A DNA stretch of 64,000 nucleotides from Catenuloplanes niger. Lineage in GTDB: Bacteria; Actinomycetota; Actinomycetes; Mycobacteriales; Micromonosporaceae. This document shows, one piece after another, positions 1 through 64,000 of this stretch. Position 1 is the stretch's first letter, and every line of letters begins with the position of its first letter. The notes beneath the pieces were generated by a model. That model saw only the letters and a list, made by a program, of their open reading frames with translations. It searched no databases and had not been told where the DNA came from. The stretch spans positions 1,302,001 through 1,366,000 of the forward strand of contig NZ_JAVDYC010000001.1 of NCBI RefSeq assembly GCF_031458255.1, in the 5' to 3' direction. The position numbers and the translations under genes were made by a program.

Positions 1-950
1 CGGCCGCCGGGCACGCGCTGCTTCGGATGGACGCGACCGGCGTCTCGTTCGCCGAGCAGCAGATGCGCCGCGGCAAGTACTACGACCAGCCCGCGTTCCC
101 GTTCGTCCCCGGATACGACGTGGTCGGCACCGTGATCGCGGTCGGCGCCGGCGTGGACCCCGCGATGGTCGGCCGGCGATACGCCGCGATCACCAAGATC
201 GGCGCGTGGGCCAGCCACCTGGAGCTGCACGCCGGCGACCTGGTCGGCATCCCGGACGGGGTGGACCCGGCCTCGGCCGAGACCGTGGTGGTCAACGGCG
301 TCACCGCCTGGCAGATGCTGCACCGCACGGCCCGGGTCCGGCGCGGCGGCACGGTCGTGGTCCTCGGCGCCAACGGCGGCGTCGGCAGCACGCTGGTGCA
401 GCTGGCCCGGCACGCCGGCATCACCGTGATCGGCACCGCGTCGCCGCGCCACCACGACATGCTCCGCGCGCTCGGCGTCACCCCGGTCGACTACCGCGAC
501 CCGGCGATGTACGACCTCATCCGCGAGGCCGCGCCGGACGGGGTGGACGCGGTCTTCGACCACGTCGGCGGGCCCGGCCTGGAGCGGTCCTGGCAGCTGC
601 TGCGGCGCGGCGGGACGCTGGTCTCCTACGGCACCGCCGCCACCAAGGACGAGGCGGGCAACTCGCAGTTGCCGGTGCTGAAGCTGTTCGGCCGGCTGGC
701 TCTGTGGAACTACGCCCCGAACGGCCGCAGCGCGCACTTCTACAACCTGTGGGCCGGGCACCGGAACATCTCGGCGTACCGGGCGCGGATGCGCGAGGAC
801 CTCACCGCGGTACTGCGCCTGCTCGCCGACGGCGTGCTCGCACCGCAGATCGCGGCGCGCTTCCCGCTCTCCGAGGCCCCGGCCGCGCTGGCGCTCGCCG
901 AGTCGCGCACGGTCGCCGGCAAGGTCGTCCTGGTGCCGGACGCCGCCTGA
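1..950 (+). CDS. Quinone-oxidoreductase-like MDR dehydrogenase, 5'-truncated by the window edge
   Basis: The frame is open from the first bases of the window (codons in phase with position 3), so the true start lies upstream; 315 residues are visible. The product is a medium-chain dehydrogenase/reductase of the NAD(P)H:quinone reductase type. The GroES-like half carries FVPGYDVVGTV, and a Rossmann nucleotide-binding motif GANGGVGSTLVQLA follows near visible residue 120. No cysteine-rich structural zinc lobe is seen, as expected for the zinc-free branch. Such enzymes reduce quinones or activated alkenes with NADPH in the cytoplasm; the substrate here cannot be read from sequence. The ATG at 27 is internal, because residues before it still match the family fold. 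Confidence 0.88.
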   Translation, partial: AAGHALLRMDATGVSFAEQQMRRGKYYDQPAFPFVPGYDVVGTVIAVGAGVDPAMVGRRYAAITKIGAWASHLELHAGDLVGIPDGVDPASAETVVVNGVTAWQMLHRTARVRRGGTVVVLGANGGVGSTLVQLARHAGITVIGTASPRHHDMLRALGVTPVDYRDPAMYDLIREAAPDGVDAVFDHVGGPGLERSWQLLRRGGTLVSYGTAATKDEAGNSQLPVLKLFGRLALWNYAPNGRSAHFYNLWAGHRNISAYRARMREDLTAVLRLLADGVLAPQIAARFPLSEAPAALALAESRTVAGKVVLVPDAA

Positions 951-984
951 GACGGTGCCGGCCCGGGCGCGGCACGGCGGGACC

Positions 985-1209
985 TCAGCCGGTGTCGCCG
1001 CCGGCCGGCCGGGGCGCCGCCGCGCGCAGGGTGGCGGCGAGGCGGTCGGCGGCACCGGCGGTGCGGCGGCGGCGCAGGTCACCGGAGAGGTGCAGGGTGA
1101 CGCGGCGTTCCCGCTCGCCGAGCCGGACGAGCGCGACCTCGCCGCCCGGCTCGCCGTCCGCGGCGGTACGGTCACCGCCCGGCACGCCGGGCAGCGGATC
1201 GGTGCTCAT
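985..1209 (-). CDS. Small hypothetical protein, 74 aa
   Basis: I do not recognise a family. The ATG at 1209 has a clear ribosome binding site (GGGAGGT, about 6 nt away), which decides the start and supports a real gene over the longer open frame running into the gene above. The product is short, charged and arginine-rich (RLGERERRVTLHLSGDL), with no membrane segment or signal peptide. It follows the coiled-coil membrane protein gene on the same strand after 32 bp, so the two probably share a transcript. Function unknown. Confidence 0.5.
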   Translation of the reverse strand: MSTDPLPGVPGGDRTAADGEPGGEVALVRLGERERRVTLHLSGDLRRRRTAGAADRLAATLRAAAPRPAGGDTG

Positions 1210-1241
1210 CGTCGGACCTCCCGGTTCGGCGGCCGCGCCGG

Positions 1242-1694
1242 TCACGAGTCGACCGCGTCCTCGGCCTCGGCGCACGCGGTGATGGCCATTTCCAGCGCGG
1301 TACCGAGATCGTCGTCGTCGTCGCGGCGCAGCGCGTCGAAGATCTCCTGGGCGCGCCGCATGCACGGCAGCAGCGCGTCGCGTTCACCGGTGACCTCGGA
1401 CAGCTGGTCCTCGGTGTTTTTCAGCCGGGCGTCCAGGTCGGTGGCGCGGCGCTCCGTCTCGGTGATCGCGGCGTCGCGGTCGCGCAGCAGCGCCTCGGTC
1501 GCGTTGTGCCGGCGACGCTCGTTGACGTAGAGGCCGAGCCCGGTCCCGGCGAGCACGAGCAGCAGCAGGCACACCACACCGAGCACCAGCGTGGTGACCG
1601 GCAGCTGGTTACCCGCCGGCGGCGGCGCGGCGTAGGTGGGACCGGCCGGCGCCGGGTACTGGTGGCCCTCCGGCCCGTACTGCGGGTACGACAT
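1242..1694 (-). CDS. Single-pass membrane protein with coiled-coil tail
   Basis: A 150-residue protein with a short Pro/Gly/Tyr-rich N-terminus (MSYPQYGPEG), one strong membrane helix at about residues 31-54, then a long charged helical stretch of coiled-coil type (about 57-110) rich in Glu, Arg and Asp. An acidic run DDDDD lies near residue 130. The Pro/Gly/Tyr-rich head plus single helix is common in actinobacterial envelope proteins of unknown role. An AAAGGGG ribosome site precedes the ATG. It is divergent from the sensor kinase gene at 1787, and the small gene at 985-1209 follows it. No enzymatic motif is visible, so I assign no function. Confidence 0.75.
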   Translation of the reverse strand: MSYPQYGPEGHQYPAPAGPTYAAPPPAGNQLPVTTLVLGVVCLLLLVLAGTGLGLYVNERRRHNATEALLRDRDAAITETERRATDLDARLKNTEDQLSEVTGERDALLPCMRRAQEIFDALRRDDDDDLGTALEMAITACAEAEDAVDS

Positions 1695-1786
1695 GACGCC
1701 CCTTTCGGCTCAGGTGCAGCGTATTGACCATGGGGAGTATGCGGTGATGGTCGTTCGACCACCATCGGGATCGACGGGGATACGAT

Positions 1787-4030
1787 GTGCGCGTGCCGGG
1801 CGCGGTGGAGCAGAGGCTTCTCGACCAAGGGTTGAGATACGCGCTCGGCCTACGCGTCGTCGTGGTCGGACTGTCCGGTTCGGTCGGTCTGGCGCTCGCC
1901 GCGATGCCCGACCGGGCGGTGACAGCCGTCGTGGTGACCGCGTTCAACGGGTGGAGCCTGCTCTACGCCTTGGTCATGGTGCGCGGCGGCGCGCGTGCGC
2001 GTCAATGGGCGCCGGTCGCGGACGTCGCGGCGGTCTGCGGCATCTGTCTGAGCATGTCCTGGACCGTCACCCCGGACCCGCGCGGCGGCGCCACCTGGGT
2101 GCTGATCGCGCTGAACATGGCCGTGGTCACCTACCCGTGGCAGATCGGCGGCCGGGCGCTGGCGGCGGCGACCGCGGTGATCATCGCGGTCTACTACACC
2201 GGCGCGACGCTCGCCGATCCGGGCGGCTGGCTCGTCGACCCCACGCTCGGGCCGTGGACCGCGGCCGAGGCCGCGCTCTCCTTCGGTCTCCACCGGTTCG
2301 TGCGGCGCAGCGCCCGCACCGCGGACCGGGTCATCGCCCGCAGCGCCGGCCTGCGCCGGGCCGCGGAGATCGCGGCCGCGCGCCGGTCCGGTGAGCGGGA
2401 GTACCTCGCGGCGTTGCACGACACCGCGGCCGCCACGCTGCTGATGGTCGGCGACGGCGTGGTCGCCCGGCCCGAGCCGTGGCTGTCCGCGCAGGCCCGG
2501 CGGGACCTGGCCGAACTGCACCGGTCCGGCGGCGCCGCGCACGGCGGGACCGATCTGATCCCGCTGCTGCGCGAGGTGGCCCGGCACACGCCGGTGCGCG
2601 TCACCTGGGCGGCACCGGACACGCTGACGCTGCCGGCCGCGGACGCGCTCTCGCTCAGCCGTGGCGTGCGGGAGGCGCTGGCCAACGTGGCCCGGCACGC
2701 GGGCACGGACACCGCCGAGATCCGGGTACGCGACGACGGCGCGCTGGTCACGGCCGAGGTCGCGGACGCCGGCCGCGGCTTCGACCCGGCGCGGATCGCC
2801 GCGGACCGGTACGGCGTGACCCGGTCACTGATCGAGCGGATGAGACGCACCGGCGGCCGCGCCCGGATCGACAGCCGCCCCGGTCACGGCACCACCGTCA
2901 CGCTGACCTGCCCACGACCGGCCGAGGACGACGGCGGCGACCAAGAGGTGATCACCACGTCGTTCCAGCGCGGCCTGCGCTGGGCCGCGATCAGCATCAC
3001 GCTGGCCGTCCTCACGCTGCTCGACCTGCCCCGGCTGCTCACCGCCGGCGCCGCGTACACCGCGCTCCGGCCACAGCTGACCGCCTGGGCCGGGCTGGTC
3101 GCGGTCACGCTGGTGGTGGCCGTGGCGACCTGGCGGGACCGGCCGCTCGGCCGATGGCGGTGGGCGCTGGCCGCGCTGGTGTTCGCGCTGGCCGCGCTGG
3201 CCACCTCGGCCGTGCGCCCGGAGTTCCGGCTCGGCTCCGCGCACTGGTCGGAGGGCGACGCCGGCTGGCCGCTCGTGCTGCTGCTGATGGGCGGGCGCGT
3301 CGCGGTCCTGGTCGCGGCGCTGGCCGCGCAGTACCTGATGACGTTCGGTCAGGCCGCGCTGGCCGGGACGGCCGCGCTGAGCGTCGCCGGTGCGATCAGC
3401 GCCACCTGGGCCGTGCTGTCCTACCAGCTCGCGATCGCGATGATCGCGGCCGTGCTGCGCGGCATGGCCGTCTCGGTCGCGCGGGCGGTGCGCGCGGACG
3501 AGCGGCTGCGCACGTCCGAGGCGGTCGCCCGGCACCTGCACGCCGACCGCACCGGCCGGATCGCGGCGCTGGCGGCCACGGCCGTACCGCTGCTGGAAGG
3601 TCTTGCCGCCGGTGGGCTGGATCCCGGCGACCCGGACGTGCGGCGGGCGTGCGCGGCCGAGGCGGCGCGGATGCGGCGGCTGTTCGCGGGCGACGACGGG
3701 CCCGCGGACGCGCTCGCCCACGAGCTGCGCGCCGCCGTCGAGCAGGCCGAGCGGGACGGCGTCACGGTGTCGTTCGCGGCGCACGGCACCCGCCCGGACC
3801 TGCCGCCCCGGGTGCGCCGCCGGCTGGTCGCACCGGCCATCGCCGCGCTCGCCACCGCGACCGGCCGGGCCCGGCTCACCGTCACCGGCGCCGGTGACAC
3901 CGTCACCGTCAGCGTCGTCGCCACCTGCGCGCCACCACCGCCGGTGCCGGACGGCGACGGGGTCCGGCGGTCCGTGCTGGCCGACGGCGACCGGCTGTGG
4001 ATCCACGCGTCCTGGCGGGGAGAGCCATGA
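1787..4030 (+). CDS. Duplicated (tandem) sensor histidine kinase, second half degenerate
   Basis: This 747-residue protein is about twice the usual length for a NarL-partner kinase. Part one: five or six membrane helices (about 20-180), a HisKA_3-like dimerisation helix with LHDTAAATLL (His near residue 211), and an HATPase domain with ANVARHAG (N box) and DAGRGFD (G1 box) ending near residue 380. Part two repeats the plan: a second membrane bundle (about 395-570), a helix with LHADRTGRIAAL, and a C-terminal domain that lacks recognisable N and G boxes. Inference: only the first half phosphorylates, and the second half may sense or regulate. The GTG at 1787 has GGGGA 6 nt upstream. The stop overlaps the response regulator start by 4 bp (ATGA), so the two are translationally coupled. 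The signal is unknown. Confidence 0.85.
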   Translation: MRVPGAVEQRLLDQGLRYALGLRVVVVGLSGSVGLALAAMPDRAVTAVVVTAFNGWSLLYALVMVRGGARARQWAPVADVAAVCGICLSMSWTVTPDPRGGATWVLIALNMAVVTYPWQIGGRALAAATAVIIAVYYTGATLADPGGWLVDPTLGPWTAAEAALSFGLHRFVRRSARTADRVIARSAGLRRAAEIAAARRSGEREYLAALHDTAAATLLMVGDGVVARPEPWLSAQARRDLAELHRSGGAAHGGTDLIPLLREVARHTPVRVTWAAPDTLTLPAADALSLSRGVREALANVARHAGTDTAEIRVRDDGALVTAEVADAGRGFDPARIAADRYGVTRSLIERMRRTGGRARIDSRPGHGTTVTLTCPRPAEDDGGDQEVITTSFQRGLRWAAISITLAVLTLLDLPRLLTAGAAYTALRPQLTAWAGLVAVTLVVAVATWRDRPLGRWRWALAALVFALAALATSAVRPEFRLGSAHWSEGDAGWPLVLLLMGGRVAVLVAALAAQYLMTFGQAALAGTAALSVAGAISATWAVLSYQLAIAMIAAVLRGMAVSVARAVRADERLRTSEAVARHLHADRTGRIAALAATAVPLLEGLAAGGLDPGDPDVRRACAAEAARMRRLFAGDDGPADALAHELRAAVEQAERDGVTVSFAAHGTRPDLPPRVRRRLVAPAIAALATATGRARLTVTGAGDTVTVSVVATCAPPPPVPDGDGVRRSVLADGDRLWIHASWRGEP

Positions 4031-4668
4031 TCACTGTGGTCGTCGTGGACGATCATCCCGTCGTCGTGGCCGGCGTGCGGTCCTGGTGCGCGCCGGCCGG
4101 GACGCCCATCGACGTCGTCGCGGCCGGTCCCACGGTCGCGGCCGCCTGGCTGCCGCCGGGTGACCGCGCCGACGTCGTCGTCCTCGACCTGCAGCTCGAT
4201 CCGACCGGGCCGGCGTACGGCGACCTGAAACGCCTGGTCGACGCGGGACGTCAGGTGGTGGTCTTCAGCATGCGCGCGGACCGGGAGACCGCGCTGACCG
4301 CGCTGGACATCGGCGCGTTCACCTACCTGACCAAGGCCGAGGGCGAGGAGCATTTGGTCGCGGCGATCGTCGCGGCCGCGCACAGCACGCCGTACACGCC
4401 ACCGACGCTGTCCGGCGCGTTCGGCACCGACGACCGGCCGCACCGGCCACGGCTGTCCCCGCGTGAGCACCAGATCCTGATCGAATGGTTCCACTCCGAG
4501 TCCAAGGAGATGGTCGCGCGCCGCCTCGACATCACGGTCCACCGGGTCAACTCCGGCCTGGAACGGGTACGGGTGAAGTACGCCAACGTCGGCCGGGAGG
4601 CGCCGACCAAGGCCGCGCTGGTCGCCCGCGCGATCCAGGACGGTCTGATCACGACCGACGAGCTGTGA
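4027..4668 (+). CDS. Response regulator with LuxR-type DNA-binding domain
   Basis: A 213-residue regulator. The N-terminal receiver starts MITVVVVDDHPVVVAG, with the phospho-acceptor Asp near residue 54 (VVVLDLQLD) and the conserved Lys in YLTKAEGE. The C-terminal helix-turn-helix has LSPREHQIL and EMVARRLDITVHRVNS, close to the NarL/LuxR pattern, though the usual GLSNKEIA recognition segment is divergent. The ATG overlaps the kinase stop, which fixes the start and makes the tandem kinase its cognate partner. It is expected to be phosphorylated by the first kinase half and to bind DNA as a dimer; targets are not evident nearby. Confidence 0.88.
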   Translation: MITVVVVDDHPVVVAGVRSWCAPAGTPIDVVAAGPTVAAAWLPPGDRADVVVLDLQLDPTGPAYGDLKRLVDAGRQVVVFSMRADRETALTALDIGAFTYLTKAEGEEHLVAAIVAAAHSTPYTPPTLSGAFGTDDRPHRPRLSPREHQILIEWFHSESKEMVARRLDITVHRVNSGLERVRVKYANVGREAPTKAALVARAIQDGLITTDEL

Positions 4669-5109
4669 CCACCTGACGGCGCGGGCCGGGCGGCGACCTG
4701 TTCGCGTTCGCCCACGGCGGCACCGGCGACGACCACCCGGACCGTGCCGGTGGCGATGGACGCGGGCCGCCGGCGGTTTCGCGGCCGCGGACGGCTGACG
4801 CAACGGCATCGGCGGCCGGGGCGGTCCGAGGGCCGGGTGCGCCTGCACGGCTGACCCTTCCCCGCCGACGGCCGGCCTCCGCCGCGGCATGCCCCGCACC
4901 GGCGTGGGCACGGCGCCGTGGCCCGGTCGGCCGTCCCGTGGGCGAGTCGCGCGCCGTGGTGGTGGGTGACGCACGACGGGACCGGCAGGGAGGCCGCCCG
5001 CGGCCGACCGGTGCCCGCGGGAGCACTGGGAAGGCGCCCACGCCGGAAGCGGGAAACGGTTGCCGGTCATCGGTTTTCGGCACTTGGGCCGGCCGGTGCC
5101 GGGGTGGCG
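4669..5109. other. 441-bp intergenic region with no supported gene
   Basis: Very GC-rich DNA between the response regulator and the convergent nhaA gene. Open frames exist on both strands, but none has a ribosome binding site, a recognisable domain or a plausible start. I see no strong hairpin with a T-run and no clean repeat. Confidence 0.5.
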
Positions 5110-6405
5110 TCACTTCTGGTAGACGTCCGGGATGCCGTCCGCGTCCGCGTCGCGGGCCTCCTCGATCGCGAGGCGCTTGTAGTGGCGGTTGCGCAGGCGC
5201 AGGACCACGGTGGCCAGCAGCGCGGAGACGAGGGAGCCGGCGAGGATGCCGATCCGGGCGTGTTCGTCCTTCTCGCTGCCGACGCCGAACGCGAGCTCGC
5301 CGATCAGCAGCGACACGGTGAAGCCGATGCCGGCCAGCAGCGACAGGCCGAGCACGTCCCACCAGCTGATCTCGTCGCCGAGTGACGCGCGGGTGAACCG
5401 CTGCACCAGCCATGTCGTGCCGAGCACGCCGACGCACTTGCCGGCGACCAGGCCGAGGATGATGCCGATGGTGACCGGGTCGCGCAGCGTCGCGCCGAGC
5501 CCGCCGGCGCCGGCGACCGAGACCCCGGCGGCGAAGAACGCGAAGACCGGCACGGCCACGCCGGCGGACAGCGGCCGCCACCGGTGCTCGAAGTGTTCGG
5601 CCAGGCCCGGCCCGGGGCCGTCGGATCGGCGTACGACCGGGACCATGAAGCCGAGCAGCACGCCGGCGACGGTGGCGTGGATGCCGGAGGCGTGCACCAG
5701 GCCCCAGGTCAGCGCGGCCAGCGGCAGCAGCAGCCACCAGGAGCGGACCCGCTTCTGCACCAGGAACGCGAACAGCGCGAGCGGCACGAGCGCGGCCAGC
5801 AGCGGCAGTACGGCCAGCGAGCTGGTGTAGAACACCGCGATGACCACGATCGCCAGCAGGTCGTCGACGACCGCGAGCGTGAGCAGGAACGTGCGCAGCG
5901 CGGACGGCAGGTGGGTGGAGATCACGCCGAGCACGGCGAGCGCGAACGCGATGTCCGTCGCGGTCGGCACCGCCCAGCCGGACAGCGCGCCCTGCGCCGA
6001 GGTCGCGTTGACCGCGGTGTAGATCAGCGCCGGTGCGGCCATCCCGCCGACCGCGGCGGCGATCGGCATCACCGCCCGCCGCGGGTCGCGCAGGTCGCCG
6101 GCGACGAACTCGCGCTTGAGCTCCAGTCCCGCGACGAAGAAGAAGATGGCCAGCAGTCCGTCCGCGGCCCACTGCGCCAGCGTCAGGTCCAGGTGCAGCG
6201 CGTGCGGGCCGACCCGGAACTCGCCGAGGTCCTGGTAGGCCGCCGACCACGGGGAGTTCGCCCAGATCAGTGCCGCGACGGCCGCGACCAGCAGGAGTAC
6301 GCCGCCGACCGTCTCCGCGCGGAGGATGTCGGCGATCCGGCGGGCCTCGGGCCAGCTCCCGCGGCCGAACAGGTGGCGGGCAGGGCGGGGCGGCACACCG
6401 GACAC
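5110..6405 (-). CDS. nhaA: Na+/H+ antiporter NhaA
   Basis: A 431-residue inner-membrane antiporter exchanging cytoplasmic Na+ for external H+ for pH and sodium homeostasis. Diagnostic features: [15 protein letters not shown] in helix [34 protein letters not shown], and the ion-binding aspartate pair in [15 protein letters not shown]. It has a roughly 12-helix layout, with a hydrophilic tail ending [13 protein letters not shown]. The GTG at 6405 has GAGGAG 4 nt upstream. An in-frame GTG at 6459 would add 18 residues and has only a weak site, so the shorter start is preferred. It is converging with the response regulator gene; no operon partner is obvious. Confidence 0.93.
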
Positions 6406-6507
6406 GGGGCTCCTCAGGGCAGGGTGCGGCTGGGACTCGCCGACCAGTCTTCCCGGCACACCTGCCTCGAACCTACCGTGCCGGCGCGCGCCACGCAGCG
6501 TCGCAGG

Positions 6508-7446
6508 TCACCGGCGGCCCCGGCGGCGGGCGGCGACCTTCCAGGCGGTCTGCTGCACCAGCAGCGTCAGCACGCCGGCGACCACGATCGCCACCAGGTT
6601 GATCACCAGCTGGAGTGCGGACCCCCACGCCTCGTTCCCGACGCCGTAGGCGATCGCGACCGCCGCGTTGGCCGCGGCCGGGACGGTGGTGACCGAGATC
6701 AGCACGCCGACCAGCGTGCCCGCCTTGGACGAGGTCAGCGACAGGATCCCGGCGACGCCGGCGAGGAAGCCGACCACCCAGGAGAGCGCGTCCGGCCGCC
6801 AGATGAAGTCGGTCAGCGGCCGCTCCGCCACCAGCATCGCCGCGTCCACCAGCCCGAACGCGGTCAGCAACCAGGTCGCCAGCACGGTCACCGCCATCCC
6901 GACCGGGAAACCGACCGCGAGCGCGAGCACGGACCGGTGCAGCAGCTCGCGGCGTCGCTGGACCAGCCCGACGCACAGCGCGGCCAGCGGCCCGAACTCC
7001 GGGCCGACGACCATCGAGCCGACGATCAGGATCGGCTGGTCCAGCAGTACGCCGATGCCGGCGATCACGCAGGCCACCGACATGAACGCGAGGAACGACA
7101 CCGACAGCGCGGTCTCCTCGCCGGTCTTGTGCTCGATCTCGTGCCAGACCACCGCGTCGACGCCCAGACCGGGGGTACGGTCGGCCGCGCGCGACGCCGC
7201 GCCCGACATCGCCATGTCGACGTTCTCCACCGAGATCGCGCCGCGTTCGTCGATGCCGAGCCCGCGCAGCGCGTCCAGCACGCCGCTCGCGCCCTCCCGC
7301 ACCACGTCGAACTCGATCAGGTCGCCGCGCGGTGACCGGGCCGCCCCCGTGACGACGGTCAGATGGGTGACCGCCTGATCGGTCATCAACATCTGTTCGA
7401 CCTTCTCGGTCATCGACTCCGGCGAGATCACCCGAATGTGCAGCAC
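6508..7446 (-). CDS. DUF389 family membrane protein
   Basis: A 312-residue protein. A soluble N-terminal domain (about 1-110, MLHIRVISPESMTEKVEQML) is followed by six or more membrane helices, including SFLAFMSVACVIAGIGVLLD and the conserved IVGSMVVGPEFGPLAAL. This is the hallmark layout of the DUF389 (TIGR00341-like) family, whose function is not established. The GTG start lies 8 nt after a TAGACT -10-like hexamer (7455-7460, minus strand), so the mRNA may be leaderless. The neighbouring nhaA, about 100 bp downstream on the same strand, may be co-transcribed. Confidence 0.85.
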   Translation of the reverse strand: MLHIRVISPESMTEKVEQMLMTDQAVTHLTVVTGAARSPRGDLIEFDVVREGASGVLDALRGLGIDERGAISVENVDMAMSGAASRAADRTPGLGVDAVVWHEIEHKTGEETALSVSFLAFMSVACVIAGIGVLLDQPILIVGSMVVGPEFGPLAALCVGLVQRRRELLHRSVLALAVGFPVGMAVTVLATWLLTAFGLVDAAMLVAERPLTDFIWRPDALSWVVGFLAGVAGILSLTSSKAGTLVGVLISVTTVPAAANAAVAIAYGVGNEAWGSALQLVINLVAIVVAGVLTLLVQQTAWKVAARRRGRR

Positions 7447-7486
7447 GACCGCACAGTCTAGGGAGTGCCCGGCCCGGCGGGCCGCG

Positions 7487-8098
7487 TCACCGCTGCCGGA
7501 GCCGCCGGCGGTTGGTGGTCAGGACCTCGTCGGACAGTCCGGGGTCGGCCTCGGCGACCGCGCGGGAGAGCACCAGCGCGCCGACCATCTGGGAGAACAT
7601 CGCCACCGCCCGCTCCCGGGCCTCCGCCGCGGTCAGCTCGGTGCCGGACTGGCGCGCGCGGTCGAGCACCATCTCGGTGATGGCGCCGAGATATCCCTCG
7701 AGGCCGCGCCGGTACTCCGCCTGGGCGGTGGCGCCGTGGCGGCCGGCGTCGACCGCGAGCGCGGCCGAGGCGCAGCCGGTCTCCGGGTGGTCGCGGTGGT
7801 CGGCGGTCAGGTAGCCGTCGACCATGTCGCGCAGGGCCGCCCGGGCGGAGCGGGGGTGGGCCTCGCGGATCGCGGCGAGCGCGTCGAGCGAGTCGGTGAA
7901 ACCCCGGCGGTAGACCTCGAGGGCGAGGTCCTCCTTCGAGGAGAAGTGGTTGTAGAACCCGCCGTGCGTCATGCCGGCGGCCTTCATCAGGTCCTCGATG
8001 CCGATGCCGTCGACGCCGCGCAGCCGGAAGCCCTCGCCCGCCGCGCGGACGATCCTCTCGCGGTTGAGCCGCTTCTGCTCCTGGGTGATGCGTGGCAT
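7487..8098 (-). CDS. TetR/AcrR family transcriptional repressor
   Basis: A 203-residue repressor with an N-terminal TetR helix-turn-helix (IVRAAGEGFRLRGVDGIGIE, then MKAAGMTHGGFYNHFSSKE). The C-terminal ligand domain has GCASAALAVDAGRHG, typical of the branch controlling NAD(P)-dependent reductases and quinone or electrophile responses. The ATG at 8098 has GAGGAGGT 7 nt upstream; an upstream in-frame GTG overlaps that ribosome site and is unlikely. It is divergent from the reductase gene at 8232, with a perfect inverted repeat in between, so it most likely represses the divergent genes and itself. The ligand is unknown. Confidence 0.9.
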   Translation of the reverse strand: MPRITQEQKRLNRERIVRAAGEGFRLRGVDGIGIEDLMKAAGMTHGGFYNHFSSKEDLALEVYRRGFTDSLDALAAIREAHPRSARAALRDMVDGYLTADHRDHPETGCASAALAVDAGRHGATAQAEYRRGLEGYLGAITEMVLDRARQSGTELTAAEARERAVAMFSQMVGALVLSRAVAEADPGLSDEVLTTNRRRLRQR

Positions 8099-8123
8099 CT
8101 CGGGCACCTCCTCGACCGCTGAC

Positions 8124-8139
8124 GATGATACCCGACATC
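8124..8139. promoter_or_regulatory. Degenerate second copy of the TetR operator
   Basis: GATGAT-ACCC-GACATC matches the core of the perfect site at 8187-8216 (GATGTC-GCAT-GACATC): identical right arm, same 4-nt spacer, two mismatches in the left arm. It lies 26 bp upstream of the tetR start, where binding would autoregulate tetR. A weaker third match (AATGTC-AGCC-ACCATC) sits at 8169-8184. Confidence 0.45.
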
Positions 8140-8186
8140 AAAGCCGGCGCCCGCGCTTGACACTCAATAATGTCAGCCACCATCAT

Positions 8187-8216
8187 AATTTTTGATGTCG
8201 CATGACATCAAAAATT
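8187..8216. promoter_or_regulatory. Perfect 13-bp-arm inverted repeat, TetR operator
   Basis: Arms 8187-8199 and 8204-8216 are exact reverse complements (half-site AATTTTTGATGTC) around GCAT. It sits just upstream of the ribosome binding site of the reductase gene and overlaps the likely core promoter: TTGACA at 8157-8162 and an AT-rich CATAAT at 8184-8189, with spacing longer than ideal. Position, symmetry and the divergent TetR gene together support a repressor operator. Confidence 0.8.
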
Positions 8217-8231
8217 GGAGGAAGGCATCGC

Positions 8232-8831
8232 ATGGACTTCGGATTCATCGGCGCGGGCACGATCGGGCAGGGCATCGCCGCGCATCTCGTCGCGGCCGGC
8301 CACCGCGTCGTGCTGAGCGCGCGCCGTGGCCCGGCCGCACTCCGCGACACGGTGGCCCGGCTCGGGCCGTCGGCCGCCGCGGGCACGGTCGCCGAGGCGG
8401 CCGCGGCCGACATGGTGTTCCTCGCGGTCAGGTGGGCGGACATCCCCGCCGCGCTGGCCGGCGTGCCCGCCTGGGACGGCCGGATCCTGGTCGACACCAC
8501 CAACCAGCTCGGCCCGACCCCGGCGGACTACGTCGACCTCGGCACGGATACGGGCAGCGAGTTCGTCGCCCGGCACGCCCCGGGCGCACGCGTGGTCAAG
8601 GCGTTCAACACGCTGTTCGCGCAGTACATCGTGCCCGACCCGCGGCACGCGGCGGGCCGCCAGCTGCTGTTCTACGCGGGCGACGACGCGGACGCGAAGG
8701 AGGCCCTCCGCGCGGTCGCCGAGGAGATCGGCTTCGCGCCGGTGGACGCCGGGTCACTGCGGGACGGCGGCCGGCTGATGCAGGTCGGCGGCGGCCCGCT
8801 CTCCGCGCTGCACGCGCTCAAGCAGGACTGA
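8232..8831 (+). CDS. NADPH-dependent F420 reductase-like NAD(P)-binding protein
   Basis: A 199-residue Rossmann protein with dinucleotide-binding motif GFIGAGTIGQGIAAHL at residue 4 and SARRG, which would favour NADP. It includes VFLAVRWADIPAAL, DTTNQLG and VVKAFNTLFAQYI. Length and motifs match the F420-dependent NADP reductase/YqeG-like group of stand-alone reductases. The real substrate is uncertain; many homologues are annotated only as NAD(P)-binding. The ATG at 8232 follows GGAGGAAGG by about 6 nt; translation from 8202 would begin inside the operator. First gene of a pair with the MDR dehydrogenase 12 bp downstream, probably repressed by the divergent TetR. Confidence 0.85.
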   Translation: MDFGFIGAGTIGQGIAAHLVAAGHRVVLSARRGPAALRDTVARLGPSAAAGTVAEAAAADMVFLAVRWADIPAALAGVPAWDGRILVDTTNQLGPTPADYVDLGTDTGSEFVARHAPGARVVKAFNTLFAQYIVPDPRHAAGRQLLFYAGDDADAKEALRAVAEEIGFAPVDAGSLRDGGRLMQVGGGPLSALHALKQD

Positions 8832-8843
8832 ACGGAGACGACG

Positions 8844-9839
8844 ATGAAAGCCCTCGCCTACCGGACGGCACACCCGCTCGACGCGTTCGCCATCGAGCTG
8901 ATCGACACCGCGGAACCCCGGCCGCGCGACACGGACCTGCTCGTCTCGGTCCGCGCCGTGGGCATCAACCCGGGCGAGGCGGCGATCCGGCGCACGCGCG
9001 GTGCCGCACCGGGTGGACGGATCATCCTCGGCTTCGAGTTCGCCGGCGTGGTGGAGTCCGTGGGAGCGCGGGCCACCGGTTTCGCGGTCGGCGACCGGGT
9101 GCTGGGCACCGGGGACATGTCCCGGGACGGCGCCTGGGCCGAACGGCTCGCGGTCGACCACCGGGTGGTGGCGCGGATCCCGGACGGGCTGTCCTTCACC
9201 GACGCCGCGTCCCTGCCCATCGGCGGCCTCACGGCCTGGGAGGCGCTGTTCCGCGATCGGGACGGCCTGGCGCCCGGGATCGACCGGGTGCTGATCGTCG
9301 GCGGTGCCGGCGGCGTCGGGACGATGGCGGCACAGCTGCTGAAGAGCCGGACCACGGCCCTGGTGGTGAGCACGGCGTCCCGTCCCGCGTCCCGCGAGTG
9401 GTGCACGGCGACGGGAGCGGACCTGGTCGTCGACCACACCGGCGACGTGCCCGCTCAGCTGCGGGACGCCGGCATCGACCGGATCGACCTGGTGCTGTCC
9501 ACGTCGGGGACCGCCGGCAACGTCGGCTGGATCGCCGAGGTCCTCCGGCCGTTCGGCCACCTCGCCGCCGTCGACCTGCACGGTTCCGTCGATCTCGGGC
9601 CGCTGATCGGCAGATCCGTGTCGGTGCACACCGAGACCGTCTTCAGCCGGATCACGGCCGGCGTCGACGTCGCCGTCCAGGGTGGAATCCTCGCCGGCCT
9701 GGCCGCGGACGCGGTGGCGGGCCGGCTGCGCCCGATCACCACGACGGTGCTCGACGGCCTGCGCGTGGACACCATGCGGACGGCCCACGAACTGGTGGAG
9801 AGCGGGCGGACGGTCGGGAAGACGGTGATCCGCTGCTGA
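8844..9839 (+). CDS. Zinc-independent alcohol dehydrogenase/quinone reductase family protein
   Basis: A 331-residue MDR superfamily oxidoreductase. The GroES-like N-terminal half has GINPGEAAIRR and GFEFAGVVESVG. The Rossmann half begins LIVGGAGGVGTMAAQLL near residue 150, then GADLVVDHTGD. No structural-zinc cysteines are seen, consistent with the ZADH1/quinone-reductase branch. It uses NAD(P)H on an unidentified carbonyl or quinone. It lies 12 bp after the F420-reductase-like gene (ribosome site CGGAG), so the two form an operon likely controlled by the TetR operator at 8187. The stop codon is part of a 20-bp palindrome shared with the convergent monooxygenase gene. Confidence 0.88.
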   Translation: MKALAYRTAHPLDAFAIELIDTAEPRPRDTDLLVSVRAVGINPGEAAIRRTRGAAPGGRIILGFEFAGVVESVGARATGFAVGDRVLGTGDMSRDGAWAERLAVDHRVVARIPDGLSFTDAASLPIGGLTAWEALFRDRDGLAPGIDRVLIVGGAGGVGTMAAQLLKSRTTALVVSTASRPASREWCTATGADLVVDHTGDVPAQLRDAGIDRIDLVLSTSGTAGNVGWIAEVLRPFGHLAAVDLHGSVDLGPLIGRSVSVHTETVFSRITAGVDVAVQGGILAGLAADAVAGRLRPITTTVLDGLRVDTMRTAHELVESGRTVGKTVIRC

Positions 9840-9856
9840 GACCGCGCGCGGTCTCA
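9837..9856. terminator. 20-bp perfect palindrome spanning both convergent stop codons
   Basis: TGAGACCGCGCGCGGTCTCA. The first TGA is the stop of the MDR dehydrogenase gene (9837-9839); the complementary TGA at 9854-9856 is the stop of the convergent monooxygenase gene. A hairpin could form on either transcript, but there is no T-run, so it would be a bidirectional terminator or mRNA end stabiliser of the actinobacterial type. Confidence 0.6.
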
Positions 9857-10978
9857 GCCGGCGGCGATGCGCCGGGCGACCTGGCGGGACTCGATCGCGA
9901 CCTTGCGGAGCAGGCCGCCGAGCGTGACGTCGTAGCCGATGAAGAACAGGCCGGGACGGGCCGGCCGGCCCGCGTGGACGTGCGGGACGCCGGTCTCGTC
10001 GAACAGGGCGGCGTCGTCGAACAGGTCACGCAGCCCGGTGCCGTAGCCGGTGGCCGCGACGACCGCGTCCGGCCGGAGGGTGCGGCCGTCCGCGAGGTGC
10101 ACGCCGGTCTCGGTGAAGCCGCGCACGGCCGCGACCGGCCGCACCCGGCCGGTCATGACGTCCCGGACGATGCCGACGTCCTGCACCGGCACGTACCGGC
10201 TGGCGCGCAGCCGGGTGCCCAGCCCGTCGGTGGGGCGCTCCAGCCCGTACCGGCGAAGGTCCGGGATCGCCGCGCGCGCGGACGCGGCGGCCAGCGGGTC
10301 GAGGATCCGGGCCGGCAGCCGGCCGAACAGGATGCCGCTCAGCTGGGCCGGCCAGCCCGCGGTCGCGCGGGGCACGATGTGCGGCGGCGTGCGGATCGCC
10401 AGGCTGACCGAGGACGCACCGCCCGCCGCGAGGTCACCGGCGATCTCCGCGCCGCTGTTGCCGACGCCGGCGACCAGCACGTCCATGCCGCGGAACGGCT
10501 CCGCGTCGCGGTACTCCGCGGAGTGGACGAGCGTGCCGCGCCACGCGTCCCGGCCGGGCCAGTCCGGCACCACCGGCGTGTGCAGGTATCCGGTGGCGAC
10601 GACCACGGTGCCCGCGGCGTGCCCCGATCCGTCGGTCAGCCGCACGCTCCACGAGCCGTCCGCGGACCGCTCGATCCGCTTGACCTCCTGCCCGGTGCGC
10701 ACGTCCACGTCGAACCGCCGCGCGTACGCCTCCAGATAGGACACCAGGTCGTCGCGGCGCACCCACCGGCCGTACTCGCGCGGGATCGGGAAACCGGGCA
10801 GGCCGGAGAGCCGGCGCGTGGTGTGCAGCCGCAGCCGGTCGTAGCGCCCGCGCCAGCTGGTGGCCACGCCCGGCCCGCGCTCCAGCACCACGCAGTCCAC
10901 GCCCCGCGCCGTCAGCCGCGCCGCCACCGCGAGCCCGGCCGCGCCGGCGCCGACCACCACCACGTTCCGCATCACCAT
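9854..10978 (-). CDS. Flavin-containing monooxygenase (FAD/NADPH)
   Basis: A 374-residue flavoprotein with an N-terminal FAD-binding GAGAAGLAVAARL at about residue 8, the ERGPGVATSWRGRYDRL region typical of FMO/Baeyer-Villiger-related enzymes, ATGYLHTPVVPDWPG, and a second nucleotide (NADPH) motif VAGVGNSGAEIAGDLA near residue 165. The C-terminus has VVAATGYGTGL. Such proteins oxygenate soft nucleophiles or ketones; the substrate is unknown. The start is chosen at the ATG at 10978 (MVMRNVVVVG); no strong ribosome site distinguishes it from the ATG at 10972 or an upstream GTG. It stands alone, convergent with the TetR-controlled pair and divergent from the GH15 gene. Confidence 0.85.
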   Translation of the reverse strand: MVMRNVVVVGAGAAGLAVAARLTARGVDCVVLERGPGVATSWRGRYDRLRLHTTRRLSGLPGFPIPREYGRWVRRDDLVSYLEAYARRFDVDVRTGQEVKRIERSADGSWSVRLTDGSGHAAGTVVVATGYLHTPVVPDWPGRDAWRGTLVHSAEYRDAEPFRGMDVLVAGVGNSGAEIAGDLAAGGASSVSLAIRTPPHIVPRATAGWPAQLSGILFGRLPARILDPLAAASARAAIPDLRRYGLERPTDGLGTRLRASRYVPVQDVGIVRDVMTGRVRPVAAVRGFTETGVHLADGRTLRPDAVVAATGYGTGLRDLFDDAALFDETGVPHVHAGRPARPGLFFIGYDVTLGGLLRKVAIESRQVARRIAAG

Positions 10979-11082
10979 CGATCGACCGTAGCCCGCCGGC
11001 ACCCGCCGTGGAACACCCGTGCGGCGGCGACCGGGCCCGCGCAGCGGATGCGATCAAGGGCGGGGCAGGGTAGACCGTCGAT

Positions 11083-13146
11083 ATGATGTCGGTGCTGCCC
11101 GTGCTGATGGTGACCACGATCGGACTGGTGCCGGTGCACCCGGCGCCGGCGCCGGGTGCGCCCGGTGTCGACCAGCAATATCTTCCGGCGGACAAGTCGG
11201 GGCTGTTGACCTCGCGCACCCCGCAGAGCCTGGTCTGGGCGACCGTGCAGCGGGAGGGCGGGCTGGGCGAGATCTTCTACCCGACGATCGGCGGGCCGAG
11301 CGCCCGGTCGCTCACCTTCGCCGTGACCGCGCGCGGCGGCCTGGCCGAGGCCGCCACGGTACGCACCGAGCAGCTCGACGGGCTGCGGTTCCGGCAGATC
11401 TTCGACGGGCGCGGGTGGCGGCTGACCGCGGACTACACCACCGACCCGGTGCGGTCGTCGGTGCTGGTCGACCTGGACCTCGCGGCACCCCGCGGGTACG
11501 AGCTGTTCGCGATCTACGACCCGGCGCTCGGCAACTCCCGCGGCGGCGACGCCGGCCGGACCGTCGACGGCGCGCTGACCGCCACGGACGGGGACGTGTC
11601 CAGCGCGCTGGCCGGTGCGTTCACGGCCACGTCCAGCGGGTTCGCCGGGGTCAGCGACGGGCTCACCGACCTGCGCGACGGGCGGATGGACCGGCGCCAC
11701 CCGTCCGCGACGGCCGGCTACCTGGTGCAGACCGCGGCGTTGCGCGGCCGGCACAGCACGCTCGCGCTCGGCTTCGGCGACACCGAGGCGGCGGCGCTGG
11801 ACACCGCGCGACGGTCGCTCCGCACCGGGTTCGGGCCGGTCGCGCGCGCGTACACGGCCGGCTGGACGGGTTATCTGAAGGGGTTGACCGGCCCGCCGCG
11901 GGGCGCCGCGCCGCAGCTCTGGGCGACGTCCGCGATGATCCTGGCGGCGCTGGAGGACAAGACCCATCCCGGGGCGTACGTGGCGGCACCGGCCTCGCCG
12001 TGGGCGTTCGGCACGGACGACCCCTCCGGCCCGTACCACCTGGTCTGGTCGCGTGATCTGTATCAGATCGCCACCGGCCTGATCGCGGCCGGTGACCGCG
12101 CCGGCGCGCACCGCGCACTCGACTTCCTCTTCGGCGTGCAGCAGCGGCCGGACGGCTCGTTCCCGCAGAACTCGCAGGTCGACGGCACCCCCGTGTGGGG
12201 CGGGCTGCAACTGGACGAGGTGGCGCTGCCGATCGTGCTCGCCTACCAACTCGGCCGCGCGGACACCTGGCCGTCGGTCAGGCGCGCGGCCGACTTCCTG
12301 GCCGGCTACCCGGGTGCGCCGTTCACGCCGCAGGAACGCTGGGAGAACCAGTCCGGCTACTCGCCGAACACCATCGCGACCGCGATCGCCGGGCTGGTGT
12401 GCGCGGCCTCGATCGCGCGCGGGCACGGCGACACCGCCTCGGCCGAGCGCTACCTGACGACTGCGGACTCGTGGCGGGCGCGGGTCAAGTCGTGGACCGT
12501 GACCACGACCGGCCCCTACTCCGACCGGCCCTACTTCCTCCGGCTGACCAAGGACGGAAACCCGGACGCGGGTACGGCGTACGACATCGGCGACGGCGGA
12601 CCGGTCGGCGTGGACCAGCGGACCGTGGTCGACCCGAGCTTCATCGAGCTGGTGCGGCTCGGCATCCTGCCACCGTCCGACGCGGACGTCGTCAACAGCC
12701 TCGCCGTCGTCGACGCGCAGCTCGGCGTCGCCACCCCGCGCGGGTTCTTCTGGCACCGCGCCTCGTTCGACGGCTTCGGCGAGCAGCTCGACGGCAGCCA
12801 GTGGGAGTACGACGAGCCGCCGGGCTCGCGCGTCTCCCGCGGCCGCGCGTGGCCGCTGCTCAGCGGCGAACGCGGCGAGTACGAGATCGCGGCCGGGAAC
12901 CTGCGTGCGGCCCGCACCCGGCTGGCCGCGATGGCCCGCGCGACCGGCCCCGGCGGCATGCTGCCCGAGCAGGTCTGGGACCGCACTCCCCCGGCCGGGC
13001 GCCCCGGCTTCGCACCCGGGACGCCCACGTTCTCCGCCACGCCGCTGGCCTGGACCCACGCGGAGTACCTGCGGCTGGCCCGCAACCTGGCGGAGGGCCG
13101 GCTCGTCGAGACGCCGGCCGCGGTCACCGAACGCTACGGCCGCTGA
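11083..13146 (+). CDS. Secreted glycoside hydrolase family 15 (glucoamylase/glucodextranase-like)
   Basis: A 687-residue exo-acting alpha-glucosidase. It has an N-terminal signal segment (MMSVLPVLMVTTIGLVPV), then a beta-sandwich domain resembling glucodextranase domain N (about 35-265, LGEIFYPTIGGPSARSLTF), then the (alpha/alpha)6 barrel (about 275-687) with WSRDLYQIATGLIAAGDR, QLDEVALPI (candidate general acid Glu near 379) and LPEQVWD (candidate base Glu near 628). Family members release glucose from starch, glycogen or dextran ends; which of these is not decidable here. No operon partner. It is followed directly by a decayed regulator on the other strand. Confidence 0.9.
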   Translation: MMSVLPVLMVTTIGLVPVHPAPAPGAPGVDQQYLPADKSGLLTSRTPQSLVWATVQREGGLGEIFYPTIGGPSARSLTFAVTARGGLAEAATVRTEQLDGLRFRQIFDGRGWRLTADYTTDPVRSSVLVDLDLAAPRGYELFAIYDPALGNSRGGDAGRTVDGALTATDGDVSSALAGAFTATSSGFAGVSDGLTDLRDGRMDRRHPSATAGYLVQTAALRGRHSTLALGFGDTEAAALDTARRSLRTGFGPVARAYTAGWTGYLKGLTGPPRGAAPQLWATSAMILAALEDKTHPGAYVAAPASPWAFGTDDPSGPYHLVWSRDLYQIATGLIAAGDRAGAHRALDFLFGVQQRPDGSFPQNSQVDGTPVWGGLQLDEVALPIVLAYQLGRADTWPSVRRAADFLAGYPGAPFTPQERWENQSGYSPNTIATAIAGLVCAASIARGHGDTASAERYLTTADSWRARVKSWTVTTTGPYSDRPYFLRLTKDGNPDAGTAYDIGDGGPVGVDQRTVVDPSFIELVRLGILPPSDADVVNSLAVVDAQLGVATPRGFFWHRASFDGFGEQLDGSQWEYDEPPGSRVSRGRAWPLLSGERGEYEIAAGNLRAARTRLAAMARATGPGGMLPEQVWDRTPPAGRPGFAPGTPTFSATPLAWTHAEYLRLARNLAEGRLVETPAAVTERYGR

Positions 13147-14102
13147 CCGGGGCCGGGACCGGCGTGGCGCAGAGGTTCTCCCGGGGCGGGCCGGCACCGT
13201 CGGCGGCGATCTCCACGTCGGTGCAGGTGCGCCTCACCCCCACGGACGCCAGGCAGGCGGGCGAAGGGTTCGCCTGCCGGTCCACCACCCCGGCCCGGAT
13301 GAGCAGGTTCAGGTGGGCGGAGATCGTGCTCGGTGCCAGACCGAGGCGGCGGCCGGCGTGCGGGTGGAGACCGGCCGGACGAGCACCGTGGCGCGGTCGG
13401 TGCCGAGCAGCAGCGCCAGCGCGCCGGTCCGCGGCTCGGCGGCCCGGTCAGGCGGACCGCGCGCCGCGCGCGGGGCAGGCGACGTAGACGGCCCGCTCGT
13501 CCCAGGCGGCCATCAGCCGGTCGCCGCCGAAGACGAGCGGGACCAGCACGAGGCCGCGGTCGCGTGCGTCGATCCGGATCCGCGCCGGCCGGAGCGGGTC
13601 GAGCCGGGAGTCCAGGCCGGGCCGCAACAGGCCAAGCCGGGGGTCCGGACCGGTCACAGCAGATCGAGCCGGGAATCCGGACCGGGCCGGGAGGGGGGAA
13701 CAGCGGATCTGGCGGTGCAGCGTGCCGAGCGGACCGTCGAGCCCGGCCACCGCGGCGGCCCGGCGGCGGACCAGCAGTTCCGTGTCGTGCACGTCGCGCA
13801 TCGCGGGCAGCACCGAAGTGATCGCCGAAGCGCCGGCAGAAGGACGGACGCGGCCGAGGATCTGCCGGTCACCCGCCACAACGCCGCGTAGGCGTCGGCG
13901 AGGGCGGCCGTCGCGCCGGCAGGGTCGGCCTCGGTCCCGCCGGCACCGCGGCGGCGTAGCGGCGGCGTAGTTCGTCCCGCACCCGGTCCGGTTCCGCGGA
14001 GCGCAGCCGGCCCAGCTCGGTCTTCAGGTCGGCCGCGCCCGGGGCAGCCGCCGCGCTCAGGACGGCTGCCAGCCGGGGCCTTGCGCCCGAATATCGCGTC
14101 AT
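13124..14102 (-). pseudogene. Frameshifted ArsR/DUF5937-type regulator remnant
   Basis: Three minus-strand pieces in different frames line up in the order of a DUF5937-type winged-helix regulator. From 14102: AVLSAAAAPGAADLKTELG then LRSAEPDRVRDELR. From 13879: MRDVHDTELLVRRRAAAVAG and RGLVLVPLVFGGDRLM then VYVACPARG. Then, after another shift near 13450, TGALALLLGTDRATVL, and after a further shift the DNA-binding helix LGLAPSTISAHLNLLIRAG, whose frame stops at 13124. At least three frame changes are needed. The N-terminal part is missing where a 26-bp inverted repeat begins (14148). The 3' end overlaps the GH15 stop by about 23 bp. Inference: an inactive gene. Confidence 0.72.
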
Positions 14103-14147
14103 CTCGCCCTGACGGTTGGCTCCGTCTTCGCGGAGCTCCGCCCCGAC

Positions 14148-14236
14148 CGCCCTGAGTGATCAATCAGGTGAGCAAAAAGACGATCCACTTCGCCCGATGA
14201 CCTATCTTTCGCTCACCTGATTGATCACTCAGGGCG
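14148..14236. repeat. 26-bp perfect inverted repeat with 37-bp loop (MITE-like or strong hairpin)
   Basis: Arms 14148-14173 and 14211-14236 are exact reverse complements; each contains TGAGTGATCAATCAGGTGAG or its complement. The loop is AT-richer than the surroundings. No flanking target-site duplication is visible (CCCGAC on the left, CCAGCC on the right). It could be a miniature non-autonomous element, the fused ends of a deleted element, or a transcription hairpin. It lies at the truncated 5' end of the regulator remnant. Confidence 0.75.
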
Positions 14237-14977
14237 CCAGCCCGCGGGTGACCGGGATCCTCTACGCGGCGAACGAGGCACCTAGCGTCTCTTATCCGAA
14301 ATTTCGGACACGAGGCGCTCCAGGCATACCACCGCTACAGGAGTCGGCCTGCCAGCGGGAATCGACCGTCGGCCACCAGCGCCCGCCGCAAGCTGGCCAC
14401 ATTCCCGCCAGCACACCGCCATTGCCCGACACACCGATGCCCCGGTGCCCCGCCAGCCACCAGCCGCCAGACCCGGGCCGGGTGCCAGACCCGGGGCGCG
14501 GAACGCCGGCGCAGAACGCCGGGCGCAGGACGCAGGACGCCGAACGCAGGACGCCGAACGCAGGACGCGGAACGTGCCGCCGCCGAGCAGGTACGGACCG
14601 GCGACGAGGCCCACAGCGCGACTGCCGCCGAGGTGCGCGGCGCTCAGTGTGTGGGCGGACGTGTCTAACTGAGGCATCGAGACCTTCACGGTACGGCCGC
14701 GGCGGGCGTTTTCTGAATGCCGCATGAGCGCCACGGAACGGGCCGGTGTGATCTACCTATCCATTTCCGTTCCGGGGATGCGGCAACCGTGCCCCCGGTC
14801 GCGGACTCTGCCTGATCGGAGGCGCCGCGCGCTCCGGCGCAACGCCCATCCCGGCGAGGTATCAATGAGGCGTTCGTGATCTCCTATTCGCCGCACGACA
14901 ACCGAGAAAAGGTAACCGCGCGCATTTTGAATAGCACGGTGCGTGCCCATCATCATCGACGAGGGGTTCTTCGCGTA
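14237..14977. other. 741-bp region without a supported gene
   Basis: Holds a perfect 14-bp palindrome TCCGAAATTTCGGA at 14295-14308, a 14-bp tandem repeat (listed separately) and the leader of the penicillin-binding protein gene. Open frames of 150-170 codons run across it on both strands, but they read through the tandem repeat, lack ribosome sites and show no family features. AT-rich patches near 14880-14960 may hold the promoter of the gene at 14978. Confidence 0.55.
14511..14573. repeat. 14-bp tandem repeat, about 4.5 copies
   Basis: The unit GCAGGACGCCGAAC occurs exactly at 14532-14545 and 14546-14559, with one mismatch at 14560-14573; a degenerate copy (GCAGAACGCCGGGC) and a half copy precede it from 14511. 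Intergenic minisatellite, no known role. Confidence 0.8.
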
Positions 14978-17206
14978 ATGCAGGAATCGGCGACACCGCT
15001 GGTCCCGGGGACCGAAAAGGCCGAACCGACCGACCGCTCGAAAGCGACCATCGGCCGCAAGGTGCTCACACTGGTACTGCTCGGCGTGATCGTCGGCGGC
15101 GTCATCGCGGGCGCGACGCTGCCGGTGAGCGCCGGCGTCGGTATGGCGGCGAAGCTGGCCGGTGACTCGTTCGAGGACCTGCCCAGCGACCTGCAGACGC
15201 CGCCGACCCCGCAGGCGTCCTACATCTACGCCAGTGACGGCAAGACCCAGATCACCCAGTTCTGGGAGGAGAACCGCACCGACGTCGGCATCGAGGACAT
15301 CGCGAAGGTGATGCAGGACGCGATCGTCGCGGCCGAGGACACCCGGTTCTACCAGCACGGCGGCGTGGACGTGAAGGGCCTGATGCGCGCCTTCGTGTCG
15401 AACACCCAGGGCGGTGAGGTGTCCGGCGCGTCCACGCTGACCATGCAGTACGTCCGCAACGTGCTGAAGAACGACCAGACCGCCACGGACGAGGAGCGCG
15501 AGGCCGCGACCGAGCTGAGCACCGGCCGGAAGCTGCAGGAGATCCGGTTCGCGGTGACCATCGAGGACAAGCTGGACAAGCCGGAGATCCTCCGCCGCTA
15601 CCTCAACATCGCCTACTTCGGGAACAAGGCGTACGGCATCTCGGCGGCCGCCCGCGCGTACTTCTCCACCACGCCGGACAAGCTCACGCTGGGCCAGGCC
15701 GCGATGATCGCCGGTCTGGTGAAGTCGCCGGACGCGTACGACCCGGTGAACAACCCGGAGGACCAGGCGGTCGGCCGCCGCGACTACGTGCTCAACGCGA
15801 TGGTGGGCACCGGCGCGATCACCCAGGCGGAGGCGGACGCGGCGATCGCGGAGCCGCTGAACCTGAAGCCGACCACCGCCACCAGCAACTGCACCGCGGT
15901 GCCGAACACGCACAACAGCTGGGGTTTCTTCTGCGACTACTTCCTGTCCTGGTGGAAGCAGCAGGAGGAGTTCGGCCCGACGCCGGAGGACCGTGAGGAG
16001 CTGCTGAAGAAGGGCGGCCTGCGGATCGTCACGTCGATGGACCCGGCGCTGCAGGACAAGGCGGCCGCGGAGGCGGTGCGCATCTACCCGGTGGACAACC
16101 CGCGCGCGGCGCCGCTGGCCGCGGTCGAGCCGGGCACCGGCAAGGTCAAGGCGCTGGCCATCAACCGGCGGTTCAGCATCGAGCCGAACGCGAGCGGCGG
16201 CAACTACCCGAACACGGTCAACCAGTTCATCGCGGGCAGTGAGGACTCGGCCGGTTACCAGTTCGGCTCGACGTTCAAGGTCTTCGTGATGCTGGCGGCG
16301 CTGGAGAACGGCTTCCCGCTGGACACCGGCTACTCCACCAAGAGCCCGTTCAAGTCGATCTACCCGGACGGCAGCGCGACCGCGTGCGGCGGGTTCTGGT
16401 GCCCGAGCAACGCGGACAAGACGTACCAGGACGGCTACCAGAACATGTGGACCGGGTTCGGCAAGTCGTCGAACACGTACTTCATCAAGCTGCAGCAGGA
16501 GGTCGGCGTCACCAAGGCCGTGGAGATGGCCAAGCGGCTCGGCATCCAGTTCCGCAACCAGCAGGACGCCACCCTCGCGGCCGAGCCGAGCGGCTGGGGC
16601 TCGTTCACGCTCGGCGTCTCCGCGACCACGCCGCTGGACATGGCGAACGCGTACGCCACGCTCGCCGCGGACGGCAAGTTCTGCAAGCCGACCCCGGTCG
16701 TGTCGATCACCGACTCCACCGGCGCGGTCAGCGACGCCGCGGCCAAGGTCGCCCAGCCGGACTGCACGCAGGCGCTGGACAAGGACGTGGCTCGCGCCGC
16801 GCTCGACGCCGGTCGCTGCGTGGTCGGTCAGGCGCCGGCCTACGGAAGCTGCCCGAACGGCACGTCCACGCAGGTGAGTGGCATGGTCGGCCGCCCGGTC
16901 TCCGGCAAGTCCGGCAGCTCGGACAACTACTCCACGGAGTCGTTCATCGGCGTCACGCCGCAGCTGGCGATCGCCGGTATCGCGGCGAACCCGGACAACC
17001 CGGCCGACCTGGTCGGCGCGGACATCCAGAAAGAGGTGATCCGCTCGGTCGCCACGCTGCTGCACGACGGCCTGGAGGGTCAGCCGGTGAGGGACTTCCC
17101 GAACCCGAGCGAGACGATCGCGTTCAAGTCCGGTTCCGCGTCGAGCCCGCAGCTGGCGCCGTCACCGTCGACGTCGAGGTCGCCCTCGACCGAGGACGAC
17201 GACTGA
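14978..17206 (+). CDS. Class A penicillin-binding protein (transglycosylase/transpeptidase)
   Basis: A 742-residue bifunctional peptidoglycan synthase at the cytoplasmic membrane. A short cytoplasmic N-terminus is followed by one membrane helix (about 30-55). The GT51 transglycosylase domain (about 85-265) has the catalytic Glu in AAEDTRFYQHGG and GASTLTMQYVRN. The transpeptidase domain has SxxK in FGSTFKVF (Ser near 431), SxN in GKSSNTYF (near 495) and KSG in SGKSGSSDN (near 642) in place of the usual KTG. A Ser/Pro-rich tail ends STEDDD. The ATG at 14978 is preferred, with GAGGGG 11 nt upstream; a GTG at 14876 would add 34 residues. A strong terminator follows at 17220. Confidence 0.92.
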   Translation: MQESATPLVPGTEKAEPTDRSKATIGRKVLTLVLLGVIVGGVIAGATLPVSAGVGMAAKLAGDSFEDLPSDLQTPPTPQASYIYASDGKTQITQFWEENRTDVGIEDIAKVMQDAIVAAEDTRFYQHGGVDVKGLMRAFVSNTQGGEVSGASTLTMQYVRNVLKNDQTATDEEREAATELSTGRKLQEIRFAVTIEDKLDKPEILRRYLNIAYFGNKAYGISAAARAYFSTTPDKLTLGQAAMIAGLVKSPDAYDPVNNPEDQAVGRRDYVLNAMVGTGAITQAEADAAIAEPLNLKPTTATSNCTAVPNTHNSWGFFCDYFLSWWKQQEEFGPTPEDREELLKKGGLRIVTSMDPALQDKAAAEAVRIYPVDNPRAAPLAAVEPGTGKVKALAINRRFSIEPNASGGNYPNTVNQFIAGSEDSAGYQFGSTFKVFVMLAALENGFPLDTGYSTKSPFKSIYPDGSATACGGFWCPSNADKTYQDGYQNMWTGFGKSSNTYFIKLQQEVGVTKAVEMAKRLGIQFRNQQDATLAAEPSGWGSFTLGVSATTPLDMANAYATLAADGKFCKPTPVVSITDSTGAVSDAAAKVAQPDCTQALDKDVARAALDAGRCVVGQAPAYGSCPNGTSTQVSGMVGRPVSGKSGSSDNYSTESFIGVTPQLAIAGIAANPDNPADLVGADIQKEVIRSVATLLHDGLEGQPVRDFPNPSETIAFKSGSASSPQLAPSPSTSRSPSTEDDD

Positions 17207-17219
17207 CCCCGGCTCGATC

Positions 17220-17251
17220 GAGGCGCCCCTTCCGAGGGGCGCCTCTTTTTT
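17220..17251 (+). terminator. Rho-independent terminator of the penicillin-binding protein gene
   Basis: Stem GAGGCGCCCCT (17220-17230) pairs with AGGGGCGCCTC (17235-17245) around a 4-nt loop, followed by six T residues (17246-17251). It lies 13 bp after the stop. One of the few canonical stem-plus-T-run terminators in the window. Confidence 0.93.
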
Positions 17252-17260
17252 CGTTGCTTC

Positions 17261-17300
17261 ACTCTGCGATGCAGAGTACTCTAACTCTGTACCGCAGAGT
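17261..17300. promoter_or_regulatory. Two copies of operator ACTCTG-N5-CAGAGT
   Basis: Site 1 at 17261-17277 (ACTCTG CGATG CAGAGT) and site 2 at 17284-17300 (ACTCTG TACCG CAGAGT) share identical arms and 5-nt spacer, with centres 23 bp apart, about two helical turns. They lie upstream of the ribosome site (AAGGAG) of the membrane-protein gene at 17330, whose operon ends with a winged-helix regulator. That regulator is the most likely ligand, implying autoregulation. Confidence 0.75.
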
Positions 17301-17329
17301 TCTCTGCGTCTGACGAAGGAGATGTGGTC

Positions 17330-17920
17330 ATGAGCGACACCGCCGACCCGGCCGCGATACTCGCCGACGTGCACCGGCTGCGCGAGCGGGTCCGCACCGA
17401 CCGCCGCACCGTCACCGCCCCGCTGCTCACCTTCGGCGTGCTGATCCTGGCGCACGCGCCGGTGATCGGGCTCGTCTCCGCCGCCACGGCCGGCTCCCGG
17501 CACCTCGTCAGCCTGCTCTTCTGGCCGCTCGCCGGCGCGCTCGGCCTGGGCGCGCTGTGGTGGCAGGCGCACCGGATCGCGACGCGGGACGGCGTCGGTG
17601 AGGGCCGCCGGTCGTACCGGCCGATCACCCTCGGCTACCTGGTCAGCCTGCCGCTGCTGGCGCTGCTGTTCATCCCCGCCTTCCTGGTCGGCGTGTTCGC
17701 GCCACTGGCCTGGCCCGCCGCGATCCTGTACGCGATCGCCCGCCGCCAGCACAACCAGGCCCTGCACCGCACCTCGACCGCGCTCGCCCTCGCCGCGGGC
17801 GCGCAGATCCTGCTGGCCGTGGGCGCGCTCACCACCGCCTGGATCGCCGTCGACGCCGCGGCCGGCCTCGCGCTGGTCGCCGTCGCCGCCTGGGCCCGTT
17901 CCCGGGCGGCCGCGGAGTGA
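17330..17920 (+). CDS. Integral membrane protein, 196 aa, unknown function
   Basis: A soluble N-terminal helix (about 1-30, ADVHRLRERVRTDRRTV) is followed by about six hydrophobic helices in tight pairs (for example APLLTFGVLILAHAP, LVSLPLLALLFIPAFLVG, GLALVAVAAWARS). No transporter or enzyme motif is recognised. This type of protein is repeatedly paired with a small HTH_34 winged-helix regulator in actinobacteria, as here (4-bp GTGA overlap with the next gene). The ATG at 17330 lies downstream of AAGGAG; an in-frame GTG at 17324 is too close to it. Confidence 0.8.
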   Translation: MSDTADPAAILADVHRLRERVRTDRRTVTAPLLTFGVLILAHAPVIGLVSAATAGSRHLVSLLFWPLAGALGLGALWWQAHRIATRDGVGEGRRSYRPITLGYLVSLPLLALLFIPAFLVGVFAPLAWPAAILYAIARRQHNQALHRTSTALALAAGAQILLAVGALTTAWIAVDAAAGLALVAVAAWARSRAAAE

Positions 17921-18240
17921 CCGCCCCGGAGCCGGCGCACCCGGCGCTGGACCTCGACGACGCGGTGCACCAGAAGACCCGGCTGGCGCTGCTGACCGTG
18001 CTCGACGAGGCCGGTCAGGCCGACTTCCCCTACCTGCGCAAGGTCCTCAACCTCACCGACGGCAACCTTGGCCGGCACCTGGACGTGCTGGCCCAGCAGG
18101 GCCTGGTCGAGATCACCAAGGGGTACGCGGGACGCCGCCCCCGCACCTGGGCCGCGATCACGCCGAAGGGCGAGGCCGCGCTGGCCGCGGAGATGTCGGT
18201 GCTGGCCGCGCTGCTGGAACGGTTCAGGAACCGGAGCTGA
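17917..18240 (+). CDS. Winged-helix transcriptional regulator (HTH_34 type)
   Basis: A 107-residue DNA-binding protein. A winged helix covers nearly the whole chain: KTRLALLTVLDEAGQADFPY, LNLTDGNLGRHLDVLAQQG (recognition helix) and a wing with EITKGYAGRRPRTW, then a C-terminal dimerisation helix EAALAAEMSVLAALLERF. This matches the small PadR/ArsR-like HTH_34 family. The GTG start overlaps the stop of the membrane-protein gene by 4 bp, so translation is coupled. The two operator copies at 17261-17300 are its likely target. Its 3' end overlaps the convergent aminotransferase by 17 bp. Confidence 0.88.
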   Translation: MTAPEPAHPALDLDDAVHQKTRLALLTVLDEAGQADFPYLRKVLNLTDGNLGRHLDVLAQQGLVEITKGYAGRRPRTWAAITPKGEAALAAEMSVLAALLERFRNRS

Positions 18241-19525
18241 GCGCGCCGTCCAGCATGCCCAGCGCGGTGGTGACGTCCGCGTCCGGGACGTTGCACGGGG
18301 GTACCAGGTGCAGCCGGTTCGCGGTGGTGAACGGCAGCAGGCCGGCCCGCCGGCACGCGGCCACCACCGCCAGGGTGTCCGCGACCGGCAGCGGCTCCCG
18401 GGTGTCGCGGTCGGCGACCAGCTCCACCGCCCAGAAGACGCCGACGCCGCGCACGTCCCCGATCACCGGGTGCTTCTCGGCCAGCTCGCGCAGGCCGGGG
18501 CCGAGCAGGTCCCGGCCGAGCCGGTCGGCGTTGGCGACCGTACCCTCGTCGGTCATGGCATTGATGGCGGCGACCGCCGCCGCGGTGGCGAGCGGGTGCC
18601 CGGAGTAGGTCAGGCCACCCGGATAGGGCGTGTGGGCGAACGTGTCCGCGATCGCGTCGCTGATCACCACGCCGCCGAGCGGGACGTACCCGGAGTTGAC
18701 GCCCTTGGCGAACGTGATCAGGTCGGGCCGCACGTCGTAGCGGTCCAGCGCGAACCAGGCGCCGGCCCGGCCGAACCCGGCCATCACCTCGTCCAGGATC
18801 AGCACGATGCCGAACCGGTCGCACAGCTCCCGCACGCCGGGCAGGTAACCGGGCGGCGGCGGCATGATCCCGGCCGTACCCGGAATGGTCTCCAGGATGA
18901 TCGCGGCGATCGTGGCCGGGCCCTCCGCCTCGATCGTGCGCCGCAGGTGGGCCAGCGCCCGCGCGCACTCCTGCTCCTCGGTCTCCGCGTGGAACTCGGA
19001 GCGGTAGCGGAACGGCCCGAAGAACCGCACGACCCCGGCCGTGCCCGTGTCACTCGGCCACCGGCGCGGGTCACCGGTCACGTTGACCGCGGTCTGCGTG
19101 CCGCCGTGGTACGAGCGGTACGCCGAGAGCACCTTCGGCCGGCCGGTGTGCAGGCGTGCCATCCGGATCGCGTGCTCGTTCGCGTCCGCGCCGCCGTTGG
19201 TGAAGAACACCTTCTCCAGCCCGTCCGGGGCCAGGCCGGCGATCAGCCGGGCCGCCTCGGAACGGACGCCCGTGGCGTGCTGCGGCGCGAGCGTGCACAG
19301 CAGCTCGGCCTGTTCCTGGATCGCCCGCACGACGCGCGGATGACCGTGGCCCAGGTTCGTGAAGACCAGCTGCGAGGAGAAGTCGAGGTACTCGTTGCCG
19401 GCGTCGTCGCGGATTCGCGAGCCGTGCGCGCCGGTGATCACCATCGGGTCGATCTCGGCCTGCGCCGACCACGAGTAGAAGACGTGGTCGTCCATCAGCG
19501 CGTGCGTCACCCAACCATGATCCAC
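18224..19525 (-). CDS. Class III (PLP-dependent) aminotransferase
   Basis: A 433-residue fold-type I aminotransferase. Features: the DFSSQLVFTNLGHGHPRV entry, SYHGGTQTAVNVTGD, LILDEVMAGFGRAGAWFA (Asp binding the pyridine nitrogen) and the Schiff-base Lys in LITFAKGVNSGYVPLGG, with GLTYSGHPLATAAAVA late in the chain. Class III members transaminate omega-amino acids, amines or keto-sugars/cyclitols; the substrate is open. A GTG start at 19525 gives the standard length. It lies downstream of the GT4/GpgS pair on the same strand, but a 25-bp repeat block and a 13-bp hairpin (19552-19677) separate them, so a shared transcript is doubtful. Confidence 0.88.
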   Translation of the reverse strand: MDHGWVTHALMDDHVFYSWSAQAEIDPMVITGAHGSRIRDDAGNEYLDFSSQLVFTNLGHGHPRVVRAIQEQAELLCTLAPQHATGVRSEAARLIAGLAPDGLEKVFFTNGGADANEHAIRMARLHTGRPKVLSAYRSYHGGTQTAVNVTGDPRRWPSDTGTAGVVRFFGPFRYRSEFHAETEEQECARALAHLRRTIEAEGPATIAAIILETIPGTAGIMPPPPGYLPGVRELCDRFGIVLILDEVMAGFGRAGAWFALDRYDVRPDLITFAKGVNSGYVPLGGVVISDAIADTFAHTPYPGGLTYSGHPLATAAAVAAINAMTDEGTVANADRLGRDLLGPGLRELAEKHPVIGDVRGVGVFWAVELVADRDTREPLPVADTLAVVAACRRAGLLPFTTANRLHLVPPCNVPDADVTTALGMLDGALSSGS

Positions 19526-19551
19526 CCGGACCGGTGCGGTGCCTGCGGCGA

Positions 19552-19625
19552 CCCCGGCGGATCACCCGCACGGTGGCCCCGGCGGATCACCCGCACGGTG
19601 GCCCAGTGGGTCGCCCGCGCGGTGG
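19552..19625. repeat. 25-bp direct repeat, two exact copies plus one degenerate
   Basis: Positions 19552-19576 and 19577-19601 are identical (each begins CCCCGGCGGATCACCCG and ends GCACGGTGG); 19602-19625 is a diverged third copy. It lies between the glycosyltransferase stop and the aminotransferase start, with no open gene across it. Confidence 0.8.
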
Positions 19626-19646
19626 CCGTCCGGCGAGCGGTCCGGC

Positions 19647-19677
19647 GTGGGGATCCCCCGGGGCGGGGGATCCCCAC
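19647..19677 (-). terminator. 13-bp stem-loop after the glycosyltransferase gene
   Basis: GTGGGGATCCCCC (19647-19659) pairs perfectly with GGGGGATCCCCAC (19665-19677) over a 5-nt loop. It lies 5 bp past the stop of the minus-strand glycosyltransferase gene. There is no T-run, as usual for high-GC actinobacterial terminators. Confidence 0.7.
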
Positions 19678-19681
19678 CGGC

Positions 19682-20794
19682 TCACCGGGTGAGCATCCGC
19701 TCGTACAGCGCGGCGTAGCCGGCCGCCATCACGGCCGGGGTGAAACGGCGGGCCGCCTCGGCGCGGCACTCCGCCTCGACCAGGCCGCCGACCGCGTGCA
19801 TCAGCTCGCCCAGCTCGTCCTCGTCCGTGGTGAGCAGGCCGGTGCGGCCGTGCTCGATCAGCTCGGGCAGGCAGCCGCGCGCGATGCCGACCACCGGCGT
19901 GCCGAGCGCGAGCGACTCGACCACGGCGGTGCCACCCGGCTCGTTCCAGCGCAGTGGGAACAGCGCGGCGCGGGCGCCGGCCACCAGGTCGTCGCGTTCC
20001 TGGCCGGCAACGGTGCCGACCCAGCGGACCCGGACGCCGTCGACGTGCGGGGCGACCTGCTCGTGCCAGAAGCGCACGTCCGGGTTCTGCGGGTCGGCGG
20101 CGGCCAGCGCCTCCGGCGAGTGGTACGGGCCGACCGGGCCGGCCAGCACCAGGTCGAAGCCGTGCCGGTGGGCGAGCCGGGCCGCGAGGTCCTGGCCCTT
20201 GCCCGGGTTGATCCGGCCGAGCACCACGGCGTACCCGTGCTTCTCGGCCTTCTCGCGCCGGTCCGCGTCGATCGCGAGCGGCGTGGCCAGGTGCACGTGC
20301 CCGATCGCGTGGGCGCGCAACGCCTCCGGCGCGTGGGTGAGCTGGTCGGCGGAGACGCCGTTGACCCGGACCCGGTCGCCGCCGTCGAACGTGCCGTAGA
20401 GGTCCGGGTGTTTGCGCAGGTCCCAGTGCAGCGTGTGCAGACCGGGCGGGCCGCCGGAGCCGAGCGCCGCGAGCATGGTCAGCCCGGCCGCCTCCACGTG
20501 GTCGTGGATCAGGTCGATGCCGCCGGCCGCGACCCGCCGCAGCACCGCGGCCTGGTGCGCCGGGACCACGCCGCAGGCCTGGTTGTACGGGCGTTGCAGC
20601 ATCGCGAACTGCCCGGTGCCGAACGCGTGCACGTGCTCGTCGGCCGGCAACGTGCTCTCCCCGACCGTGGCCAGCACCACCTCGATGCCCAGCGCGCGCA
20701 GCTCCGGGACCAGCGTGGCCACGATGTTCTCGATGCCGCCGTACCCGTTCGGCGGGACCGGCAGCCACGGCCCCGCGTTCATCAGGACCCTCAT
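19682..20794 (-). CDS. GT4-family glycosyltransferase
   Basis: A 370-residue GT-B retaining glycosyltransferase. The acceptor half starts MRVLMNAGPWLPVPPNGYGG followed by IENIVATLVPEL; the donor-sugar half has VVLGRINPGKGQDLAARLA and a C-terminal WNEPGGTAVVESLALGTPVV, the E-x7-E nucleotide-sugar motif of GT4. It acts in the cytoplasm on a lipid, sugar or small-molecule acceptor that is not identifiable. The ATG overlaps the stop of the GpgS gene by 4 bp, so the two are coupled and probably work on the same glucoside pathway. Confidence 0.87.
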   Translation of the reverse strand: MRVLMNAGPWLPVPPNGYGGIENIVATLVPELRALGIEVVLATVGESTLPADEHVHAFGTGQFAMLQRPYNQACGVVPAHQAAVLRRVAAGGIDLIHDHVEAAGLTMLAALGSGGPPGLHTLHWDLRKHPDLYGTFDGGDRVRVNGVSADQLTHAPEALRAHAIGHVHLATPLAIDADRREKAEKHGYAVVLGRINPGKGQDLAARLAHRHGFDLVLAGPVGPYHSPEALAAADPQNPDVRFWHEQVAPHVDGVRVRWVGTVAGQERDDLVAGARAALFPLRWNEPGGTAVVESLALGTPVVGIARGCLPELIEHGRTGLLTTDEDELGELMHAVGGLVEAECRAEAARRFTPAVMAAGYAALYERMLTR

Positions 20795-21795
20795 GAGGCC
20801 ACCGCCGGGACCAGGCCGGGCACCCGCAGCGACGCCAGCGGCGGCCGCTCGGTCACGCCGATCTCGTGCGTGACGATCTCCCGGTCCAGGCGCGGCAGCC
20901 CACCGGCGTGGCCGCGACGGAACTGGGTCATCAGCGTCGACGGCGGCAGCTCGTCGGTGACCAGGCCGGCCCGGTGCAGCCGGGTCCACGCGGTCACCAT
21001 GATCTGCGCGGACATCCGGCCGAGCGCCTCGGTGCTCTGGTGCCGGTGGTGCCGGACCCCGAGGTCGACCTGGGCCAGCGCGTCCAGCCCGGCCTCCTGG
21101 AGCAGGTCGATCAGCATCGCGATCTCCACGCCGTAGCCGGAGACGAACGGGATGCGCTCCAGCACGCTGCGACGGCCCGCGTACTCCCCGGCCAGCGGCT
21201 GGACGACACCGGCCAGCTCCGGCCAGAACAGGTTGATCAGCGGGCGGGCGGCCAGCTCGGTGACCCGGCCGCCGCCGTCCGGTTCGACGCCGGTGGCCCG
21301 GTGCAGCGGCCGGTGGTAGAAGCCCTTGACGAACTCGACCGACGCGTCGGTCAGCAGCGGGCCGAGCAGGCCGGTCACGAAGTGCGCGGAGAAGTCCTCC
21401 AGGTCGCCGTCGACGAACGCGACCACGTCACCGGTGCTGGCCGCCAGGCCGGCCCAGAGCGCGTCGCCCTTGCCCTCCATCCGCGGCAGGCCGCGGGTCA
21501 CGTCGTCCTGGCTGACCACGCGCGCACCGGCGGCCCGCGCGATCAGCGCGGTGTCGTCGGTGGAGCGGGAGTCGACGACGACGATCTCGTCGACCAGCGG
21601 TATCTCGTCGATCAGGCGCTCACGGATCGTGGTGACGATCGCACCGATGGTCGCCTGCTCGTTGCGTGCGGGGATGACCACGCTGACGCGGTCCTCCCCC
21701 TTGGACCTCAGCAGCTCAGCGTCCGACCACTCGGTGTAGGAGAAGGTGCGCGACGAGGCCCAGGCCTCGAGGACGGGAGAGACATCGTGCGTCAT
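20791..21795 (-). CDS. gpgS: Glucosyl-3-phosphoglycerate synthase (GpgS-like)
   Basis: A 334-residue GT-A enzyme (GT81 type) expected to transfer glucose from a nucleotide sugar to 3-phosphoglycerate, the first step to glucosylglycerate and to methylglucose lipopolysaccharides. Family hallmarks: SVVIPARNEQATIGAIV, EIVVVDSRSTDDTA, a metal-binding AFVDGDLEDF, HFVTGLLGPLL, VEFVKGFYHRPL and SGYGVEIAMLIDLL. The start is placed at the ATG at 21795 (MTHDVSPVLEAW) after GGGGG, giving normal family length; the frame stays open upstream but without family sequence. The GT4 gene follows with a 4-bp overlap. It is divergent from the Gfo/Idh/MocA gene at 21960. Confidence 0.85.
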   Translation of the reverse strand: MTHDVSPVLEAWASSRTFSYTEWSDAELLRSKGEDRVSVVIPARNEQATIGAIVTTIRERLIDEIPLVDEIVVVDSRSTDDTALIARAAGARVVSQDDVTRGLPRMEGKGDALWAGLAASTGDVVAFVDGDLEDFSAHFVTGLLGPLLTDASVEFVKGFYHRPLHRATGVEPDGGGRVTELAARPLINLFWPELAGVVQPLAGEYAGRRSVLERIPFVSGYGVEIAMLIDLLQEAGLDALAQVDLGVRHHRHQSTEALGRMSAQIMVTAWTRLHRAGLVTDELPPSTLMTQFRRGHAGGLPRLDREIVTHEIGVTERPPLASLRVPGLVPAVAS

Positions 21796-21837
21796 GCGTA
21801 CCCCCGGGTAGTTGATCTTCTCGTTGTCGTCCCTCAC

Positions 21838-21854
21838 TTCCCGCCCGGCGGGAA
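21838..21854. promoter_or_regulatory. Inverted repeat in the gpgS / Gfo-Idh divergent promoter
   Basis: TTCCCGC-CCG-GCGGGAA, 7-bp perfect arms, lies 43 bp upstream of the gpgS start within the 164-bp divergent intergenic region. A second symmetric element TGACA-N8-TGTCA is at 21870-21887. Either could be an operator; no local regulator gene is adjacent. Confidence 0.4.
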
Positions 21855-21959
21855 TTCCAAGCGCATCTGTGACATGAACGTTTGTCATCCGACAAGAGTT
21901 TGCGGAGGGCGCCCACCGAGAAGTGCAGACGTTGACGATCACCGCCGAGAAGCGAGGAG

Positions 21960-22910
21960 ATGCCGGTGACGAGAGTGGGACTGGTCGGTGCGGGAGGCGT
22001 GGCCCAGCGCCACGCGCGGGTGCTGTCGAGTTTGCCGGACGTGCAGGTCACGGCCGTGACGGACGTGGTGCCGGAGGCGGCCGCCGCGCTCGCCGAGCCA
22101 CACGGCGCACGCGTCGTACCGGACGTGGCGGCACTGCTGAACGAACCCCTGGACGCGGTCTACGTCTGCGTGCCGCCGTTCGCGCACGGCCCGGCGGAGC
22201 GCGCCGTGATCGAGGCCGGATTACCACTGTTCGTGGAGAAACCCATTTCGCTCGATATCGCCGCGGCTCAGGATATTTCGGACGCTATCGCGGAGCGCGG
22301 ACTGCTCACCGCGGTCGGTCACCACTGGCGCTACCTCGCCGTCGTCGAGCAGGCGCGCGCGCTGCTGGCGGACCGGCCGGTGCGGCTGGTCACCGGCGCC
22401 TGGCTGGACAAGGTGCCGCCGGTCGGCTGGTGGCCGCTGCGGGAGAAGTCCGGCGGGCCGATCGTCGAGCAGGCCGCGCACGTGCTCGACCTCGCCCGGC
22501 ACCTGGCCGGCGAGGTCACGTCGGTGACCGCGGCCGGCAACGGCACTCCCCCGGCCGGCGACATCGACGGCGCCACCGCGGCCGTTCTGCGGTTCGCGAG
22601 CGGTGCCGTCGGCACGCTCGCCGCGACCTGCGTGCTCGGCTGGAAGGAGCGCGCCGGACTGGAGATCTACGCGGACGGGCTGGCCGTGCGCGTCTCCGAG
22701 ACCGGGCTGACGGTCCGCGACGCCGACGGCGAGCGCACCGTGGACAGCGACCCGGAGACCGCGCGGGTCGCGGTCGACCGGGCGTTCGTCGCCGCGGTCC
22801 GCGGCGAGGAGCACGACATCCGGGTGCCGTACGCGGAGGCGCTGCGCACCCACACGCTCGCGCTCGCGGTCGCCTCGTCCGCCGCGACCGGGGAGACGCG
22901 CCATGTCTGA
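21960..22910 (+). CDS. Gfo/Idh/MocA family NAD(P)-dependent oxidoreductase
   Basis: A 316-residue enzyme with an N-terminal Rossmann domain, VGLVGAGGVAQRHARVL at about residue 6, and the conserved FVEKPISLD near residue 90 (the catalytic-lysine EKP motif). The C-terminal alpha/beta domain includes GGPIVEQAAHVLDLARHL. The family oxidises or reduces sugars, inositols and cyclitols at a hydroxyl group. The ribosome site GCGAGGAG precedes the ATG. Its last 8 bp overlap the start of the MDR dehydrogenase gene; this two-enzyme pairing recurs in polysaccharide and sugar-modification loci. It is divergent from gpgS. Confidence 0.9.
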   Translation: MPVTRVGLVGAGGVAQRHARVLSSLPDVQVTAVTDVVPEAAAALAEPHGARVVPDVAALLNEPLDAVYVCVPPFAHGPAERAVIEAGLPLFVEKPISLDIAAAQDISDAIAERGLLTAVGHHWRYLAVVEQARALLADRPVRLVTGAWLDKVPPVGWWPLREKSGGPIVEQAAHVLDLARHLAGEVTSVTAAGNGTPPAGDIDGATAAVLRFASGAVGTLAATCVLGWKERAGLEIYADGLAVRVSETGLTVRDADGERTVDSDPETARVAVDRAFVAAVRGEEHDIRVPYAEALRTHTLALAVASSAATGETRHV

Positions 22911-23982
22911 CCGCAACCTGATCGTCAGCGCGCCCGGGAAGCTGGAGATCGTCGAGGAGGAGGTCGCGCCCGGCCCGTTCCGGGTGCGCACGCTGTTCAG
23001 CGGCGTCTCGGCCGGCACCGAGCTGAGCTTCGTCAAGAACACCCATCCCGCGCTGCACACCGGCTTCGACACCGAGCTGGGGCTGTTCGGCGGGCCGGCC
23101 GACGACGCGTACCCGGTCACCCGGCTCGGCTACATGGAGGTCGGTGTCGTCACCGAGAGCAGCACGCCCGCGGTGGCCACCGGCACGACCGTGGCGATGA
23201 CGTACGGCCACCGCACCGGCTGGACCGGCGACCCGCTGCGCGACCGGATCGTGCCGCTGCCGGACGACCTCGACCCGATGCTCGGCATCTACGCCGCGCA
23301 CATGGGCCCGATCTGCGCCAACGGCCTGCTGCACGCGGCCGCGGACGCGGTCGGCCCGGCCGTGCGCGCGCTCGGCGACGGCGTGGCCGGCCGCCGGGTC
23401 GCGGTCACCGGCGCCGGCGTGGTCGGCCTGCTCACCGCGCTCCTGGCCCGCGCGCACGGCGCCGCCTCGGTCGTCGTGCTCGACCCGTCCGCCGAGCGCC
23501 GCGCCGTCGCCGAGTCGCTCGGACTGGACACGCTGGACAGCGGCGGCTCGGACGACCCCGCGGTGGTGCTCAAGACCGCGTGGCGGCACTGGCCCGGCGA
23601 CCGCGGCGCCGACGTCGTCTTCCAGTGCCGTGGCCAGGCGTCCGCGCTGCAGCTGGCGATGCGGCTGCTCCGGCCGCAGGGCACGGTGATCGACCTGGCG
23701 TTCTACCAGGGCGGCGCGGACGAGGTGCGGCTCGGCGAGGAGTTCCACCACAACGGGCTGCGCCTGGTCTGCGCGCAGATCGGCCGGGTGCCGCGCGGCC
23801 TGGCCGGCACCTGGGACCGGGAGCGGCTCTCCGCCGCGACCATCGATCTGCTGCGCCGCGACGGCGAGGCGATCCGTCGTCACCTGATCACCGCGGTCGT
23901 CCCGTTCGACGAGGCGCCCGCGCTGCTCGACGACCTGGCCGCCCGCCGGCGCCAGGAGGTGCAGTCGGTCCTTTCCTTCTGA
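22903..23982 (+). CDS. MDR-family dehydrogenase (sugar/threonine dehydrogenase-like)
   Basis: A 359-residue medium-chain dehydrogenase/reductase. The N-terminal GroES-like half (VRTLFSGVSAGTELSFV, YMEVGVVTE) and a Rossmann motif VAVTGAGVVGLLTALLARAHG near residue 165 resemble L-threonine or polyol dehydrogenase-like proteins that pair with Gfo/Idh enzymes. The catalytic-zinc cysteine typical of alcohol dehydrogenases is replaced by the GVSAGTE segment, as seen in this bi-domain oxidoreductase partner group. It is translationally coupled to the upstream gene (8-bp overlap). It probably acts on the same sugar intermediate; the substrate is unknown. Confidence 0.87.
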   Translation: MSDRNLIVSAPGKLEIVEEEVAPGPFRVRTLFSGVSAGTELSFVKNTHPALHTGFDTELGLFGGPADDAYPVTRLGYMEVGVVTESSTPAVATGTTVAMTYGHRTGWTGDPLRDRIVPLPDDLDPMLGIYAAHMGPICANGLLHAAADAVGPAVRALGDGVAGRRVAVTGAGVVGLLTALLARAHGAASVVVLDPSAERRAVAESLGLDTLDSGGSDDPAVVLKTAWRHWPGDRGADVVFQCRGQASALQLAMRLLRPQGTVIDLAFYQGGADEVRLGEEFHHNGLRLVCAQIGRVPRGLAGTWDRERLSAATIDLLRRDGEAIRRHLITAVVPFDEAPALLDDLAARRRQEVQSVLSF

Positions 23983-23987
23983 TCTCC

Positions 23988-24017
23988 TTGATATGCAAGC
24001 GGTGACTTGCCTATCAT
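23988..24017 (+). promoter_or_regulatory. Promoter of arsR gene with overlapping inverted repeat; leaderless mRNA
   Basis: TTGATA (23988-23993), 18-bp spacer, TATCAT (24012-24017). The GTG start of the regulator at 24024 is 7 bp past the -10, so transcription and translation probably begin together. Inverted repeat GCAAG-N6-CTTGC (23995-24010) fills the spacer, an ideal place for autorepression by the ArsR protein. Confidence 0.7.
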
Positions 24018-24023
24018 CGTCGC

Positions 24024-24314
24024 GTGGACGATGACGACGTCTTCAAGGCCCTGGCCGACCCGACCCGCCGCAAGATACTGGACGAACTGGCGGATCGGGA
24101 CGGCCAGACCCTGTTCGAGATCTGCGCGCGGCTCAGCTCCAAGCACCAGCTCGGCTCGTCCCGCCAGGCCATCTCCCAGCACCTCGAGGTGCTGGCCGCG
24201 GCCGGCCTGGTCCACAGCCGCCGCGACGGACGCTACAAGTTCCACCACCTCGACACCGGCCCGCTGGAGCACCTCACCGACCGGTGGCGTCACCGCGACA
24301 CCAAGGAGACCTGA
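24024..24314 (+). CDS. ArsR-family transcriptional regulator
   Basis: A 96-residue winged-helix protein: VFKALADPTRRKILDEL, recognition helix SSRQAISQHLEVLAAAGLV, and wing SRRDGRYKFHHLD. No metal-binding CxC motif is present, so it belongs to the metal-independent ArsR branch that often controls VOC, SRPBCC or transport genes. The GTG start sits at the expected transcription start (leaderless). The stop shares one base with the ATG of the VOC gene. It is expected to bind the repeat in its own promoter. Confidence 0.92.
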   Translation: MDDDDVFKALADPTRRKILDELADRDGQTLFEICARLSSKHQLGSSRQAISQHLEVLAAAGLVHSRRDGRYKFHHLDTGPLEHLTDRWRHRDTKET

Positions 24315-24703
24315 TGCGCATCACCATCACCAGCGTGCTCGTCCACGACCAGGCCGTGGCGGAGAAGTTCTACACCGAGGTCCTCGGCTTCGTGAAGAAG
24401 CACGACGTCCCGATGGGCGGCGACGCCCGCTGGCTCACCGTGGTCTCCCCGGACAACCCCGACGGCACCGAGCTGCTGCTCGAGCCGGACGCCCACCCGG
24501 CCGCCAAGCCGTGGAAGGAGGCGCTGGTCGGCGACGGCATCCCGTACACCCAGTTCGCCGTCGACGACGTCAAGGCGGAGTTCGCCCGCCTGCGCGACCT
24601 CGGGGTCCGCTTCACCCAGGAACCGGTCGACATGGGCGCGTTCACCACCGCCGTCCTCGACGACACCTGCGGCAACCTCATCCAGATCATCCAGATGCAC
24701 TGA
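24314..24703 (+). CDS. VOC (glyoxalase/bleomycin-resistance) family protein
   Basis: A 129-residue protein made of two beta-alpha-beta-beta-beta modules: ITSVLVHDQAVAEKFYTEVL at the start and YTQFAVDDVKAEFARLRDLG in the second half, ending GNLIQIIQMH. Members are metal-dependent dioxygenases, glyoxalases or antibiotic-binding proteins; this one could be any of these. Start ATG overlaps the ArsR stop (TGATG), so it is coupled to and probably controlled by that regulator. Homologues with this ArsR partner are common in actinobacteria and uncharacterised. Confidence 0.88.
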   Translation: MRITITSVLVHDQAVAEKFYTEVLGFVKKHDVPMGGDARWLTVVSPDNPDGTELLLEPDAHPAAKPWKEALVGDGIPYTQFAVDDVKAEFARLRDLGVRFTQEPVDMGAFTTAVLDDTCGNLIQIIQMH

Positions 24704-24730
24704 GCCGGCCGGGGCCGGTGGCCGCCCGGC

Positions 24731-25975
24731 TCAGGCGACCGTGACCGGGTGCCGGACCTGGGCGCCGAACAGGTAGCCCAGCGTGTTGTGCGGCACCGTC
24801 GCCGGGTGGGTCGCGCCGGTCACGTCGGTGGCGCGGGCGATCAGCGTGTGCGGCCCGGTGCCGGCCGGCGTCCAGTCGATCCGCCAGCGCTGCCAGGCGT
24901 TCGGCAGGTTCGGGCCGGTGGCCCGCGCGCGCCGCCAGGTCGTGCCGCCGTCCGTGCTGACGTCGACGTGCCGGATCGGCCCGTTCGCCGACCAGGAGCG
25001 GCCGGTGAGCGTGGTGCGGGCCGGCGGCAGCGTGGCACCCCAGGCCAGCTCGAACGCGCTCTTCACCACCTGCTCGTCGATCAGCGTGCCGTCGGCCGGG
25101 TGATCCGCGCCGAACAGCCGGTAGAACTGCGTGTTCCACGGCGAGAACAGCGGCTCCGCGGCCACCTCGATCGCGCCCACCCACTTGATCGACGAGATGC
25201 CGATCCAGGACGGTACGACCACGCGCAGCGGAGCGCCGTGGTCCGGCGGCAGCGGTGCGCCGTTGAGCTCCCAGGCGAGCAGCACGTCGTCCAGCGCCTT
25301 GCCGACCGGCAGCGGGCGGCGCACCGGCCCGAGGTCGACACCGCCGCTGACGAAGTTCGCGTCCAGACCCTGCGGCTGCACGTCGACCGCGTCCCGGCGC
25401 AGGCCGGCCGCGCGCAGCACGGTGCCGAGCCGGACGCCCTGCCAACGGCCGACGCCGATCGCGCCGAGCTTCCACGCCGTACCGGAGACGGTCTGGCCCT
25501 GCTGCGTGGTGAAGAAGCTGCGCGCGTTGCCGGCGCACTCGACCGCCGCCGTGATCGTCTCCTGCGGCAGCCGCCTGAGCTGGTCGAGGCTGAACTCCGC
25601 GGGCGCGCGCAGTCCACTGCCGAAGAGCCGCAGCCGGTACGCGGCCGGATCGATGATCGGCGTGCTGGTGTGGTTGCGCACGAAGAAGCGGTCGACCGGC
25701 ACCAGGTAGCCGGTGTCCCGCAGCGCCTCCCACCGGGTCTCCGCGTTCGTCCCGAAGACCGTGAACAGTTCCGGCGGCAGCGGTTTCACGATCGGCCCGT
25801 CCGCCCGGGCCGTCCCGGCCGCGGCACCGCCACCCAGGGCACCGCCACCCAGTGCGGTGCCGACCCCGACCGCCGCGGCGAGCCGCATCAGGTCGCGCCG
25901 GGTGAAGCCGCGTCCGCTCGCCCGGCCGTCCCGCCACTGCTCCAGCCGTACCCGGTCGTAGGTCGCCTCGTTCAT
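24731..25975 (-). CDS. Tat-exported molybdopterin-dependent sulfite oxidase-like enzyme
   Basis: A 414-residue oxidoreductase. A twin-arginine signal (FTRRDLMRLAAAVG, about 24-55) precedes the mature enzyme. The sulfite-oxidase molybdopterin domain includes FFVRNHTSTP and the Mo-ligand cysteine in VECAGNARSFF; a C-terminal Mo-co dimerisation beta-sandwich contains GRSWSANGPIRHVDVSTDGG. It lacks a heme domain, as in bacterial SorA/SoxC-like proteins. It probably oxidises sulfite or a related compound outside the membrane, with an unknown electron acceptor; no cytochrome gene is adjacent. The ATG at 25975 has AGGAGG 7 nt upstream. Confidence 0.9.
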   Translation of the reverse strand: MNEATYDRVRLEQWRDGRASGRGFTRRDLMRLAAAVGVGTALGGGALGGGAAAGTARADGPIVKPLPPELFTVFGTNAETRWEALRDTGYLVPVDRFFVRNHTSTPIIDPAAYRLRLFGSGLRAPAEFSLDQLRRLPQETITAAVECAGNARSFFTTQQGQTVSGTAWKLGAIGVGRWQGVRLGTVLRAAGLRRDAVDVQPQGLDANFVSGGVDLGPVRRPLPVGKALDDVLLAWELNGAPLPPDHGAPLRVVVPSWIGISSIKWVGAIEVAAEPLFSPWNTQFYRLFGADHPADGTLIDEQVVKSAFELAWGATLPPARTTLTGRSWSANGPIRHVDVSTDGGTTWRRARATGPNLPNAWQRWRIDWTPAGTGPHTLIARATDVTGATHPATVPHNTLGYLFGAQVRHPVTVA

Positions 25976-26353
25976 CGAAGACCCTCCTGTCCGTTTCCGG
26001 ATAGACAACCACACCTACCGGCTCGATAGGAATAGCGACGGGGTGTACGTCGAGCGCCGCACGAGGCACAGAACGGGCCGCCACGGGCCGCCGAGGCGGA
26101 TCCGGCCGGGTCGCACGCGCGGGAGATGCGGGAACCAGCGCGTACCAGATGACGCCTGAGCTGGGTATCCGCCGTTCCGGTGGGGCGATCGACCGTTATC
26201 CGGACTTCAGGGTACGGGCGGCCAATTCTCGCCGTTCGATTTCGATCCCCGTGGACGTCATGCAAGGCTGCGCTGAGCCGTCCCAAGATCCACTCACGGA
26301 CGGTAGTCGCACGGAAGCGAAAAGGCAACAGAACCGAGCGGGGAAGAAAAAGT
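25976..26353. other. 378-bp divergent intergenic region
   Basis: Lies between the start of the sulfite-oxidase-like gene (minus) and the Roadblock-like gene (plus). It must hold both promoters, but I cannot assign hexamers with confidence. Composition drops in GC near 26220-26350. No gene, repeat or strong palindrome found. Confidence 0.4.
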
Positions 26354-26725
26354 ATGGCCAGCATCGACATCGCACTGAAGGAAGCCATGACGATCGACGG
26401 CGCCATCGGCGTCGCGCTCGTCGACTACACCAGCGGCCTGACGCTCGGTGTGCTGGGCGGCGGCACGATCGACATGACGGTCGCCGCGGCCGGCAACACC
26501 GACGTGGTGCGCGCCAAGCTGCGCACCCTGGAGATGCTGGGCCTTTCGGACGGCATCGAGGACCTGCTGATCACACTCGACACCCAGTACCACCTGATCC
26601 GGCTGATGCAGCCCCGGCGCCCGGGTGAGGCGCTGCTGCTCTACATGGTGCTGGACCGCAGCCGGGCCAACCTCGGCCTGGCCCGGCACCGCCTGCGCCG
26701 CGTCGAGGCGGAACTCGAGGTCTGA
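26354..26725 (+). CDS. Roadblock/LC7-like small protein
   Basis: A 123-residue cytoplasmic protein without signal or membrane segment. The N-terminal half (LKEAMTIDGAIGVALVDYTS, then GLTLGVLGGG) resembles the alpha-beta start of Roadblock/LC7 domains, which partner small Ras-like GTPases such as MglA in bacteria; the region LGLSDGIEDLLITLDTQYHL continues the fold. The family call is moderate. The start is the ATG at 26354 after a purine run (GGGGAAGAAAAAGT); the frame is open further upstream but without a site. No GTPase gene is nearby. A proline-rich membrane protein follows 141 bp downstream. Confidence 0.65.
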   Translation: MASIDIALKEAMTIDGAIGVALVDYTSGLTLGVLGGGTIDMTVAAAGNTDVVRAKLRTLEMLGLSDGIEDLLITLDTQYHLIRLMQPRRPGEALLLYMVLDRSRANLGLARHRLRRVEAELEV

Positions 26726-26866
26726 CCGGTACGACGGCGGGCGTGCCGCAGATCACCTGAGCGCGCCCGCCGACGCATTGACAATCCACAGTGACACGCC
26801 GACCATTTCCTGGTTCGCGGTCTACGCCGCCGGACAGCAGAACCTGGATCGACGTGGGAGCGTTCG

Positions 26867-28027
26867 GTGACCGGACCGGGAAGGACTCCCGCGGAGCAGG
26901 ACGCCGACCGACGTCCACCGCTGCAGCGCGCGATCCCGCTGCGCGGCCTGGCCTCCCCGGACGCGCCGGACGCACCGTCCGAGGACTCGGGCTCCTGGGG
27001 CGCGCCGAAGCTTCCCTCCTGGCCCGCGCACCCGGCCCCGGCCGGCACCGCGCCACCGCCCGAGGACCCCGGACCGGCCACCGCCGTGACCACCTCGCCG
27101 CCGCCACCCGCGCCGCCGCTGCCCGCGCCGCTTCCGCCCGCGCCCTTGCCGTCCGCGCCGCTGCCGCCCGCGGCCGGCGCGGTTCCCGCGGCCCCGGCCG
27201 TCGCCGGCCCGCCGGACGCGGCCCACGGCACCCGGCATGACCTGCCCCCGGAGAGCGCGGAGACCACCGCCGGGCTGGTGGTGACGGAGACGCCGCTCGC
27301 GACGGCCGGCGCCCGGGCGGTGCCGCACCCGCGACTGTGGCTGGTGCCGCTGGTCCTGATCGGCGCCATCGTGATCGCCGCGGCCGCGCTCGCCGGCCGT
27401 GGACCGGCCCCGGACGGCGCGGACACACCGGTCGCGATCCCGCCGGCCACGTTCGGCACACCCGCGACCGGCCAGGTCACGATCATCACGCCGTCGGCCG
27501 GGCCGAGTGCGGCCACGCCGTCCGCCAGCCCGACGCCGTCACCGGCCGCGCCGACCCGGACCGCGCCGGCCACCCCCACCCCGGCCCGCAGCACGGCGGC
27601 CGCCGCGGCACCGGCACCCGCCACCCAGCCGCCGGCGGCCACCGGCCCGATCACCGGGTACTCCGCGTGCACCACCGGCAGCACCGCGGTCCTCGCCGTC
27701 ACGTTCACGAAGCCGTTCGACTGGCACCACGCCTACCTCGACGTCGACGGCAACGCCTCGACCGGCTACGACGTGCCCGACATCGGCGGCCGGCTCGGCG
27801 CCGACTACATGGTGGAGAACGACGGCTTCTTCCGCGCGAACGACGCCGAGTGGGACTGGTCCGAGATCGAGGACAGCGGCCTGCAGACCTCCCGCACCGG
27901 CGGCACGTACCGCTGGCAGCTCCCCCGCTCGGCGCTGCCCACCACCGCCCCGCTCCGGGTCGTCTTCCACGGCGCCGGCGACACCCCGGACACCAACACC
28001 CCGATCATCACCGCCGGCTCCTGCTGA
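26867..28027 (+). CDS. Proline-rich single-pass membrane protein with extracytoplasmic beta domain
   Basis: A 386-residue protein. A Pro/Ala-rich cytoplasmic region (about 1-155) is followed by one membrane helix (about 158-180, LWLVPLVLIGAIVIAAAALA), a Pro/Thr/Ala-rich extracytoplasmic stalk (about 185-265), and a compact C-terminal domain (about 268-386) with two cysteines (YSACTTGS and the final SC) and FDWHHAYLDVDGNASTGY, reminiscent of a carbohydrate- or calcium-binding beta-sandwich. Probably an envelope protein; no enzyme motif seen. GTG start. It follows the Roadblock-like gene, with a possible 9-bp stem between them (26735-26772). Confidence 0.78.
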   Translation: MTGPGRTPAEQDADRRPPLQRAIPLRGLASPDAPDAPSEDSGSWGAPKLPSWPAHPAPAGTAPPPEDPGPATAVTTSPPPPAPPLPAPLPPAPLPSAPLPPAAGAVPAAPAVAGPPDAAHGTRHDLPPESAETTAGLVVTETPLATAGARAVPHPRLWLVPLVLIGAIVIAAAALAGRGPAPDGADTPVAIPPATFGTPATGQVTIITPSAGPSAATPSASPTPSPAAPTRTAPATPTPARSTAAAAAPAPATQPPAATGPITGYSACTTGSTAVLAVTFTKPFDWHHAYLDVDGNASTGYDVPDIGGRLGADYMVENDGFFRANDAEWDWSEIEDSGLQTSRTGGTYRWQLPRSALPTTAPLRVVFHGAGDTPDTNTPIITAGSC

Positions 28028-28041
28028 CCGGCCCGGCCCGA

Positions 28042-28078
28042 CGCATCCGGCCGCCGGTGCTGCGGGCGGCCGGATGCG
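28042..28078. terminator. 14-bp stem bidirectional terminator
   Basis: CGCATCCGGCCGCC (28042-28055) pairs perfectly with GGCGGCCGGATGCG (28065-28078) across a 9-nt loop. It sits between the ends of two convergent genes (stops at 28027 and 28092), so it can serve both. Confidence 0.85.
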
Positions 28079-28091
28079 CTGTAGGCGGGGG

Positions 28092-29108
28092 TTACTTCGC
28101 GGCGGTGGCCAGGGCCTGCCTGACCGCCGCGGCCACCCGGGCGTCCTCGCGCGCCCGGCGGCGGTGGCGCAGCCGGACGGTGAGTGTCAGGAGGGCGGCC
28201 AGGAGCACGAGCGCGAGCAGGAGCAGCCACGGTACGGCCCAGGTCGTCGCCTCGGCGGAGACCGGTGCCAGCATCGAGCGGGAGCCGGACGGGTCGATGA
28301 TCAGCGGGGTCAGCGTGGTGGTGCCGGTCAGCAGCAGCGCCGCGGGGACGTCCGCGACCGGCACGGTGACCGGCCAGGACTCGCCGGGCAGCAGCTCCGG
28401 CGGGGCCGCGATGTCGCCGGCGTCGGAGCGGAACCAGCCGAACGGGCCGGCCACGGACGCGGCCTGGGTCGCGGACAGCGTGGTGTTGCCGGTGTTCTCG
28501 ATCGTGTACGACACCGTGGCCGCGCCGCCCGCGAACGGGTTCCACGAGCCGTCGTAGGAGACGCGCATGCCGGAGACCGCGAGCGACGGCGCCAGCTCGC
28601 CACCGACGCGCAGCGTGATCCGGATGCCGAGGCGGCGTTCCACATTGACCTGCTGGGTGGTGTCCGGGCTGGTCAGCGACGTGACGATGCCACCGACGTA
28701 GTCGCCGGGCGTGGCGTCGGCCGGCACCGCGACGGTGAACGGCACGTCCGCGGTGGTGCCCGGCTGGACGGTGACCGTGCCGCCGGACGATGCCCACGCC
28801 CCGACGCCGGTCTGCGGCACGTCCCGGTTGCGCAGGTCGAGCCCGCCCTCGCCGGTGGTGAAGCCGTCCGCGGCGTACACGGTCAGGGTCAGCGCCGTGG
28901 TGCCGCGGTTGGCGACGACCATGGCGTCGGAAACCGTACCGCCGGGGTTGATGGCGTAGCTGTAGCTGGACCGGTCGGCGCCGAGGCTGTTCGAGGCGGT
29001 CCGCACCGTCCAGGTCACGTCGCCCTCCTCGGCCATCGCCGGGGTGGCCCACAGGCCGGCCGAGACGGCGGCCGCGAGCACGGCCAGGACGGTGTTCTTC
29101 CAACGCAT
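28092..29108 (-). CDS. DUF916-like (WxL-interacting) exported membrane-anchored protein
   Basis: A 338-residue protein with a signal peptide (about 1-26, cleaving near PAMA-EEG), two immunoglobulin-like beta domains (about 27-265; AINPGGTVSDAMVVANRG, GDYVGGIVTSLTS), then a C-terminal membrane helix (about 285-310) and a basic cytoplasmic tail. The NPG-x-T-x-D start is characteristic of DUF916, known in Gram-positive bacteria as a peptidoglycan- or WxL-protein-interacting domain. It is likely a cell-wall-facing accessory protein. It is downstream of, and on the same strand as, the secreted phosphatase gene. Confidence 0.85.
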   Translation of the reverse strand: MRWKNTVLAVLAAAVSAGLWATPAMAEEGDVTWTVRTASNSLGADRSSYSYAINPGGTVSDAMVVANRGTTALTLTVYAADGFTTGEGGLDLRNRDVPQTGVGAWASSGGTVTVQPGTTADVPFTVAVPADATPGDYVGGIVTSLTSPDTTQQVNVERRLGIRITLRVGGELAPSLAVSGMRVSYDGSWNPFAGGAATVSYTIENTGNTTLSATQAASVAGPFGWFRSDAGDIAAPPELLPGESWPVTVPVADVPAALLLTGTTTLTPLIIDPSGSRSMLAPVSAEATTWAVPWLLLLALVLLAALLTLTVRLRHRRRAREDARVAAAVRQALATAAK

Positions 29109-29174
29109 GACGGGGTTCCTAACCGGGAAGGCGGGGCGGGCACCGGGCCCACCCCGCCGACTTCGACGAAACGA

Positions 29175-31088
29175 TCAGCTGCTCAGCGCGGTGATCGTCA
29201 GGGTGGTGCGGTACGAGCCCTTGTCGACCTCGCCCGGGATCCTCAGGTCCAGGTCGGCGCCGACCTTCGCGGAGCCACGCTCGTGACCCTGCGCGGCCGA
29301 GGCCAGTCCGCGCGAGACGGACAGGCCGTCACCACCGGCGGTGTACGCGGACGGCGCCACCGGCCCGGCCACGGCCCCCGCGCCGGCGGTGATCACCTTC
29401 GGCGCCCAGCCGAGGTAGGCACCCGAGAACGACTTGTCGCCGTCCACGAAGTCGCCCACGCCGGCCGAGATCGACCACGGCGCCAGCGAGCGACGCGTGT
29501 CCGTGACCAGGATCGGGTTGATCTGGCCGGACGCCGCGAAGTAGGTCGTGTCGACCTCCCGCGCCGTACCCAGGTCGACCAGGCCGTTGTAGCCGTCGAT
29601 CGTCCACCCGAACTCGCCGGGCGCCGCCGTCGGCACGTTGACCTGGATCTGCTGGTTGTCACCGTGGTACGGGCGGACCGTCACGGAGTCGACCAGCGAG
29701 CCGACCGGCGCGTCGCCCTTGGCCTGGCTGCGCACGGTCTCGACGACCAGTTCGTCGTTGCGCACCTTCACCTTGGTGTAGCTGCGCACCTTCTCCTGGC
29801 TCTGGACCGAGTTGTACCAGTAGTTCTCCGGCTTCAGCGGGTCCGGCCCGTTGGTGCCGCTCGCGTCCGGCTTGGTGATGTCGTAGTACTTCGAGCCCGA
29901 GGCCGAGTTCGAGGTCACGTAGATGACACCACCGGGGCCGGGGAAGACCTCGGCCGCGTTCGGCTGCTCGTCGGGGTTCTCCTTGACGCCGTTCTTGATC
30001 GAGTAGCTGCGCGAGTACGCGTGGTCGTGGCCCTGGAGCACCAGGTCGACGCCGAGCGTGGAGAAGGCGGTCGGGAAGTCGTTCCGCCGGACCTTGGCGT
30101 CGCCGTCCTTGGCGTGCGCCGCGGGCGAGTAGATGGCGTGGTGGTAGACCAGCACCGTCCACTTCGCCTTGGCGCCGTGCTGCCGGATCGTCTCGGTCAC
30201 GTACTGCAGGTGCGCCTCGTCGCCGCCGCCGCCCTGCGAGGTGGCGTAGGAGTTGCTGTTCAGGTCGATGAACAGCGTGTCCTTGTAGATGAACCAGTAG
30301 TCGCCACCGGAGGTGTTCGACGCCGGGTTGCCGTTGGCGTAGTACCTGCCCGAGTAGTCCGTGTTCGGGGTGAACATGTGCTGCTCGTACGCCTTGGAGC
30401 CGACGTCGTGGTTGCCGATGGTGGCGGCCCACGGGTACTGACGCAGCTGGTCCGGCGCGAGGAACGCCGACCACTGCGCCTCGTTGCCCGCGGTCTCGAC
30501 CTGGTCGCCGCCGGACACCAGAAGTTCGGCGTCCGGGTTGGCGGCCAGCGACACCTTCATCGTGTCCGCCCAGCCGGCCTGGTCGTTGGCCAGGTTGCCG
30601 GACGCCCCGATCTGCGGGTCGCCGTAGAACAGGAAGTCGTAGTCGCCCTCGAAGTCCTGCGTCTTGAACGAGTACGTCGGGGACCAGTTCCCCGCCGCAC
30701 CGACCCGGTACGAGTACGCGGTGTGCTCCGCGAGCCCGGTGATCGTCGCGTGCCGGTTGAAGCCGCCGCTGGCCGCGACGTTCGCTCCACCGATCGCCGC
30801 GATCGACGACGCATCCGCCGGGAACTCGCCGTCCTTCACCCGCGCGGTCGGCGTGAGCTGGATGGACTGCGACGTGTCCGCGGACGAGTACCAGGTCACG
30901 ATGCGCTGGGTCTCGTCCGCACCCACCCCGAGGATGATGCCGCTCAGCGTGGCGGCGTCGGCCGCGAACACGGGGTTGCCGAGTCCGCCGCCGAGGGCCC
31001 CGGCGAGGCCCACGAACGCCGCGGCGAACCCTGCGGTCGCCCGGCGCCCCGCGAGGCCGGAGCCCCGCGAGAGGTTGCTGTTTCTCAT
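29175..31088 (-). CDS. Secreted purple-acid-phosphatase-type metallophosphoesterase
   Basis: A 637-residue exported enzyme. A signal peptide (about 1-40) is followed by a fibronectin-like N-terminal domain (about 45-130; ATITGLAEHTAYSYRVGAAG) and a calcineurin-type metallophosphoesterase domain (about 135-400) with the metal-site blocks YGDPQIG, SGGDQVE, IGNHDVG, LVYHHAIYS and LQGHDHAYSR. An extra C-terminal region of about 200 residues follows, ending in a beta-rich module. It hydrolyses phosphomonoesters or diesters outside the cell. The ATG at 31088 has AGGAAG about 9 nt upstream. A PHO-box-like direct repeat at 31155-31176 suggests induction by phosphate starvation. Confidence 0.9.
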   Translation of the reverse strand: MRNSNLSRGSGLAGRRATAGFAAAFVGLAGALGGGLGNPVFAADAATLSGIILGVGADETQRIVTWYSSADTSQSIQLTPTARVKDGEFPADASSIAAIGGANVAASGGFNRHATITGLAEHTAYSYRVGAAGNWSPTYSFKTQDFEGDYDFLFYGDPQIGASGNLANDQAGWADTMKVSLAANPDAELLVSGGDQVETAGNEAQWSAFLAPDQLRQYPWAATIGNHDVGSKAYEQHMFTPNTDYSGRYYANGNPASNTSGGDYWFIYKDTLFIDLNSNSYATSQGGGGDEAHLQYVTETIRQHGAKAKWTVLVYHHAIYSPAAHAKDGDAKVRRNDFPTAFSTLGVDLVLQGHDHAYSRSYSIKNGVKENPDEQPNAAEVFPGPGGVIYVTSNSASGSKYYDITKPDASGTNGPDPLKPENYWYNSVQSQEKVRSYTKVKVRNDELVVETVRSQAKGDAPVGSLVDSVTVRPYHGDNQQIQVNVPTAAPGEFGWTIDGYNGLVDLGTAREVDTTYFAASGQINPILVTDTRRSLAPWSISAGVGDFVDGDKSFSGAYLGWAPKVITAGAGAVAGPVAPSAYTAGGDGLSVSRGLASAAQGHERGSAKVGADLDLRIPGEVDKGSYRTTLTITALSS

Positions 31089-31154
31089 CGGCTGTTTCTT
31101 CCTCATTTCCAGATGAGAGTGTGGTGCTGAAAAAGCGTTGATCAACTTGGCGGT

Positions 31155-31176
31155 ACGTGATGAACCGTTCATGAAC
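31155..31176 (-). promoter_or_regulatory. PHO-box-like 11-bp direct repeat upstream of the phosphatase
   Basis: On the minus strand, GTTCATGAACG (31166-31176) is followed directly by GTTCATCACGT (31155-31165). Two 11-bp units each starting GTTCA match the actinobacterial PhoP-binding pattern (GTTCACC plus 4 nt). The element lies 67 bp upstream of the phosphatase start, a suitable activator position, and overlaps the stop of the gene upstream. Confidence 0.6.
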
Positions 31177-31903
31177 CGGGCCGGGCGGAGCGGTGGCGTA
31201 CCCAGGAAGAGCTGTGCCCCTGTGACGCGCGTGACCTGGCCCGGCGGCGGAAAAGCAGCACCGGCACCGCGACCACGGCCACGGTCGGTGCGGCGGCGTA
31301 CACCCAAGGGTTACGCCACCACCGCGTCCCGGTGGAGAACTCGGGCTCGGCCGCGGTCAGCGCGACGCTGCCGCTGCGTCCGTCCAGTGTGTACGTGACC
31401 CGCGTCGTGGTGTCCCGCACGTACTCCTCGGAGTCCGGGAACAGCCCGCTGCGGATCGCGTGCCCACCGCCGGCCGGGCAGTCCCAGACCAACGGCAGCA
31501 TCGCGTACGGCACGCCCTCCCGCTCGCCGATCGTGATCGCACCGGCGCCCTCCGCGGCACACGCGCGCCCACCGGCCGTGACCGTGAACCGCTCCGACAC
31601 GTACCCGACGATCGTGTCCCGGTGGTGGTTGACGGCCACGGCCTGGGCTTCGGTGTCACCGGCCTGGAACGCGGCGTCCCCCTCGCGGAACAGCGGGTCG
31701 TTCCCCATGAAGTCGGCCGCGGACACGAACAGCAGGTCGTACTCCAGGTGCAGGTCCGTGCGGATCCGGTCCGCGCCGTGGGCCCGGTCCGCGGTCACGT
31801 CGACGTAGACGGTGGAGGTGAACCCGTGCGCCCGCGCCGGTGCGGCGACGAGAACGGCGAGCGCCACCGCGGTGAGGCCGAGAGCGGCTGCGCGATTGAA
31901 CAT
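31169..31903 (-). CDS. Exported membrane-anchored protein resembling a HupE/UreJ-type ectodomain
   Basis: A 244-residue protein: signal peptide (about 1-26, cleaving near ARA-HGF), an extracytoplasmic domain (about 27-205) with TSTVYVDVTADR, EYDLLFVSAADFMGNDPLF, GVPYAMLPLVWDCP and SGLFPDSEEYV, then one membrane helix (about 212-232) and an Arg-rich tail. The ectodomain resembles, from memory, the exported part that precedes HupE/UreJ-like membrane domains in actinobacteria, but here the multi-helix part is absent. The ATG at 31903 lacks a clear ribosome site; an upstream alternative would spoil the signal peptide. Possibly co-transcribed with the phosphatase. Confidence 0.72.
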   Translation of the reverse strand: MFNRAAALGLTAVALAVLVAAPARAHGFTSTVYVDVTADRAHGADRIRTDLHLEYDLLFVSAADFMGNDPLFREGDAAFQAGDTEAQAVAVNHHRDTIVGYVSERFTVTAGGRACAAEGAGAITIGEREGVPYAMLPLVWDCPAGGGHAIRSGLFPDSEEYVRDTTTRVTYTLDGRSGSVALTAAEPEFSTGTRWWRNPWVYAAAPTVAVVAVPVLLFRRRARSRASQGHSSSWVRHRSARPGS

Positions 31904-32035
31904 GAGAGAGCACGCTGCACCCCGCGGATTAACAAGATCCAGATCGCGGGAGAACGGTTGGCGACAAGCCTTTCGGAGCACGCGCCCGCCGGAGTAGTAA
32001 GGACCCGCACCTGCCCGCCTGCCCGAGGAAAACCC

Positions 32036-32698
32036 GTGCGACTCCGGTCATTGGCCCTGCTCACCGCCGTGCTCGTCACCGCCTCCGGCTGCGGCACCGG
32101 CGACGACTGGGCAGCGGGACCGCACCCGTCACCGGCACCGGTCGGCTCGCTCGGCCCCGGCTTCACCGACCCGTCCGCGCCGCCCACCCCGGCCGGCACG
32201 GTCACGCCGGCCCCCGGCTCCTGGTCCGGCGTACGCCCGTCCGCGGACTACCGCGTCGTGCTGCTCACCGCCGGCACGGACGCGCCGTCCGCCGCCGTCA
32301 TCGACGCCGTCGAGGCATGGGCCGACGCGGAGGACGTCGACCTGCGCACCGTCGACGCGACCGCCCACCACGTGGACGGCATCGTCGAGGCGATCGAGAT
32401 GCGCCCCGACCTGATCGTCAGCGCCGGCAACGACCTCGTCGACGCCCTCGCCGTGGTCACCGCCAGCCACCTCGACCGGCAGTTCCTCGTCGTCGGCGCC
32501 GAACTGCCCGAACCCACCGGCAACGTCACCTCGGTGGGCTGGACCGGCGCCTCCTTCCGCGGCACCGGCAACGGCTCCGCCACCATGTTCGACCCGGCCT
32601 CGTTCACCCCCGACCGCTGCGCCGCCGCGATCCGCGCCGGCGTCGCCGCCGTGCTGCACGATGTGACCGGCGTCGTCATCTGGATGGACAGGTTCTGA
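32036..32698 (+). CDS. Lipoprotein resembling a BMP-type substrate-binding protein
   Basis: A 220-residue exported protein with signal and lipobox MRLRSLALLTAVLVTASGC (Cys at about 19), a Pro-rich linker (about 25-65), then an alpha/beta domain (YRVVLLTAGTDAPSAAVIDA, DLIVSAGNDLVDALAVVTA, FLVVGAELPEP) resembling part of basic membrane protein/periplasmic-binding folds. It is shorter than a complete binding protein (usually over 300 residues), so it may be a single lobe or a divergent relative. No ABC transporter genes are nearby. The GTG at 32036 follows GAGGAAAA. Convergent with the phosphatase gene at 32748. Confidence 0.75.
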   Translation: MRLRSLALLTAVLVTASGCGTGDDWAAGPHPSPAPVGSLGPGFTDPSAPPTPAGTVTPAPGSWSGVRPSADYRVVLLTAGTDAPSAAVIDAVEAWADAEDVDLRTVDATAHHVDGIVEAIEMRPDLIVSAGNDLVDALAVVTASHLDRQFLVVGAELPEPTGNVTSVGWTGASFRGTGNGSATMFDPASFTPDRCAAAIRAGVAAVLHDVTGVVIWMDRF

Positions 32699-32747
32699 GG
32701 TCCGCTCACCCCGTCCGCCCTCGGTGGGCGAGCCGCGGCGAGGCGGG

Positions 32748-34310
32748 TCAGCGAACCACCGTCAGCGCTATGTCGTCCTCCGCGTGTTCCGTGTAGCGAT
32801 CCAGCAACAGGTCGCAGAGCTGTTCCGCGTCGAGGTCCTGCCGGCCGGTGAGCGTCTCCATCAGGTCGCGCATCGACTCGTCGAACGTGACTCCGCGGCG
32901 CTCGATCAGCCCGTCGGTGTACAGCACGACCGCCGCGCCCGGTGCCAGCGTGATCTCGTGGTCGGTGCGGGCCGGCGGATCCGTCACGCCGAGCAGGATC
33001 TCGGGTGGCCGGCGCAGCAGTTCCACGGTGCCGTCCGGGTGCAGCAGCACCGGTGGTGGGTGGCCGGCGTTCGACCAGCGGAACGTGCGCCGGCCCGGCT
33101 CGTCGCGGAACTGGCCGAGCACGACCGTGACGAAGCGGTCGACGCCGAGGCCGATCATCGCGTCGTTGAGCGCGCCGAGCAGCTGGGACGGCGGCCGTTC
33201 GACGGTGTAGGCGATGCCGCGCAGCATGTTGCGGATCTGGGCCATCGCGGCCGCGGCGGCCCGGTCGTGCCCGGTCACGTCGCCGATGACGACGGTGTGC
33301 AGGCCGTCCACCAGCTGGAACGCGTCGTACCAGTCGCCGCCGATGTGCGCCTGTGCGATCGACGTGCGGTAACGGACCGCGACCCGCAGGTTGTCCGGTT
33401 GTGCCGCGTGGGTGAGCAGGCTGTCCTGCAGCGCCTCGGACATCGCCCGTTCCATCGACGCGAGCAGCCGTTCGGCCTGCCGGACCTGGAGCCGGTCCAG
33501 TACGTGCGAGAGCGCGCCGCCGATCAGCCGCAGGAAGCCGAGGTACTGCTCGTCGACCGGCAGGTGCGGGCTGAGCGTCGCGGTGAGCTGTCCGGCGCCG
33601 TCGCCGAGCCGGACCCGGGCGACGGTGCCGTCCACGGTCACCTGGGTCGACGACGGGGCCGGGGAGGCGGTCGCCCGCCAGGTGTCCGGGGCCCATGACT
33701 CGGGTGCGGTCACGGAGAACGTGACGTCGGCCAGGTCGGCGGGGGCGGACCGCAGCACCGGCAGTGCCCGGTCGAGCAGCGCGGCCCGGTCCTCCACGTC
33801 GGCGAGCCGTTCGGAGAGCCGGTGGAGCAGCGCCAGCCGGCGGTTGCCGATCACCCGGTCGGTCGTCTCGGACGCGATGTCGATCACGCCTTCGACCGCG
33901 CCGTCCGGGCTCGCGACCGCGGAGTAGGAGAACGTGAAGAACGTCTCCTCGAGGAAGCCGCGCCGGTCCAGCAGCAACCGCAGGTCGTCGGCCCAGGTGG
34001 CGCGCTCGCCGGCGGCCCTGTCCAGCATCGGGCCGATCGTGTCCCAGATCTCCGGGAAGACGTCACGGGCCGGGCGGCCGAGCGCGGCCGGGTGCTTGTC
34101 CGCGATCATCTGCACGTACGCCTCGTTGTAGACCAGCACGTACTCCGGGCCCCACAACAGCGTGACCGCGAACCGGGTGCGCAGCGCCATCCGTACCGTC
34201 GCGATCAGCGTCGGGCTCCATGACGAGACCGGCCCGAGCGGAGTCGCCGCCCAGTCCACCGCGGCATACGCCTCGCGCAGCGACCCGGCCGACTCGAAAA
34301 CATCTTCCAC
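32748..34310 (-). CDS. PAS-domain PPM/SpoIIE-type serine phosphatase
   Basis: A 520-residue signalling phosphatase. An N-terminal PAS fold (about 30-155, LVYNEAYVQMIADKHPAALG, then DVFPEIWDTIG) is followed by a helical/GAF-like region (about 160-300) and a SpoIIE PP2C domain (about 300-520). Metal-binding aspartates appear in IGGDWYDAFQL, VIGDVTGHDRAAA, VVLYTDGLIE and EDDIALTVV. Such proteins dephosphorylate anti-anti-sigma factors of the STAS type in partner-switching; no such gene is nearby, so the partner is elsewhere. The start ATG lies just downstream of a CAGGAGAAAA-like sequence on the minus strand. The PAS domain suggests control by redox, light or a small ligand. Confidence 0.9.
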   Translation of the reverse strand: MEDVFESAGSLREAYAAVDWAATPLGPVSSWSPTLIATVRMALRTRFAVTLLWGPEYVLVYNEAYVQMIADKHPAALGRPARDVFPEIWDTIGPMLDRAAGERATWADDLRLLLDRRGFLEETFFTFSYSAVASPDGAVEGVIDIASETTDRVIGNRRLALLHRLSERLADVEDRAALLDRALPVLRSAPADLADVTFSVTAPESWAPDTWRATASPAPSSTQVTVDGTVARVRLGDGAGQLTATLSPHLPVDEQYLGFLRLIGGALSHVLDRLQVRQAERLLASMERAMSEALQDSLLTHAAQPDNLRVAVRYRTSIAQAHIGGDWYDAFQLVDGLHTVVIGDVTGHDRAAAAAMAQIRNMLRGIAYTVERPPSQLLGALNDAMIGLGVDRFVTVVLGQFRDEPGRRTFRWSNAGHPPPVLLHPDGTVELLRRPPEILLGVTDPPARTDHEITLAPGAAVVLYTDGLIERRGVTFDESMRDLMETLTGRQDLDAEQLCDLLLDRYTEHAEDDIALTVVR

Positions 34311-34409
34311 CAGGAGAAAATAGCCCTGTTACCGCCGACCGGGTGTCGGTGCGGGCCGGACATCGACGGAATACCATGCCGGATACGTCCGTCGATCGGG
34401 GGCCTGGGG

Positions 34410-35156
34410 ATGACCGACGCGCTGGAGTTCGGTGTGCTGGGGCCGCTGCGGATGTGGCCGCCGGGCGCCGATGCCACGCTGACCGCGCCGCGGCTGCGCG
34501 GCCTGTTGACGCTGCTGCTGGTGGAGCCGGAGCCGGTGCCGGTCGGGCAGGCCGCGGCCGCGTGCGGCGGGCGGGGCACGGCCGGGCCGGTGCACGTGGC
34601 GATCCACCGGCTGCGGCGCTGGCTGCGCGAGCACGGCGGGCCGCGGCTGGAGCTGACGCCGGCCGGCTACCGGCTGGACGTACCGGCGGAGGCGGTGGAT
34701 GCGGGCCGGTTCCGGCGGCTGGTCGCGGACGGGCGGGCCCGGCGGGACACCGGCACGCTGATCGAGGCGCTGGAACTGTGGCGTGGCCCGGTCGCGGCCG
34801 ACGCGCCGCACACCCTGCGGCAGCGGTACGCGGTGCGCACGCTGGACCGGGTGCGCCGCGAGGTGACCACGGAGGTCGCGACCGCGTGCCTGGCCGACGG
34901 CACCGCGCACCGGTCGCTGCCGCTGGTCGAGCGGATGGCCGAGTCCGCACCGCTGGACGAGCTGGCCCAGTCGCTGCGCGCGCTCACGCTCGCCGCCTGC
35001 GGCCTGCAGGCGGAGGCACTGGACGTGATCACCCGGACCACCCGGCTGCTCGCCGAGGAGCTGGGCGTGGACGCGGGACAGCACCTGGCGGAGGCCCGTC
35101 TCCGGGTCCTCCGCCAGGACTATGCTCAGTTGCCGTTGATCAACCACATGGCGTAG
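34410..35156 (+). CDS. SARP-like (AfsR/BTAD) transcriptional regulator
   Basis: A 248-residue regulator with the compact SARP layout. An N-terminal OmpR-like winged helix (about 5-90; FGVLGPLRMWPPG, TAPRLRGLLTLLLVEP, VAIHRLRRWLREHGG, LELTPAGYRLDV) is followed by the bacterial transcriptional activation domain (about 97-245; DAGRFRRLVADGRARRDTG, ALTLAACGLQAEALDVI). No NB-ARC or TPR extension. SARPs normally activate specialised-metabolism genes, but none is adjacent; its neighbour is the large cellulase gene, whose 3' end it overlaps by 31 bp convergently. GTG/ATG choice: the ATG at 34410 has GGGG spacing of a few bases. Confidence 0.87.
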   Translation: MTDALEFGVLGPLRMWPPGADATLTAPRLRGLLTLLLVEPEPVPVGQAAAACGGRGTAGPVHVAIHRLRRWLREHGGPRLELTPAGYRLDVPAEAVDAGRFRRLVADGRARRDTGTLIEALELWRGPVAADAPHTLRQRYAVRTLDRVRREVTTEVATACLADGTAHRSLPLVERMAESAPLDELAQSLRALTLAACGLQAEALDVITRTTRLLAEELGVDAGQHLAEARLRVLRQDYAQLPLINHMA

Positions 35157-38100
35157 TCGGGGCTGAACGTACCGGCGGGCAGCCCTTCGATCCGGCCGCA
35201 GTCCGCGCCGTCGGAGTCACCCGGGACCTTCAGCCAGAGCAGCATCTCCGCGCCGGAGGCGTTCAGCCGCGAGGTCGGGCCGAGCTTGACGCCGGTCGGG
35301 TTGCACCAGTCGCCCTTGTGCCCGTTGCCGTTGCGGCTGGTGTCGATCACGAACGGCTTGGGCGAGGCCAGGGCCGCGTTGATGTCGTTCGCGTAGGTGG
35401 TGGAGTTCGCGGTGGGCCAGAAGTTCGACGTGTTCACCGCGAAGCCGTGCGCGTTCGTGATCCCGGCCCGGCCCAGCCGCTCCGCCATCGTCGCCGCCGC
35501 GACCCAGCCGGCGTTACCCGCGTCGACATACGTCCAGACCTGCCCGCCGAACGCGTTCACCGCGTGCGTGACCAGCCCGAACCGCTCGGTGATCTGCGCC
35601 TCGGAGAGGCAGTCGAGCTGGGTCACCGCGTCCGGTTCGATGACCACGACGGCCGGTCGTCCCGCGACGCCCGCGGCGAAGTCGGTCATCCACTGCCGGT
35701 ACGCGGCCGCGTTCGCCGCGCCACCGGCGGACTGGCCTTCGCAGTCGCGCTTCGGGATGTTGTAGGCGACCAGGATCGGCACCTTCCCCGCGGCGGTCGC
35801 GCCGTCGAGGTAGGCGTCGGTGGCCGCCTCGATGTCACCGCTCCAGTCGCCGAACCAGCGCGCACCCGGGTGCTCGGCCAGATTCTCGCGGATCGTCGCG
35901 GCGCGCGCGTCGTCCGGGTTCTCCGCCACCCAGGCCAGCGGGTTCGAGTCCGGGTCGGTGTAGAAGCCGTTCGCGGCCGCGATCTGCCCCGGGGTCTGCC
36001 CGGCCGGCGGCGTGATGTCCCGGACCCAGTCACCGGCGAGCGGCCGGTCGCCGTTCGCCCCGAAGGTGAACTCGGCGTAGTCGGCGTTGCCGGACGCGTT
36101 GGTGTTCTTCAGGAACCAGCTGTTCGGTGCCCGGAACACGCCCACGGTGTCCGTCCCGTCGCCGTTCCAGTCGCCGACCACCGGCTTGTCACCGGCGCTG
36201 CCGTAGACGAACGGGGTCTCCGACACCGTGTTCGCCAGCTCGTCGCGCAGCGCGAACCGGCGCTCGGACGCCCGGTGCCAGCCGAGGCCGTCCGTGCCGT
36301 CTCCGTCCCAGTCACCGCTCAGGATGGTGTCGCCGACCGCACCGATCTTGACGCTCTTCTCGGACGCGCCCGGCGAGTTCGTGTTCCGGATCCGGACGGT
36401 CTGGTCACCGGGCCGCCAGGTGGCGAACGTGTCCTTGCCGTCACCGTCCCAGTCGCCGGCCAGCGGCACGTCGGAACTGGTCGCGAGCGTGGACACGTAG
36501 GAGACGTCGGGGTTGCCGGTGCCGCTGAACGCGTTCCGCAGGATCACGGTCCGGGTCGACGGCACCCAGAAGCCGATGCCGTCCACGCCGTCGCCGTCCC
36601 AGTCGCCGACGAACGCGATCGAGCCGGGCTGGACCTGGACCTGGGCGTTCGCGGTGCCGGTCGACAGGCTGTTCCGGGCGTACACGATGTTCGCCGACGA
36701 CCGGTGGACGGCGATCGTGTCCCGCTTGCGCGGTCCCGGCTCGGGCTCCGGGTCCGGGCCGGTGCCGCCGCCGCCCTTGCCGAGCAGTGCGAACGCCAGC
36801 AGGCCGGTGGCCGTGAAGTCGATCGCGGGCTCGTTGCTCATCCACGCCTCGGTGTCGTCCAGGTACCGGGCACCGTTGCCGGAGAACGCCGCGTACCGGT
36901 CCACGCCGTCCGCCGGGCAGGAGTCGCTGGTCTCCAGGCCGTCGAACACCCGCTCACCGTTCGGGCCGTTGACCGCGGCCCCGGTCAGGATGGCGCCGGT
37001 GCCGTCCGGGCTTCCGTTCAGGTCCGCGACCTGGTGGTGCGGGCACACCGGGAACGTGTCACCGACGCCGATGATCAGCGACAGGCCCCAGGGGTTGCCG
37101 CCGAGCGCCCAGTTCGCCTGCGACTGCACGAAGTTCGCGTACGTGTTCGTGCCGCTGACCTGGTCGTACCGGTGCGCCTGGGCGATCAGCCCCATCGTGT
37201 ACGAGGTCGAGTCGTAGTTCGTGTACTCCGCACCGGCACCGAACCGGTCCGTCTGCGCCCGGGTGACGGCCGCGTCCAGCCGGGCCCGCTGGTGGCTGAG
37301 CAGCGCCTCCGGGGTGACCGCCAGGCCGGTGGCGCCGGCCGCCTCGATCTCCTCGGCCAGGTCGGGCAGCGCGATGCCGCCCACGTCGTAGAGGTTCAGC
37401 GTGCTGCCGCCGTCGGCCATGTAGTTCGCCGCGTGCTGCGCGGCCAGGCTGAGCCAGGTGCCGGCGCGGGGGTCGCCGAGCGCGCGGGCCGCCCGGGCGA
37501 GCTCCGTCGCGCCGTACGCCATGTCGTCGCGCCAGACCGTCTCCGGGTAGAACGACCACGGGTACGACGTGACCAGCGGCGACGGCGGGTTGACGTACTG
37601 CGCCTTGGCGTAGATCGCGGCCGCCTTCGCCAGGTCCTCCGCCGCCCGGGCCGGGTCGTCGGCCGCGTGCAGCTGCGCGGAGAGGGCGAACGCGGCGGAG
37701 ACCCGCCCGGCCAGGTTCGGGCTGATCTGCCCGCCGGGCGCGTTGGCGCGCAGCACCGGCCGGTAGCGCAGGTAGTAGAAACCCTTCCCGGCCGGGTCCT
37801 GGATGTCGTGGTCGCTCTCGGGCAGCCGCCACTTCTCGTGGTCGCCCTTGAAGTCGCCGTTGCCACCGCCGAGACCGACCTGGACGTAGAGCACCTCGCT
37901 GCCCTCGTCCCACATCTTGTCCAGCCAGTCCATCGCGTGGTCGATCTCGGCCGCGCGGGCCGGGTCGGCGCTGCCGGACCGCTCGGCGATCTGCAGCGCG
38001 CCGACCGCGTACGCGGTGGTGTGGGTGAACTTCAGGTAGTCGCCGGCGTCGAACCAGCCGCCGGAGACGTCCACCTTCGCCGCGTTGCGGATCGGTGTGA

Positions 38101-38656
38101 GGGTGCCCTGGATCGTGTCGCTGCCGTCCTGGAACACCGGCACGTTGTAGACGGTCGCGGACACGTCCTCCGGGTGCGCGGCCTGCCGGCCCAGTGCGCC
38201 GGGGACGACGTTCGCGCCGTCGCGTTGCACCTGGAAGAACTGGCTCATCGCGCGCGAGACCGGTGCGTAGAGGTCCGCCCGGGCGGCGATCTCGAACGTC
38301 GGCGACGTACCCACGCCGGTGATCTGGATCGTGTAGCTGCCCGGCGCGGTCACGGCCGAGAAGTCGATCGGCCAGACCGCGGTGTACCCGCTGTTCCAGG
38401 AGCCGCGGCTGTTGCCGGTGGTGCCGGACAGCACGGTCGCGCCCGCCGCGTCGACGACCCGGAACGCGGGCCTCGCCTGCGCGGTCGTCCCCATCAGGTA
38501 GGCGATCTTCTCCTGCCCGGCCTGGTAGCCGACCTGGTTGAGCCGGATGTACGAGGTCACGGCCGCGGCCGCGGGCGACGGTGTGACGGTCAGGCCCCCG
38601 GCCGCCAGCAGCAGGGCTGCGGCGAGGGCGGTGGCGGTTCGTACCGGTGGTCTCAT
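35126..38656 (-). CDS. Secreted bifunctional cellulase: GH9 + FG-GAP-like repeats + GH6
   Basis: A 1176-residue exported protein: signal peptide (about 1-34); CelD-type N-terminal Ig domain (about 35-125, SYIRLNQVGYQAGQEKIAYL); GH9 catalytic domain (about 130-630) with VSGGWFDAGDYLKFTH carrying the Asp pair, GGNPWGLSLIIG, PHHQ and the acid Glu in NEPAIDFTATGLLAFAL; a linker of four GDWDGDG-type FG-GAP/VCBS repeats plus a partial one (about 640-890); and a GH6 domain (about 895-1176) with RWFGDWSGDI, ILVAYNIPKRDC, VVIEPDAVTQL and WLKVPGDSDG. Expected to combine endoglucanase and cellobiohydrolase-like action on cellulose. The ATG at 38656 follows GGGGAC by 6 nt; the frame continues upstream through the sulfatase gene but that part is not protein-like. 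A CelR-like operator lies 26 bp upstream. Confidence 0.93.
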   Translation of the reverse strand: MRPPVRTATALAAALLLAAGGLTVTPSPAAAAVTSYIRLNQVGYQAGQEKIAYLMGTTAQARPAFRVVDAAGATVLSGTTGNSRGSWNSGYTAVWPIDFSAVTAPGSYTIQITGVGTSPTFEIAARADLYAPVSRAMSQFFQVQRDGANVVPGALGRQAAHPEDVSATVYNVPVFQDGSDTIQGTLTPIRNAAKVDVSGGWFDAGDYLKFTHTTAYAVGALQIAERSGSADPARAAEIDHAMDWLDKMWDEGSEVLYVQVGLGGGNGDFKGDHEKWRLPESDHDIQDPAGKGFYYLRYRPVLRANAPGGQISPNLAGRVSAAFALSAQLHAADDPARAAEDLAKAAAIYAKAQYVNPPSPLVTSYPWSFYPETVWRDDMAYGATELARAARALGDPRAGTWLSLAAQHAANYMADGGSTLNLYDVGGIALPDLAEEIEAAGATGLAVTPEALLSHQRARLDAAVTRAQTDRFGAGAEYTNYDSTSYTMGLIAQAHRYDQVSGTNTYANFVQSQANWALGGNPWGLSLIIGVGDTFPVCPHHQVADLNGSPDGTGAILTGAAVNGPNGERVFDGLETSDSCPADGVDRYAAFSGNGARYLDDTEAWMSNEPAIDFTATGLLAFALLGKGGGGTGPDPEPEPGPRKRDTIAVHRSSANIVYARNSLSTGTANAQVQVQPGSIAFVGDWDGDGVDGIGFWVPSTRTVILRNAFSGTGNPDVSYVSTLATSSDVPLAGDWDGDGKDTFATWRPGDQTVRIRNTNSPGASEKSVKIGAVGDTILSGDWDGDGTDGLGWHRASERRFALRDELANTVSETPFVYGSAGDKPVVGDWNGDGTDTVGVFRAPNSWFLKNTNASGNADYAEFTFGANGDRPLAGDWVRDITPPAGQTPGQIAAANGFYTDPDSNPLAWVAENPDDARAATIRENLAEHPGARWFGDWSGDIEAATDAYLDGATAAGKVPILVAYNIPKRDCEGQSAGGAANAAAYRQWMTDFAAGVAGRPAVVVIEPDAVTQLDCLSEAQITERFGLVTHAVNAFGGQVWTYVDAGNAGWVAAATMAERLGRAGITNAHGFAVNTSNFWPTANSTTYANDINAALASPKPFVIDTSRNGNGHKGDWCNPTGVKLGPTSRLNASGAEMLLWLKVPGDSDGADCGRIEGLPAGTFSPDYAMWLINGN

Positions 38657-38681
38657 GGGTGTCCCCGTTGCTCGGAGGGCG

Positions 38682-38695
38682 TGGAAACGCTCACC
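38682..38695 (-). promoter_or_regulatory. LacI-type (CelR/CebR-like) operator candidate upstream of the cellulase
   Basis: Minus strand GGTGAGCGTTTCCA matches 10 of 14 positions of the CelR/CebR box TGGGAGCGCTCCCA, including the core GAGCG-T and the CCA end. It lies 26 bp upstream of the cellulase ATG, a repressor position for cellobiose-induced genes. The symmetry is imperfect, so confidence is moderate. Confidence 0.45.
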
Positions 38696-38739
38696 TGAAG
38701 CTAGGAAGGGGGGACTTACCGACGGCTTACCGATGTCTT

Positions 38740-40332
38740 TCAGGCACGCACCATCGCGGCCTTGTCGCAGGCCACGCGGCCCCGGCAGGCCACCAGCGCG
38801 GTCAGCGCCGCGTCCATCGCGGCCCGGCGGGCCGGGCTGAGCGCCGCCGCGGTGTTGCGCAACTGGTGCGGGTCGGTGCGGCGGTCGTAGAACTCGCGTG
38901 CGCCGTTCGCATATCTCACGAACGTCCACTCCGGAGTCCGGAGTGCCACATAGGACTCCGGAATCACCTTCTGCCGGTCCGGATCGTCCGGACGTGACTC
39001 CGGACGGCGGTGCTCGACCAACGCGGCGGTTCGCCAACCGGAGCTCACGATACCGGAGTTCTCCGGAATTCCGGAGTCCCGCGGCATCCCGGAATACACC
39101 GGAATTCCGGAGGGGGTCAGTAGGAGCGGACCACGGCCGCCGACCGCGCCCGGCGGGGCCGGTGGTGAGGGCTCGCGTCCGGCGTCGCCCGCGGTGATCA
39201 GCGGCAGCAGGCTGCGGCCGTCCACGTCCGGCGGCGTGACCGCGCCGCCCAGCGCGTCGAACGTGGGCCGCAGATCGATGTTCGCCGCCGTCTCCGCGAC
39301 GGTCGCGCCCCGCCGCAGACCGGGACCGGACATGATCAGCGGCACCCGGACGTCCGTCTCGAACGCGGTCTGCTTGCCCACGGTGAGCCGGTACTGCCCG
39401 AGGTGGAACCCGTTGTCGGAGCTGAACACGAGCACGGTGTCGTCCGCGACGCCGGTCTCCACCAGCGCGGCCCGCAGTCCGCCGATCATCCGGTCGATCG
39501 ACAGCACCGACTGCGCCCGCTTGCGGTAGGCGTCGTCGATCCGGGCGATCTGGGCCGGCGTGAGCGGCGGCCGCGCGGCCAGCCACGGCGGTGGGTTCGC
39601 CGGCAGCCGGTCGAACGCCGGCCCGCGCGGCGCGGTCAGCCCGGGGAACGCGTGCGCGTCCTGCGGCGCCGGCGTGAACGGCGCGTGCGGCGAGAACGTG
39701 GAGATCTCCACCAGGAACGGCTGCTTGCGCTGCGCGGACGTGCGCACGAACGCCTCCGCCTTCGCGCCGAGCACCGCGGTGAGGTACTGCCCGCCGTACC
39801 CGCGGATCCGCCCGTTCTCGTTGAGCGTGTACCCGACCTGCGCGTACGCGTTGCCCGCGACCGCCCACTCGTCCCACCCCGGCGGCACGTGCCCGGACGC
39901 CGGGTCGTACCCGTTGAGGTACTTGCCGAACATCGCGGTGCGGTAGCCGGCCGCGCGCAGTCCGGTCGCGAACGTGTTCTCCTCGTTGCCGCGCCGCCGG
40001 AACACCGCGAACCCGCCGTCCGGCCCCGCGTTCGTGAACACCCCGGTGTTGTGCGGGAACTTGCCGGTCAGGATCGACGCGCGGGACGGGCAGCAGAGCG
40101 AGTCGGTGACCACGTAGTCGGTGAACGACACCCCCTCGGCCGCCAGCTTCCGCACCTGCGGCATGAACCGCAGCAGATCCACGGTCAGGTCGTCGGTCAG
40201 CACGAACACGATGTTCGGCCGCCCCACGGCCGCCCCCGGCGCCACCGGCTCCACCCGGGCCCCGGGCCCACACGTCACCGCCAGGCACAACGTCATCAAC
40301 GCCGCCCCGGCGCCCCGCAGCACAGACCTCAC
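38740..40332 (-). CDS. Secreted sulfatase (formylglycine-dependent)
   Basis: A 530-residue sulfatase with an N-terminal export signal (MRSVLRGAGAALMTLCLAV) and the alkaline-phosphatase fold. Metal-binding NIVFVLTDDLTVDLL; the formylglycine motif is CPSR inside DSLCCPSRASILTG; further blocks are YRTAMFGKYLNGY, FSPHAPFTP and VLVFSSDNGFHLGQYRL. It removes sulfate esters from glycans or aryl sulfates after formylglycine activation. Near residues 405-470 the chain has a low-complexity insertion with repeated SGIP/ENSGI units, encoded by DNA dense in TCCGGA. The GTG start follows GGGAG by 6 nt. Upstream of the cellulase on the same strand, 83 bp apart; a shared transcript is possible. Confidence 0.9.
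   Translation of the reverse strand: MRSVLRGAGAALMTLCLAVTCGPGARVEPVAPGAAVGRPNIVFVLTDDLTVDLLRFMPQVRKLAAEGVSFTDYVVTDSLCCPSRASILTGKFPHNTGVFTNAGPDGGFAVFRRRGNEENTFATGLRAAGYRTAMFGKYLNGYDPASGHVPPGWDEWAVAGNAYAQVGYTLNENGRIRGYGGQYLTAVLGAKAEAFVRTSAQRKQPFLVEISTFSPHAPFTPAPQDAHAFPGLTAPRGPAFDRLPANPPPWLAARPPLTPAQIARIDDAYRKRAQSVLSIDRMIGGLRAALVETGVADDTVLVFSSDNGFHLGQYRLTVGKQTAFETDVRVPLIMSGPGLRRGATVAETAANIDLRPTFDALGGAVTPPDVDGRSLLPLITAGDAGREPSPPAPPGAVGGRGPLLLTPSGIPVYSGMPRDSGIPENSGIVSSGWRTAALVEHRRPESRPDDPDRQKVIPESYVALRTPEWTFVRYANGAREFYDRRTDPHQLRNTAAALSPARRAAMDAALTALVACRGRVACDKAAMVRA
38930..39111. repeat. Cluster of nine TCCGGA hexamers inside the sulfatase gene
   Basis: TCCGGA occurs at 38930, 38937, 38957, 38978, 38987, 38999, 39062, 39070 and 39106, nine times in 182 bp, with several near-copies (ACCGGA, TCCCGGA) and two CCGGAATTCCGGA palindromes. 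It encodes the low-complexity insertion of the sulfatase. It looks like a local short-repeat expansion. Confidence 0.8.
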
Positions 40333-40454
40333 CGATCACTCCCTCCGACAAAGCCGACAATAGGCCCGGAAAGGGCGCGCGGGGCGGAGGTCGATCGGGG
40401 CGTCCGATAGCGATCCTTCTGTGCCGTTTATCGACGGGAAACGAAACCGAAACC

Positions 40455-40483
40455 TTGACAAGGGTGCAGGCCATTCATAGCCT
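40455..40483 (+). promoter_or_regulatory. Consensus-like promoter of the rhamnogalacturonan lyase gene
   Basis: TTGACA (40455-40460), 17-bp spacer, TAGCCT (40478-40483), giving a leader of about 50 nt before the ATG at 40542. GAAACGA (40438-40444) upstream and its complement TCGTTTC (40497-40503) downstream flank the promoter and could be paired regulator sites. Confidence 0.6.
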
Positions 40484-40541
40484 TCACGCCATTAAATCGT
40501 TTCATCAACCGCCCGGTAGCCCGCTTCGACGAGGAGACCTG

Positions 40542-42821
40542 ATGAGACCGCGCTATAGAACCCTCGCCTCCGCCTGCGCGATCGCCGTCGTGCTGGCCGG
40601 GCTTCCGGCGTCGGTGGCGACGGCCGGCGGGCCGGCCCGCGGCCCGCGACTCGAACAGCTCGACCGCGGTCTGGTGGCCGCGTCCACGGCGGACGGTGTC
40701 TTCCTCAGCTGGCGGCTGCGCGCCGACGAGGCGACCGGTCACTCGGCCACCGGGCTGACCGGCGTGAATTTCCACGTCTACCGGGACGGGCGGCGGATCG
40801 CCACGGTCACGGACAGCACGAACTTCCTGGACACGGCCGGCACCGCCACGTCGGCGTACCGGATCGCGGCGGTGTCGAAGGGGCGGGAGCGGGACCGCAG
40901 CGCGAGCGTGAAGGCCTGGTCGGCGGGCAGTTACGACCTGCCGCTGCGCAAGCCGGCGGACGGGGTGACGCCGAAGGGTGAGGCGTACACGTACTCGGCG
41001 AACGACATGAGCGTCGGGGACGTCGACGGCGACGGGCAGTACGAGTACGTGGTCAAGTGGGACCCGTCGAACTCCAAGGACGTCTCCCAGGTCGGCTACA
41101 CCGGGAACGTCTACATCGACACGTACGAGCTGGACGGCACGCTGCTGCACCGCATCGACCTGGGCGTCAACGTCCGGGCCGGCGCGCACTACACGCAGTT
41201 CCTGGTCTACGACCTCGACGGCGACGGCCGGTCGGAGATGATGTTCAAGACCGCGCCGGGCACGAAGACCACGCGGTACGCCCGGGACGGGCGCGTGCTG
41301 TCGGAGCGGTACGTCACGCTCCCCCGCGACGACGTCCGGGCCGGTTACCGCAACACCGACGACTACCGGCTCAGCGCGGCGGACTACTACGAGCACCTGG
41401 TGGACATGTTCGCCGGCTGGCACGCGCACCCGGAGGTGGTCGCCGGGCGCTGGCCGGCCACGCTGGAGGCGGCGTTCGGCATCGCGCCGCGGTACCCGTA
41501 CCCGCTGAGCCGCACGGACGCCGCCGCGCTGGCCGACCACTTCGTCGACGTGTACGCCCCGGCCCGCAGCACCCGCAACGTCCTGCGCGCGTTCGAGGGG
41601 TTCATCCTGGGCGGGCCCGAGTACCTGACCGTGTTCGAGGGCGCGACCGGCCGCGAACTGCAGACGATCCACTACCGGCCGGGCCGGCACGACGACGGCC
41701 TGATGTGGGGCGACTACGCGATGGCGCGGATCGAGCCGGGCAACCGGGTCGACCGGTTCCTGTCCGGCGTCGCCTACCTGGACGGCAGACACCCGTCCGC
41801 GGTCTTCGCCCGCGGCTACTACACGCGCAGCACTCTCGTCGCGTACCGCTGGGACGGCCGGAGACTCACCGAGGACTGGTTCGTCGACAGCGGCTGGACG
41901 CCGATGACGAACCCGTTCAACGACTCACCGCACGGCCGGGACGGCACCGACTCGGAGTTCGGCACGCTCACCACGCAGGGCTTCCACTCGCTGTCCGCGG
42001 CGGACGTGGACGGCGACGGCAAACAGGAGATCGTGTACGGCTCGGCGACCATCGACCACGACGGTGATCTGCTCTACTCCTCGTTCGGCACGATGCCGCC
42101 CGGCAGCGCCGCACCGGGTCAGAACGCGCGGCTCGGGCACGGCGACGCCATGCACGTCACCGACATCGACCCGGCCCGCCCCGGCCTGGAGATCTTCACG
42201 GTGCACGAGGGCGCCACGTCCGCGCCGTACGGCATGGCGATGCGCGACGCCCGTACCGGCGAGGTGCTCTTCGGGGTCTACTCCGGCCGGGACACCGGCC
42301 GCGGCATGGTCGGCGACGTGCTGCCCGCCTCGCCCGGCCTGGAGGCGTGGGCCAGCCTGCCCGGCGGCACCGACTCGCTCGGCCTCTACACCGCGCAGGG
42401 CCGGGTCACACCGGGCGCGATCCCGGGCACGAACCAGAGCATCCGCTGGGCCGGCGACCTGACCACCCAACTGCTCAACGGCTCCGGTGACGCGACGCCC
42501 ACCGTCGACGACTGGACGCGCGGCACGCTGCTGACCGCGACCGGCACCCGGGCCAACAACGGCACGAAGGGCAACGCCGCGCTGATCGCCGACATCTTCG
42601 GTGACTGGCGGGAGGAACTGTTGGTCCGGACCGCGGACAGCTCCGCGATCCGGATCCACCTGAGCACGGAGCTGACCGGGCACAAGATGTACACGCTGAT
42701 GCACGACCCGCAGTACCGGGTCGAGGTGGCGCGCCAGCAGACCACCTACAACCAGCCGTCGTACCCGGGCTTCTACCTGGCCTCGGACACGGACTGGTCG
42801 CGCGTACCGCTACGGGGTTAG
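40542..42821 (+). CDS. Secreted rhamnogalacturonan lyase (PL11)
   Basis: A 759-residue exported polysaccharide lyase: signal peptide (about 1-28, ending near ATA-GGP), then the eight-bladed propeller of family 11 with repeated calcium-binding loops (VGDVDGDGQYEYVVKWDPSN, YDLDGDGRSEMMFKTAPG, AADVDGDGKQEIVYGS, VTDIDPARPGLEIF). It cleaves the rhamnogalacturonan I backbone of pectin by beta-elimination. The end GFYLASDTDW is typical for the family. ATG at 40542, with GAGGAG 5 nt before it. Complements the cellulase, xylosidase and sulfatase genes as a pectin-directed activity. A terminator follows at 42834. Confidence 0.93.
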   Translation: MRPRYRTLASACAIAVVLAGLPASVATAGGPARGPRLEQLDRGLVAASTADGVFLSWRLRADEATGHSATGLTGVNFHVYRDGRRIATVTDSTNFLDTAGTATSAYRIAAVSKGRERDRSASVKAWSAGSYDLPLRKPADGVTPKGEAYTYSANDMSVGDVDGDGQYEYVVKWDPSNSKDVSQVGYTGNVYIDTYELDGTLLHRIDLGVNVRAGAHYTQFLVYDLDGDGRSEMMFKTAPGTKTTRYARDGRVLSERYVTLPRDDVRAGYRNTDDYRLSAADYYEHLVDMFAGWHAHPEVVAGRWPATLEAAFGIAPRYPYPLSRTDAAALADHFVDVYAPARSTRNVLRAFEGFILGGPEYLTVFEGATGRELQTIHYRPGRHDDGLMWGDYAMARIEPGNRVDRFLSGVAYLDGRHPSAVFARGYYTRSTLVAYRWDGRRLTEDWFVDSGWTPMTNPFNDSPHGRDGTDSEFGTLTTQGFHSLSAADVDGDGKQEIVYGSATIDHDGDLLYSSFGTMPPGSAAPGQNARLGHGDAMHVTDIDPARPGLEIFTVHEGATSAPYGMAMRDARTGEVLFGVYSGRDTGRGMVGDVLPASPGLEAWASLPGGTDSLGLYTAQGRVTPGAIPGTNQSIRWAGDLTTQLLNGSGDATPTVDDWTRGTLLTATGTRANNGTKGNAALIADIFGDWREELLVRTADSSAIRIHLSTELTGHKMYTLMHDPQYRVEVARQQTTYNQPSYPGFYLASDTDWSRVPLRG

Positions 42822-42833
42822 ACCTTCGACGAT

Positions 42834-42870
42834 CGTCCGGCCGCTCGCTCGCAACCGGGGCGGCCGGACG
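42834..42870 (+). terminator. 11-bp stem-loop after the PL11 gene
   Basis: CGTCCGGCCGC (42834-42844) pairs with GCGGCCGGACG (42860-42870) over a 15-nt loop, 13 bp past the stop and just before the -10 of the next gene. No T-run. Confidence 0.6.
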
Positions 42871-42882
42871 TATCGTTGCCGG

Positions 42883-43488
42883 GTGCGAGCGGACGGCGCC
42901 CGGAACCGGCGACACATCATCGACACGGCCCGCGCGTTGATCGCGGCCAACGGCACCGGCGTGACGCTGCGCGCGGTCGCCCGGCGGGCCGGGGTCGGCA
43001 CGGCCACCGTCACCCGGCACTTCCCGACCCGGGAGGCGCTGATCGACGCGGCCTCCGCCCGCCAGTTCGAGATCTGCACCGAGGTGATCGACGAGTCGCT
43101 CGCCGACCCCGACCCCTGGCACGGCCTGACCGCGATGGTGGACCGGGTGTTCGACCCGCGGGCCCGGCGCCACGACATGCCGGTGGCGGAGATGCTCGAC
43201 GCACCGGCCGGGCAACGGGCGATCACCGGCGTCTGCGAGCTGACCCGGCGGGCGCAGGAGGCCGGCCGGCTGCGCGCCGACTTCGAACCCCACGATCTGC
43301 TGCTGCTGATGCGGGCCGGGGAGAGCCTGGCCGAGACCTCACCGCAGGCGGCGCGCCGGCTGGCCGCGTACCTGCTGCAGTCGTTCGCCGCGCGCACCGC
43401 GCCGCTGCCGCCGGGCGGGCAACCGATACATCCGCTCACCGGCGTTGCTCACTTCCCGCCGGAGCAGGGGCAGACGGCCGTGGCGTGA
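42883..43488 (+). CDS. TetR family regulator next to a flavin monooxygenase pair
   Basis: A 201-residue repressor: helix-turn-helix IIDTARALIAANGTGVTLRA and VARRAGVGTATVTRHFPTRE, then an all-helical ligand domain (about 60-185). The VTRHFPTRE signature belongs to the TetR branch often beside oxidoreductases. GTG start; TATCGT at 42871-42876 ends 6 bp before it, suggesting a leaderless transcript. The monooxygenase gene follows 59 bp downstream on the same strand, so the regulator probably controls that pair. Ligand unknown. Confidence 0.87.
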   Translation: MRADGARNRRHIIDTARALIAANGTGVTLRAVARRAGVGTATVTRHFPTREALIDAASARQFEICTEVIDESLADPDPWHGLTAMVDRVFDPRARRHDMPVAEMLDAPAGQRAITGVCELTRRAQEAGRLRADFEPHDLLLLMRAGESLAETSPQAARRLAAYLLQSFAARTAPLPPGGQPIHPLTGVAHFPPEQGQTAVA

Positions 43489-43547
43489 TTAGCGTTCCCC
43501 TCGGTTCCGGTTCCACCGAATCCGGCTCACCGAATCGAGGAGAACAG

Positions 43548-44705
43548 ATGAACACCGACCGTACGGACCTGGTGGCCCGCGCCCGCGCGCTGCGCCCCGA
43601 GATGTCGGCGAACGGCTTCCGCGCCGACGCCGAGGGTACGGACGTCGCGGACAACATGCGGCTGCTCGGCGAGGCCGGGCTGGACCGGCTCAACGTGCCG
43701 GTCGAGTTCGGCGGCCTCTGGGACGGTGCCTGGGGCGGGCTGCCGGAGACGATCGAGGCCATCGTGGAGGTGTCCGCGGCGGACGGCTCGACCGGGCAGT
43801 GCTGGAGCGCCAACGCGCTGGTCGCCCGCCAGATCTTCATCTCCGACATACCGCGTGAGGTCCGGCGGCAGGTCGCGGACGAGCTGATCACGGACGGGCG
43901 GCGCCTGGTGTCGTCCGCGTCGGAGGCCGGTGGGACGGGGCCGGTGACCGGGCGACGGGTGCCCGGCGGCATCGTCGTCGACGGCACGAAGACGTTCAAC
44001 ACCAACAGCGGAGGCGGCGGGCGGGACCTGCTGCACGTCCGGTTCCTGCTGGACGGCGCACCGCACCAGGCGCTCGTCCGGCTGGACGACCCCGGGCTGA
44101 CCGCGGCGCACGACTGGGACAACATGGGCCAGCGCGGCACGGACAGCCAGACCATCGTGTACGAGAACGTGTTCGTGCCGGACGGCTGGCACTTCCCGCC
44201 CGCCGCGATCGACCCGTACCTGCTCAGCGCCGTCATGCTGACCCACGCGGCGCTGCTGCAGGGGCTCGGCGAGGGCGCGCTCGAGGCCACGACCGGCTAC
44301 CTGCGCACCGTCAACCGGGCCAGCATGCCGAAGTTCGCCGGTACCCGGGAGGACCCGCTGATCCACCGCCGCCTCGGCGAGATGTCCAGCGACCTGGCCG
44401 CCGCGCGGGCGCTGCTGCTGGCCGTGGCCGCGGAGATCGCGGCCGGCACCACGGACCCGGCCGAGACCGGCGTGCGTGGCTTCCGGGCGAAGGTGGCGAG
44501 CACGGCCGCGGGCCTGCGGGTGACCGCGGACATCCACGAGCTCACCGGCGGGCGCGGCACCTCGAACCGGTACCGGTTCGACCGGTACTGGCGCAACGCC
44601 CGCGCGTTCGCCTCGCACGACTCACTCGACGCGAAGATGGCGTTCGTCGGCGCGTACGAGGTGACCGGCGCGCTGCCGGACATCACCGAGTACCTGGCGG
44701 TCTAG
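43548..44705 (+). CDS. Flavin-dependent monooxygenase of acyl-CoA-dehydrogenase fold (DszC/HpaB-like)
   Basis: A 385-residue enzyme of the group D flavin monooxygenase type. It follows the acyl-CoA dehydrogenase plan: helical N-terminus (DNMRLLGEAGLDRLNVPVEF), a beta-domain with SASEAGGTGPVTGRRVPGG and DNMGQRGTDSQTIVYENVFV, and a helical C-terminus (ELTGGRGTSNRYRFDRYWRN). The catalytic glutamate of true dehydrogenases is not evident, and the next gene encodes a flavin reductase, so oxygenation using reduced flavin is the better call than beta-oxidation. Candidate substrates include organosulfur or aromatic compounds (by family only). ATG after GAGGAG. Confidence 0.85.
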   Translation: MNTDRTDLVARARALRPEMSANGFRADAEGTDVADNMRLLGEAGLDRLNVPVEFGGLWDGAWGGLPETIEAIVEVSAADGSTGQCWSANALVARQIFISDIPREVRRQVADELITDGRRLVSSASEAGGTGPVTGRRVPGGIVVDGTKTFNTNSGGGGRDLLHVRFLLDGAPHQALVRLDDPGLTAAHDWDNMGQRGTDSQTIVYENVFVPDGWHFPPAAIDPYLLSAVMLTHAALLQGLGEGALEATTGYLRTVNRASMPKFAGTREDPLIHRRLGEMSSDLAAARALLLAVAAEIAAGTTDPAETGVRGFRAKVASTAAGLRVTADIHELTGGRGTSNRYRFDRYWRNARAFASHDSLDAKMAFVGAYEVTGALPDITEYLAV

Positions 44706-45170
44706 GTGGACGCCGGTGTGCTGCGGGCCGCCTTCGCCCGCTTCCCGAGCGGCGTCACGGCGCTGTGCGCGCTGGTCGACGGCGCACCCGAGGGCATGGC
44801 GGTCAGCTCCTTCATCTCCGTGTCCCTCGACCCGCCGCTGCTCGCCGTGTCCCTGCGCCGCTCGTCGCGCACCTGGGCGGCGCTCCGGCGGGCCGGCGGC
44901 ATCGGGGTGAGCGTGCTCGCCGCCGGGCACGGCCCGCTGACCCGCCGGCTCTCCGGCGCCACGGACCGTTTCACCGGCGTCGACTGGACCGCCACACCGT
45001 CCGGCGCGGTCCGGATCGGCGGGGCGGCGGCCTGGTTCGACTGCGCGCTGCGCGAGGAACTACCGGCCGGCGACCACGTCATCGCCCTGCTCACCATCCA
45101 CGACGTCGCCCACCCGCCGGCCGAGCCACCCCTGGTCTTCCACGGCAGCACGTTCCGCCGGCTCGTCTGA
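44706..45170 (+). CDS. Flavin reductase family protein (partner of the monooxygenase)
   Basis: A 154-residue FMN-binding split-barrel flavin:NAD(P)H reductase: LRAAFARFPSGVTALCALVD at the start, then MAVSSFISVSLDPPLLAVSL (the flavin-binding SFxSVSLxPP motif), and a C-terminal GDHVIALLTIHDVAHPP. It supplies reduced flavin by diffusion to the monooxygenase encoded immediately upstream. The GTG start directly abuts the TAG stop of that gene (no gap), so the two are coupled as a two-component monooxygenase. A stem-loop terminator at 45181-45208 closes the unit. Confidence 0.92.
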   Translation: MDAGVLRAAFARFPSGVTALCALVDGAPEGMAVSSFISVSLDPPLLAVSLRRSSRTWAALRRAGGIGVSVLAAGHGPLTRRLSGATDRFTGVDWTATPSGAVRIGGAAAWFDCALREELPAGDHVIALLTIHDVAHPPAEPPLVFHGSTFRRLV

Positions 45171-45180
45171 CCACCGCCCA

Positions 45181-45208
45181 CCCCGGCGGCCCTCCGGGAC
45201 CGCCGGGG
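45181..45208. terminator. 9-bp stem-loop between flavin reductase and decayed hipA
   Basis: CCCCGGCGG (45181-45189) pairs with CCGCCGGGG (45200-45208) over a 10-nt loop, 10 bp after the reductase stop and 6 bp before the end of the convergent hipA remnant. Confidence 0.6.
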
Positions 45209-45214
45209 CCGTGG

Positions 45215-45938
45215 TCATCCCAGCAGTCCCGCCACCCGTTCCGTGACCATGCGCATCGCGGGAACGGTGCCGTCGCCGTCGCGCAGCACGTCCCGCAACC
45301 GCTCCAGCAGCTCGTGCACGCGCTCGGCGGCAGCGGGCTCCGGCAGGCCCCACGAGACGTCCTCCCGGACCAGGGCGGCGCGGTCGACCTCGGGCAGCCG
45401 GGTGACACCGCCGATGCTCATTGATCTGCCGGAGGGCCGGGCCGCCGTGCGCCTCGTACTTGTCCCGGCCGTGCGCATTGTCGGGGTCGATACCGAGTGC
45501 CTGGCAGGCGTCCTCCTGGTGCAGCCGCGTCGCGGGCTCGCCGGGCGCGGTGCCGGCCCGGTCGAACCGCTCCACCACGATGCACTCGGCGTCACCGACC
45601 CGAATCAACTCGCTGCGGGACGCGGGCAGCCCCACGGCACGGGCGAGGCTGAGGCAGTTGTGCTCGGCGCGGACCAGGCCCGTGTGGAACCGGTCGTCGA
45701 CCTTGAGGATGTGCGTGGACGGGTAGCCGTGCACTGGGCGGGCCCATTCGCCGCCGGGCGTCCGTACCAGCAATATCTTGTCCTGGATGCCGGCGAGCGA
45801 CAGCTCGGAGTCGTCATACAGACCCAGCGCGTGCTCCGCTACGTCGTCGGGCGCATACTGGCACGTCACGCGGCCGGCCTTCGGTGCTCGCAGCGTTGCG
45901 ACACGCCGGCCGCTCAGCCAGACGCCAAGCTCACGGAC
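45215..45938 (-). pseudogene. hipA: hipA toxin kinase remnant with internal deletion and frameshift
   Basis: The N-terminal part reads (from 45938) VRELGVWLSGRRVATLRAP, then LSLAGIQDKILLVR, YPSTHILKVDD and RLHQEDACQALGIDP, ending GGPALRQI, all HipA landmarks in order. About 45420 the frame changes and the C-terminal landmark MSIGGVTRLPEVD plus VSWGLPEP follows immediately. The ATP-site and Mg-binding core normally between these (the NTDAHAKN-type segment, some 130 residues) is absent. The expected start valine codon is GTC, not GTG, overlapping the hipB end. So hipA is inactive by internal out-of-frame deletion, and perhaps start loss. HipA is normally a Ser/Thr kinase toxin that phosphorylates GltX. 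Confidence 0.85.
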
Positions 45939-46176
45939 GCGAGTCAGGGTCCTCCTCCGGGAGCAGCACGATCACTTCGGCACCGAGGCGGCGCAGGATC
46001 CGGAGAATCCGGTCGAGCAGCAGGGTGGTGGCCCCGGCTTCGATCCGTGCCAGGTAGGTGCGCTCGACGGTCGCGAGTTCTGCCGTGGCGACCTGCGTCA
46101 GGCCGCGAATAGCGCGTGCCTCCGCGATAGCCACGCCGAAGTCTGCGCCCGAGCGGACCAATGCTCGCCGCGCCAT
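45931..46176 (-). CDS. hipB: HipB-like XRE antitoxin/repressor
   Basis: An 81-residue helix-turn-helix protein: FGVAIAEARAIRGLTQVATA, then ELATVERTYLARIEAGATTL (recognition helix) and a C-terminal strand-helix RILRRLGAEVIVLLPEED like HipB. It appears intact. The ATG at 46176 has AGGAGGTGG just upstream. Its stop overlaps the start region of the hipA remnant, the normal hipBA order. HipB represses its own operon and inhibits HipA; with hipA deleted, only the DNA-binding role can remain. Three operator copies lie directly upstream. Confidence 0.87.
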   Translation of the reverse strand: MARRALVRSGADFGVAIAEARAIRGLTQVATAELATVERTYLARIEAGATTLLLDRILRILRRLGAEVIVLLPEEDPDSRP

Positions 46177-46191
46177 CCCACCACCTCCTAC

Positions 46192-46282
46192 TGTGCGATT
46201 TCCCCACACCGAGATCTTTCAGGGGGTTGTGGGGATTTCCGCACAACGATAGTAGAGGCACCATTGTGCGGAAATCAGCACA
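46192..46282. promoter_or_regulatory. Three hipB operator copies and promoter
   Basis: Sites at 46192-46208, 46228-46245 and 46265-46282 read, on the minus strand, TGTGGGGAAATCGCACA, TGTGCGGAAATCCCCACA and TGTGCTGATTTCCGCACA: one 17-18 bp TGTG-N-CACA motif spaced 36-37 bp. A TACTAT -10-like hexamer lies between the second and third sites, so binding would block transcription of hipBA. Confidence 0.75.
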
Positions 46283-46287
46283 GGACG

Positions 46288-46322
46288 CCGAAAGGCGTCC
46301 TCCGACGGAGGACGCCTTTCGG
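46288..46322 (-). terminator. 17-bp stem terminator after GH92 gene
   Basis: CCGAAAGGCGTCCTCCG (46288-46304) pairs perfectly with CGGAGGACGCCTTTCGG (46306-46322), leaving a minimal loop, 12 bp after the GH92 stop. A very strong stem without T-run. Confidence 0.8.
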
Positions 46323-46334
46323 GTCGAGGGGTGG

Positions 46335-49235
46335 TCAGCCGATGGTGACGTCGAAGATGTGCATGATGCCGCGGTCGCTGCCCTGGGGCAGGATGACGGC
46401 GTCGACGGTTTTGGACGGGTCGAGGGCGGCCGGGTCGGTGGCGAAGACGCGGAAGGTGCCGCCGCCGGTGGTGCCGTTGGCGTTGTTGCGGCCCTCGACG
46501 GTCAGCATCGCGGTGCTGCCGGCCGGCGCGGTCGCGGCCCAGTCGCCGAAGGTCAGCGGGACGTCCTGGGTGGTGCCGTCGGTGTAGACGACCTGGGCGG
46601 TGCCGGTGGCCGGGCCGTTGGTGGCCAGGCCGAGGAACGAGACCGCGTTCGCCGGGCGGTCGGCCAGGTCGACGCGCTGGCCGTGCGGGATCCAGTTGTC
46701 CGGTGTGCCCGGCGCGGCCGTGGGCCAGGTGAACGTCAGGTCGCCGTGCCTGATCGCCGCGCCCGGTGCGGCACCGGCGGCGGCGAGCGAGTCGCGGGAG
46801 TACGACCAGTCGCTCAGGTCCATCGAGCCGAGGTTGCCCTGACCGCGCGGCGTGGTGCCGACGTTGTTGCGGGCGTCCGCACCGTCCGAGTAGGACGGTG
46901 GGACGTCGGCGGCGCCGGTGCCCCACGCGGTCGGCGTGGCGGACATGACGAAGCGCAGCTTGCCGCCCGCGCGGACGAACTCGGCACCGACCCACGACGC
47001 GGTCTGCCGCTCGCCGTCGACCCGGAGGTCCCGGACGTAACGCCTGCCGTCCTCGACGCCGGGCGCCTGGATCTCGATGTCGGCGTCGCCACCGATCGGG
47101 CGGATGTCGATCTGCGCGAACATCGGTGCGTGCACGACCAGCGTGCCGGTGCCGTAGATCGCCGGGTAGAAGCCCAGGTGCGCGAAGACCAGCCAGGCGC
47201 TGAGCGCGCCCTGGTCGTCGTTGCCGGGCAGGCCGGACGGCGTCGTGTCGTACATCTCGGTGACCGCGCGGTGGAGCACGTCCACGGTCCTCGACGGCGC
47301 CCGCAGCCAGTTGTAGACCCACGGCGTACCGAACGCGGGCTGGTTGGACAGGTAGTTGCCGGTCTGCGTGTACGCGCCCGCGTCGAGCTGCGCCATCAGC
47401 ACGTCGAGCTGCGCGGTCGAGGCGGCCACCCCACCACGCTTGGCGATCAACGTGGACAGGTTGTGCGGGACGAGCCAGCCGTACTGGTAGCCGGTCGACT
47501 GGTTGAACTGGCCGCGACCGGCGCCGTCCTCGCGTACCCGCAGGTCGAAGTTCTGGTCGAAGCCGGTGCGCTCGCGGGGGCGGAGGTGGCCGGTGGCCGG
47601 GTCGAACACGTTCATCCAGTTCTGCGCGCGGGCCATGAAGAAGTCGTAGGACTCACGGTCACCGAGGCGGCGAGCCTGCTGCGCGATCGCGAAGTCGTCG
47701 ATCGCGTACTCCAGCACCCGGGACGTGGCGAAGTCGCCCTTCCGGTTCTCGATCAGGCCGGTCGCGAAGTACTGGTACGCGTCCGTGCGCCTCGACGCGG
47801 TCGCGGGCAGCTTCTGCGTGGTGACCATGGACTTCAGCGCGGCGGCCCGGTCGTAGTCGGTGATCCCCATGTCGTCCAACGTGGACAGGATCACCTGCAG
47901 GTTGTCGCCCTGCATGCGGGACGCGCCGGGCGCCCAGCCACCGGTCTGCCGGGTCAGCAGCACGATCGACGCGTTGATGTCCGACGCGACCCTCGGGTGC
48001 GTCAGCGCGATCAGCTGCGCCTGGCTGCGGTACATGTCCCAGCCGGACCCGGCGAAGTTGATGTTGGTGTAGAAGTGCCGGCCCTTCTCGACCAGGTGCA
48101 CCTGCCGGTCGTACCCCAGGTACTGGCCGTTGACGTCCTCCCGCGCGTTCGGGTGCAGGAACGAGTGGTAGAGCGCGGTGTAGAACATGACGCGCCGCTC
48201 GTCCGAGCCGCCCTTGACGTCGACCGTGCCGAGCGCCTTCTCCCACGCCTTCCGCGCGTCCTTGCGGACCGTGTCGAACGACTTCCGGCCCACCTCCACG
48301 GTACGGTTCTCGGCCGCGTTCGCCACGCTCACGTAGCTGAACCCGGTGCTCGCGGTGACGGTCGCGCCGGCCGGGAACGTCAGCCACGCGCCGTTGTCGT
48401 GCCGGAAGTCGACGCCGGTGTCCGTGCCGCTCTTCTCGACGGTCGTCGCGCCCGCGGTCAGCGTGTCGTCCTTCCACACGCCGTACGACGCGAAGTCGGT
48501 GTCGTACACGGTGGAGAAGTAGGCGCGGTAGAGGTTGCCGTTGTCGCAGACATCCGTGCCGTACATCCAGCCGGACACCGTGCGCGTCGCCGGGTCGATG
48601 GTGACCGCGCTGCCGAACGTGCGGTTGTTCGGCCCGGACACGTCAAGGATCAGCGTGGCGTTCGCGCCGAACCCGAAGCGGCTCACCGCGGTCCGGGTGG
48701 TCGCGGTCAGCTCCGTGGTGACACCGTTGTCCAGCGCCACCCGGTAGTAGCCCGGCTCGGACTCCTCGTTCGCGTGCGCGAACCTCAGGTAGTACGGCTT
48801 GATGTCGGTCGCCGGGCTGGACGGCAGCACGCCGCCGGGCAGCTCACCCGCGTACGGGATGACCGGGAACTCGTAGCCGCCGAACCGGCCGGTGCACCCG
48901 GTCCCGGAGTGGCGGGTCATGCCGAAGCCGCGGATCAGGTCGGCGGTGTACTCGTACCCGCCCTTCTCCCCCACCAGCGCGTTGCCCGGCTGGTACGTCG
49001 TCGGGCTCGGCTGCACCATGCCGAACGGCAGCGCCGCGCCCGGATACGTGTTGCCGTACGCGTCGTTGCTCTTGTTCTGCGTCGTGTCCATCTCGGTGCC
49101 GATGAACTGGTCGACCGCGTCGAACGGCGCGATCACCTTCGCCGCCGCGCCCGCCGGTGCGCCGGCGAGAGGCGCCAGCACGGTCGCCGCGACCGCGGCC
49201 GCCGCCCACCGGCGCGGGGTACTCCACCCGAGCAT
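46335..49235 (-). CDS. Secreted GH92 alpha-1,2-mannosidase
   Basis: A 966-residue exported exo-mannosidase. Signal peptide (about 1-34, ending AGAAAK). The GH92 N-terminal beta-sandwich starts VDQFIGTEMDTTQNKSNDAY and GNTYPGAALPFGMVQPSP. The (alpha/alpha)6 catalytic domain contains YTALYHSFLHPN, NFAGSGWDMYRSQAQLIAL and GNDDQGALSAWLVFAHLGFY, with PGNDDQG being the calcium/catalytic block. A C-terminal extra domain of about 200 residues (DLSDWSYSRDSLAAAG onward) resembles a carbohydrate-binding beta-sandwich. It trims alpha-mannosides from fungal or yeast mannan and N-glycans. The ATG at 49235 follows AAAGGA. No operon partner; the sigma factor gene is divergent. Confidence 0.93.
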   Translation of the reverse strand: MLGWSTPRRWAAAAVAATVLAPLAGAPAGAAAKVIAPFDAVDQFIGTEMDTTQNKSNDAYGNTYPGAALPFGMVQPSPTTYQPGNALVGEKGGYEYTADLIRGFGMTRHSGTGCTGRFGGYEFPVIPYAGELPGGVLPSSPATDIKPYYLRFAHANEESEPGYYRVALDNGVTTELTATTRTAVSRFGFGANATLILDVSGPNNRTFGSAVTIDPATRTVSGWMYGTDVCDNGNLYRAYFSTVYDTDFASYGVWKDDTLTAGATTVEKSGTDTGVDFRHDNGAWLTFPAGATVTASTGFSYVSVANAAENRTVEVGRKSFDTVRKDARKAWEKALGTVDVKGGSDERRVMFYTALYHSFLHPNAREDVNGQYLGYDRQVHLVEKGRHFYTNINFAGSGWDMYRSQAQLIALTHPRVASDINASIVLLTRQTGGWAPGASRMQGDNLQVILSTLDDMGITDYDRAAALKSMVTTQKLPATASRRTDAYQYFATGLIENRKGDFATSRVLEYAIDDFAIAQQARRLGDRESYDFFMARAQNWMNVFDPATGHLRPRERTGFDQNFDLRVREDGAGRGQFNQSTGYQYGWLVPHNLSTLIAKRGGVAASTAQLDVLMAQLDAGAYTQTGNYLSNQPAFGTPWVYNWLRAPSRTVDVLHRAVTEMYDTTPSGLPGNDDQGALSAWLVFAHLGFYPAIYGTGTLVVHAPMFAQIDIRPIGGDADIEIQAPGVEDGRRYVRDLRVDGERQTASWVGAEFVRAGGKLRFVMSATPTAWGTGAADVPPSYSDGADARNNVGTTPRGQGNLGSMDLSDWSYSRDSLAAAGAAPGAAIRHGDLTFTWPTAAPGTPDNWIPHGQRVDLADRPANAVSFLGLATNGPATGTAQVVYTDGTTQDVPLTFGDWAATAPAGSTAMLTVEGRNNANGTTGGGTFRVFATDPAALDPSKTVDAVILPQGSDRGIMHIFDVTIG

Positions 49236-49368
49236 GCGATGTCCTTTCAGGGGATGTGCGTCCGGCAGTATCGTGGCCCCACCCGACTTCGTGATGAACA
49301 CCGATCCCACCCGAAGATCAACACCACGCGTCGGTACGTGGACGAGCGCGCTCGCGCGTAAGAGAACT

Positions 49369-49851
49369 GTGGACTTCGCTGACTTCTACACCGGCGCCAA
49401 GGACGACTGCCTCCGCGCGGTGCTGGCCACGGTCGGCAGCCGGCAGACCGCCGAGGAACTCGTCGCCGAGGCGTTCGCCCGCGCCTGGGCCCGATGGCCC
49501 GCCGTCTCCCGGCACCCGGCCCCGCGCGCCTGGATCGTCCGGACCGCGCTGAACGTGCACGTCTCCTGGTGGCGCCGCCGCCGGCGGGAGGTGCCGGCAC
49601 CCGACTGGATCGAGGACCCGCCCGGCCACGGCGACCCCGGGGACGGCCTGCCGGACCCGCGGTTGATGGCGGCGCTGAAGTCGCTGCCCGCCCGGCAACG
49701 CCAGGTGGTCGCGCTGCGGATCTTCCTGGACCTGGACAGCGAGACCACCGCCCGCACGCTCGGCATCTCCGCCGGCACCGTGACCGCCCACCTGGCCCGC
49801 GCCACCCGCACGCTGCGCGCCCACCTGACCGCCGCCCCGGCAGAGGAGTGA
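49369..49851 (+). CDS. RNA polymerase ECF sigma factor (SigE/SigM-like family)
   Basis: A 160-residue sigma-70 region 2/4 protein: FADFYTGAKDDCLRAVLATV and EELVAEAFARAWARWP (region 2), then a short linker and LKSLPARQRQVVALRIFLDL with TARTLGISAGTVTAHLARAT (region 4 helix-turn-helix). The VDFADFYTGAKDDCLRAV start matches the family so closely that GTG at 49369 is taken as start, though its ribosome site is weak. The next gene, 6 bp after the stop, encodes a single-pass membrane protein likely to be its regulator. Target promoters unknown. Confidence 0.88.
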   Translation: MDFADFYTGAKDDCLRAVLATVGSRQTAEELVAEAFARAWARWPAVSRHPAPRAWIVRTALNVHVSWWRRRRREVPAPDWIEDPPGHGDPGDGLPDPRLMAALKSLPARQRQVVALRIFLDLDSETTARTLGISAGTVTAHLARATRTLRAHLTAAPAEE

Positions 49852-49857
49852 CGAACG

Positions 49858-50451
49858 ATGACCGAAGACCTGCACCGGCTGGTACGGGACGAATTCTCCG
49901 CGGTCCGCCTGGACGAACCGCTCGGCGCCGTCACCGCACGGGGACGCCGGTGGCGCCGCCGGCGCTTCACCGGTGGCACCCTGGTCGTGGCGTCCGTGCT
50001 GGCCGCCGCCGGTCTGTGGCCGGTCCTGGCGCCCGGCCCGGCGGAGCCGGCACCGATGCGGTTGGCGGCCTGGTCGGTCGAACCGGAACCGGACGGCACG
50101 GTACGCCTGACGGTACGGCAGCTGACCGACGCGGAAGGGCTGACCGCGGCGCTGCGGGAGGCCGGCGTGCCCGCCCTCGTGGAGTTCGAGGAGGTCGCGC
50201 CCGGCCACCCGGCCGGATGCGCCGACGACGGCCGAACCGGCCAGCCCGGGCTGCTCGACGTCATGCCGCGGCCGGAGGCCGGCGAACAGGTCTACACGCT
50301 CCGCCGCGACCGCATACCGCCGGGGATGAGCCTGCACTTCGTCATGTTCGCCGAGCGGGACACCGCCGGGAACTGGTCGACCAGCCTGCACACGAGCATG
50401 GTGCGGGGCGAACCCGTTCCCTGCCGGCCGCTGGATAAACCCGCCGGATGA
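49858..50451 (+). CDS. Single-pass membrane protein, probable anti-sigma partner
   Basis: A 197-residue protein: cytoplasmic N-terminus (about 1-38, LHRLVRDEFSAVRLDEPLGA then an Arg-rich GRRWRRRRF), one helix (about 40-58, LVVASVLAAAGLWPVLA) and an extracytoplasmic domain (about 60-197) with a Cys pair (GCADDGR and PCRPLD). The layout and the 6-bp gap from the sigma factor gene are those of sigma/anti-sigma pairs, but no known anti-sigma motif (HxxxCxxC) is present. So the anti-sigma role is inference from context. The extracytoplasmic domain may sense an envelope signal. Confidence 0.75.
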   Translation: MTEDLHRLVRDEFSAVRLDEPLGAVTARGRRWRRRRFTGGTLVVASVLAAAGLWPVLAPGPAEPAPMRLAAWSVEPEPDGTVRLTVRQLTDAEGLTAALREAGVPALVEFEEVAPGHPAGCADDGRTGQPGLLDVMPRPEAGEQVYTLRRDRIPPGMSLHFVMFAERDTAGNWSTSLHTSMVRGEPVPCRPLDKPAG

Positions 50452-50515
50452 GGTTATCGATCGATCCCCTTCTGGGTAGTGACTCGGCAACAGCGTCCAT
50501 AGGGGAGGATCGACC

Positions 50516-51016
50516 ATGAGCATCACGGAAGCGCCGCAGGGCAAGACGTCGTGGGAGACGGCCGCGCCGGCCGCCGGACCGTCGGGGGACGTGCACGTGA
50601 CCGGGCGGCGGGTGGTCGCCAACCTGATCGACGGCGTCCTGCTGGTCGGCGTCGGCGCCGGGATCATGATGGCCACCGGCGTCGAGACGACCACGGCCAC
50701 CACCACGGCCGGCACCAGCACGATGTGGTCGATGTCGCCGGCCGGCACGCTGATGTACGCGGCCTTCGCGCTGGCGTACTACGTGCTGATGGAGCGCTTC
50801 TTCGGCCGTACCCTCGGCAAGATGGTCACCGGCATCCGGGTGGTCGGCGAGGGGTCCGGCGCGGCGCCGACGTGGGGGCAGGCGTTCATCCGCACGCTGC
50901 TGCGCGTCGTGGACGGCATGTTCGGCTACCTGGTCGCGTTCGTCGCGGTCCTGGTCAGCGGCAAGCGCCAGCGCCTCGGCGACATGGCCGCCAAGACGCT
51001 GGTCGTGCGCTCCTGA
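50516..51016 (+). CDS. RDD family membrane protein
   Basis: A 166-residue protein with the RDD pattern: VTGRRVVANLIDGVLLVGVG (Arg and Asp positions typical), a second helix GTLMYAAFALAYYVLMERFF, then RTLGKMVTGIRVVGEGSGAA and a third helix VDGMFGYLVAFVAVLVSG ending QRLGDMAAKTLVV. RDD proteins are membrane proteins of mostly unknown role (some linked to ion or osmotic stress). Distinct ribosome site GGGGAGG before ATG 50516. A canonical stem-loop follows at 51056. Confidence 0.9.
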   Translation: MSITEAPQGKTSWETAAPAAGPSGDVHVTGRRVVANLIDGVLLVGVGAGIMMATGVETTTATTTAGTSTMWSMSPAGTLMYAAFALAYYVLMERFFGRTLGKMVTGIRVVGEGSGAAPTWGQAFIRTLLRVVDGMFGYLVAFVAVLVSGKRQRLGDMAAKTLVVRS

Positions 51017-51055
51017 GCGACCACACCGCAACACGGAACCGAACACGCGACGCGA

Positions 51056-51087
51056 AACCGCCCCGCCAGGATTCTGGCGGGGCGGTT
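51056..51087 (+). terminator. Terminator of the RDD gene, first copy of a duplicated stem
   Basis: AACCGCCCCGCCA (51056-51068) pairs with TGGCGGGGCGGTT (51075-51087) over a 6-nt loop, 40 bp after the stop. Near-identical to the stem-loop at 51285-51323 in the same orientation, indicating duplication of this segment. Confidence 0.8.
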
Positions 51088-51111
51088 CACGTCTCGGGCA
51101 GATCAGCCCAC

Positions 51112-51179
51112 GGCGCGGCCGGGCTTTCGGCGCGACTGGGCTTTCGGCGCGACCGGGCTTTCGGCGCGACCGGGCTTTC
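51112..51179. repeat. 17-bp tandem repeat, about four copies
   Basis: The unit GGGCTTTCGGCGCGACC occurs at 51121-51137 (one mismatch), 51138-51154 and 51155-51171 (both exact), with partial copies at each end. Intergenic minisatellite between the two duplicated terminator stems. Confidence 0.85.
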
Positions 51180-51284
51180 TTCGGGTTCCGGTGGTGCCGG
51201 GCTTTCCTCGGCCAGCTACCTCCCTGCCGGAGCAGGCGATGACGCATCTCCGGGCTTCGCCGACGGCCGGCTCGCCGCGCACAA

Positions 51285-51323
51285 ACGAACCCGCCCCGCC
51301 GGAATGGTGGCGGGGCGGTTCGT
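51285..51323 (-). terminator. Terminator of the DUF808 gene, second copy of the duplicated stem
   Basis: ACGAACCCGCCCCGCC (51285-51300) pairs with GGCGGGGCGGTTCGT (51309-51323) with one bulged C, 13 bp beyond the stop of the minus-strand DUF808 gene. Its stem core is the same as that at 51056-51087. Confidence 0.75.
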
Positions 51324-51335
51324 GTCTTGCGGACA

Positions 51336-52568
51336 TCAGTCGCGGGCGGTGCCGGTTCCCGGCGCGGCGCCGGGCTTTCCGTCGGTCGGTGTCGTCCCGG
51401 CGGCGCCGGTCTCCGAGCCGTCGGCCGGCACGGCGGTCGCCGCGCCGGTCCCGGGCGTGGAGGCCGTGCCGGTCGTGGTGGCGGTGCCGGGCCCGTCGGC
51501 CGGAACCGTGGTCGCCGCACCGGCTTCGGCCACGGACGCCGGGCCGGCCGCGGACACAGGTCCGGCCACACCGGCCGCACCCGCCGCGGATCCCGTACCG
51601 GCCGGCGTGTTGATCTCGACCTTGTGGTCGCCGGCGTGGTGGTCGTCGCCGTGCTTGCCGCGGTGGACGGTGAACGTCATGACCACCACGATCAGCGCGC
51701 CGACGATCAGGCCGAGGATGGCGCTGAAGATCGTGTTGACCAGCCAGCCGACCACGCCGCCGAGCGGGCCGGTCGCGTGGTGCGCGGCCTCCTCGACGTG
51801 GTGCACCGCGTCGTAGATCAGGTGGAAGCCGAGCTCGTGCGTGCCGACCAGCAGGATGTGGCCGCCGACCCAGAGCATCGCGGCCGTACCGATCACGGTC
51901 AGCGCGGTCAGCACCTTCGGCATCGCCTTGACCAGGCCACGGCCGAAGCCCGCGACGGCCGCGCTGGACCGCTCGGACAGCGCGAGGCCGACGTCGTCCA
52001 TCTTCACGATGATCGCGACCGCGCCGTACACGGCGACGGTCATCGCGATCGCCACGACGCACAGGATGACCAGCCGGGACACGAAGCTCTGCGACGCGAC
52101 CTCGTTCAGCGAGATCACCATGATCTCCGCGGAGAGGATCAGGTCGGTCCGGATCGCGCCGGAGACCAGCGTCTTCTCGTCCTTGAGTTTCTCCTCGCCG
52201 TCACCGTGCCCGTGGCCGGACACCTTCGCCCAGACCTTCTCCGCGCCCTCGTAACACAGATAGGCGCCGCCGAGCATCAGGATCGGTGTGAGTAACCACG
52301 GCACGAACTGGCTGAGCAGCAACGCGACCACGATGATGATGGCCTTGTTGCCCAGCGACCCGAGCGCGATCTTCTTGATGATCGGCAGTTCCCGGTCGGC
52401 GGCGAGGCCGCGCACGTACTGCGGCGTCACCGCGGCGTCGTCGATGACGACACCCGCGGCCTTCGAACCCGCCTTCGCGGCCGCCACACCGACGTCGTCG
52501 ATGGACGCGGCGGCCGCCCGCGCCAGCACCGCGATATCGTCCAGCAGGGCTGCTAGTCCACCGCTCAA
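51336..52568 (-). CDS. DUF808 family (YedI-like) membrane protein with long low-complexity tail
   Basis: A 410-residue protein. It begins LSGGLAALLDDIAVLARAAA, the conserved DUF808 start, from a TTG codon at 52568 with AAGGGA 7 nt upstream; no ATG or GTG fits the family start. Two central blocks of membrane helices (about 85-110 and 160-300) carry GAYLCYEGAEKVW and LSAEIMVISLNEVA, both family signatures. A C-terminal tail (about 320-410) is rich in Ala, Gly, Thr and Pro and is unusual for the family. Function unknown; homologues are conserved inner-membrane proteins. Confidence 0.88.
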   Translation of the reverse strand: MSGGLAALLDDIAVLARAAAASIDDVGVAAAKAGSKAAGVVIDDAAVTPQYVRGLAADRELPIIKKIALGSLGNKAIIIVVALLLSQFVPWLLTPILMLGGAYLCYEGAEKVWAKVSGHGHGDGEEKLKDEKTLVSGAIRTDLILSAEIMVISLNEVASQSFVSRLVILCVVAIAMTVAVYGAVAIIVKMDDVGLALSERSSAAVAGFGRGLVKAMPKVLTALTVIGTAAMLWVGGHILLVGTHELGFHLIYDAVHHVEEAAHHATGPLGGVVGWLVNTIFSAILGLIVGALIVVVMTFTVHRGKHGDDHHAGDHKVEINTPAGTGSAAGAAGVAGPVSAAGPASVAEAGAATTVPADGPGTATTTGTASTPGTGAATAVPADGSETGAAGTTPTDGKPGAAPGTGTARD

Positions 52569-52850
52569 GGCAGATCCCTTCGATCGTTTCGCACGTCTCT
52601 CGCGACGATTATCCCTGCGCCCGGCCACCCTGGCGCGCCAGACGCCACCCACCCGGCAAAGCTCACCCTTAGTTGATCATCCCAACACTCGGTGTCGCTC
52701 GTCCGCCACACCTCGTAACGACCGATTCCGGTGCCCCCTCGGCCGGCCGGACGCCGACCAGCGGGCCGCGACGGGTGTCGGCCACCGGCCGGCACGGCCT
52801 ATCCTGAACACTTCCGGTCGCGAACGTTCCGGCGGAACGGAGCTCAGGCC

Positions 52851-53990
52851 ATGACTGGGGCGGACGTCGCGATCGTGGGCGCGGGCATCATCGGTACGGC
52901 GCTGGCCGCGGCCCTCGCCCGGCGCGGCCGGGCGGTCACGCTGATCGAGGCGGGCGAGCCCGGTGGCGGCACCAGCGCGACGAGCTTCGCGTGGATCAAC
53001 AGCCACAAGAAGGACCCGCTCGACTATCACGCGCTCAACGTCGCCGGCGTGGTCGCGTGGCGCCGGATCGCGGCGGAGTTCCCGGACGCGGTCACGTTCG
53101 CCGGCCAGGTCTCGATCGCAACCGGTGCGGCACACCGCGCGAGTCTCACCGCACGCATGCGGCGGCTCACCGGCCTCGGCTACCCGGCCCGCTGGGCGAC
53201 GCCGGCCGAGGCCCGCGCGCGCACGCCGATGCCGGTCCCGGACGACGCACTCGTGGCGATCTTCGACGGCGAGGGGCACGCGTTCCCGCGCCGCTACGTC
53301 GCCCACCTGCTCACCCGGCCGGGCGTGACCGTCCGCACCGCGACCGCGACCGGCGTCGCGTCACACGCCGGCCGGGCGACCGTGCACCTGACCGACGGCG
53401 GCACGGTCACCGCCGGCACCGTGGTCGTCTGCGCCGGCACCGGCACCGCCGCCCTGGTCGCGTCCGCCGGCGGCACGCTCCCGCTGGTGCCGCCGGCCGC
53501 CGGCTACGCCGCGTTCGGCTACCTCACGGACGTGGTCGCGCCCGGCCACGGCGTCACCGGCATCGTGAAGACCGACCGCCTCGGCCTGCGCCCCGGCGAC
53601 GACGGCACGCTCCTCGTCCAGACCCTGGACCTCGACGGTACGGCCGAGCCCGGCCGGGAACCGCCCGCCACGGTCACCGCCGAGATCGCACACCGGGTCG
53701 CCGAGGCGCTCCCGCACACCCGCACCCGGATCGCCGCCGTCCGGGTTGGCCACCGCGTCATCCCGGCCGACGGCCGCACCGCCGCCGGCCCCGTCGCCCC
53801 CGGCTCACCGGTCTGGGCGATCGCCACCCACAGCGGCATCACGCTGGCCCCGTGGCTCGCCGAGACGATCGCCGCCGAGCTGACCGGCGCCGCCCCGGAG
53901 CCGCTGCTCGCGCGCTTCCGCCCCACCCGCTTCCAAGCCACCACCGGCCACCCGCCACTCGCCGCACCCCGCGCACCCGGCGACCAGTGA
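52851..53990 (+). CDS. FAD-dependent amino-acid/glycine oxidase-like oxidoreductase (DAO family)
   Basis: A 379-residue flavoenzyme: the FAD-binding motif is VAIVGAGIIGTALAAALARRG at the N-terminus, followed by GGGTSATSFAWINSHKKDPL and a late FAD-contacting segment VWAIATHSGITLAPWLAE near residue 325. This is the DAO fold of glycine, D-amino-acid or sarcosine oxidases and related dehydrogenases. The substrate is unknown; homologues are often labelled FAD-binding oxidoreductase. ATG at 52851 with GGAG 8 nt before. It stands alone; a minisatellite follows. Confidence 0.87.
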   Translation: MTGADVAIVGAGIIGTALAAALARRGRAVTLIEAGEPGGGTSATSFAWINSHKKDPLDYHALNVAGVVAWRRIAAEFPDAVTFAGQVSIATGAAHRASLTARMRRLTGLGYPARWATPAEARARTPMPVPDDALVAIFDGEGHAFPRRYVAHLLTRPGVTVRTATATGVASHAGRATVHLTDGGTVTAGTVVVCAGTGTAALVASAGGTLPLVPPAAGYAAFGYLTDVVAPGHGVTGIVKTDRLGLRPGDDGTLLVQTLDLDGTAEPGREPPATVTAEIAHRVAEALPHTRTRIAAVRVGHRVIPADGRTAAGPVAPGSPVWAIATHSGITLAPWLAETIAAELTGAAPEPLLARFRPTRFQATTGHPPLAAPRAPGDQ

Positions 53991-54468
53991 CCCCGCCCGC
54001 CGCACCGTGAGAGGCGCCGCGCCCGGCGCAGCACGACCGGCGCAGCACGACCGGCGCAGCGTGACCGGCGCTGTGACCGGCCCGCGTGGCCGGCGCCGCG
54101 ACCAGCGCCGCGTGACCGGCGCCGCGTGACCGGCGCCGCGTGACCAGCGCCGCGTGACCAGCGCCGCGTGACCAGCGCCGCGTGACCGGTGCACCGTGGC
54201 CAGCGCCACGACCGACACGCCGGCATCGGCCGCGGCCAGCGGGTTCGGCACCGAGCCGCCGTCGGGTGTGCAGTGGGTGGGCGCGACGCGCAGTGGGTGG
54301 GCACGCGACGCGCCGGCGTCGAGGAGCGCGCGGACCAGGTCGGCCGAGCCGCCCGGCTTCTCCCGGCCCCGCATCGCCTCTTCGTCACGCTGAGCACACA
54401 GGACACCACGGGCCGCCAATATCGACTAGTGTGCCGTCGGTTATGAAGATCAACGGGAGGAAGACATC
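53991..54468. repeat. 478-bp gene-free region with a 15-bp minisatellite
   Basis: From about 54025 to 54213, 12-13 degenerate copies of a 15-bp unit (GCGCCGCGTGACCAG and close variants) are arrayed head to tail. Because 15 is a multiple of 3, all frames stay open across it and give repetitive peptides, so the open frames here are not genes. The rest (54214-54468) has no supported gene and must hold the promoter of the beta-helix gene. Confidence 0.8.
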
Positions 54469-55962
54469 GTGGAGATGATCAGCAGGCGGGGCGCGCTGCG
54501 GGCCGGGCTGGCCTCGACGGCGGCGGTCGGCGCGGTCGCGGTGACCGGGTCGGCGGCGCAGGCGGCCCCGACCGACGCGGCGGCGGCCGGTGGCGAGGGC
54601 TGGATCTCGGTCCTCGACCACGGTGCGGCCGGTGACGGCACGACGGACGACACCGCGGCGATTCAGGCGGCGTTGAACGCGGCCGCGACCAGTAGGAAGA
54701 GCGTGGTCTTCCCGGCCGGGCGCACCTACAAGGTGACCGACCAGCTCAACGCGCGGAACCTGACCGACGCCGTCATCTCCGGGCACGGCGCGACGATCGC
54801 GCTCGTCGGCGGCAAGGCGAATCCGGTCGACGACTTCGACCCGTACGCGATCCTGCACCTGGAGAACTGCACCCGGGTCAAGGTGATCGGCCTGACGCTG
54901 CGGGACACGAGCCGCACGACGTACCAGAACGGCGTGCGAATCGTGAAGTCCACCGGTCTCGTGGTGGACGGCGTGCGGGTGCAGAGCGTGCGCTTCAACG
55001 GGATCGCGATCTTCGACGCGACGCCGCGCACGTCCGACGACATCGTGATCACCAACTGCACGACCGAGGACACCCGCTTCGGCATCTCGACCAACGGCCG
55101 GGACGTGCGCATCGTCAACAACCACGTGGCGATGGACTACACGTCGACGGACGAGTACAAGCGGCTCGGCGAGCACCCGCCGCCGGAAGCCGACTCCAGG
55201 CTCTCGGACTACTTCGACGGCATCTGCGTCTGGGCCGGCGGCACCCGCACGGTCATCGCCGGCAACACGCTCGCCGAGATCGGCCAGTCCGCGATCTGGA
55301 CGCAGGCGGTCACGCACGTCACCATCGCGAACAACACCATCTTCGCGCCGCACCTGCACGGCATCGAGATCGACGGCACCGCGGACGCGGGGAAGAGCCC
55401 GGTGGGCCGCGCGATGGGCATCTCCATCACCGGCAACACGATCGTCAACTCCGTCAAGGGCACGCTCACGCTGTTGTCGACGACCGACGCGACGATCGCC
55501 GGCAACAGCGTGATCAACACCGTCGCGACCGCGGAGGCGACCTGCATCGCGGTCAACTCGCGAAGCCACAAGGTCACCGTCACCGGTAACGTCGTCCGCC
55601 AGGCGAACCCGAACCTCCCGGCGATCTTCGTCAAGGACAACGGCACCGCCACGGGCGAGGCCGACGCACGTTCCACCGACGTCACCGTCGCCTGGAACAC
55701 GGTGGAGGCCGCCCAGCCGATCTGGGCCCACCCCGGCACCGTGATCATCCAGCGCGTCGATGCCACGCACAGCGGCGGCACCGAACGCGCCGAGATCGCC
55801 ACGCAGGGCACCTTCAAGATCACCGGCAAGGTGCTCGCGAAGGACGGTCTGGGCGTGGGCAACGCCGTAGCGGCCACGTCGGTCGGGCCGATGGTGCGCA
55901 AGATGCAGGTCTTCTCGGAGACCGGGCAGAGCCTCGGCTGGATTCCGATCTACAACAGCTGA
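54469..55962 (+). CDS. Tat-exported right-handed beta-helix protein (pectate-lyase-3 type)
   Basis: A 497-residue exported protein. A twin-arginine signal (MISRRGALRAGLASTAAV, cleaving near AQA) is followed by the Pectate_lyase_3 opening GDGTTDDTAAIQAALNAA and successive parallel-helix coils (for example GVRIVKSTGLVVDGVRVQSV, VTIANNTIFAPHLHGIEI, ISITGNTIVNSVKG). Such folds occur in polygalacturonases, rhamnogalacturonases, epimerases and tailspikes; no catalytic Asp triad could be pinned down, so activity is open. GTG start at 54469 after GGGAGGAAG. Fits a plant-polysaccharide role with the nearby lyase and xylosidase genes. Confidence 0.85.
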   Translation: MEMISRRGALRAGLASTAAVGAVAVTGSAAQAAPTDAAAAGGEGWISVLDHGAAGDGTTDDTAAIQAALNAAATSRKSVVFPAGRTYKVTDQLNARNLTDAVISGHGATIALVGGKANPVDDFDPYAILHLENCTRVKVIGLTLRDTSRTTYQNGVRIVKSTGLVVDGVRVQSVRFNGIAIFDATPRTSDDIVITNCTTEDTRFGISTNGRDVRIVNNHVAMDYTSTDEYKRLGEHPPPEADSRLSDYFDGICVWAGGTRTVIAGNTLAEIGQSAIWTQAVTHVTIANNTIFAPHLHGIEIDGTADAGKSPVGRAMGISITGNTIVNSVKGTLTLLSTTDATIAGNSVINTVATAEATCIAVNSRSHKVTVTGNVVRQANPNLPAIFVKDNGTATGEADARSTDVTVAWNTVEAAQPIWAHPGTVIIQRVDATHSGGTERAEIATQGTFKITGKVLAKDGLGVGNAVAATSVGPMVRKMQVFSETGQSLGWIPIYNS

Positions 55963-56080
55963 TCCCGTGATTTCCGGCCGCGCGCTCGCTCGGGGTGCGC
56001 GGCCGGTCCACACTTGTCACATAGAGCGTTTACTCTGTCGCACTACGCTTGACGGCCTTCCGTCCGACGGGGTGATGGAT

Positions 56081-57016
56081 ATGCGACGTGATCGTTTCCG
56101 CCGTGCGGTGACCGGTGCCGCGGTGATATTGACGCTCGGGCTGGCCACCGTCGCCGGGTGCCAGTCGGACGAGGCCGGGCCGCCGTCCGTGGACGACCTG
56201 CTGCGGCAGACCGGCATCTGGCAGCAGCCGAAGCTGCGGATCGGCGTCGCCGCGAACGAACCGCTGATGGGTGAGGTCCGGGACGGTGTGCGCAGCGGCT
56301 TCGACGTGGAGATCGCGCGTTATCTGGCCCGGTCGCTGGGCTACACCAACGAGAGCGACGTCGAGTTCGTGACCGTGCGCACGGACGAGCGGATCCGGTT
56401 CCTGCTGGCCGGCCACGTCGACATGGTGGTGGCCAGCCTGTCGTACACGGAGGAGCGCGCCAAGCTGATCGGGTTCGCCGGGCCGTACTTCGTGACCAAC
56501 CAGGCGTTCCTGGTGCCGAAGGCGTCGGCGTCCACACTGCGGATCGAGGACGACTTCAAGGAGAAGCAGGTCAAGGTCTGCACCAGCGGCAGCTCGACCA
56601 CGGAGGACGAGCTGACCCGGCGCGGCTTCAACCGGTCCGTCGTGCAGGACCTGCAGGAGTGCGCGGACGGGCTGCGGTCCGGCAAGTACGGCGCGATGAG
56701 CTCGGACAAGACGATCCTGGCCGGCTACTACTCACAGCATCCGCAGGACCTGGCGTACGTCCAGCTGCCGTTCGGCGCGGACGAGCGGCTGCACGTCGGC
56801 GTCTCGATCAACGACGAGCCCCTGCGGGACCTGATCGCGTACTTCCTGCAGAAGAGCTACGACGAGGGGCGCGAGACCGGCGCGAGCCCGTGGCTGACGG
56901 CCTACAACAACACGCTCGGCGCGTGGTACCTGGCCGACGTCGACGAGATCAGTCAGCCGGAGCCGCTGGACGTGCCGGACCTCGTCGACCACGACGACAA
57001 GGTCTCGCCGAGATGA
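56081..57016 (+). CDS. Solute-binding lipoprotein of the amino-acid ABC transporter type (SBP_bac_3)
   Basis: A 311-residue exported binding protein with lipobox LGLATVAGC (Cys at about 28), then the type-2 periplasmic fold: LRIGVAANEPLMGEVRDGV, GFDVEIARYLARSLGY, LLAGHVDMVVASLSYTEERA, VKVCTSGSSTTEDEL and MSSDKTILAGYYS. This matches glutamate/amino-acid binding proteins such as GluB. No permease or ATPase gene is near. Instead its stop overlaps (ATGA) the start of a membrane protein gene, so the pair may sense a ligand rather than transport it. The ATG at 56081 is preferred; one at 56075 lies too near the GGGG site. Confidence 0.88.
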   Translation: MRRDRFRRAVTGAAVILTLGLATVAGCQSDEAGPPSVDDLLRQTGIWQQPKLRIGVAANEPLMGEVRDGVRSGFDVEIARYLARSLGYTNESDVEFVTVRTDERIRFLLAGHVDMVVASLSYTEERAKLIGFAGPYFVTNQAFLVPKASASTLRIEDDFKEKQVKVCTSGSSTTEDELTRRGFNRSVVQDLQECADGLRSGKYGAMSSDKTILAGYYSQHPQDLAYVQLPFGADERLHVGVSINDEPLRDLIAYFLQKSYDEGRETGASPWLTAYNNTLGAWYLADVDEISQPEPLDVPDLVDHDDKVSPR

Positions 57017-58332
57017 GTGCCGCGCCGCCACCGGACTCCGCCGACCAGGGGGCGCGGCCCGGGCAGTCGTTCTGGAGCGTGGTCGTCGGCGTGCCGGCGA
57101 TCTTCTCGGTGCTGCGGCTCGGCGTCGAGGCCGGCGGTGAGCTGCAGACCACGCTGCTGCTGGTCGCGAACGTGGACCCGATCAACCTGATCGCGGCGCT
57201 GTTCACCACCGCGGCCCGGTTCGTGTCCGCGACGCTGGTCGGGGTGCTCGCGATCGGCGGCGTGGCGCTGGCCGGGCACACGCCGGACCAGGGGCGGCTG
57301 CCGCTGTTCGCCCGCTGGCTGCGCGCGGCGCCGCTGTGGTTCGCGGTGGCCGCGTTCGGGCTGGCCGGAATCACCTGGCAGCTCATGTACCTGCCGCTGC
57401 TGCTGCCGTGCGCGGTCGCGGCGTTCCAATCGATCGTGACCGTCCCGCGCGACTCCCGGTGGACCGTCGCCGCCGTGGTCGGAGCGGGCGTCGTGGCGTA
57501 CGGCTGGCTGGTCGGGCCGACCGTCGCGGCCGCCGGCAGGCAGGGTGACTGGCTGGTGTTCACGCTGTTCGTGGCGCCGCCGCTGCTGGCGCTGGGCGTC
57601 CCGGGGCCGCTGCCCCGGCGCTTCGTCGGGGTGCTGACGGTGTTCGCGCAGTCGGTCGCGCTGGTCATGGTCGCGGCGGCCGCGGTCCCGATGATCACCA
57701 CGCCGGTGCTGCCGCTCACCGTGACCACCGTGCTCCGCGCCGACCCGGCCACCGTCCCGCCGCCACCCGACCCGGCCGACGCCCCCGCCACCGACCCGAC
57801 CGACCCGACCGGCACTGCCGGCACCGGCCCGACCGGCACTGCCGGCACCGGCCCGACCGGCACTGCCGGCACCGGCCCGACCGCCACCGCCACACCCGGC
57901 CCGGCCGGCACCGCCACACCCGGCCCGACGGGCACCGCCGGTCCCGCACCGGCCGGCACCACCGAACAGCCCGGTTCCCCGAGCCCCGCCGCGCCACCGG
58001 CCGATGAGCCGCCGCCCGGCGAGCCGCCGCCCGGTGCGCCACCGGCCGGTGCGCCACCGGTCGACACGCGGGACACCGAGGACATCCTCGGTCACGTGAT
58101 CACGGTGGACGACGTGCACATGGTGATCCTGCAGGAGAGCGGCGGCGTCCGGTACGTACCGACCGGTCTGGTGCAAGCTCAGGTCCTCTGCCCGACCGAG
58201 GGCGAGCTGCCCCGCTATCGCCTGTGGGTGCGCGGTTTCCACGTCGAGGACTCGCTGCTGGAGGGTCTCGGCCGCCAGGTCCGCCCGGCCAGCCGGCTGG
58301 ACGCGGCCTGCCGCAACCCGGTCGCCGGCTGA
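57013..58332 (+). CDS. Multi-pass membrane protein with GTAGTGPT repeats, coupled to the binding lipoprotein
   Basis: A 439-residue protein of unknown family. Six or so hydrophobic helices occupy about residues 18-250 (IFSVLRLGVEAGGELQT, FVSATLVGVLAIGGVALAG, SVALVMVAAAAVPMITTP), then a Pro/Thr/Gly-rich linker (about 255-365) with three exact GTAGTGPT units (24-bp repeat at 57811-57882), and a small C-terminal domain (about 370-439, EDILGHVITVDDVHMVILQE) with two cysteines. Overlaps the binding-protein gene by 4 bp (ATGA), so they are co-translated. No transport motif is seen; it is a candidate receptor or channel for the lipoprotein. Confidence 0.8.
   Translation: MSAAPPPDSADQGARPGQSFWSVVVGVPAIFSVLRLGVEAGGELQTTLLLVANVDPINLIAALFTTAARFVSATLVGVLAIGGVALAGHTPDQGRLPLFARWLRAAPLWFAVAAFGLAGITWQLMYLPLLLPCAVAAFQSIVTVPRDSRWTVAAVVGAGVVAYGWLVGPTVAAAGRQGDWLVFTLFVAPPLLALGVPGPLPRRFVGVLTVFAQSVALVMVAAAAVPMITTPVLPLTVTTVLRADPATVPPPPDPADAPATDPTDPTGTAGTGPTGTAGTGPTGTAGTGPTATATPGPAGTATPGPTGTAGPAPAGTTEQPGSPSPAAPPADEPPPGEPPPGAPPAGAPPVDTRDTEDILGHVITVDDVHMVILQESGGVRYVPTGLVQAQVLCPTEGELPRYRLWVRGFHVEDSLLEGLGRQVRPASRLDAACRNPVAG
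57811..57882 (+). repeat. 24-bp tandem repeat, three exact copies, in frame
   Basis: Units at 57811-57834, 57835-57858 and 57859-57882 are identical (each begins GGCACTGCCGGCACC) and encode GTAGTGPT three times in the linker of the membrane protein. The exact DNA identity indicates recent expansion. Confidence 0.9.
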
Positions 58333-58394
58333 CCGCGGGCCGCCGCGCAGGTCCGGCAGTTTCGTCGCTGGTTCGCCGATGTTCCGGTTGTGCT

Positions 58395-58408
58395 TCGAAA
58401 ATTTTCGA
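58395..58408. promoter_or_regulatory. 14-bp perfect palindrome upstream of the GH43 gene (xylan-regulator-like)
   Basis: TCGAAAATTTTCGA lies 129 bp before the beta-xylosidase start in an unusually AT-rich patch. The CGAAA...TTTCG symmetry is like the CGAA-N-TTCG type sites described for xylan/xylobiose repressors (BxlR/XylR) in streptomycetes. It is therefore a candidate operator for this gene; the regulator is not in the window. Confidence 0.55.
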
Positions 58409-58536
58409 CGCCGGAGACCGGCAGAAAGAGCTACCGAATTCATCGATCGGCGTACTAGCATCGGCCGGGCGGGGGCGCTCACGGCCGTACCGTCTCCGAT
58501 GTTCTTCCGGAAGGTTTTTCGGACTCAGCGACTGAG

Positions 58537-60198
58537 ATGGGACCCATGACCTCCACGACCGGCAACGCCCTGCAGGCACCGGACCGCGCGGCCACGCCGC
58601 TGCTGAGGAACCCGGTGCTGCCCGGCTTCCACCCGGATCCGTCGATCCTGCGGGTGGGGACCGACTACTACATCGCCACGTCGACGTTCGAGTGGTTCCC
58701 GGGCGTGCGCCTGCACCACTCCACCGACCTGGTGCACTGGCGCCCGCTCGGCGGCATCCTCACCGAGGAGCGCCTGCTCGACCTGCGTGGCGCCGGCGAC
58801 TCGTGCGGCGTCTGGGCGCCCGACCTGTCGTACGTGGACGGCGAGTTCCACCTGGTCTACACGGACGTGTCCAGCTTCTCCAGCGGCTACTGGGACTCGC
58901 AGAACTACCTGACCACCGCGCCGTCACCGGACGGCCCGTGGTCCGACCCGGTCGTGCTGCACGCGCGGGGCTTCGACGCCTCGCTGTTCCACGACGAGGA
59001 CGGCAGCACCTGGATGCTGTCGATGACCGCGGACTGGCGGCCCGGCCACAACCGCTTCGCCGGCATCCAGGCCCAGCGCTACGACCGCGCCACCCGCACG
59101 CTCGTCGGCGAGGAGTTCCAGATCTTCCCGGGTACGTCCGCGGGCCTGGTCGAGGGGCCGCACCTCTACCAGCGGGACGGCTGGTACTACCTGCTGGTGG
59201 CGCAGGGCGGCACGAGCTGGGAGCACGAGGCACTGGTCGCCCGGTCCCGCTCGCTGCTCGGGCCGTACGAGCCGGACCCGGCCGGACCGCTGATCACCTC
59301 GCTGCACCGCCCCGACCTGACGATGCAGAAGGCCGGGCACGGCAGCCTGGTCTCCACCCCGGACGGCAGCTGGTACCTGGCCCACCTGGTCGGCCGGCCG
59401 TACACGCCGCGCGGTGCCTGCGTGCTCGGCCGGGAGACCGCGATCCAGCCGGTGACCTGGGAGCCCGGCGGCTGGCCGCGGGTCGACGGCGGCGTCCCGG
59501 CCGACCTGGTGCCCGTGCCGGACGGTGTCGAGGAGATCCACACCGTCCCGGACACCGCGGTCGACGACTTCGACGCCCCCGCGCTCGGCCCGGACTGGTC
59601 GACGCTGCGCCGCCCGGCCACGCCCGACTGGGTCGAGCTGTCCGCGCGCCCGTCGCACCTGCGCGTCCACGGTGGGCAGTCCCCGGTCGGCCGGCTGCGG
59701 CCGAGCCTGGTCGCGCGGCGGGTCACCGCGCGGCGGTGCAGCCTGGAGACGACGATGGAGTTCCGCCCGGCGAACTTCCGCCAGCTCGCCGGCGTCACCG
59801 CCTACTACAACACCCGCAACTGGCACTACGCGTACGTCACGCGCGGCGACGAGGGCCACCCGGTGCTCGAGGTGCTCTCCTGCGACAACGGCCGCCGCGC
59901 CACCCACCCGGACAGCCGCGTGCCGTTGCCCGGCGTCGACCGCCTGCGCCTGCGGGTCACGTTCGACGGCCCGGTCATCCGCTTCGCGTACGCGACCGGC
60001 GGCACCTGGACCGAGCTGCCCGCCACGCCGGACGCCACGATCCTCTCCGACGAGCACGCCGCCCACAAGGTCGACGGCGAGCCGGAGGCCTGGGGCTTCA
60101 CCGGCGCCATGGCCGGCCTCTGGGTCCAGGACCTCGGCGCCGACGGCGCGTTCGCCGACTTCGACCAGGCCGTCTACCGCGTCCTCGGGGACCGGTAG
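58537..60198 (+). CDS. GH43 family beta-xylosidase/arabinofuranosidase
   Basis: A 553-residue two-domain enzyme. The five-bladed propeller (about 20-345) begins NPVLPGFHPDPSILRVG with the catalytic base Asp near residue 31; WAPDLSYVDGEFHLVYTD and FDASLFHDEDG follow, with the general acid Glu in LVEGPHLYQRDGWYYLL near 206. The C-terminal beta-sandwich (about 345-553, ETTMEFRPANFRQLAGVTAY) is the GH43_C2 type of subfamily 11/12 enzymes. No signal peptide, so it probably acts on imported xylo-oligosaccharides in the cytoplasm. The alternative start at 58546 is also possible. A methyltransferase gene follows 12 bp later. Confidence 0.93.
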   Translation: MGPMTSTTGNALQAPDRAATPLLRNPVLPGFHPDPSILRVGTDYYIATSTFEWFPGVRLHHSTDLVHWRPLGGILTEERLLDLRGAGDSCGVWAPDLSYVDGEFHLVYTDVSSFSSGYWDSQNYLTTAPSPDGPWSDPVVLHARGFDASLFHDEDGSTWMLSMTADWRPGHNRFAGIQAQRYDRATRTLVGEEFQIFPGTSAGLVEGPHLYQRDGWYYLLVAQGGTSWEHEALVARSRSLLGPYEPDPAGPLITSLHRPDLTMQKAGHGSLVSTPDGSWYLAHLVGRPYTPRGACVLGRETAIQPVTWEPGGWPRVDGGVPADLVPVPDGVEEIHTVPDTAVDDFDAPALGPDWSTLRRPATPDWVELSARPSHLRVHGGQSPVGRLRPSLVARRVTARRCSLETTMEFRPANFRQLAGVTAYYNTRNWHYAYVTRGDEGHPVLEVLSCDNGRRATHPDSRVPLPGVDRLRLRVTFDGPVIRFAYATGGTWTELPATPDATILSDEHAAHKVDGEPEAWGFTGAMAGLWVQDLGADGAFADFDQAVYRVLGDR

Positions 60199-60209
60199 AA
60201 ACGACGGTC

Positions 60210-60920
60210 ATGGAGCCGGTGATCGGGGACGCGTTCGGGGACCTGCTGCGGGAGGCCGCGGCGGCCGGCACCGCCACCGAGATCGTCGAACGCGACGACG
60301 GCTTCGTCAGCCGTGGCGACGCCGCGCGTTACCTGCACGGCCCGGAGCACTGGCCGGCGTCCGAGGTCGCGCTGCTGGGCCGGGCCCGGGGCCGCGTCCT
60401 CGACGTCGGCTGCGGTGCCGGCCGCCACCTGGCCGCGCTGCGCGACCGGGGCGCGGACGTGCGCGGCGTCGACCCGTCCCCGGGCGCGGTCGAGGTCTGC
60501 CGGGCCCGCGGCCTGGCCGCGGACGCCGGGGACATCGACACCCTGCCCGCCGGCCCGTTCGACACGCTGCTGCTGATGGGCGGCAACCTCGCCCTGCTCG
60601 GCTCGCCCGCGGCCGCGGCCCGGCGGCTGGCCGCGCTGGCCGGGGTCGCCGCGCCGGGAGCCGTGCTGCTGGGGTCCAACATCGACCCCTACCGGTCCAC
60701 CGACCCGGTCCACGCCGAATACCACCGCCGCAACCGCGACCGCGGCCGCCCCGGCGGTCAGCTGCGCATCCGCGTCCGCCACGGCTCCACGGTCACGGCC
60801 TGGTTCGACTACTGGCTGGCCGGCGTGGCCGAGTTCGAGGCCGTGGTGGCGGACTCGCCGTGGCGCCTGGCCGCCACGGACGGCAGCCCGCTCTACACCG
60901 CCGTGCTCACGGTGCGCTGA
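60210..60920 (+). CDS. SAM-dependent methyltransferase
   Basis: A 236-residue class I methyltransferase: motif I VLDVGCGAGRHLAAL near residue 65, the acidic end of strand 2 in VRGVDPSPGAVEV, motif II-like DAGDIDTLPAGPFDTLLLMG, and a C-terminal extension that includes WFDYWLAGVAEFEAVV, common in small-molecule methyltransferases. The acceptor is unknown. It begins 12 bp after the GH43 stop, possibly co-transcribed, but no functional link is obvious. Translation from the ATG at 60210 gives the standard fold length. Confidence 0.85.
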   Translation: MEPVIGDAFGDLLREAAAAGTATEIVERDDGFVSRGDAARYLHGPEHWPASEVALLGRARGRVLDVGCGAGRHLAALRDRGADVRGVDPSPGAVEVCRARGLAADAGDIDTLPAGPFDTLLLMGGNLALLGSPAAAARRLAALAGVAAPGAVLLGSNIDPYRSTDPVHAEYHRRNRDRGRPGGQLRIRVRHGSTVTAWFDYWLAGVAEFEAVVADSPWRLAATDGSPLYTAVLTVR

Positions 60921-60941
60921 GCCCGCGGCGCGACAGGGTGT

Positions 60942-61745
60942 TCAGGATCGCGGCCGGACCGCCGCCGCGGGTGTCGCCCCGGTGGTCGCCGGGCGCGGGA
61001 ACGATCGTGACTCCCAGCGTTTGAGGGCCGCGACCAGCACGAAGCTGACGCTGGCCAGCAGGGCCCAGGAGCCGGCCTTGGACAGGTGGACCATGCGCCA
61101 CACGTCGCCCTGGTCCGGGTACTGCCAGGCGCCGAGGAAGGTGGCCGCGTTCTCGGCCAGCCAGAGCAGGCCGCCGACCAGCGCGAACGACAGCGCGAGC
61201 GGCATCGCGTACCGCACGGTGCCGACCCGGAACGTGACCGCGGTGCGCCAGGTCGCGGCCAGCAGCCCGAGCGCGCCGAGCAGGCGCAGGTCCGGCAGCC
61301 AGTGGTGGGTGAAGAAGTTCGCGTAGACGAACAGCGCGGCCGCCGCGGTCGGCCACGTCCGGTAGCCGGTCAGTTCCAGATCCAGCCGTCGCCAGGCCTG
61401 GCACAGGTAGCTGCCGACCGCGGCGTACATGAACCCGCTGTACAGCGGCACACCGCCGATCTTGGTGACCGCGTCCTCCGGGTACGACCACGATCCGGCC
61501 CGCACCTTGAACAGTTCCAGCGCCAGTCCGACCAGGTGGAACAGGCCGATGACGAGCACCTCCCGGCCGGTCTCCACGCGCAGCGTCCAGAGCAGCGCGG
61601 TCAGCACCAGGCAGCCGATCAGCAGCGCGTCGTACCGGGCGATCGGCAGCGGCAGCACGCCGGTCACCGCGAGCAGGCCGAAGACCACGCCGGCGAACAC
61701 ACAGCTCGCGGCCTGCTGATATCCGAACCGAAGCAGCTGAGGCAT
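60942..61745 (-). CDS. DUF817 family membrane protein
   Basis: A 267-residue protein with about eight helices. It contains FKVRAGSWSYPEDAVTKIGG and VPLYSGFMYAAVGSYLCQAW (a hallmark of DUF817), YANFFTHHWLPDLRLL and GALGLLAATWRTAVTF. DUF817 proteins are integral membrane proteins of unknown function. The start is put at the ATG at 61745 (GGAG 10 nt upstream) over the ATG at 61754, whose spacing to that site is impossible; the frame upstream of 61754 lacks family sequence. Convergent with the methyltransferase, divergent from the sugar dehydrogenase gene. Confidence 0.85.
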   Translation of the reverse strand: MPQLLRFGYQQAASCVFAGVVFGLLAVTGVLPLPIARYDALLIGCLVLTALLWTLRVETGREVLVIGLFHLVGLALELFKVRAGSWSYPEDAVTKIGGVPLYSGFMYAAVGSYLCQAWRRLDLELTGYRTWPTAAAALFVYANFFTHHWLPDLRLLGALGLLAATWRTAVTFRVGTVRYAMPLALSFALVGGLLWLAENAATFLGAWQYPDQGDVWRMVHLSKAGSWALLASVSFVLVAALKRWESRSFPRPATTGATPAAAVRPRS

Positions 61746-61865
61746 GCCGTCCATGCTCCGGCGGCCGCCGGGAGGACGGGTGGAGCCGGGGTGGAGGTTT
61801 CGTGAGCGGGACCGCCCGATGATGACTATCGTCGATACCACGGTCCGTCGACGAGAGGTGCAGCC

Positions 61866-63188
61866 ATGCCCATGCCCGTTTCCGCCGTCGCGTCACGTGG
61901 TGGCGGTGTCCCGTGGCGACTCCGGTCCGGCGCCGCGGTGGCGCTGTCGCTCGGGCTGGTGGTCACGCTCGGTCCACCCGCGGCGAGCGCCGCCGGCCCG
62001 CTGTCACCGGTGGCGCTGGCCGTGGCCGGCGGGGTCGATCCCGGCACGGCCGCGGGCCAGTCGCTGAACCTGCGTCCCGGCTGGTCCGCGGAGGTCTGGG
62101 CGAACGTGCCCGGCGCGCGGCGCCTGGCGTGGACGCCGGACGGCCGCCTGCTGGTCTCGACCGGCGCGGCCGGGGCGATCAAGCTGCTCACCCCGGCGGC
62201 CGGCGGTGCGGGACCGGCGGTGACGACGCTGGTCGACGGTCTCCAGCACCCGCAGGGCCTGGACGTGGCCGGTGGCTACGGCCGGCACGTCGTGGTGGCC
62301 GGCGACCGGAACCGGATCCTGGTGTGGGACTACGCGAACGGCGCCGTGTCGAACCAGCGCGTGATCGTCGACGGCCTGCCCAGCGGCGGGCACGACCGGA
62401 TCACCCCGGTGGTCCGCGGCAATCAGGTGTTCTACAACCTCGGCTCGCTGACCAACGACGACCCGGTCGACCGCACCGGTACGACGCCGGAGCGGGCCAC
62501 GATCCGCCGGGTCGGGCTGGACGGCACCGGCGACCGGACGATCGCCACCGGTGTGCGCAACGGCTCCGGCCTGGACCTCGCCCCGGACGGCACGCTGTGG
62601 GCCTCGATCAACCAGGCCGATAACCAGCCCTATCCGTTCCGCGACGACACCGGGCAGTACGGGCAGGTGGTCCCGGCGTACGTCAACGAGAACCCGGTCG
62701 ACCAGGTAGCCAGGATCACCACCGGCACGGAGCTGGGCTGGCCCTACTGCGTACCGGACACCAGGGGCAGCAAGAACCTGACCAACCTGGGGTACGTGGC
62801 ACAGCCGCTGCGCAACCCGGACGACTCGGTGCTGGACTGCTCCACCGTGGACCGCACCGCGGTCGGCCTGCCCGCGCACAGCGCACCGCTCGGCTTCGCC
62901 TTCACGCACGGCTCCGCGCTGCCCCGGTCGCTGTCCAGCGGCGCCCTGATCACCTCGCACGGCTCCTGGAACCGGCAGCCCCCGCGCGAGCCGTCCGTGG
63001 TCTACAGCCCGTGGGACCAGCGCAAGCGCACGCTCACCGCACCCCAGCCCCTGGTCACGGGCTGGCAGAACGCGGACGGCACCCGCTGGGGCCGCAGCGT
63101 CGACGCCGTCCCCGGTCCGGACGGCGCGCTCTACGTCTCCGACGACGCGGCGGGCCTGATCTACCGCCTGGTCCCCGCGAAGCGCTGA
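61866..63188 (+). CDS. Secreted glucose/sorbosone dehydrogenase-like six-bladed propeller
   Basis: A 440-residue exported protein: signal peptide (about 1-44, ending ASAAG), then a beta-propeller with LAWTPDGRLLVSTGAAGAIK, LVDGLQHPQGLDVAGG, GHDRITPVVRGNQVFYNLGS, NGSGLDLAPDGTLWASINQA and VDAVPGPDGALYVSDDAAG. This is the family of PQQ-dependent soluble aldose dehydrogenases (GSDH). Catalysis would need PQQ plus calcium; PQQ biosynthesis genes are not in the window. The ribosome site GAGAGG precedes the ATG. Convergent with the esterase gene, with a shared terminator. Confidence 0.9.
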   Translation: MPMPVSAVASRGGGVPWRLRSGAAVALSLGLVVTLGPPAASAAGPLSPVALAVAGGVDPGTAAGQSLNLRPGWSAEVWANVPGARRLAWTPDGRLLVSTGAAGAIKLLTPAAGGAGPAVTTLVDGLQHPQGLDVAGGYGRHVVVAGDRNRILVWDYANGAVSNQRVIVDGLPSGGHDRITPVVRGNQVFYNLGSLTNDDPVDRTGTTPERATIRRVGLDGTGDRTIATGVRNGSGLDLAPDGTLWASINQADNQPYPFRDDTGQYGQVVPAYVNENPVDQVARITTGTELGWPYCVPDTRGSKNLTNLGYVAQPLRNPDDSVLDCSTVDRTAVGLPAHSAPLGFAFTHGSALPRSLSSGALITSHGSWNRQPPREPSVVYSPWDQRKRTLTAPQPLVTGWQNADGTRWGRSVDAVPGPDGALYVSDDAAGLIYRLVPAKR

Positions 63189-63194
63189 GCAGCA

Positions 63195-63236
63195 CCGGCC
63201 GGTCCGGGGCGGCACAGCCCGCGCCGGACCGGCCGG
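63195..63236. terminator. 13-bp stem bidirectional terminator
   Basis: CCGGCCGGTCCGG (63195-63207) pairs exactly with CCGGACCGGCCGG (63224-63236) over a 16-nt loop between the stops at 63188 (plus) and 63248 (minus). Confidence 0.75.
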
Positions 63237-63247
63237 AGCACGTAAAT

Positions 63248-64000
63248 CTAGAAACCGAAGAAGTCCGCGATCGCGGTGGTGGTGTGCAGGTCCCGGGTGG
63301 TGCGGCCCATCAGCGCGGGCGACGGGACCGGTCCCGGGACGGTGTGGCCGCCGCCGTGGATCGTGAACAGCCGCACCGGTTCGTGGCCGGCCTGGTGGAA
63401 GTCGGTGCGGCTCACCTCGGGGGTGAGCGTGACCGTCTCCGGCGGCGCGGTGATGCCGTTGCGGGCGGCGAAGTACGCGGCGGTGTCGGGCGCGGAGAGC
63501 AGCGCGCCGCCGGAGCGGAACACGACGCGCGCCCAGCCGGCCATCCGGCCGCCTCGGTAGGGCACGAGCGGGTCGCGGGTGCCGTGGATGAGCAGCACCG
63601 GCTTCGGCACGACCGGCAGCGTGGGCGACGGCAGGAAGTTGTCCGGGGCGGGCTGGCCGGACGCGATGACGGCGCCACCGGCGATCAGGTCGGGGCGTTC
63701 GTGCAGGAGGCGGATGACCAGGCCACCACCGTTGGAGTAGCCGGCCGCGTACACCGGCCGGCCCTCGGCGACCCGGCCGGCGACCGCGGCGGCGAACGCC
63801 ACGTCGTCGACGTTCTCCCGGCGGGCCGGGAAGGTGCTCGCCAGGCGGGCGTCGTTCCACTGGCTCCGGTAGCCGTCGAGGTAGGCGACGGCCGTACCCG
63901 GGATGGTGTCGAAGGTGTTACCGGTGAACGACCGGAACCGGGCCGCGCTGAGGCCGGATCCGTGGAAGGCCAGCAGCACGCGGTCGAAGCCGCCGGCGGG
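63248..64000 (-). CDS. Polyhydroxybutyrate-depolymerase-like esterase, truncated at window end
   Basis: At least 250 residues of an alpha/beta hydrolase; the frame is open to the window end, so the start is outside. Visible: LLAFHGSGLSAARF (oxyanion-hole region), the catalytic serine in VYAAGYSNGGGLVIRLL, the acid Asp in LLIHGTRDPLVPY, and the catalytic His in FTIHGGGHTVPGP. This is the PHB depolymerase/LpqC-like branch with feruloyl- or acetyl-esterases as relatives. It may act on plant-wall esters, which would fit the other enzymes here, but that is inference. Any signal peptide lies outside the window. Confidence 0.87.
   Translation of the reverse strand, partial: PAGGFDRVLLAFHGSGLSAARFRSFTGNTFDTIPGTAVAYLDGYRSQWNDARLASTFPARRENVDDVAFAAAVAGRVAEGRPVYAAGYSNGGGLVIRLLHERPDLIAGGAVIASGQPAPDNFLPSPTLPVVPKPVLLIHGTRDPLVPYRGGRMAGWARVVFRSGGALLSAPDTAAYFAARNGITAPPETVTLTPEVSRTDFHQAGHEPVRLFTIHGGGHTVPGPVPSPALMGRTTRDLHTTTAIADFFGF

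Follow-up and report, generated by a model that had tools for sequence, protein, structure and literature searches.

The union of GH9 and GH6 enzymes in a single polypeptide is already in print and is rare: a survey published in 2016 and covering 11,953 genomes counts three proteins that combine the two families, and its excerpted text names one of them, a Kribbella protein with the order CBM4/9-CelD-GH9-GH6 (PMC4928363). A different pairing is found in CelA of Caldicellulosiruptor bescii, described in the excerpted source as GH9-CBM3c-CBM3b-CBM3b-GH48 and accompanied there by Xyn10C/Cel48B (PMC6892212). Among repeat proteins, tachylectin-2 is presented in an excerpt as a five-bladed lectin of 47-residue motifs in which sugars are bound between the blades (PMC4735018). 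No report of a propeller between GH9 and GH6, nor of an FG-GAP linker tied to a glycoside hydrolase and carbohydrate binding, was found in the open-access literature searched.

The gene considered here belongs to the soil bacterium Catenuloplanes niger and joins a GH9 and a GH6 enzyme through a predicted propeller. It lies in the window, the whole stretch of 64,000 nucleotides that was analysed. The reading we prefer, to which we assign a probability of roughly 0.55, is that of a secreted two-enzyme cellulase in which the propeller was the tail of the GH9 enzyme and GH6 was appended by recombination, the propeller being a pendant, perhaps polymer-holding module that was lost in Catenuloplanes japonicus.

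Gene and domain layout

The gene is a single frame free of internal stops, which runs on the minus strand from an ATG at 38656 to a stop codon ending at 35126. The encoded protein comprises, in order, a signal peptide, a CelD_N Ig-like domain, GH9, a first linker, five repeats of about 47 residues, a second linker and GH6. Secretion is read from the signal-like N-terminus, as judged by eye.

35126–38656, minus strand: complete GH9-propeller-GH6 gene, putatively secreted product of 1176 aa (ORF, Pfam, full-length relatives in five other genomes)
38564–38656, minus strand: putative signal peptide, residues 1–31 (sequence MRPPVRTATALAAALLLAAGG..., cleavage site estimated by eye)
38309–38557, minus strand: CelD_N Ig-like domain, residues 34–116 (Pfam PF02927, 79.8 bits, above cut-off)
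36806–38269, minus strand: GH9 catalytic domain, residues 130–617 (Pfam PF00759, 207.3 bits against a cut-off of 27.7)
36725–36772, minus strand: linker 1, residues 629–644, rich in Gly, Pro, Asp and Glu (pLDDT < 50 at protein residues 629–642, model residues 598–611)
36017–36724, minus strand: predicted five-bladed FG-GAP-like propeller, residues 645–880 (AlphaFold2; alignment with 22 other such modules)
35984–36016, minus strand: linker 2, residues 881–891 (pLDDT < 50 at protein residues 880–885, model residues 849–854)
35129–35983, minus strand: GH6 catalytic domain, residues 892–1176 (Pfam PF01341 at 916–1151, 163.2 bits against a cut-off of 27)

The preliminary description of this DNA had placed GH9 and GH6 in one secreted frame, with catalytic motifs visible in both, while allowing for a sequencing error at a junction. 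The Pfam matches, the exact coordinates and the signal-like N-terminus bear out the single frame, and an error or frameshift at a junction is ruled out by intact full-length relatives in five other genomes (77–79% and 66% identity). No CBM is listed in the 1176-residue protein (Pfam, E ≤ 1), hence none between GH9 and GH6, and an NCBIfam scan returned nothing but a weak CelK match far below its cut-off. A foreign origin of any of the modules was considered and set aside on composition, as GC3 amounts to 0.975 in GH9, 0.962 in the propeller and 0.954 in GH6, with no contrast between them. The window contains no RNA features at the gathering threshold.

The two catalytic domains

The GH9 domain displays the motifs DAGD at residue 203 and NEPAIDFTA at residue 608. 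D203 and D206 of the former and E609 (EPA) of the latter, which we take to be the catalytic residues, are kept in all eight aligned rows, the window's row counted. In the GH6 half YNIPKRDC is located at 965 and IEPDA at 1006; D971 (RDC), D1009 (EPD) and D1149 (GDSDG), presumably the catalytic residues here, are conserved in 7/7 aligned GH6-bearing rows, again with the window's row included. The GH6 motifs align with those of Thermobifida fusca E2 (1tml) and of 6fao (E 1.7e-60 and 2.3e-65), and endoglucanase E2 and 6fao are the nearest neighbours of this half by sequence. The solved GH9 structures closest to the other half, namely J30, the BoGH9A xyloglucanase and 6fhj, match weakly (68.9 bits at most), and the model has low confidence in the stretch leading up to the catalytic Glu (protein residues 569–608, pLDDT < 50): given this distance and this stretch of model, cellulose is not certain as the substrate of the GH9 half. 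The host genome (9.74 Mb) encodes five other GH6 proteins, one with a CBM_2 and one with an F5/8 type C domain.

Five repeats and a predicted propeller

The region between the linkers is divided into five units, each of which begins just past a DGDG loop and finishes with the strand that precedes the next loop.

36587–36724, minus strand: repeat unit 1, residues 645–690 (repeat alignment)
36437–36586, minus strand: repeat unit 2, residues 691–740 (repeat alignment)
36296–36436, minus strand: repeat unit 3, residues 741–787 (repeat alignment)
36155–36295, minus strand: repeat unit 4, residues 788–834 (repeat alignment)
36017–36154, minus strand: repeat unit 5, residues 835–880, with terminal GDWVRD (repeat alignment, AlphaFold2)

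The loops read GDWDGDG at 684, 734 and 781, GDWNGDG at 828 and, in degenerate form, GDWVRD at 875. Mean pairwise identity between the units is 35% and their mean BLOSUM score is 61.4, as against a mean of −7.6 (sd 2.7, maximum 1.7) over 500 shuffles, so that chance repeats can be discarded. The 'four or five' GDWDGDG-type repeats announced earlier are thus present and number exactly five, the last of them degenerate. Their designation as FG-GAP-like is apt as a likeness, resting on a match to FG-GAP_3 (Pfam PF13517) at 735–788, and fails as membership, because the 12.9 bits of this match lie below the cut-off of 26.9. Relatives found with a profile of the module do exceed that cut-off (L159 44.2 bits, L160 38.3, L161 38.0).

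AlphaFold2, supplied with the module and 22 relatives, predicts 20 strands in five groups of four with a pLDDT of 95.1 and a pTM of 0.90. The module is therefore modelled as a five-bladed propeller, whose closure into a ring would follow from the strand order, and the proposal that a propeller occupies the linker position agrees with this prediction. The joints on which it is mounted are predicted to be flexible: in the full-length model, with a mean pLDDT of 84.1 and a pTM of 0.59, both fall below 50. The last strand (PLAGDW) should complete blade 1, and no DGDG loop follows unit 5 because the chain exits there. As the chain enters the module just behind one strand and leaves it at the close of that same strand, both chain ends should sit together at one cut hairpin.

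By sequence, no solved relative was found in the PDB at E ≤ 0.2, the best match having an E of 0.21. A Foldseek search of the PDB gave 877 matches at E ≤ 10 and eight at E ≤ 0.001. Human KICSTOR and BBSome propellers head the list, TMq is no higher than 0.54 in the best 50 of the 877, and no five-bladed protein was recognised among those 50. The lectins PVL, PAL and AAL2 appear further down (E 2.9e-3 to 1e-2, TMq 0.42–0.50). A viral fold library gave nothing informative: its single match at E ≤ 0.001 is to an NHL-repeat protein. That the propeller was assembled from further copies within its own genome was also considered, and no such copy was found at E ≤ 1 among 24 candidates.

Conservation and gene neighbourhood

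Three other genomes of the genus encode the full protein at 77–79% identity. GH9 and GH6 share one frame in all five genus genomes, and the propeller is present in four of them: in the orthologue of C. japonicus NRRL B-16061, at the same locus, GH9 is joined straight to GH6 and the junction reads LLAFALLGKG-ASVPQ-TPAQIAAANGFY. The C. japonicus genome is a draft assembly, in which a collapsed repeat would not delete all five units.

The propeller is the fastest-changing module of the protein, with 67–73% identity between the window and the three other propeller-bearing genus genomes, against 77–80% for GH9 and 82–84% for GH6. Its omega ranges from 0.37 to 0.77, below 1 in all six pairs compared (NG86), values that are rough because third-position GC is about 0.96. 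The five-unit pattern and the window's four GDW(D/N)GDG loops are preserved across two genera at 57–59% identity.

Two genes adjoin the fused gene directly.

34410–35156, plus strand: BTAD/SARP-type regulator, tail-to-tail with the gene and overlapping it by 31 bp (Pfam BTAD)
38740–40332, minus strand: sulfatase, upstream on the same strand (Pfam PF00884)

The regulator adjoins the gene in all four other genus genomes, and a SARP-type regulator lies downstream of the GH9-propeller gene of G110, a genome of the separate genus g29. The sulfatase is adjacent in three of the four and was not found in the stretch examined from the remaining one (G001, L133). A further neighbour, which flanks the gene in 4/4, is a divergent family 11 rhamnogalacturonan lyase. 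In C. japonicus the regulator, the sulfatase and the lyase all flank the gene, as in the window. A SpoIIE-phosphatase also neighbours the window gene.

Occurrence in other genomes

Outside Catenuloplanes the whole architecture is found in two genomes of genus g29 (G142 and G077), at 66% identity. Among 200 family genomes, GH9 occurs with GH6 in at least seven and the propeller is also present in at least six, counts that rest on frames of matches with an assigned locus. The propeller profile matched 54 of 300 family genomes at E ≤ 1e-20, and these include the same six with the full architecture. Among the loci listed for the phylum (396 genomes) and the class (394 genomes) no GH9-GH6 frame besides the window's was found; the frames of the phylum-level matches L141–L144, at 376–543 residues, are too short for both enzymes. 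Scoring was limited to nine candidates per genome in the 300-genome family set, three in the 200-genome set and two in the phylum and class sets, with loci for some of the matches, so that absence from a genome is no proof.

The GH9-propeller-GH6 architecture is real but rare, and its description rests on six genomes. It had been called unusual, with the proviso that many catalogued proteins might share the order; occurrence in at least six of 300 family genomes and two genera, the lack of a listed CBM and the silence of the open-access literature searched speak for the first and against the second.

Separate genes and a proposed history of the fusion

The same modules also exist apart. The gene of G110 is of the GH9-propeller kind, with its stop directly behind the module. 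Another g29 genome, G595, harbours a propeller-GH6 gene followed consecutively, on one strand, by a GH9-propeller gene, the two being 9 bp apart if a GTG is the start. In a third, G601, the two genes are separated by approximately 6 kb, and propeller-tailed GH25 and M23 frames lie between them. Two propeller-GH6 genes are present in the g24 genome G076, and the single GH9 match listed for it (C81, 46%) is absent from its propeller matches.

Of the 24 other listed GH9 rows, 15 entered the GH9 tree, so as to thin near-duplicates and fragments. The sister group of the fused clade is formed there by the GH9-propeller genes of G110, G595 and G601 (support 100/100 for the ten rows, 100/98 for the seven fused). 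The GH6 tree was thinned likewise to 18 of 28 other GH6 rows (the 29th, a propeller-GH6 gene of G076, was used as such), and long branches, C_G076b among others, were flagged in it; here the corresponding position falls to the propeller-GH6 genes of G595 and G601 (99/98 for nine rows, 100/98 for the seven fused). Both trees unite C. japonicus with the remaining Catenuloplanes rows (94/92 for GH9, 100/99 for GH6). Fission of an ancestral fused gene is disfavoured, since the propeller-GH6 genes of G076 and of G595 and G601 branch outside the fused clade.

A propeller tree with outgroups unites the fused and GH9-type propellers (97/94), and the alternative constraints are only just rejected: p-AU is 0.039 for fused with GH6-type and 0.047 for GH9-type with GH6-type. 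Unit-wise identities in units 3–5 favour the GH9-type; in units 1–2 the GH6-type and GH9-type are equally close (0.49 and 0.49 versus 0.49 and 0.47), and a recombination breakpoint may lie inside the propeller. Within each genome the DNA of the two propellers is now 62% alike in G595, with a longest exact run of 19 bases, and 66% in G601, with 17 bases; recombination between such genes would therefore probably have been easier in the past.

The simplest history suggested by these comparisons would run from GH9, through GH9 with a propeller tail, to fusion with GH6 and finally to propeller loss in C. japonicus, an order of fusion and loss that draws on parsimony and few genomes. The propeller would at first have been the C-terminal tail of a GH9 enzyme; a GH9-propeller gene may then have recombined with a propeller-GH6 gene close by, the exchange falling at or close to the propeller end that the two share (GDRPLAGDW), and GH6 would thereby have been appended. 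From the gene order of G595, with propeller-GH6 first, fusion needs a tandem duplication or unequal crossing-over.

The module on other proteins

At 72 of the loci L008–L081, mostly from other lineages, the profile reveals 101 propeller frames. In 79 of them no more than 25 residues separate the end of the module from the C-terminus, and in 46 at least 220 of the 232 profile positions are covered in one stretch. Forty propeller proteins, hand-chosen from 145 listed frames (some of them the same gene twice), were scanned for partner domains. A partner above the Pfam cut-off was present in 23, and the picture is partial because the other 17 had none. Nine of the 23 partners are peptidoglycan-active (M23 three, GH25 two, SpoIID two, Amidase_2 one, Glucosaminidase one), four are peptidases and four GH9 or GH6, the rest being DUF3152 (two), CAP (two) and DUF7948/SBBP (two).

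A C-terminal tail common to wall enzymes and peptidases suggests anchoring or polymer binding by the propeller. As a tentative extension, less probable than the reading preferred for the gene itself, the five-bladed FG-GAP-like propeller of approximately 225–236 residues might be a shared C-terminal anchoring tag on extracellular enzymes in Micromonosporaceae and beyond, one that acts like a CBM or wall-binding repeat for a common polymer and whose tagged neighbours recombine into multi-enzyme proteins. These results point to a five-repeat module that many bacterial enzymes of secreted type carry and for which the present searches gave no solved relative.

Role of the propeller

On the preferred reading, the position of both chain ends at one cut hairpin would mean that GH9 and GH6 are both attached at one edge of the propeller, which would thus be a pendant able to drop out with neither enzyme broken. 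As the relatives indicate a module that was once the tail of one enzyme and that can be lost, it looks like an add-on anchor more than a rigid spacer. More weakly, the propeller might hold the enzyme on a polymer, either the cell's own wall or matrix or a plant substrate, in place of a CBM, and GH9 and GH6 might cut beta-1,4-glucan side by side.

The alternative that comes nearest, and which we regard as possible though doubtful, makes the propeller a CBM in function that keeps the two enzymes attached to cellulose or a different plant polymer. The protein has no listed CBM, whereas other GH6 proteins of the genome include CBM_2 and F5/8 type C domains; PVL, PAL and AAL2 are among the weak fold matches, and five-bladed tachylectin-2, in the excerpt cited, binds sugars between its blades (PMC4735018). 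The company kept by the module points elsewhere, with 13 of the 23 named partners peptidoglycan-active or peptidases and four GH9 or GH6. Moreover, C. japonicus retains the enzyme pair without a propeller, and neither a PDB sequence relative at E ≤ 0.2 nor a five-bladed protein among the best 50 fold matches backs a carbohydrate-binding role.

The same orthologue, with both enzymes kept, would also suit a functionless relic of the fusion, tolerated as harmless to the enzymes, and the substitution rate of the propeller exceeds theirs; weaker constraint on it than on the enzymes fits this account too. That the GDW(D/N)GDG loops and the five-unit pattern have been kept over 57–59% identity in two genera, and that omega, rough as the NG86 values are, stays below 1 in all six propeller pairs, makes a relic unlikely.

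Slightly less likely still is that the true substrate is not plant cellulose and that the enzymes act on a polymer resembling beta-glucan in the organism's own sporangium or spore sheath. Secreted glycoside hydrolases release spores in Actinoplanes missouriensis, but in the excerpted source these are GimA and GimB, for which no homologs are reported in Catenuloplanes (PMC12691653). The SpoIIE-phosphatase and the BTAD-regulator beside the window gene and the distance of its GH9 from characterised cellulases would accord with such a role, whereas the neighbouring sulfatase and rhamnogalacturonan lyase point to outside polymers.

The earlier suggestion of a geometry-setting propeller, a rigid spacer fixing the relative position of the active sites, is very improbable and is not upheld: the propeller does stand between both enzymes in six genomes and is under some constraint (omega 0.37–0.77 in six pairs), but both joints have a pLDDT below 50 in a model with a pTM of 0.59, the chain ends should lie together by strand order, one orthologue lacks the module, and the propeller changes fastest (67–73% identity versus 82–84% for GH6).

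Comparison with known systems

The Kribbella protein, likewise from an actinobacterium, shares the order CelD_N-GH9-GH6; compared by its description in the excerpted survey, it differs in an N-terminal CBM4/9 and in having no propeller named (PMC4928363). CelA and Xyn10C/Cel48B of C. bescii resemble the present protein as secreted two-enzyme chains, CelA also in having GH9 at the N-terminus; they differ, as excerpted, in being linked by CBMs and in having GH48, not GH6, as the second enzyme (PMC6892212). T. fusca E2 (1tml) and 6fao share with the GH6 half a length of about 285 aa and the RDC, EPD and x-DG motifs, but are lone catalytic domains in those structures.

For the propeller, a parallel in architecture is tachylectin-2, described in the excerpt as built from five four-stranded motifs of some 47 residues, with Velcro closure (PMC4735018). 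It is nevertheless absent from the sequence matches and from the best 50 of the 877 fold matches. We know of no GDWDGDG loops in tachylectin-2. An Asp/Gly loop of similar type is present in the FG-GAP-type propellers of PVL, PAL, AAL2 and integrin alpha, which have six or seven blades; the three lectins are likenesses by propeller fold, with a TMq of at most 0.50.

The nearest relatives of the two halves are the g29 genes, those of G595 and G601 and the GH9-propeller gene of G110. Like the g24 genes of G076, they are made of the same modules, but with these divided between two genes or with just one of the two genes present. The propeller-free orthologue and these neighbouring separate genes are the most useful of the new facts. 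Together with the window gene they form a natural series, from two propeller-tagged genes lying nearby, through a fusion with a central propeller, to a fusion without one: with the same two enzymes throughout, any gain in synergy from the fusion or from the propeller is directly testable on cellulose.

Propeller-bearing genes in related genomes

The five-repeat FG-GAP-like module that lies between GH9 and GH6 in the window protein, and is predicted to be five-bladed, also occurs in genomes of other genera, at the following loci.

L132:7838-10720, propeller-GH6 protein of G076 (genus g24), with an additional domain at the N-terminus
L176:3304-13951, cluster of propeller-tailed frames of G601 (genus g29), a single stretch of ~10.6 kb
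L130:8527-11199, GH9-propeller gene of G110 (genus g29), whose end immediately follows the propeller module

The additional domain of the G076 protein is unnamed by Pfam and presumably resembles a G1 peptidase. The GH6 domain of the same protein carries LEPN at the catalytic EPD position and, because this motif replaces the expected residues, may be inactive. The propeller-tailed frames clustered in G601 comprise GH9, GH6, GH25, M23 and one unnamed frame. The GH9-propeller gene of G110 is adjoined by a SARP-type regulator, and no GH6 was found around it, either by a profile search of the stretch or by eye in the 900 bases downstream.

Other frames within the window

28092-29108, protein matching WxLIP_PGBD (29.5 bits, slightly above the cut-off of 27.3)
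42876-44705, 609-residue frame with a TTG start and an acyl-CoA dehydrogenase C-terminal domain
46161-49361, 1066-residue frame

WxLIP_PGBD denotes the peptidoglycan-binding WxL-interacting protein, and the match occurs here in an actinobacterium. Relatives of the 609-residue frame are split across two frames in G001 and G004, both of the window's genus. The 1066-residue frame has no match in Pfam at 1e-5; a relative with 1656 bits lies near the same locus of the congeneric G002 (L134).

Other GH9 fusions in the phylum

The phylum also has two loci in which GH9 is followed by a different second domain, named in each case by reading the sequence, with no profile: polysaccharide-deacetylase-like in L140 and GH18-type in appearance in L190.
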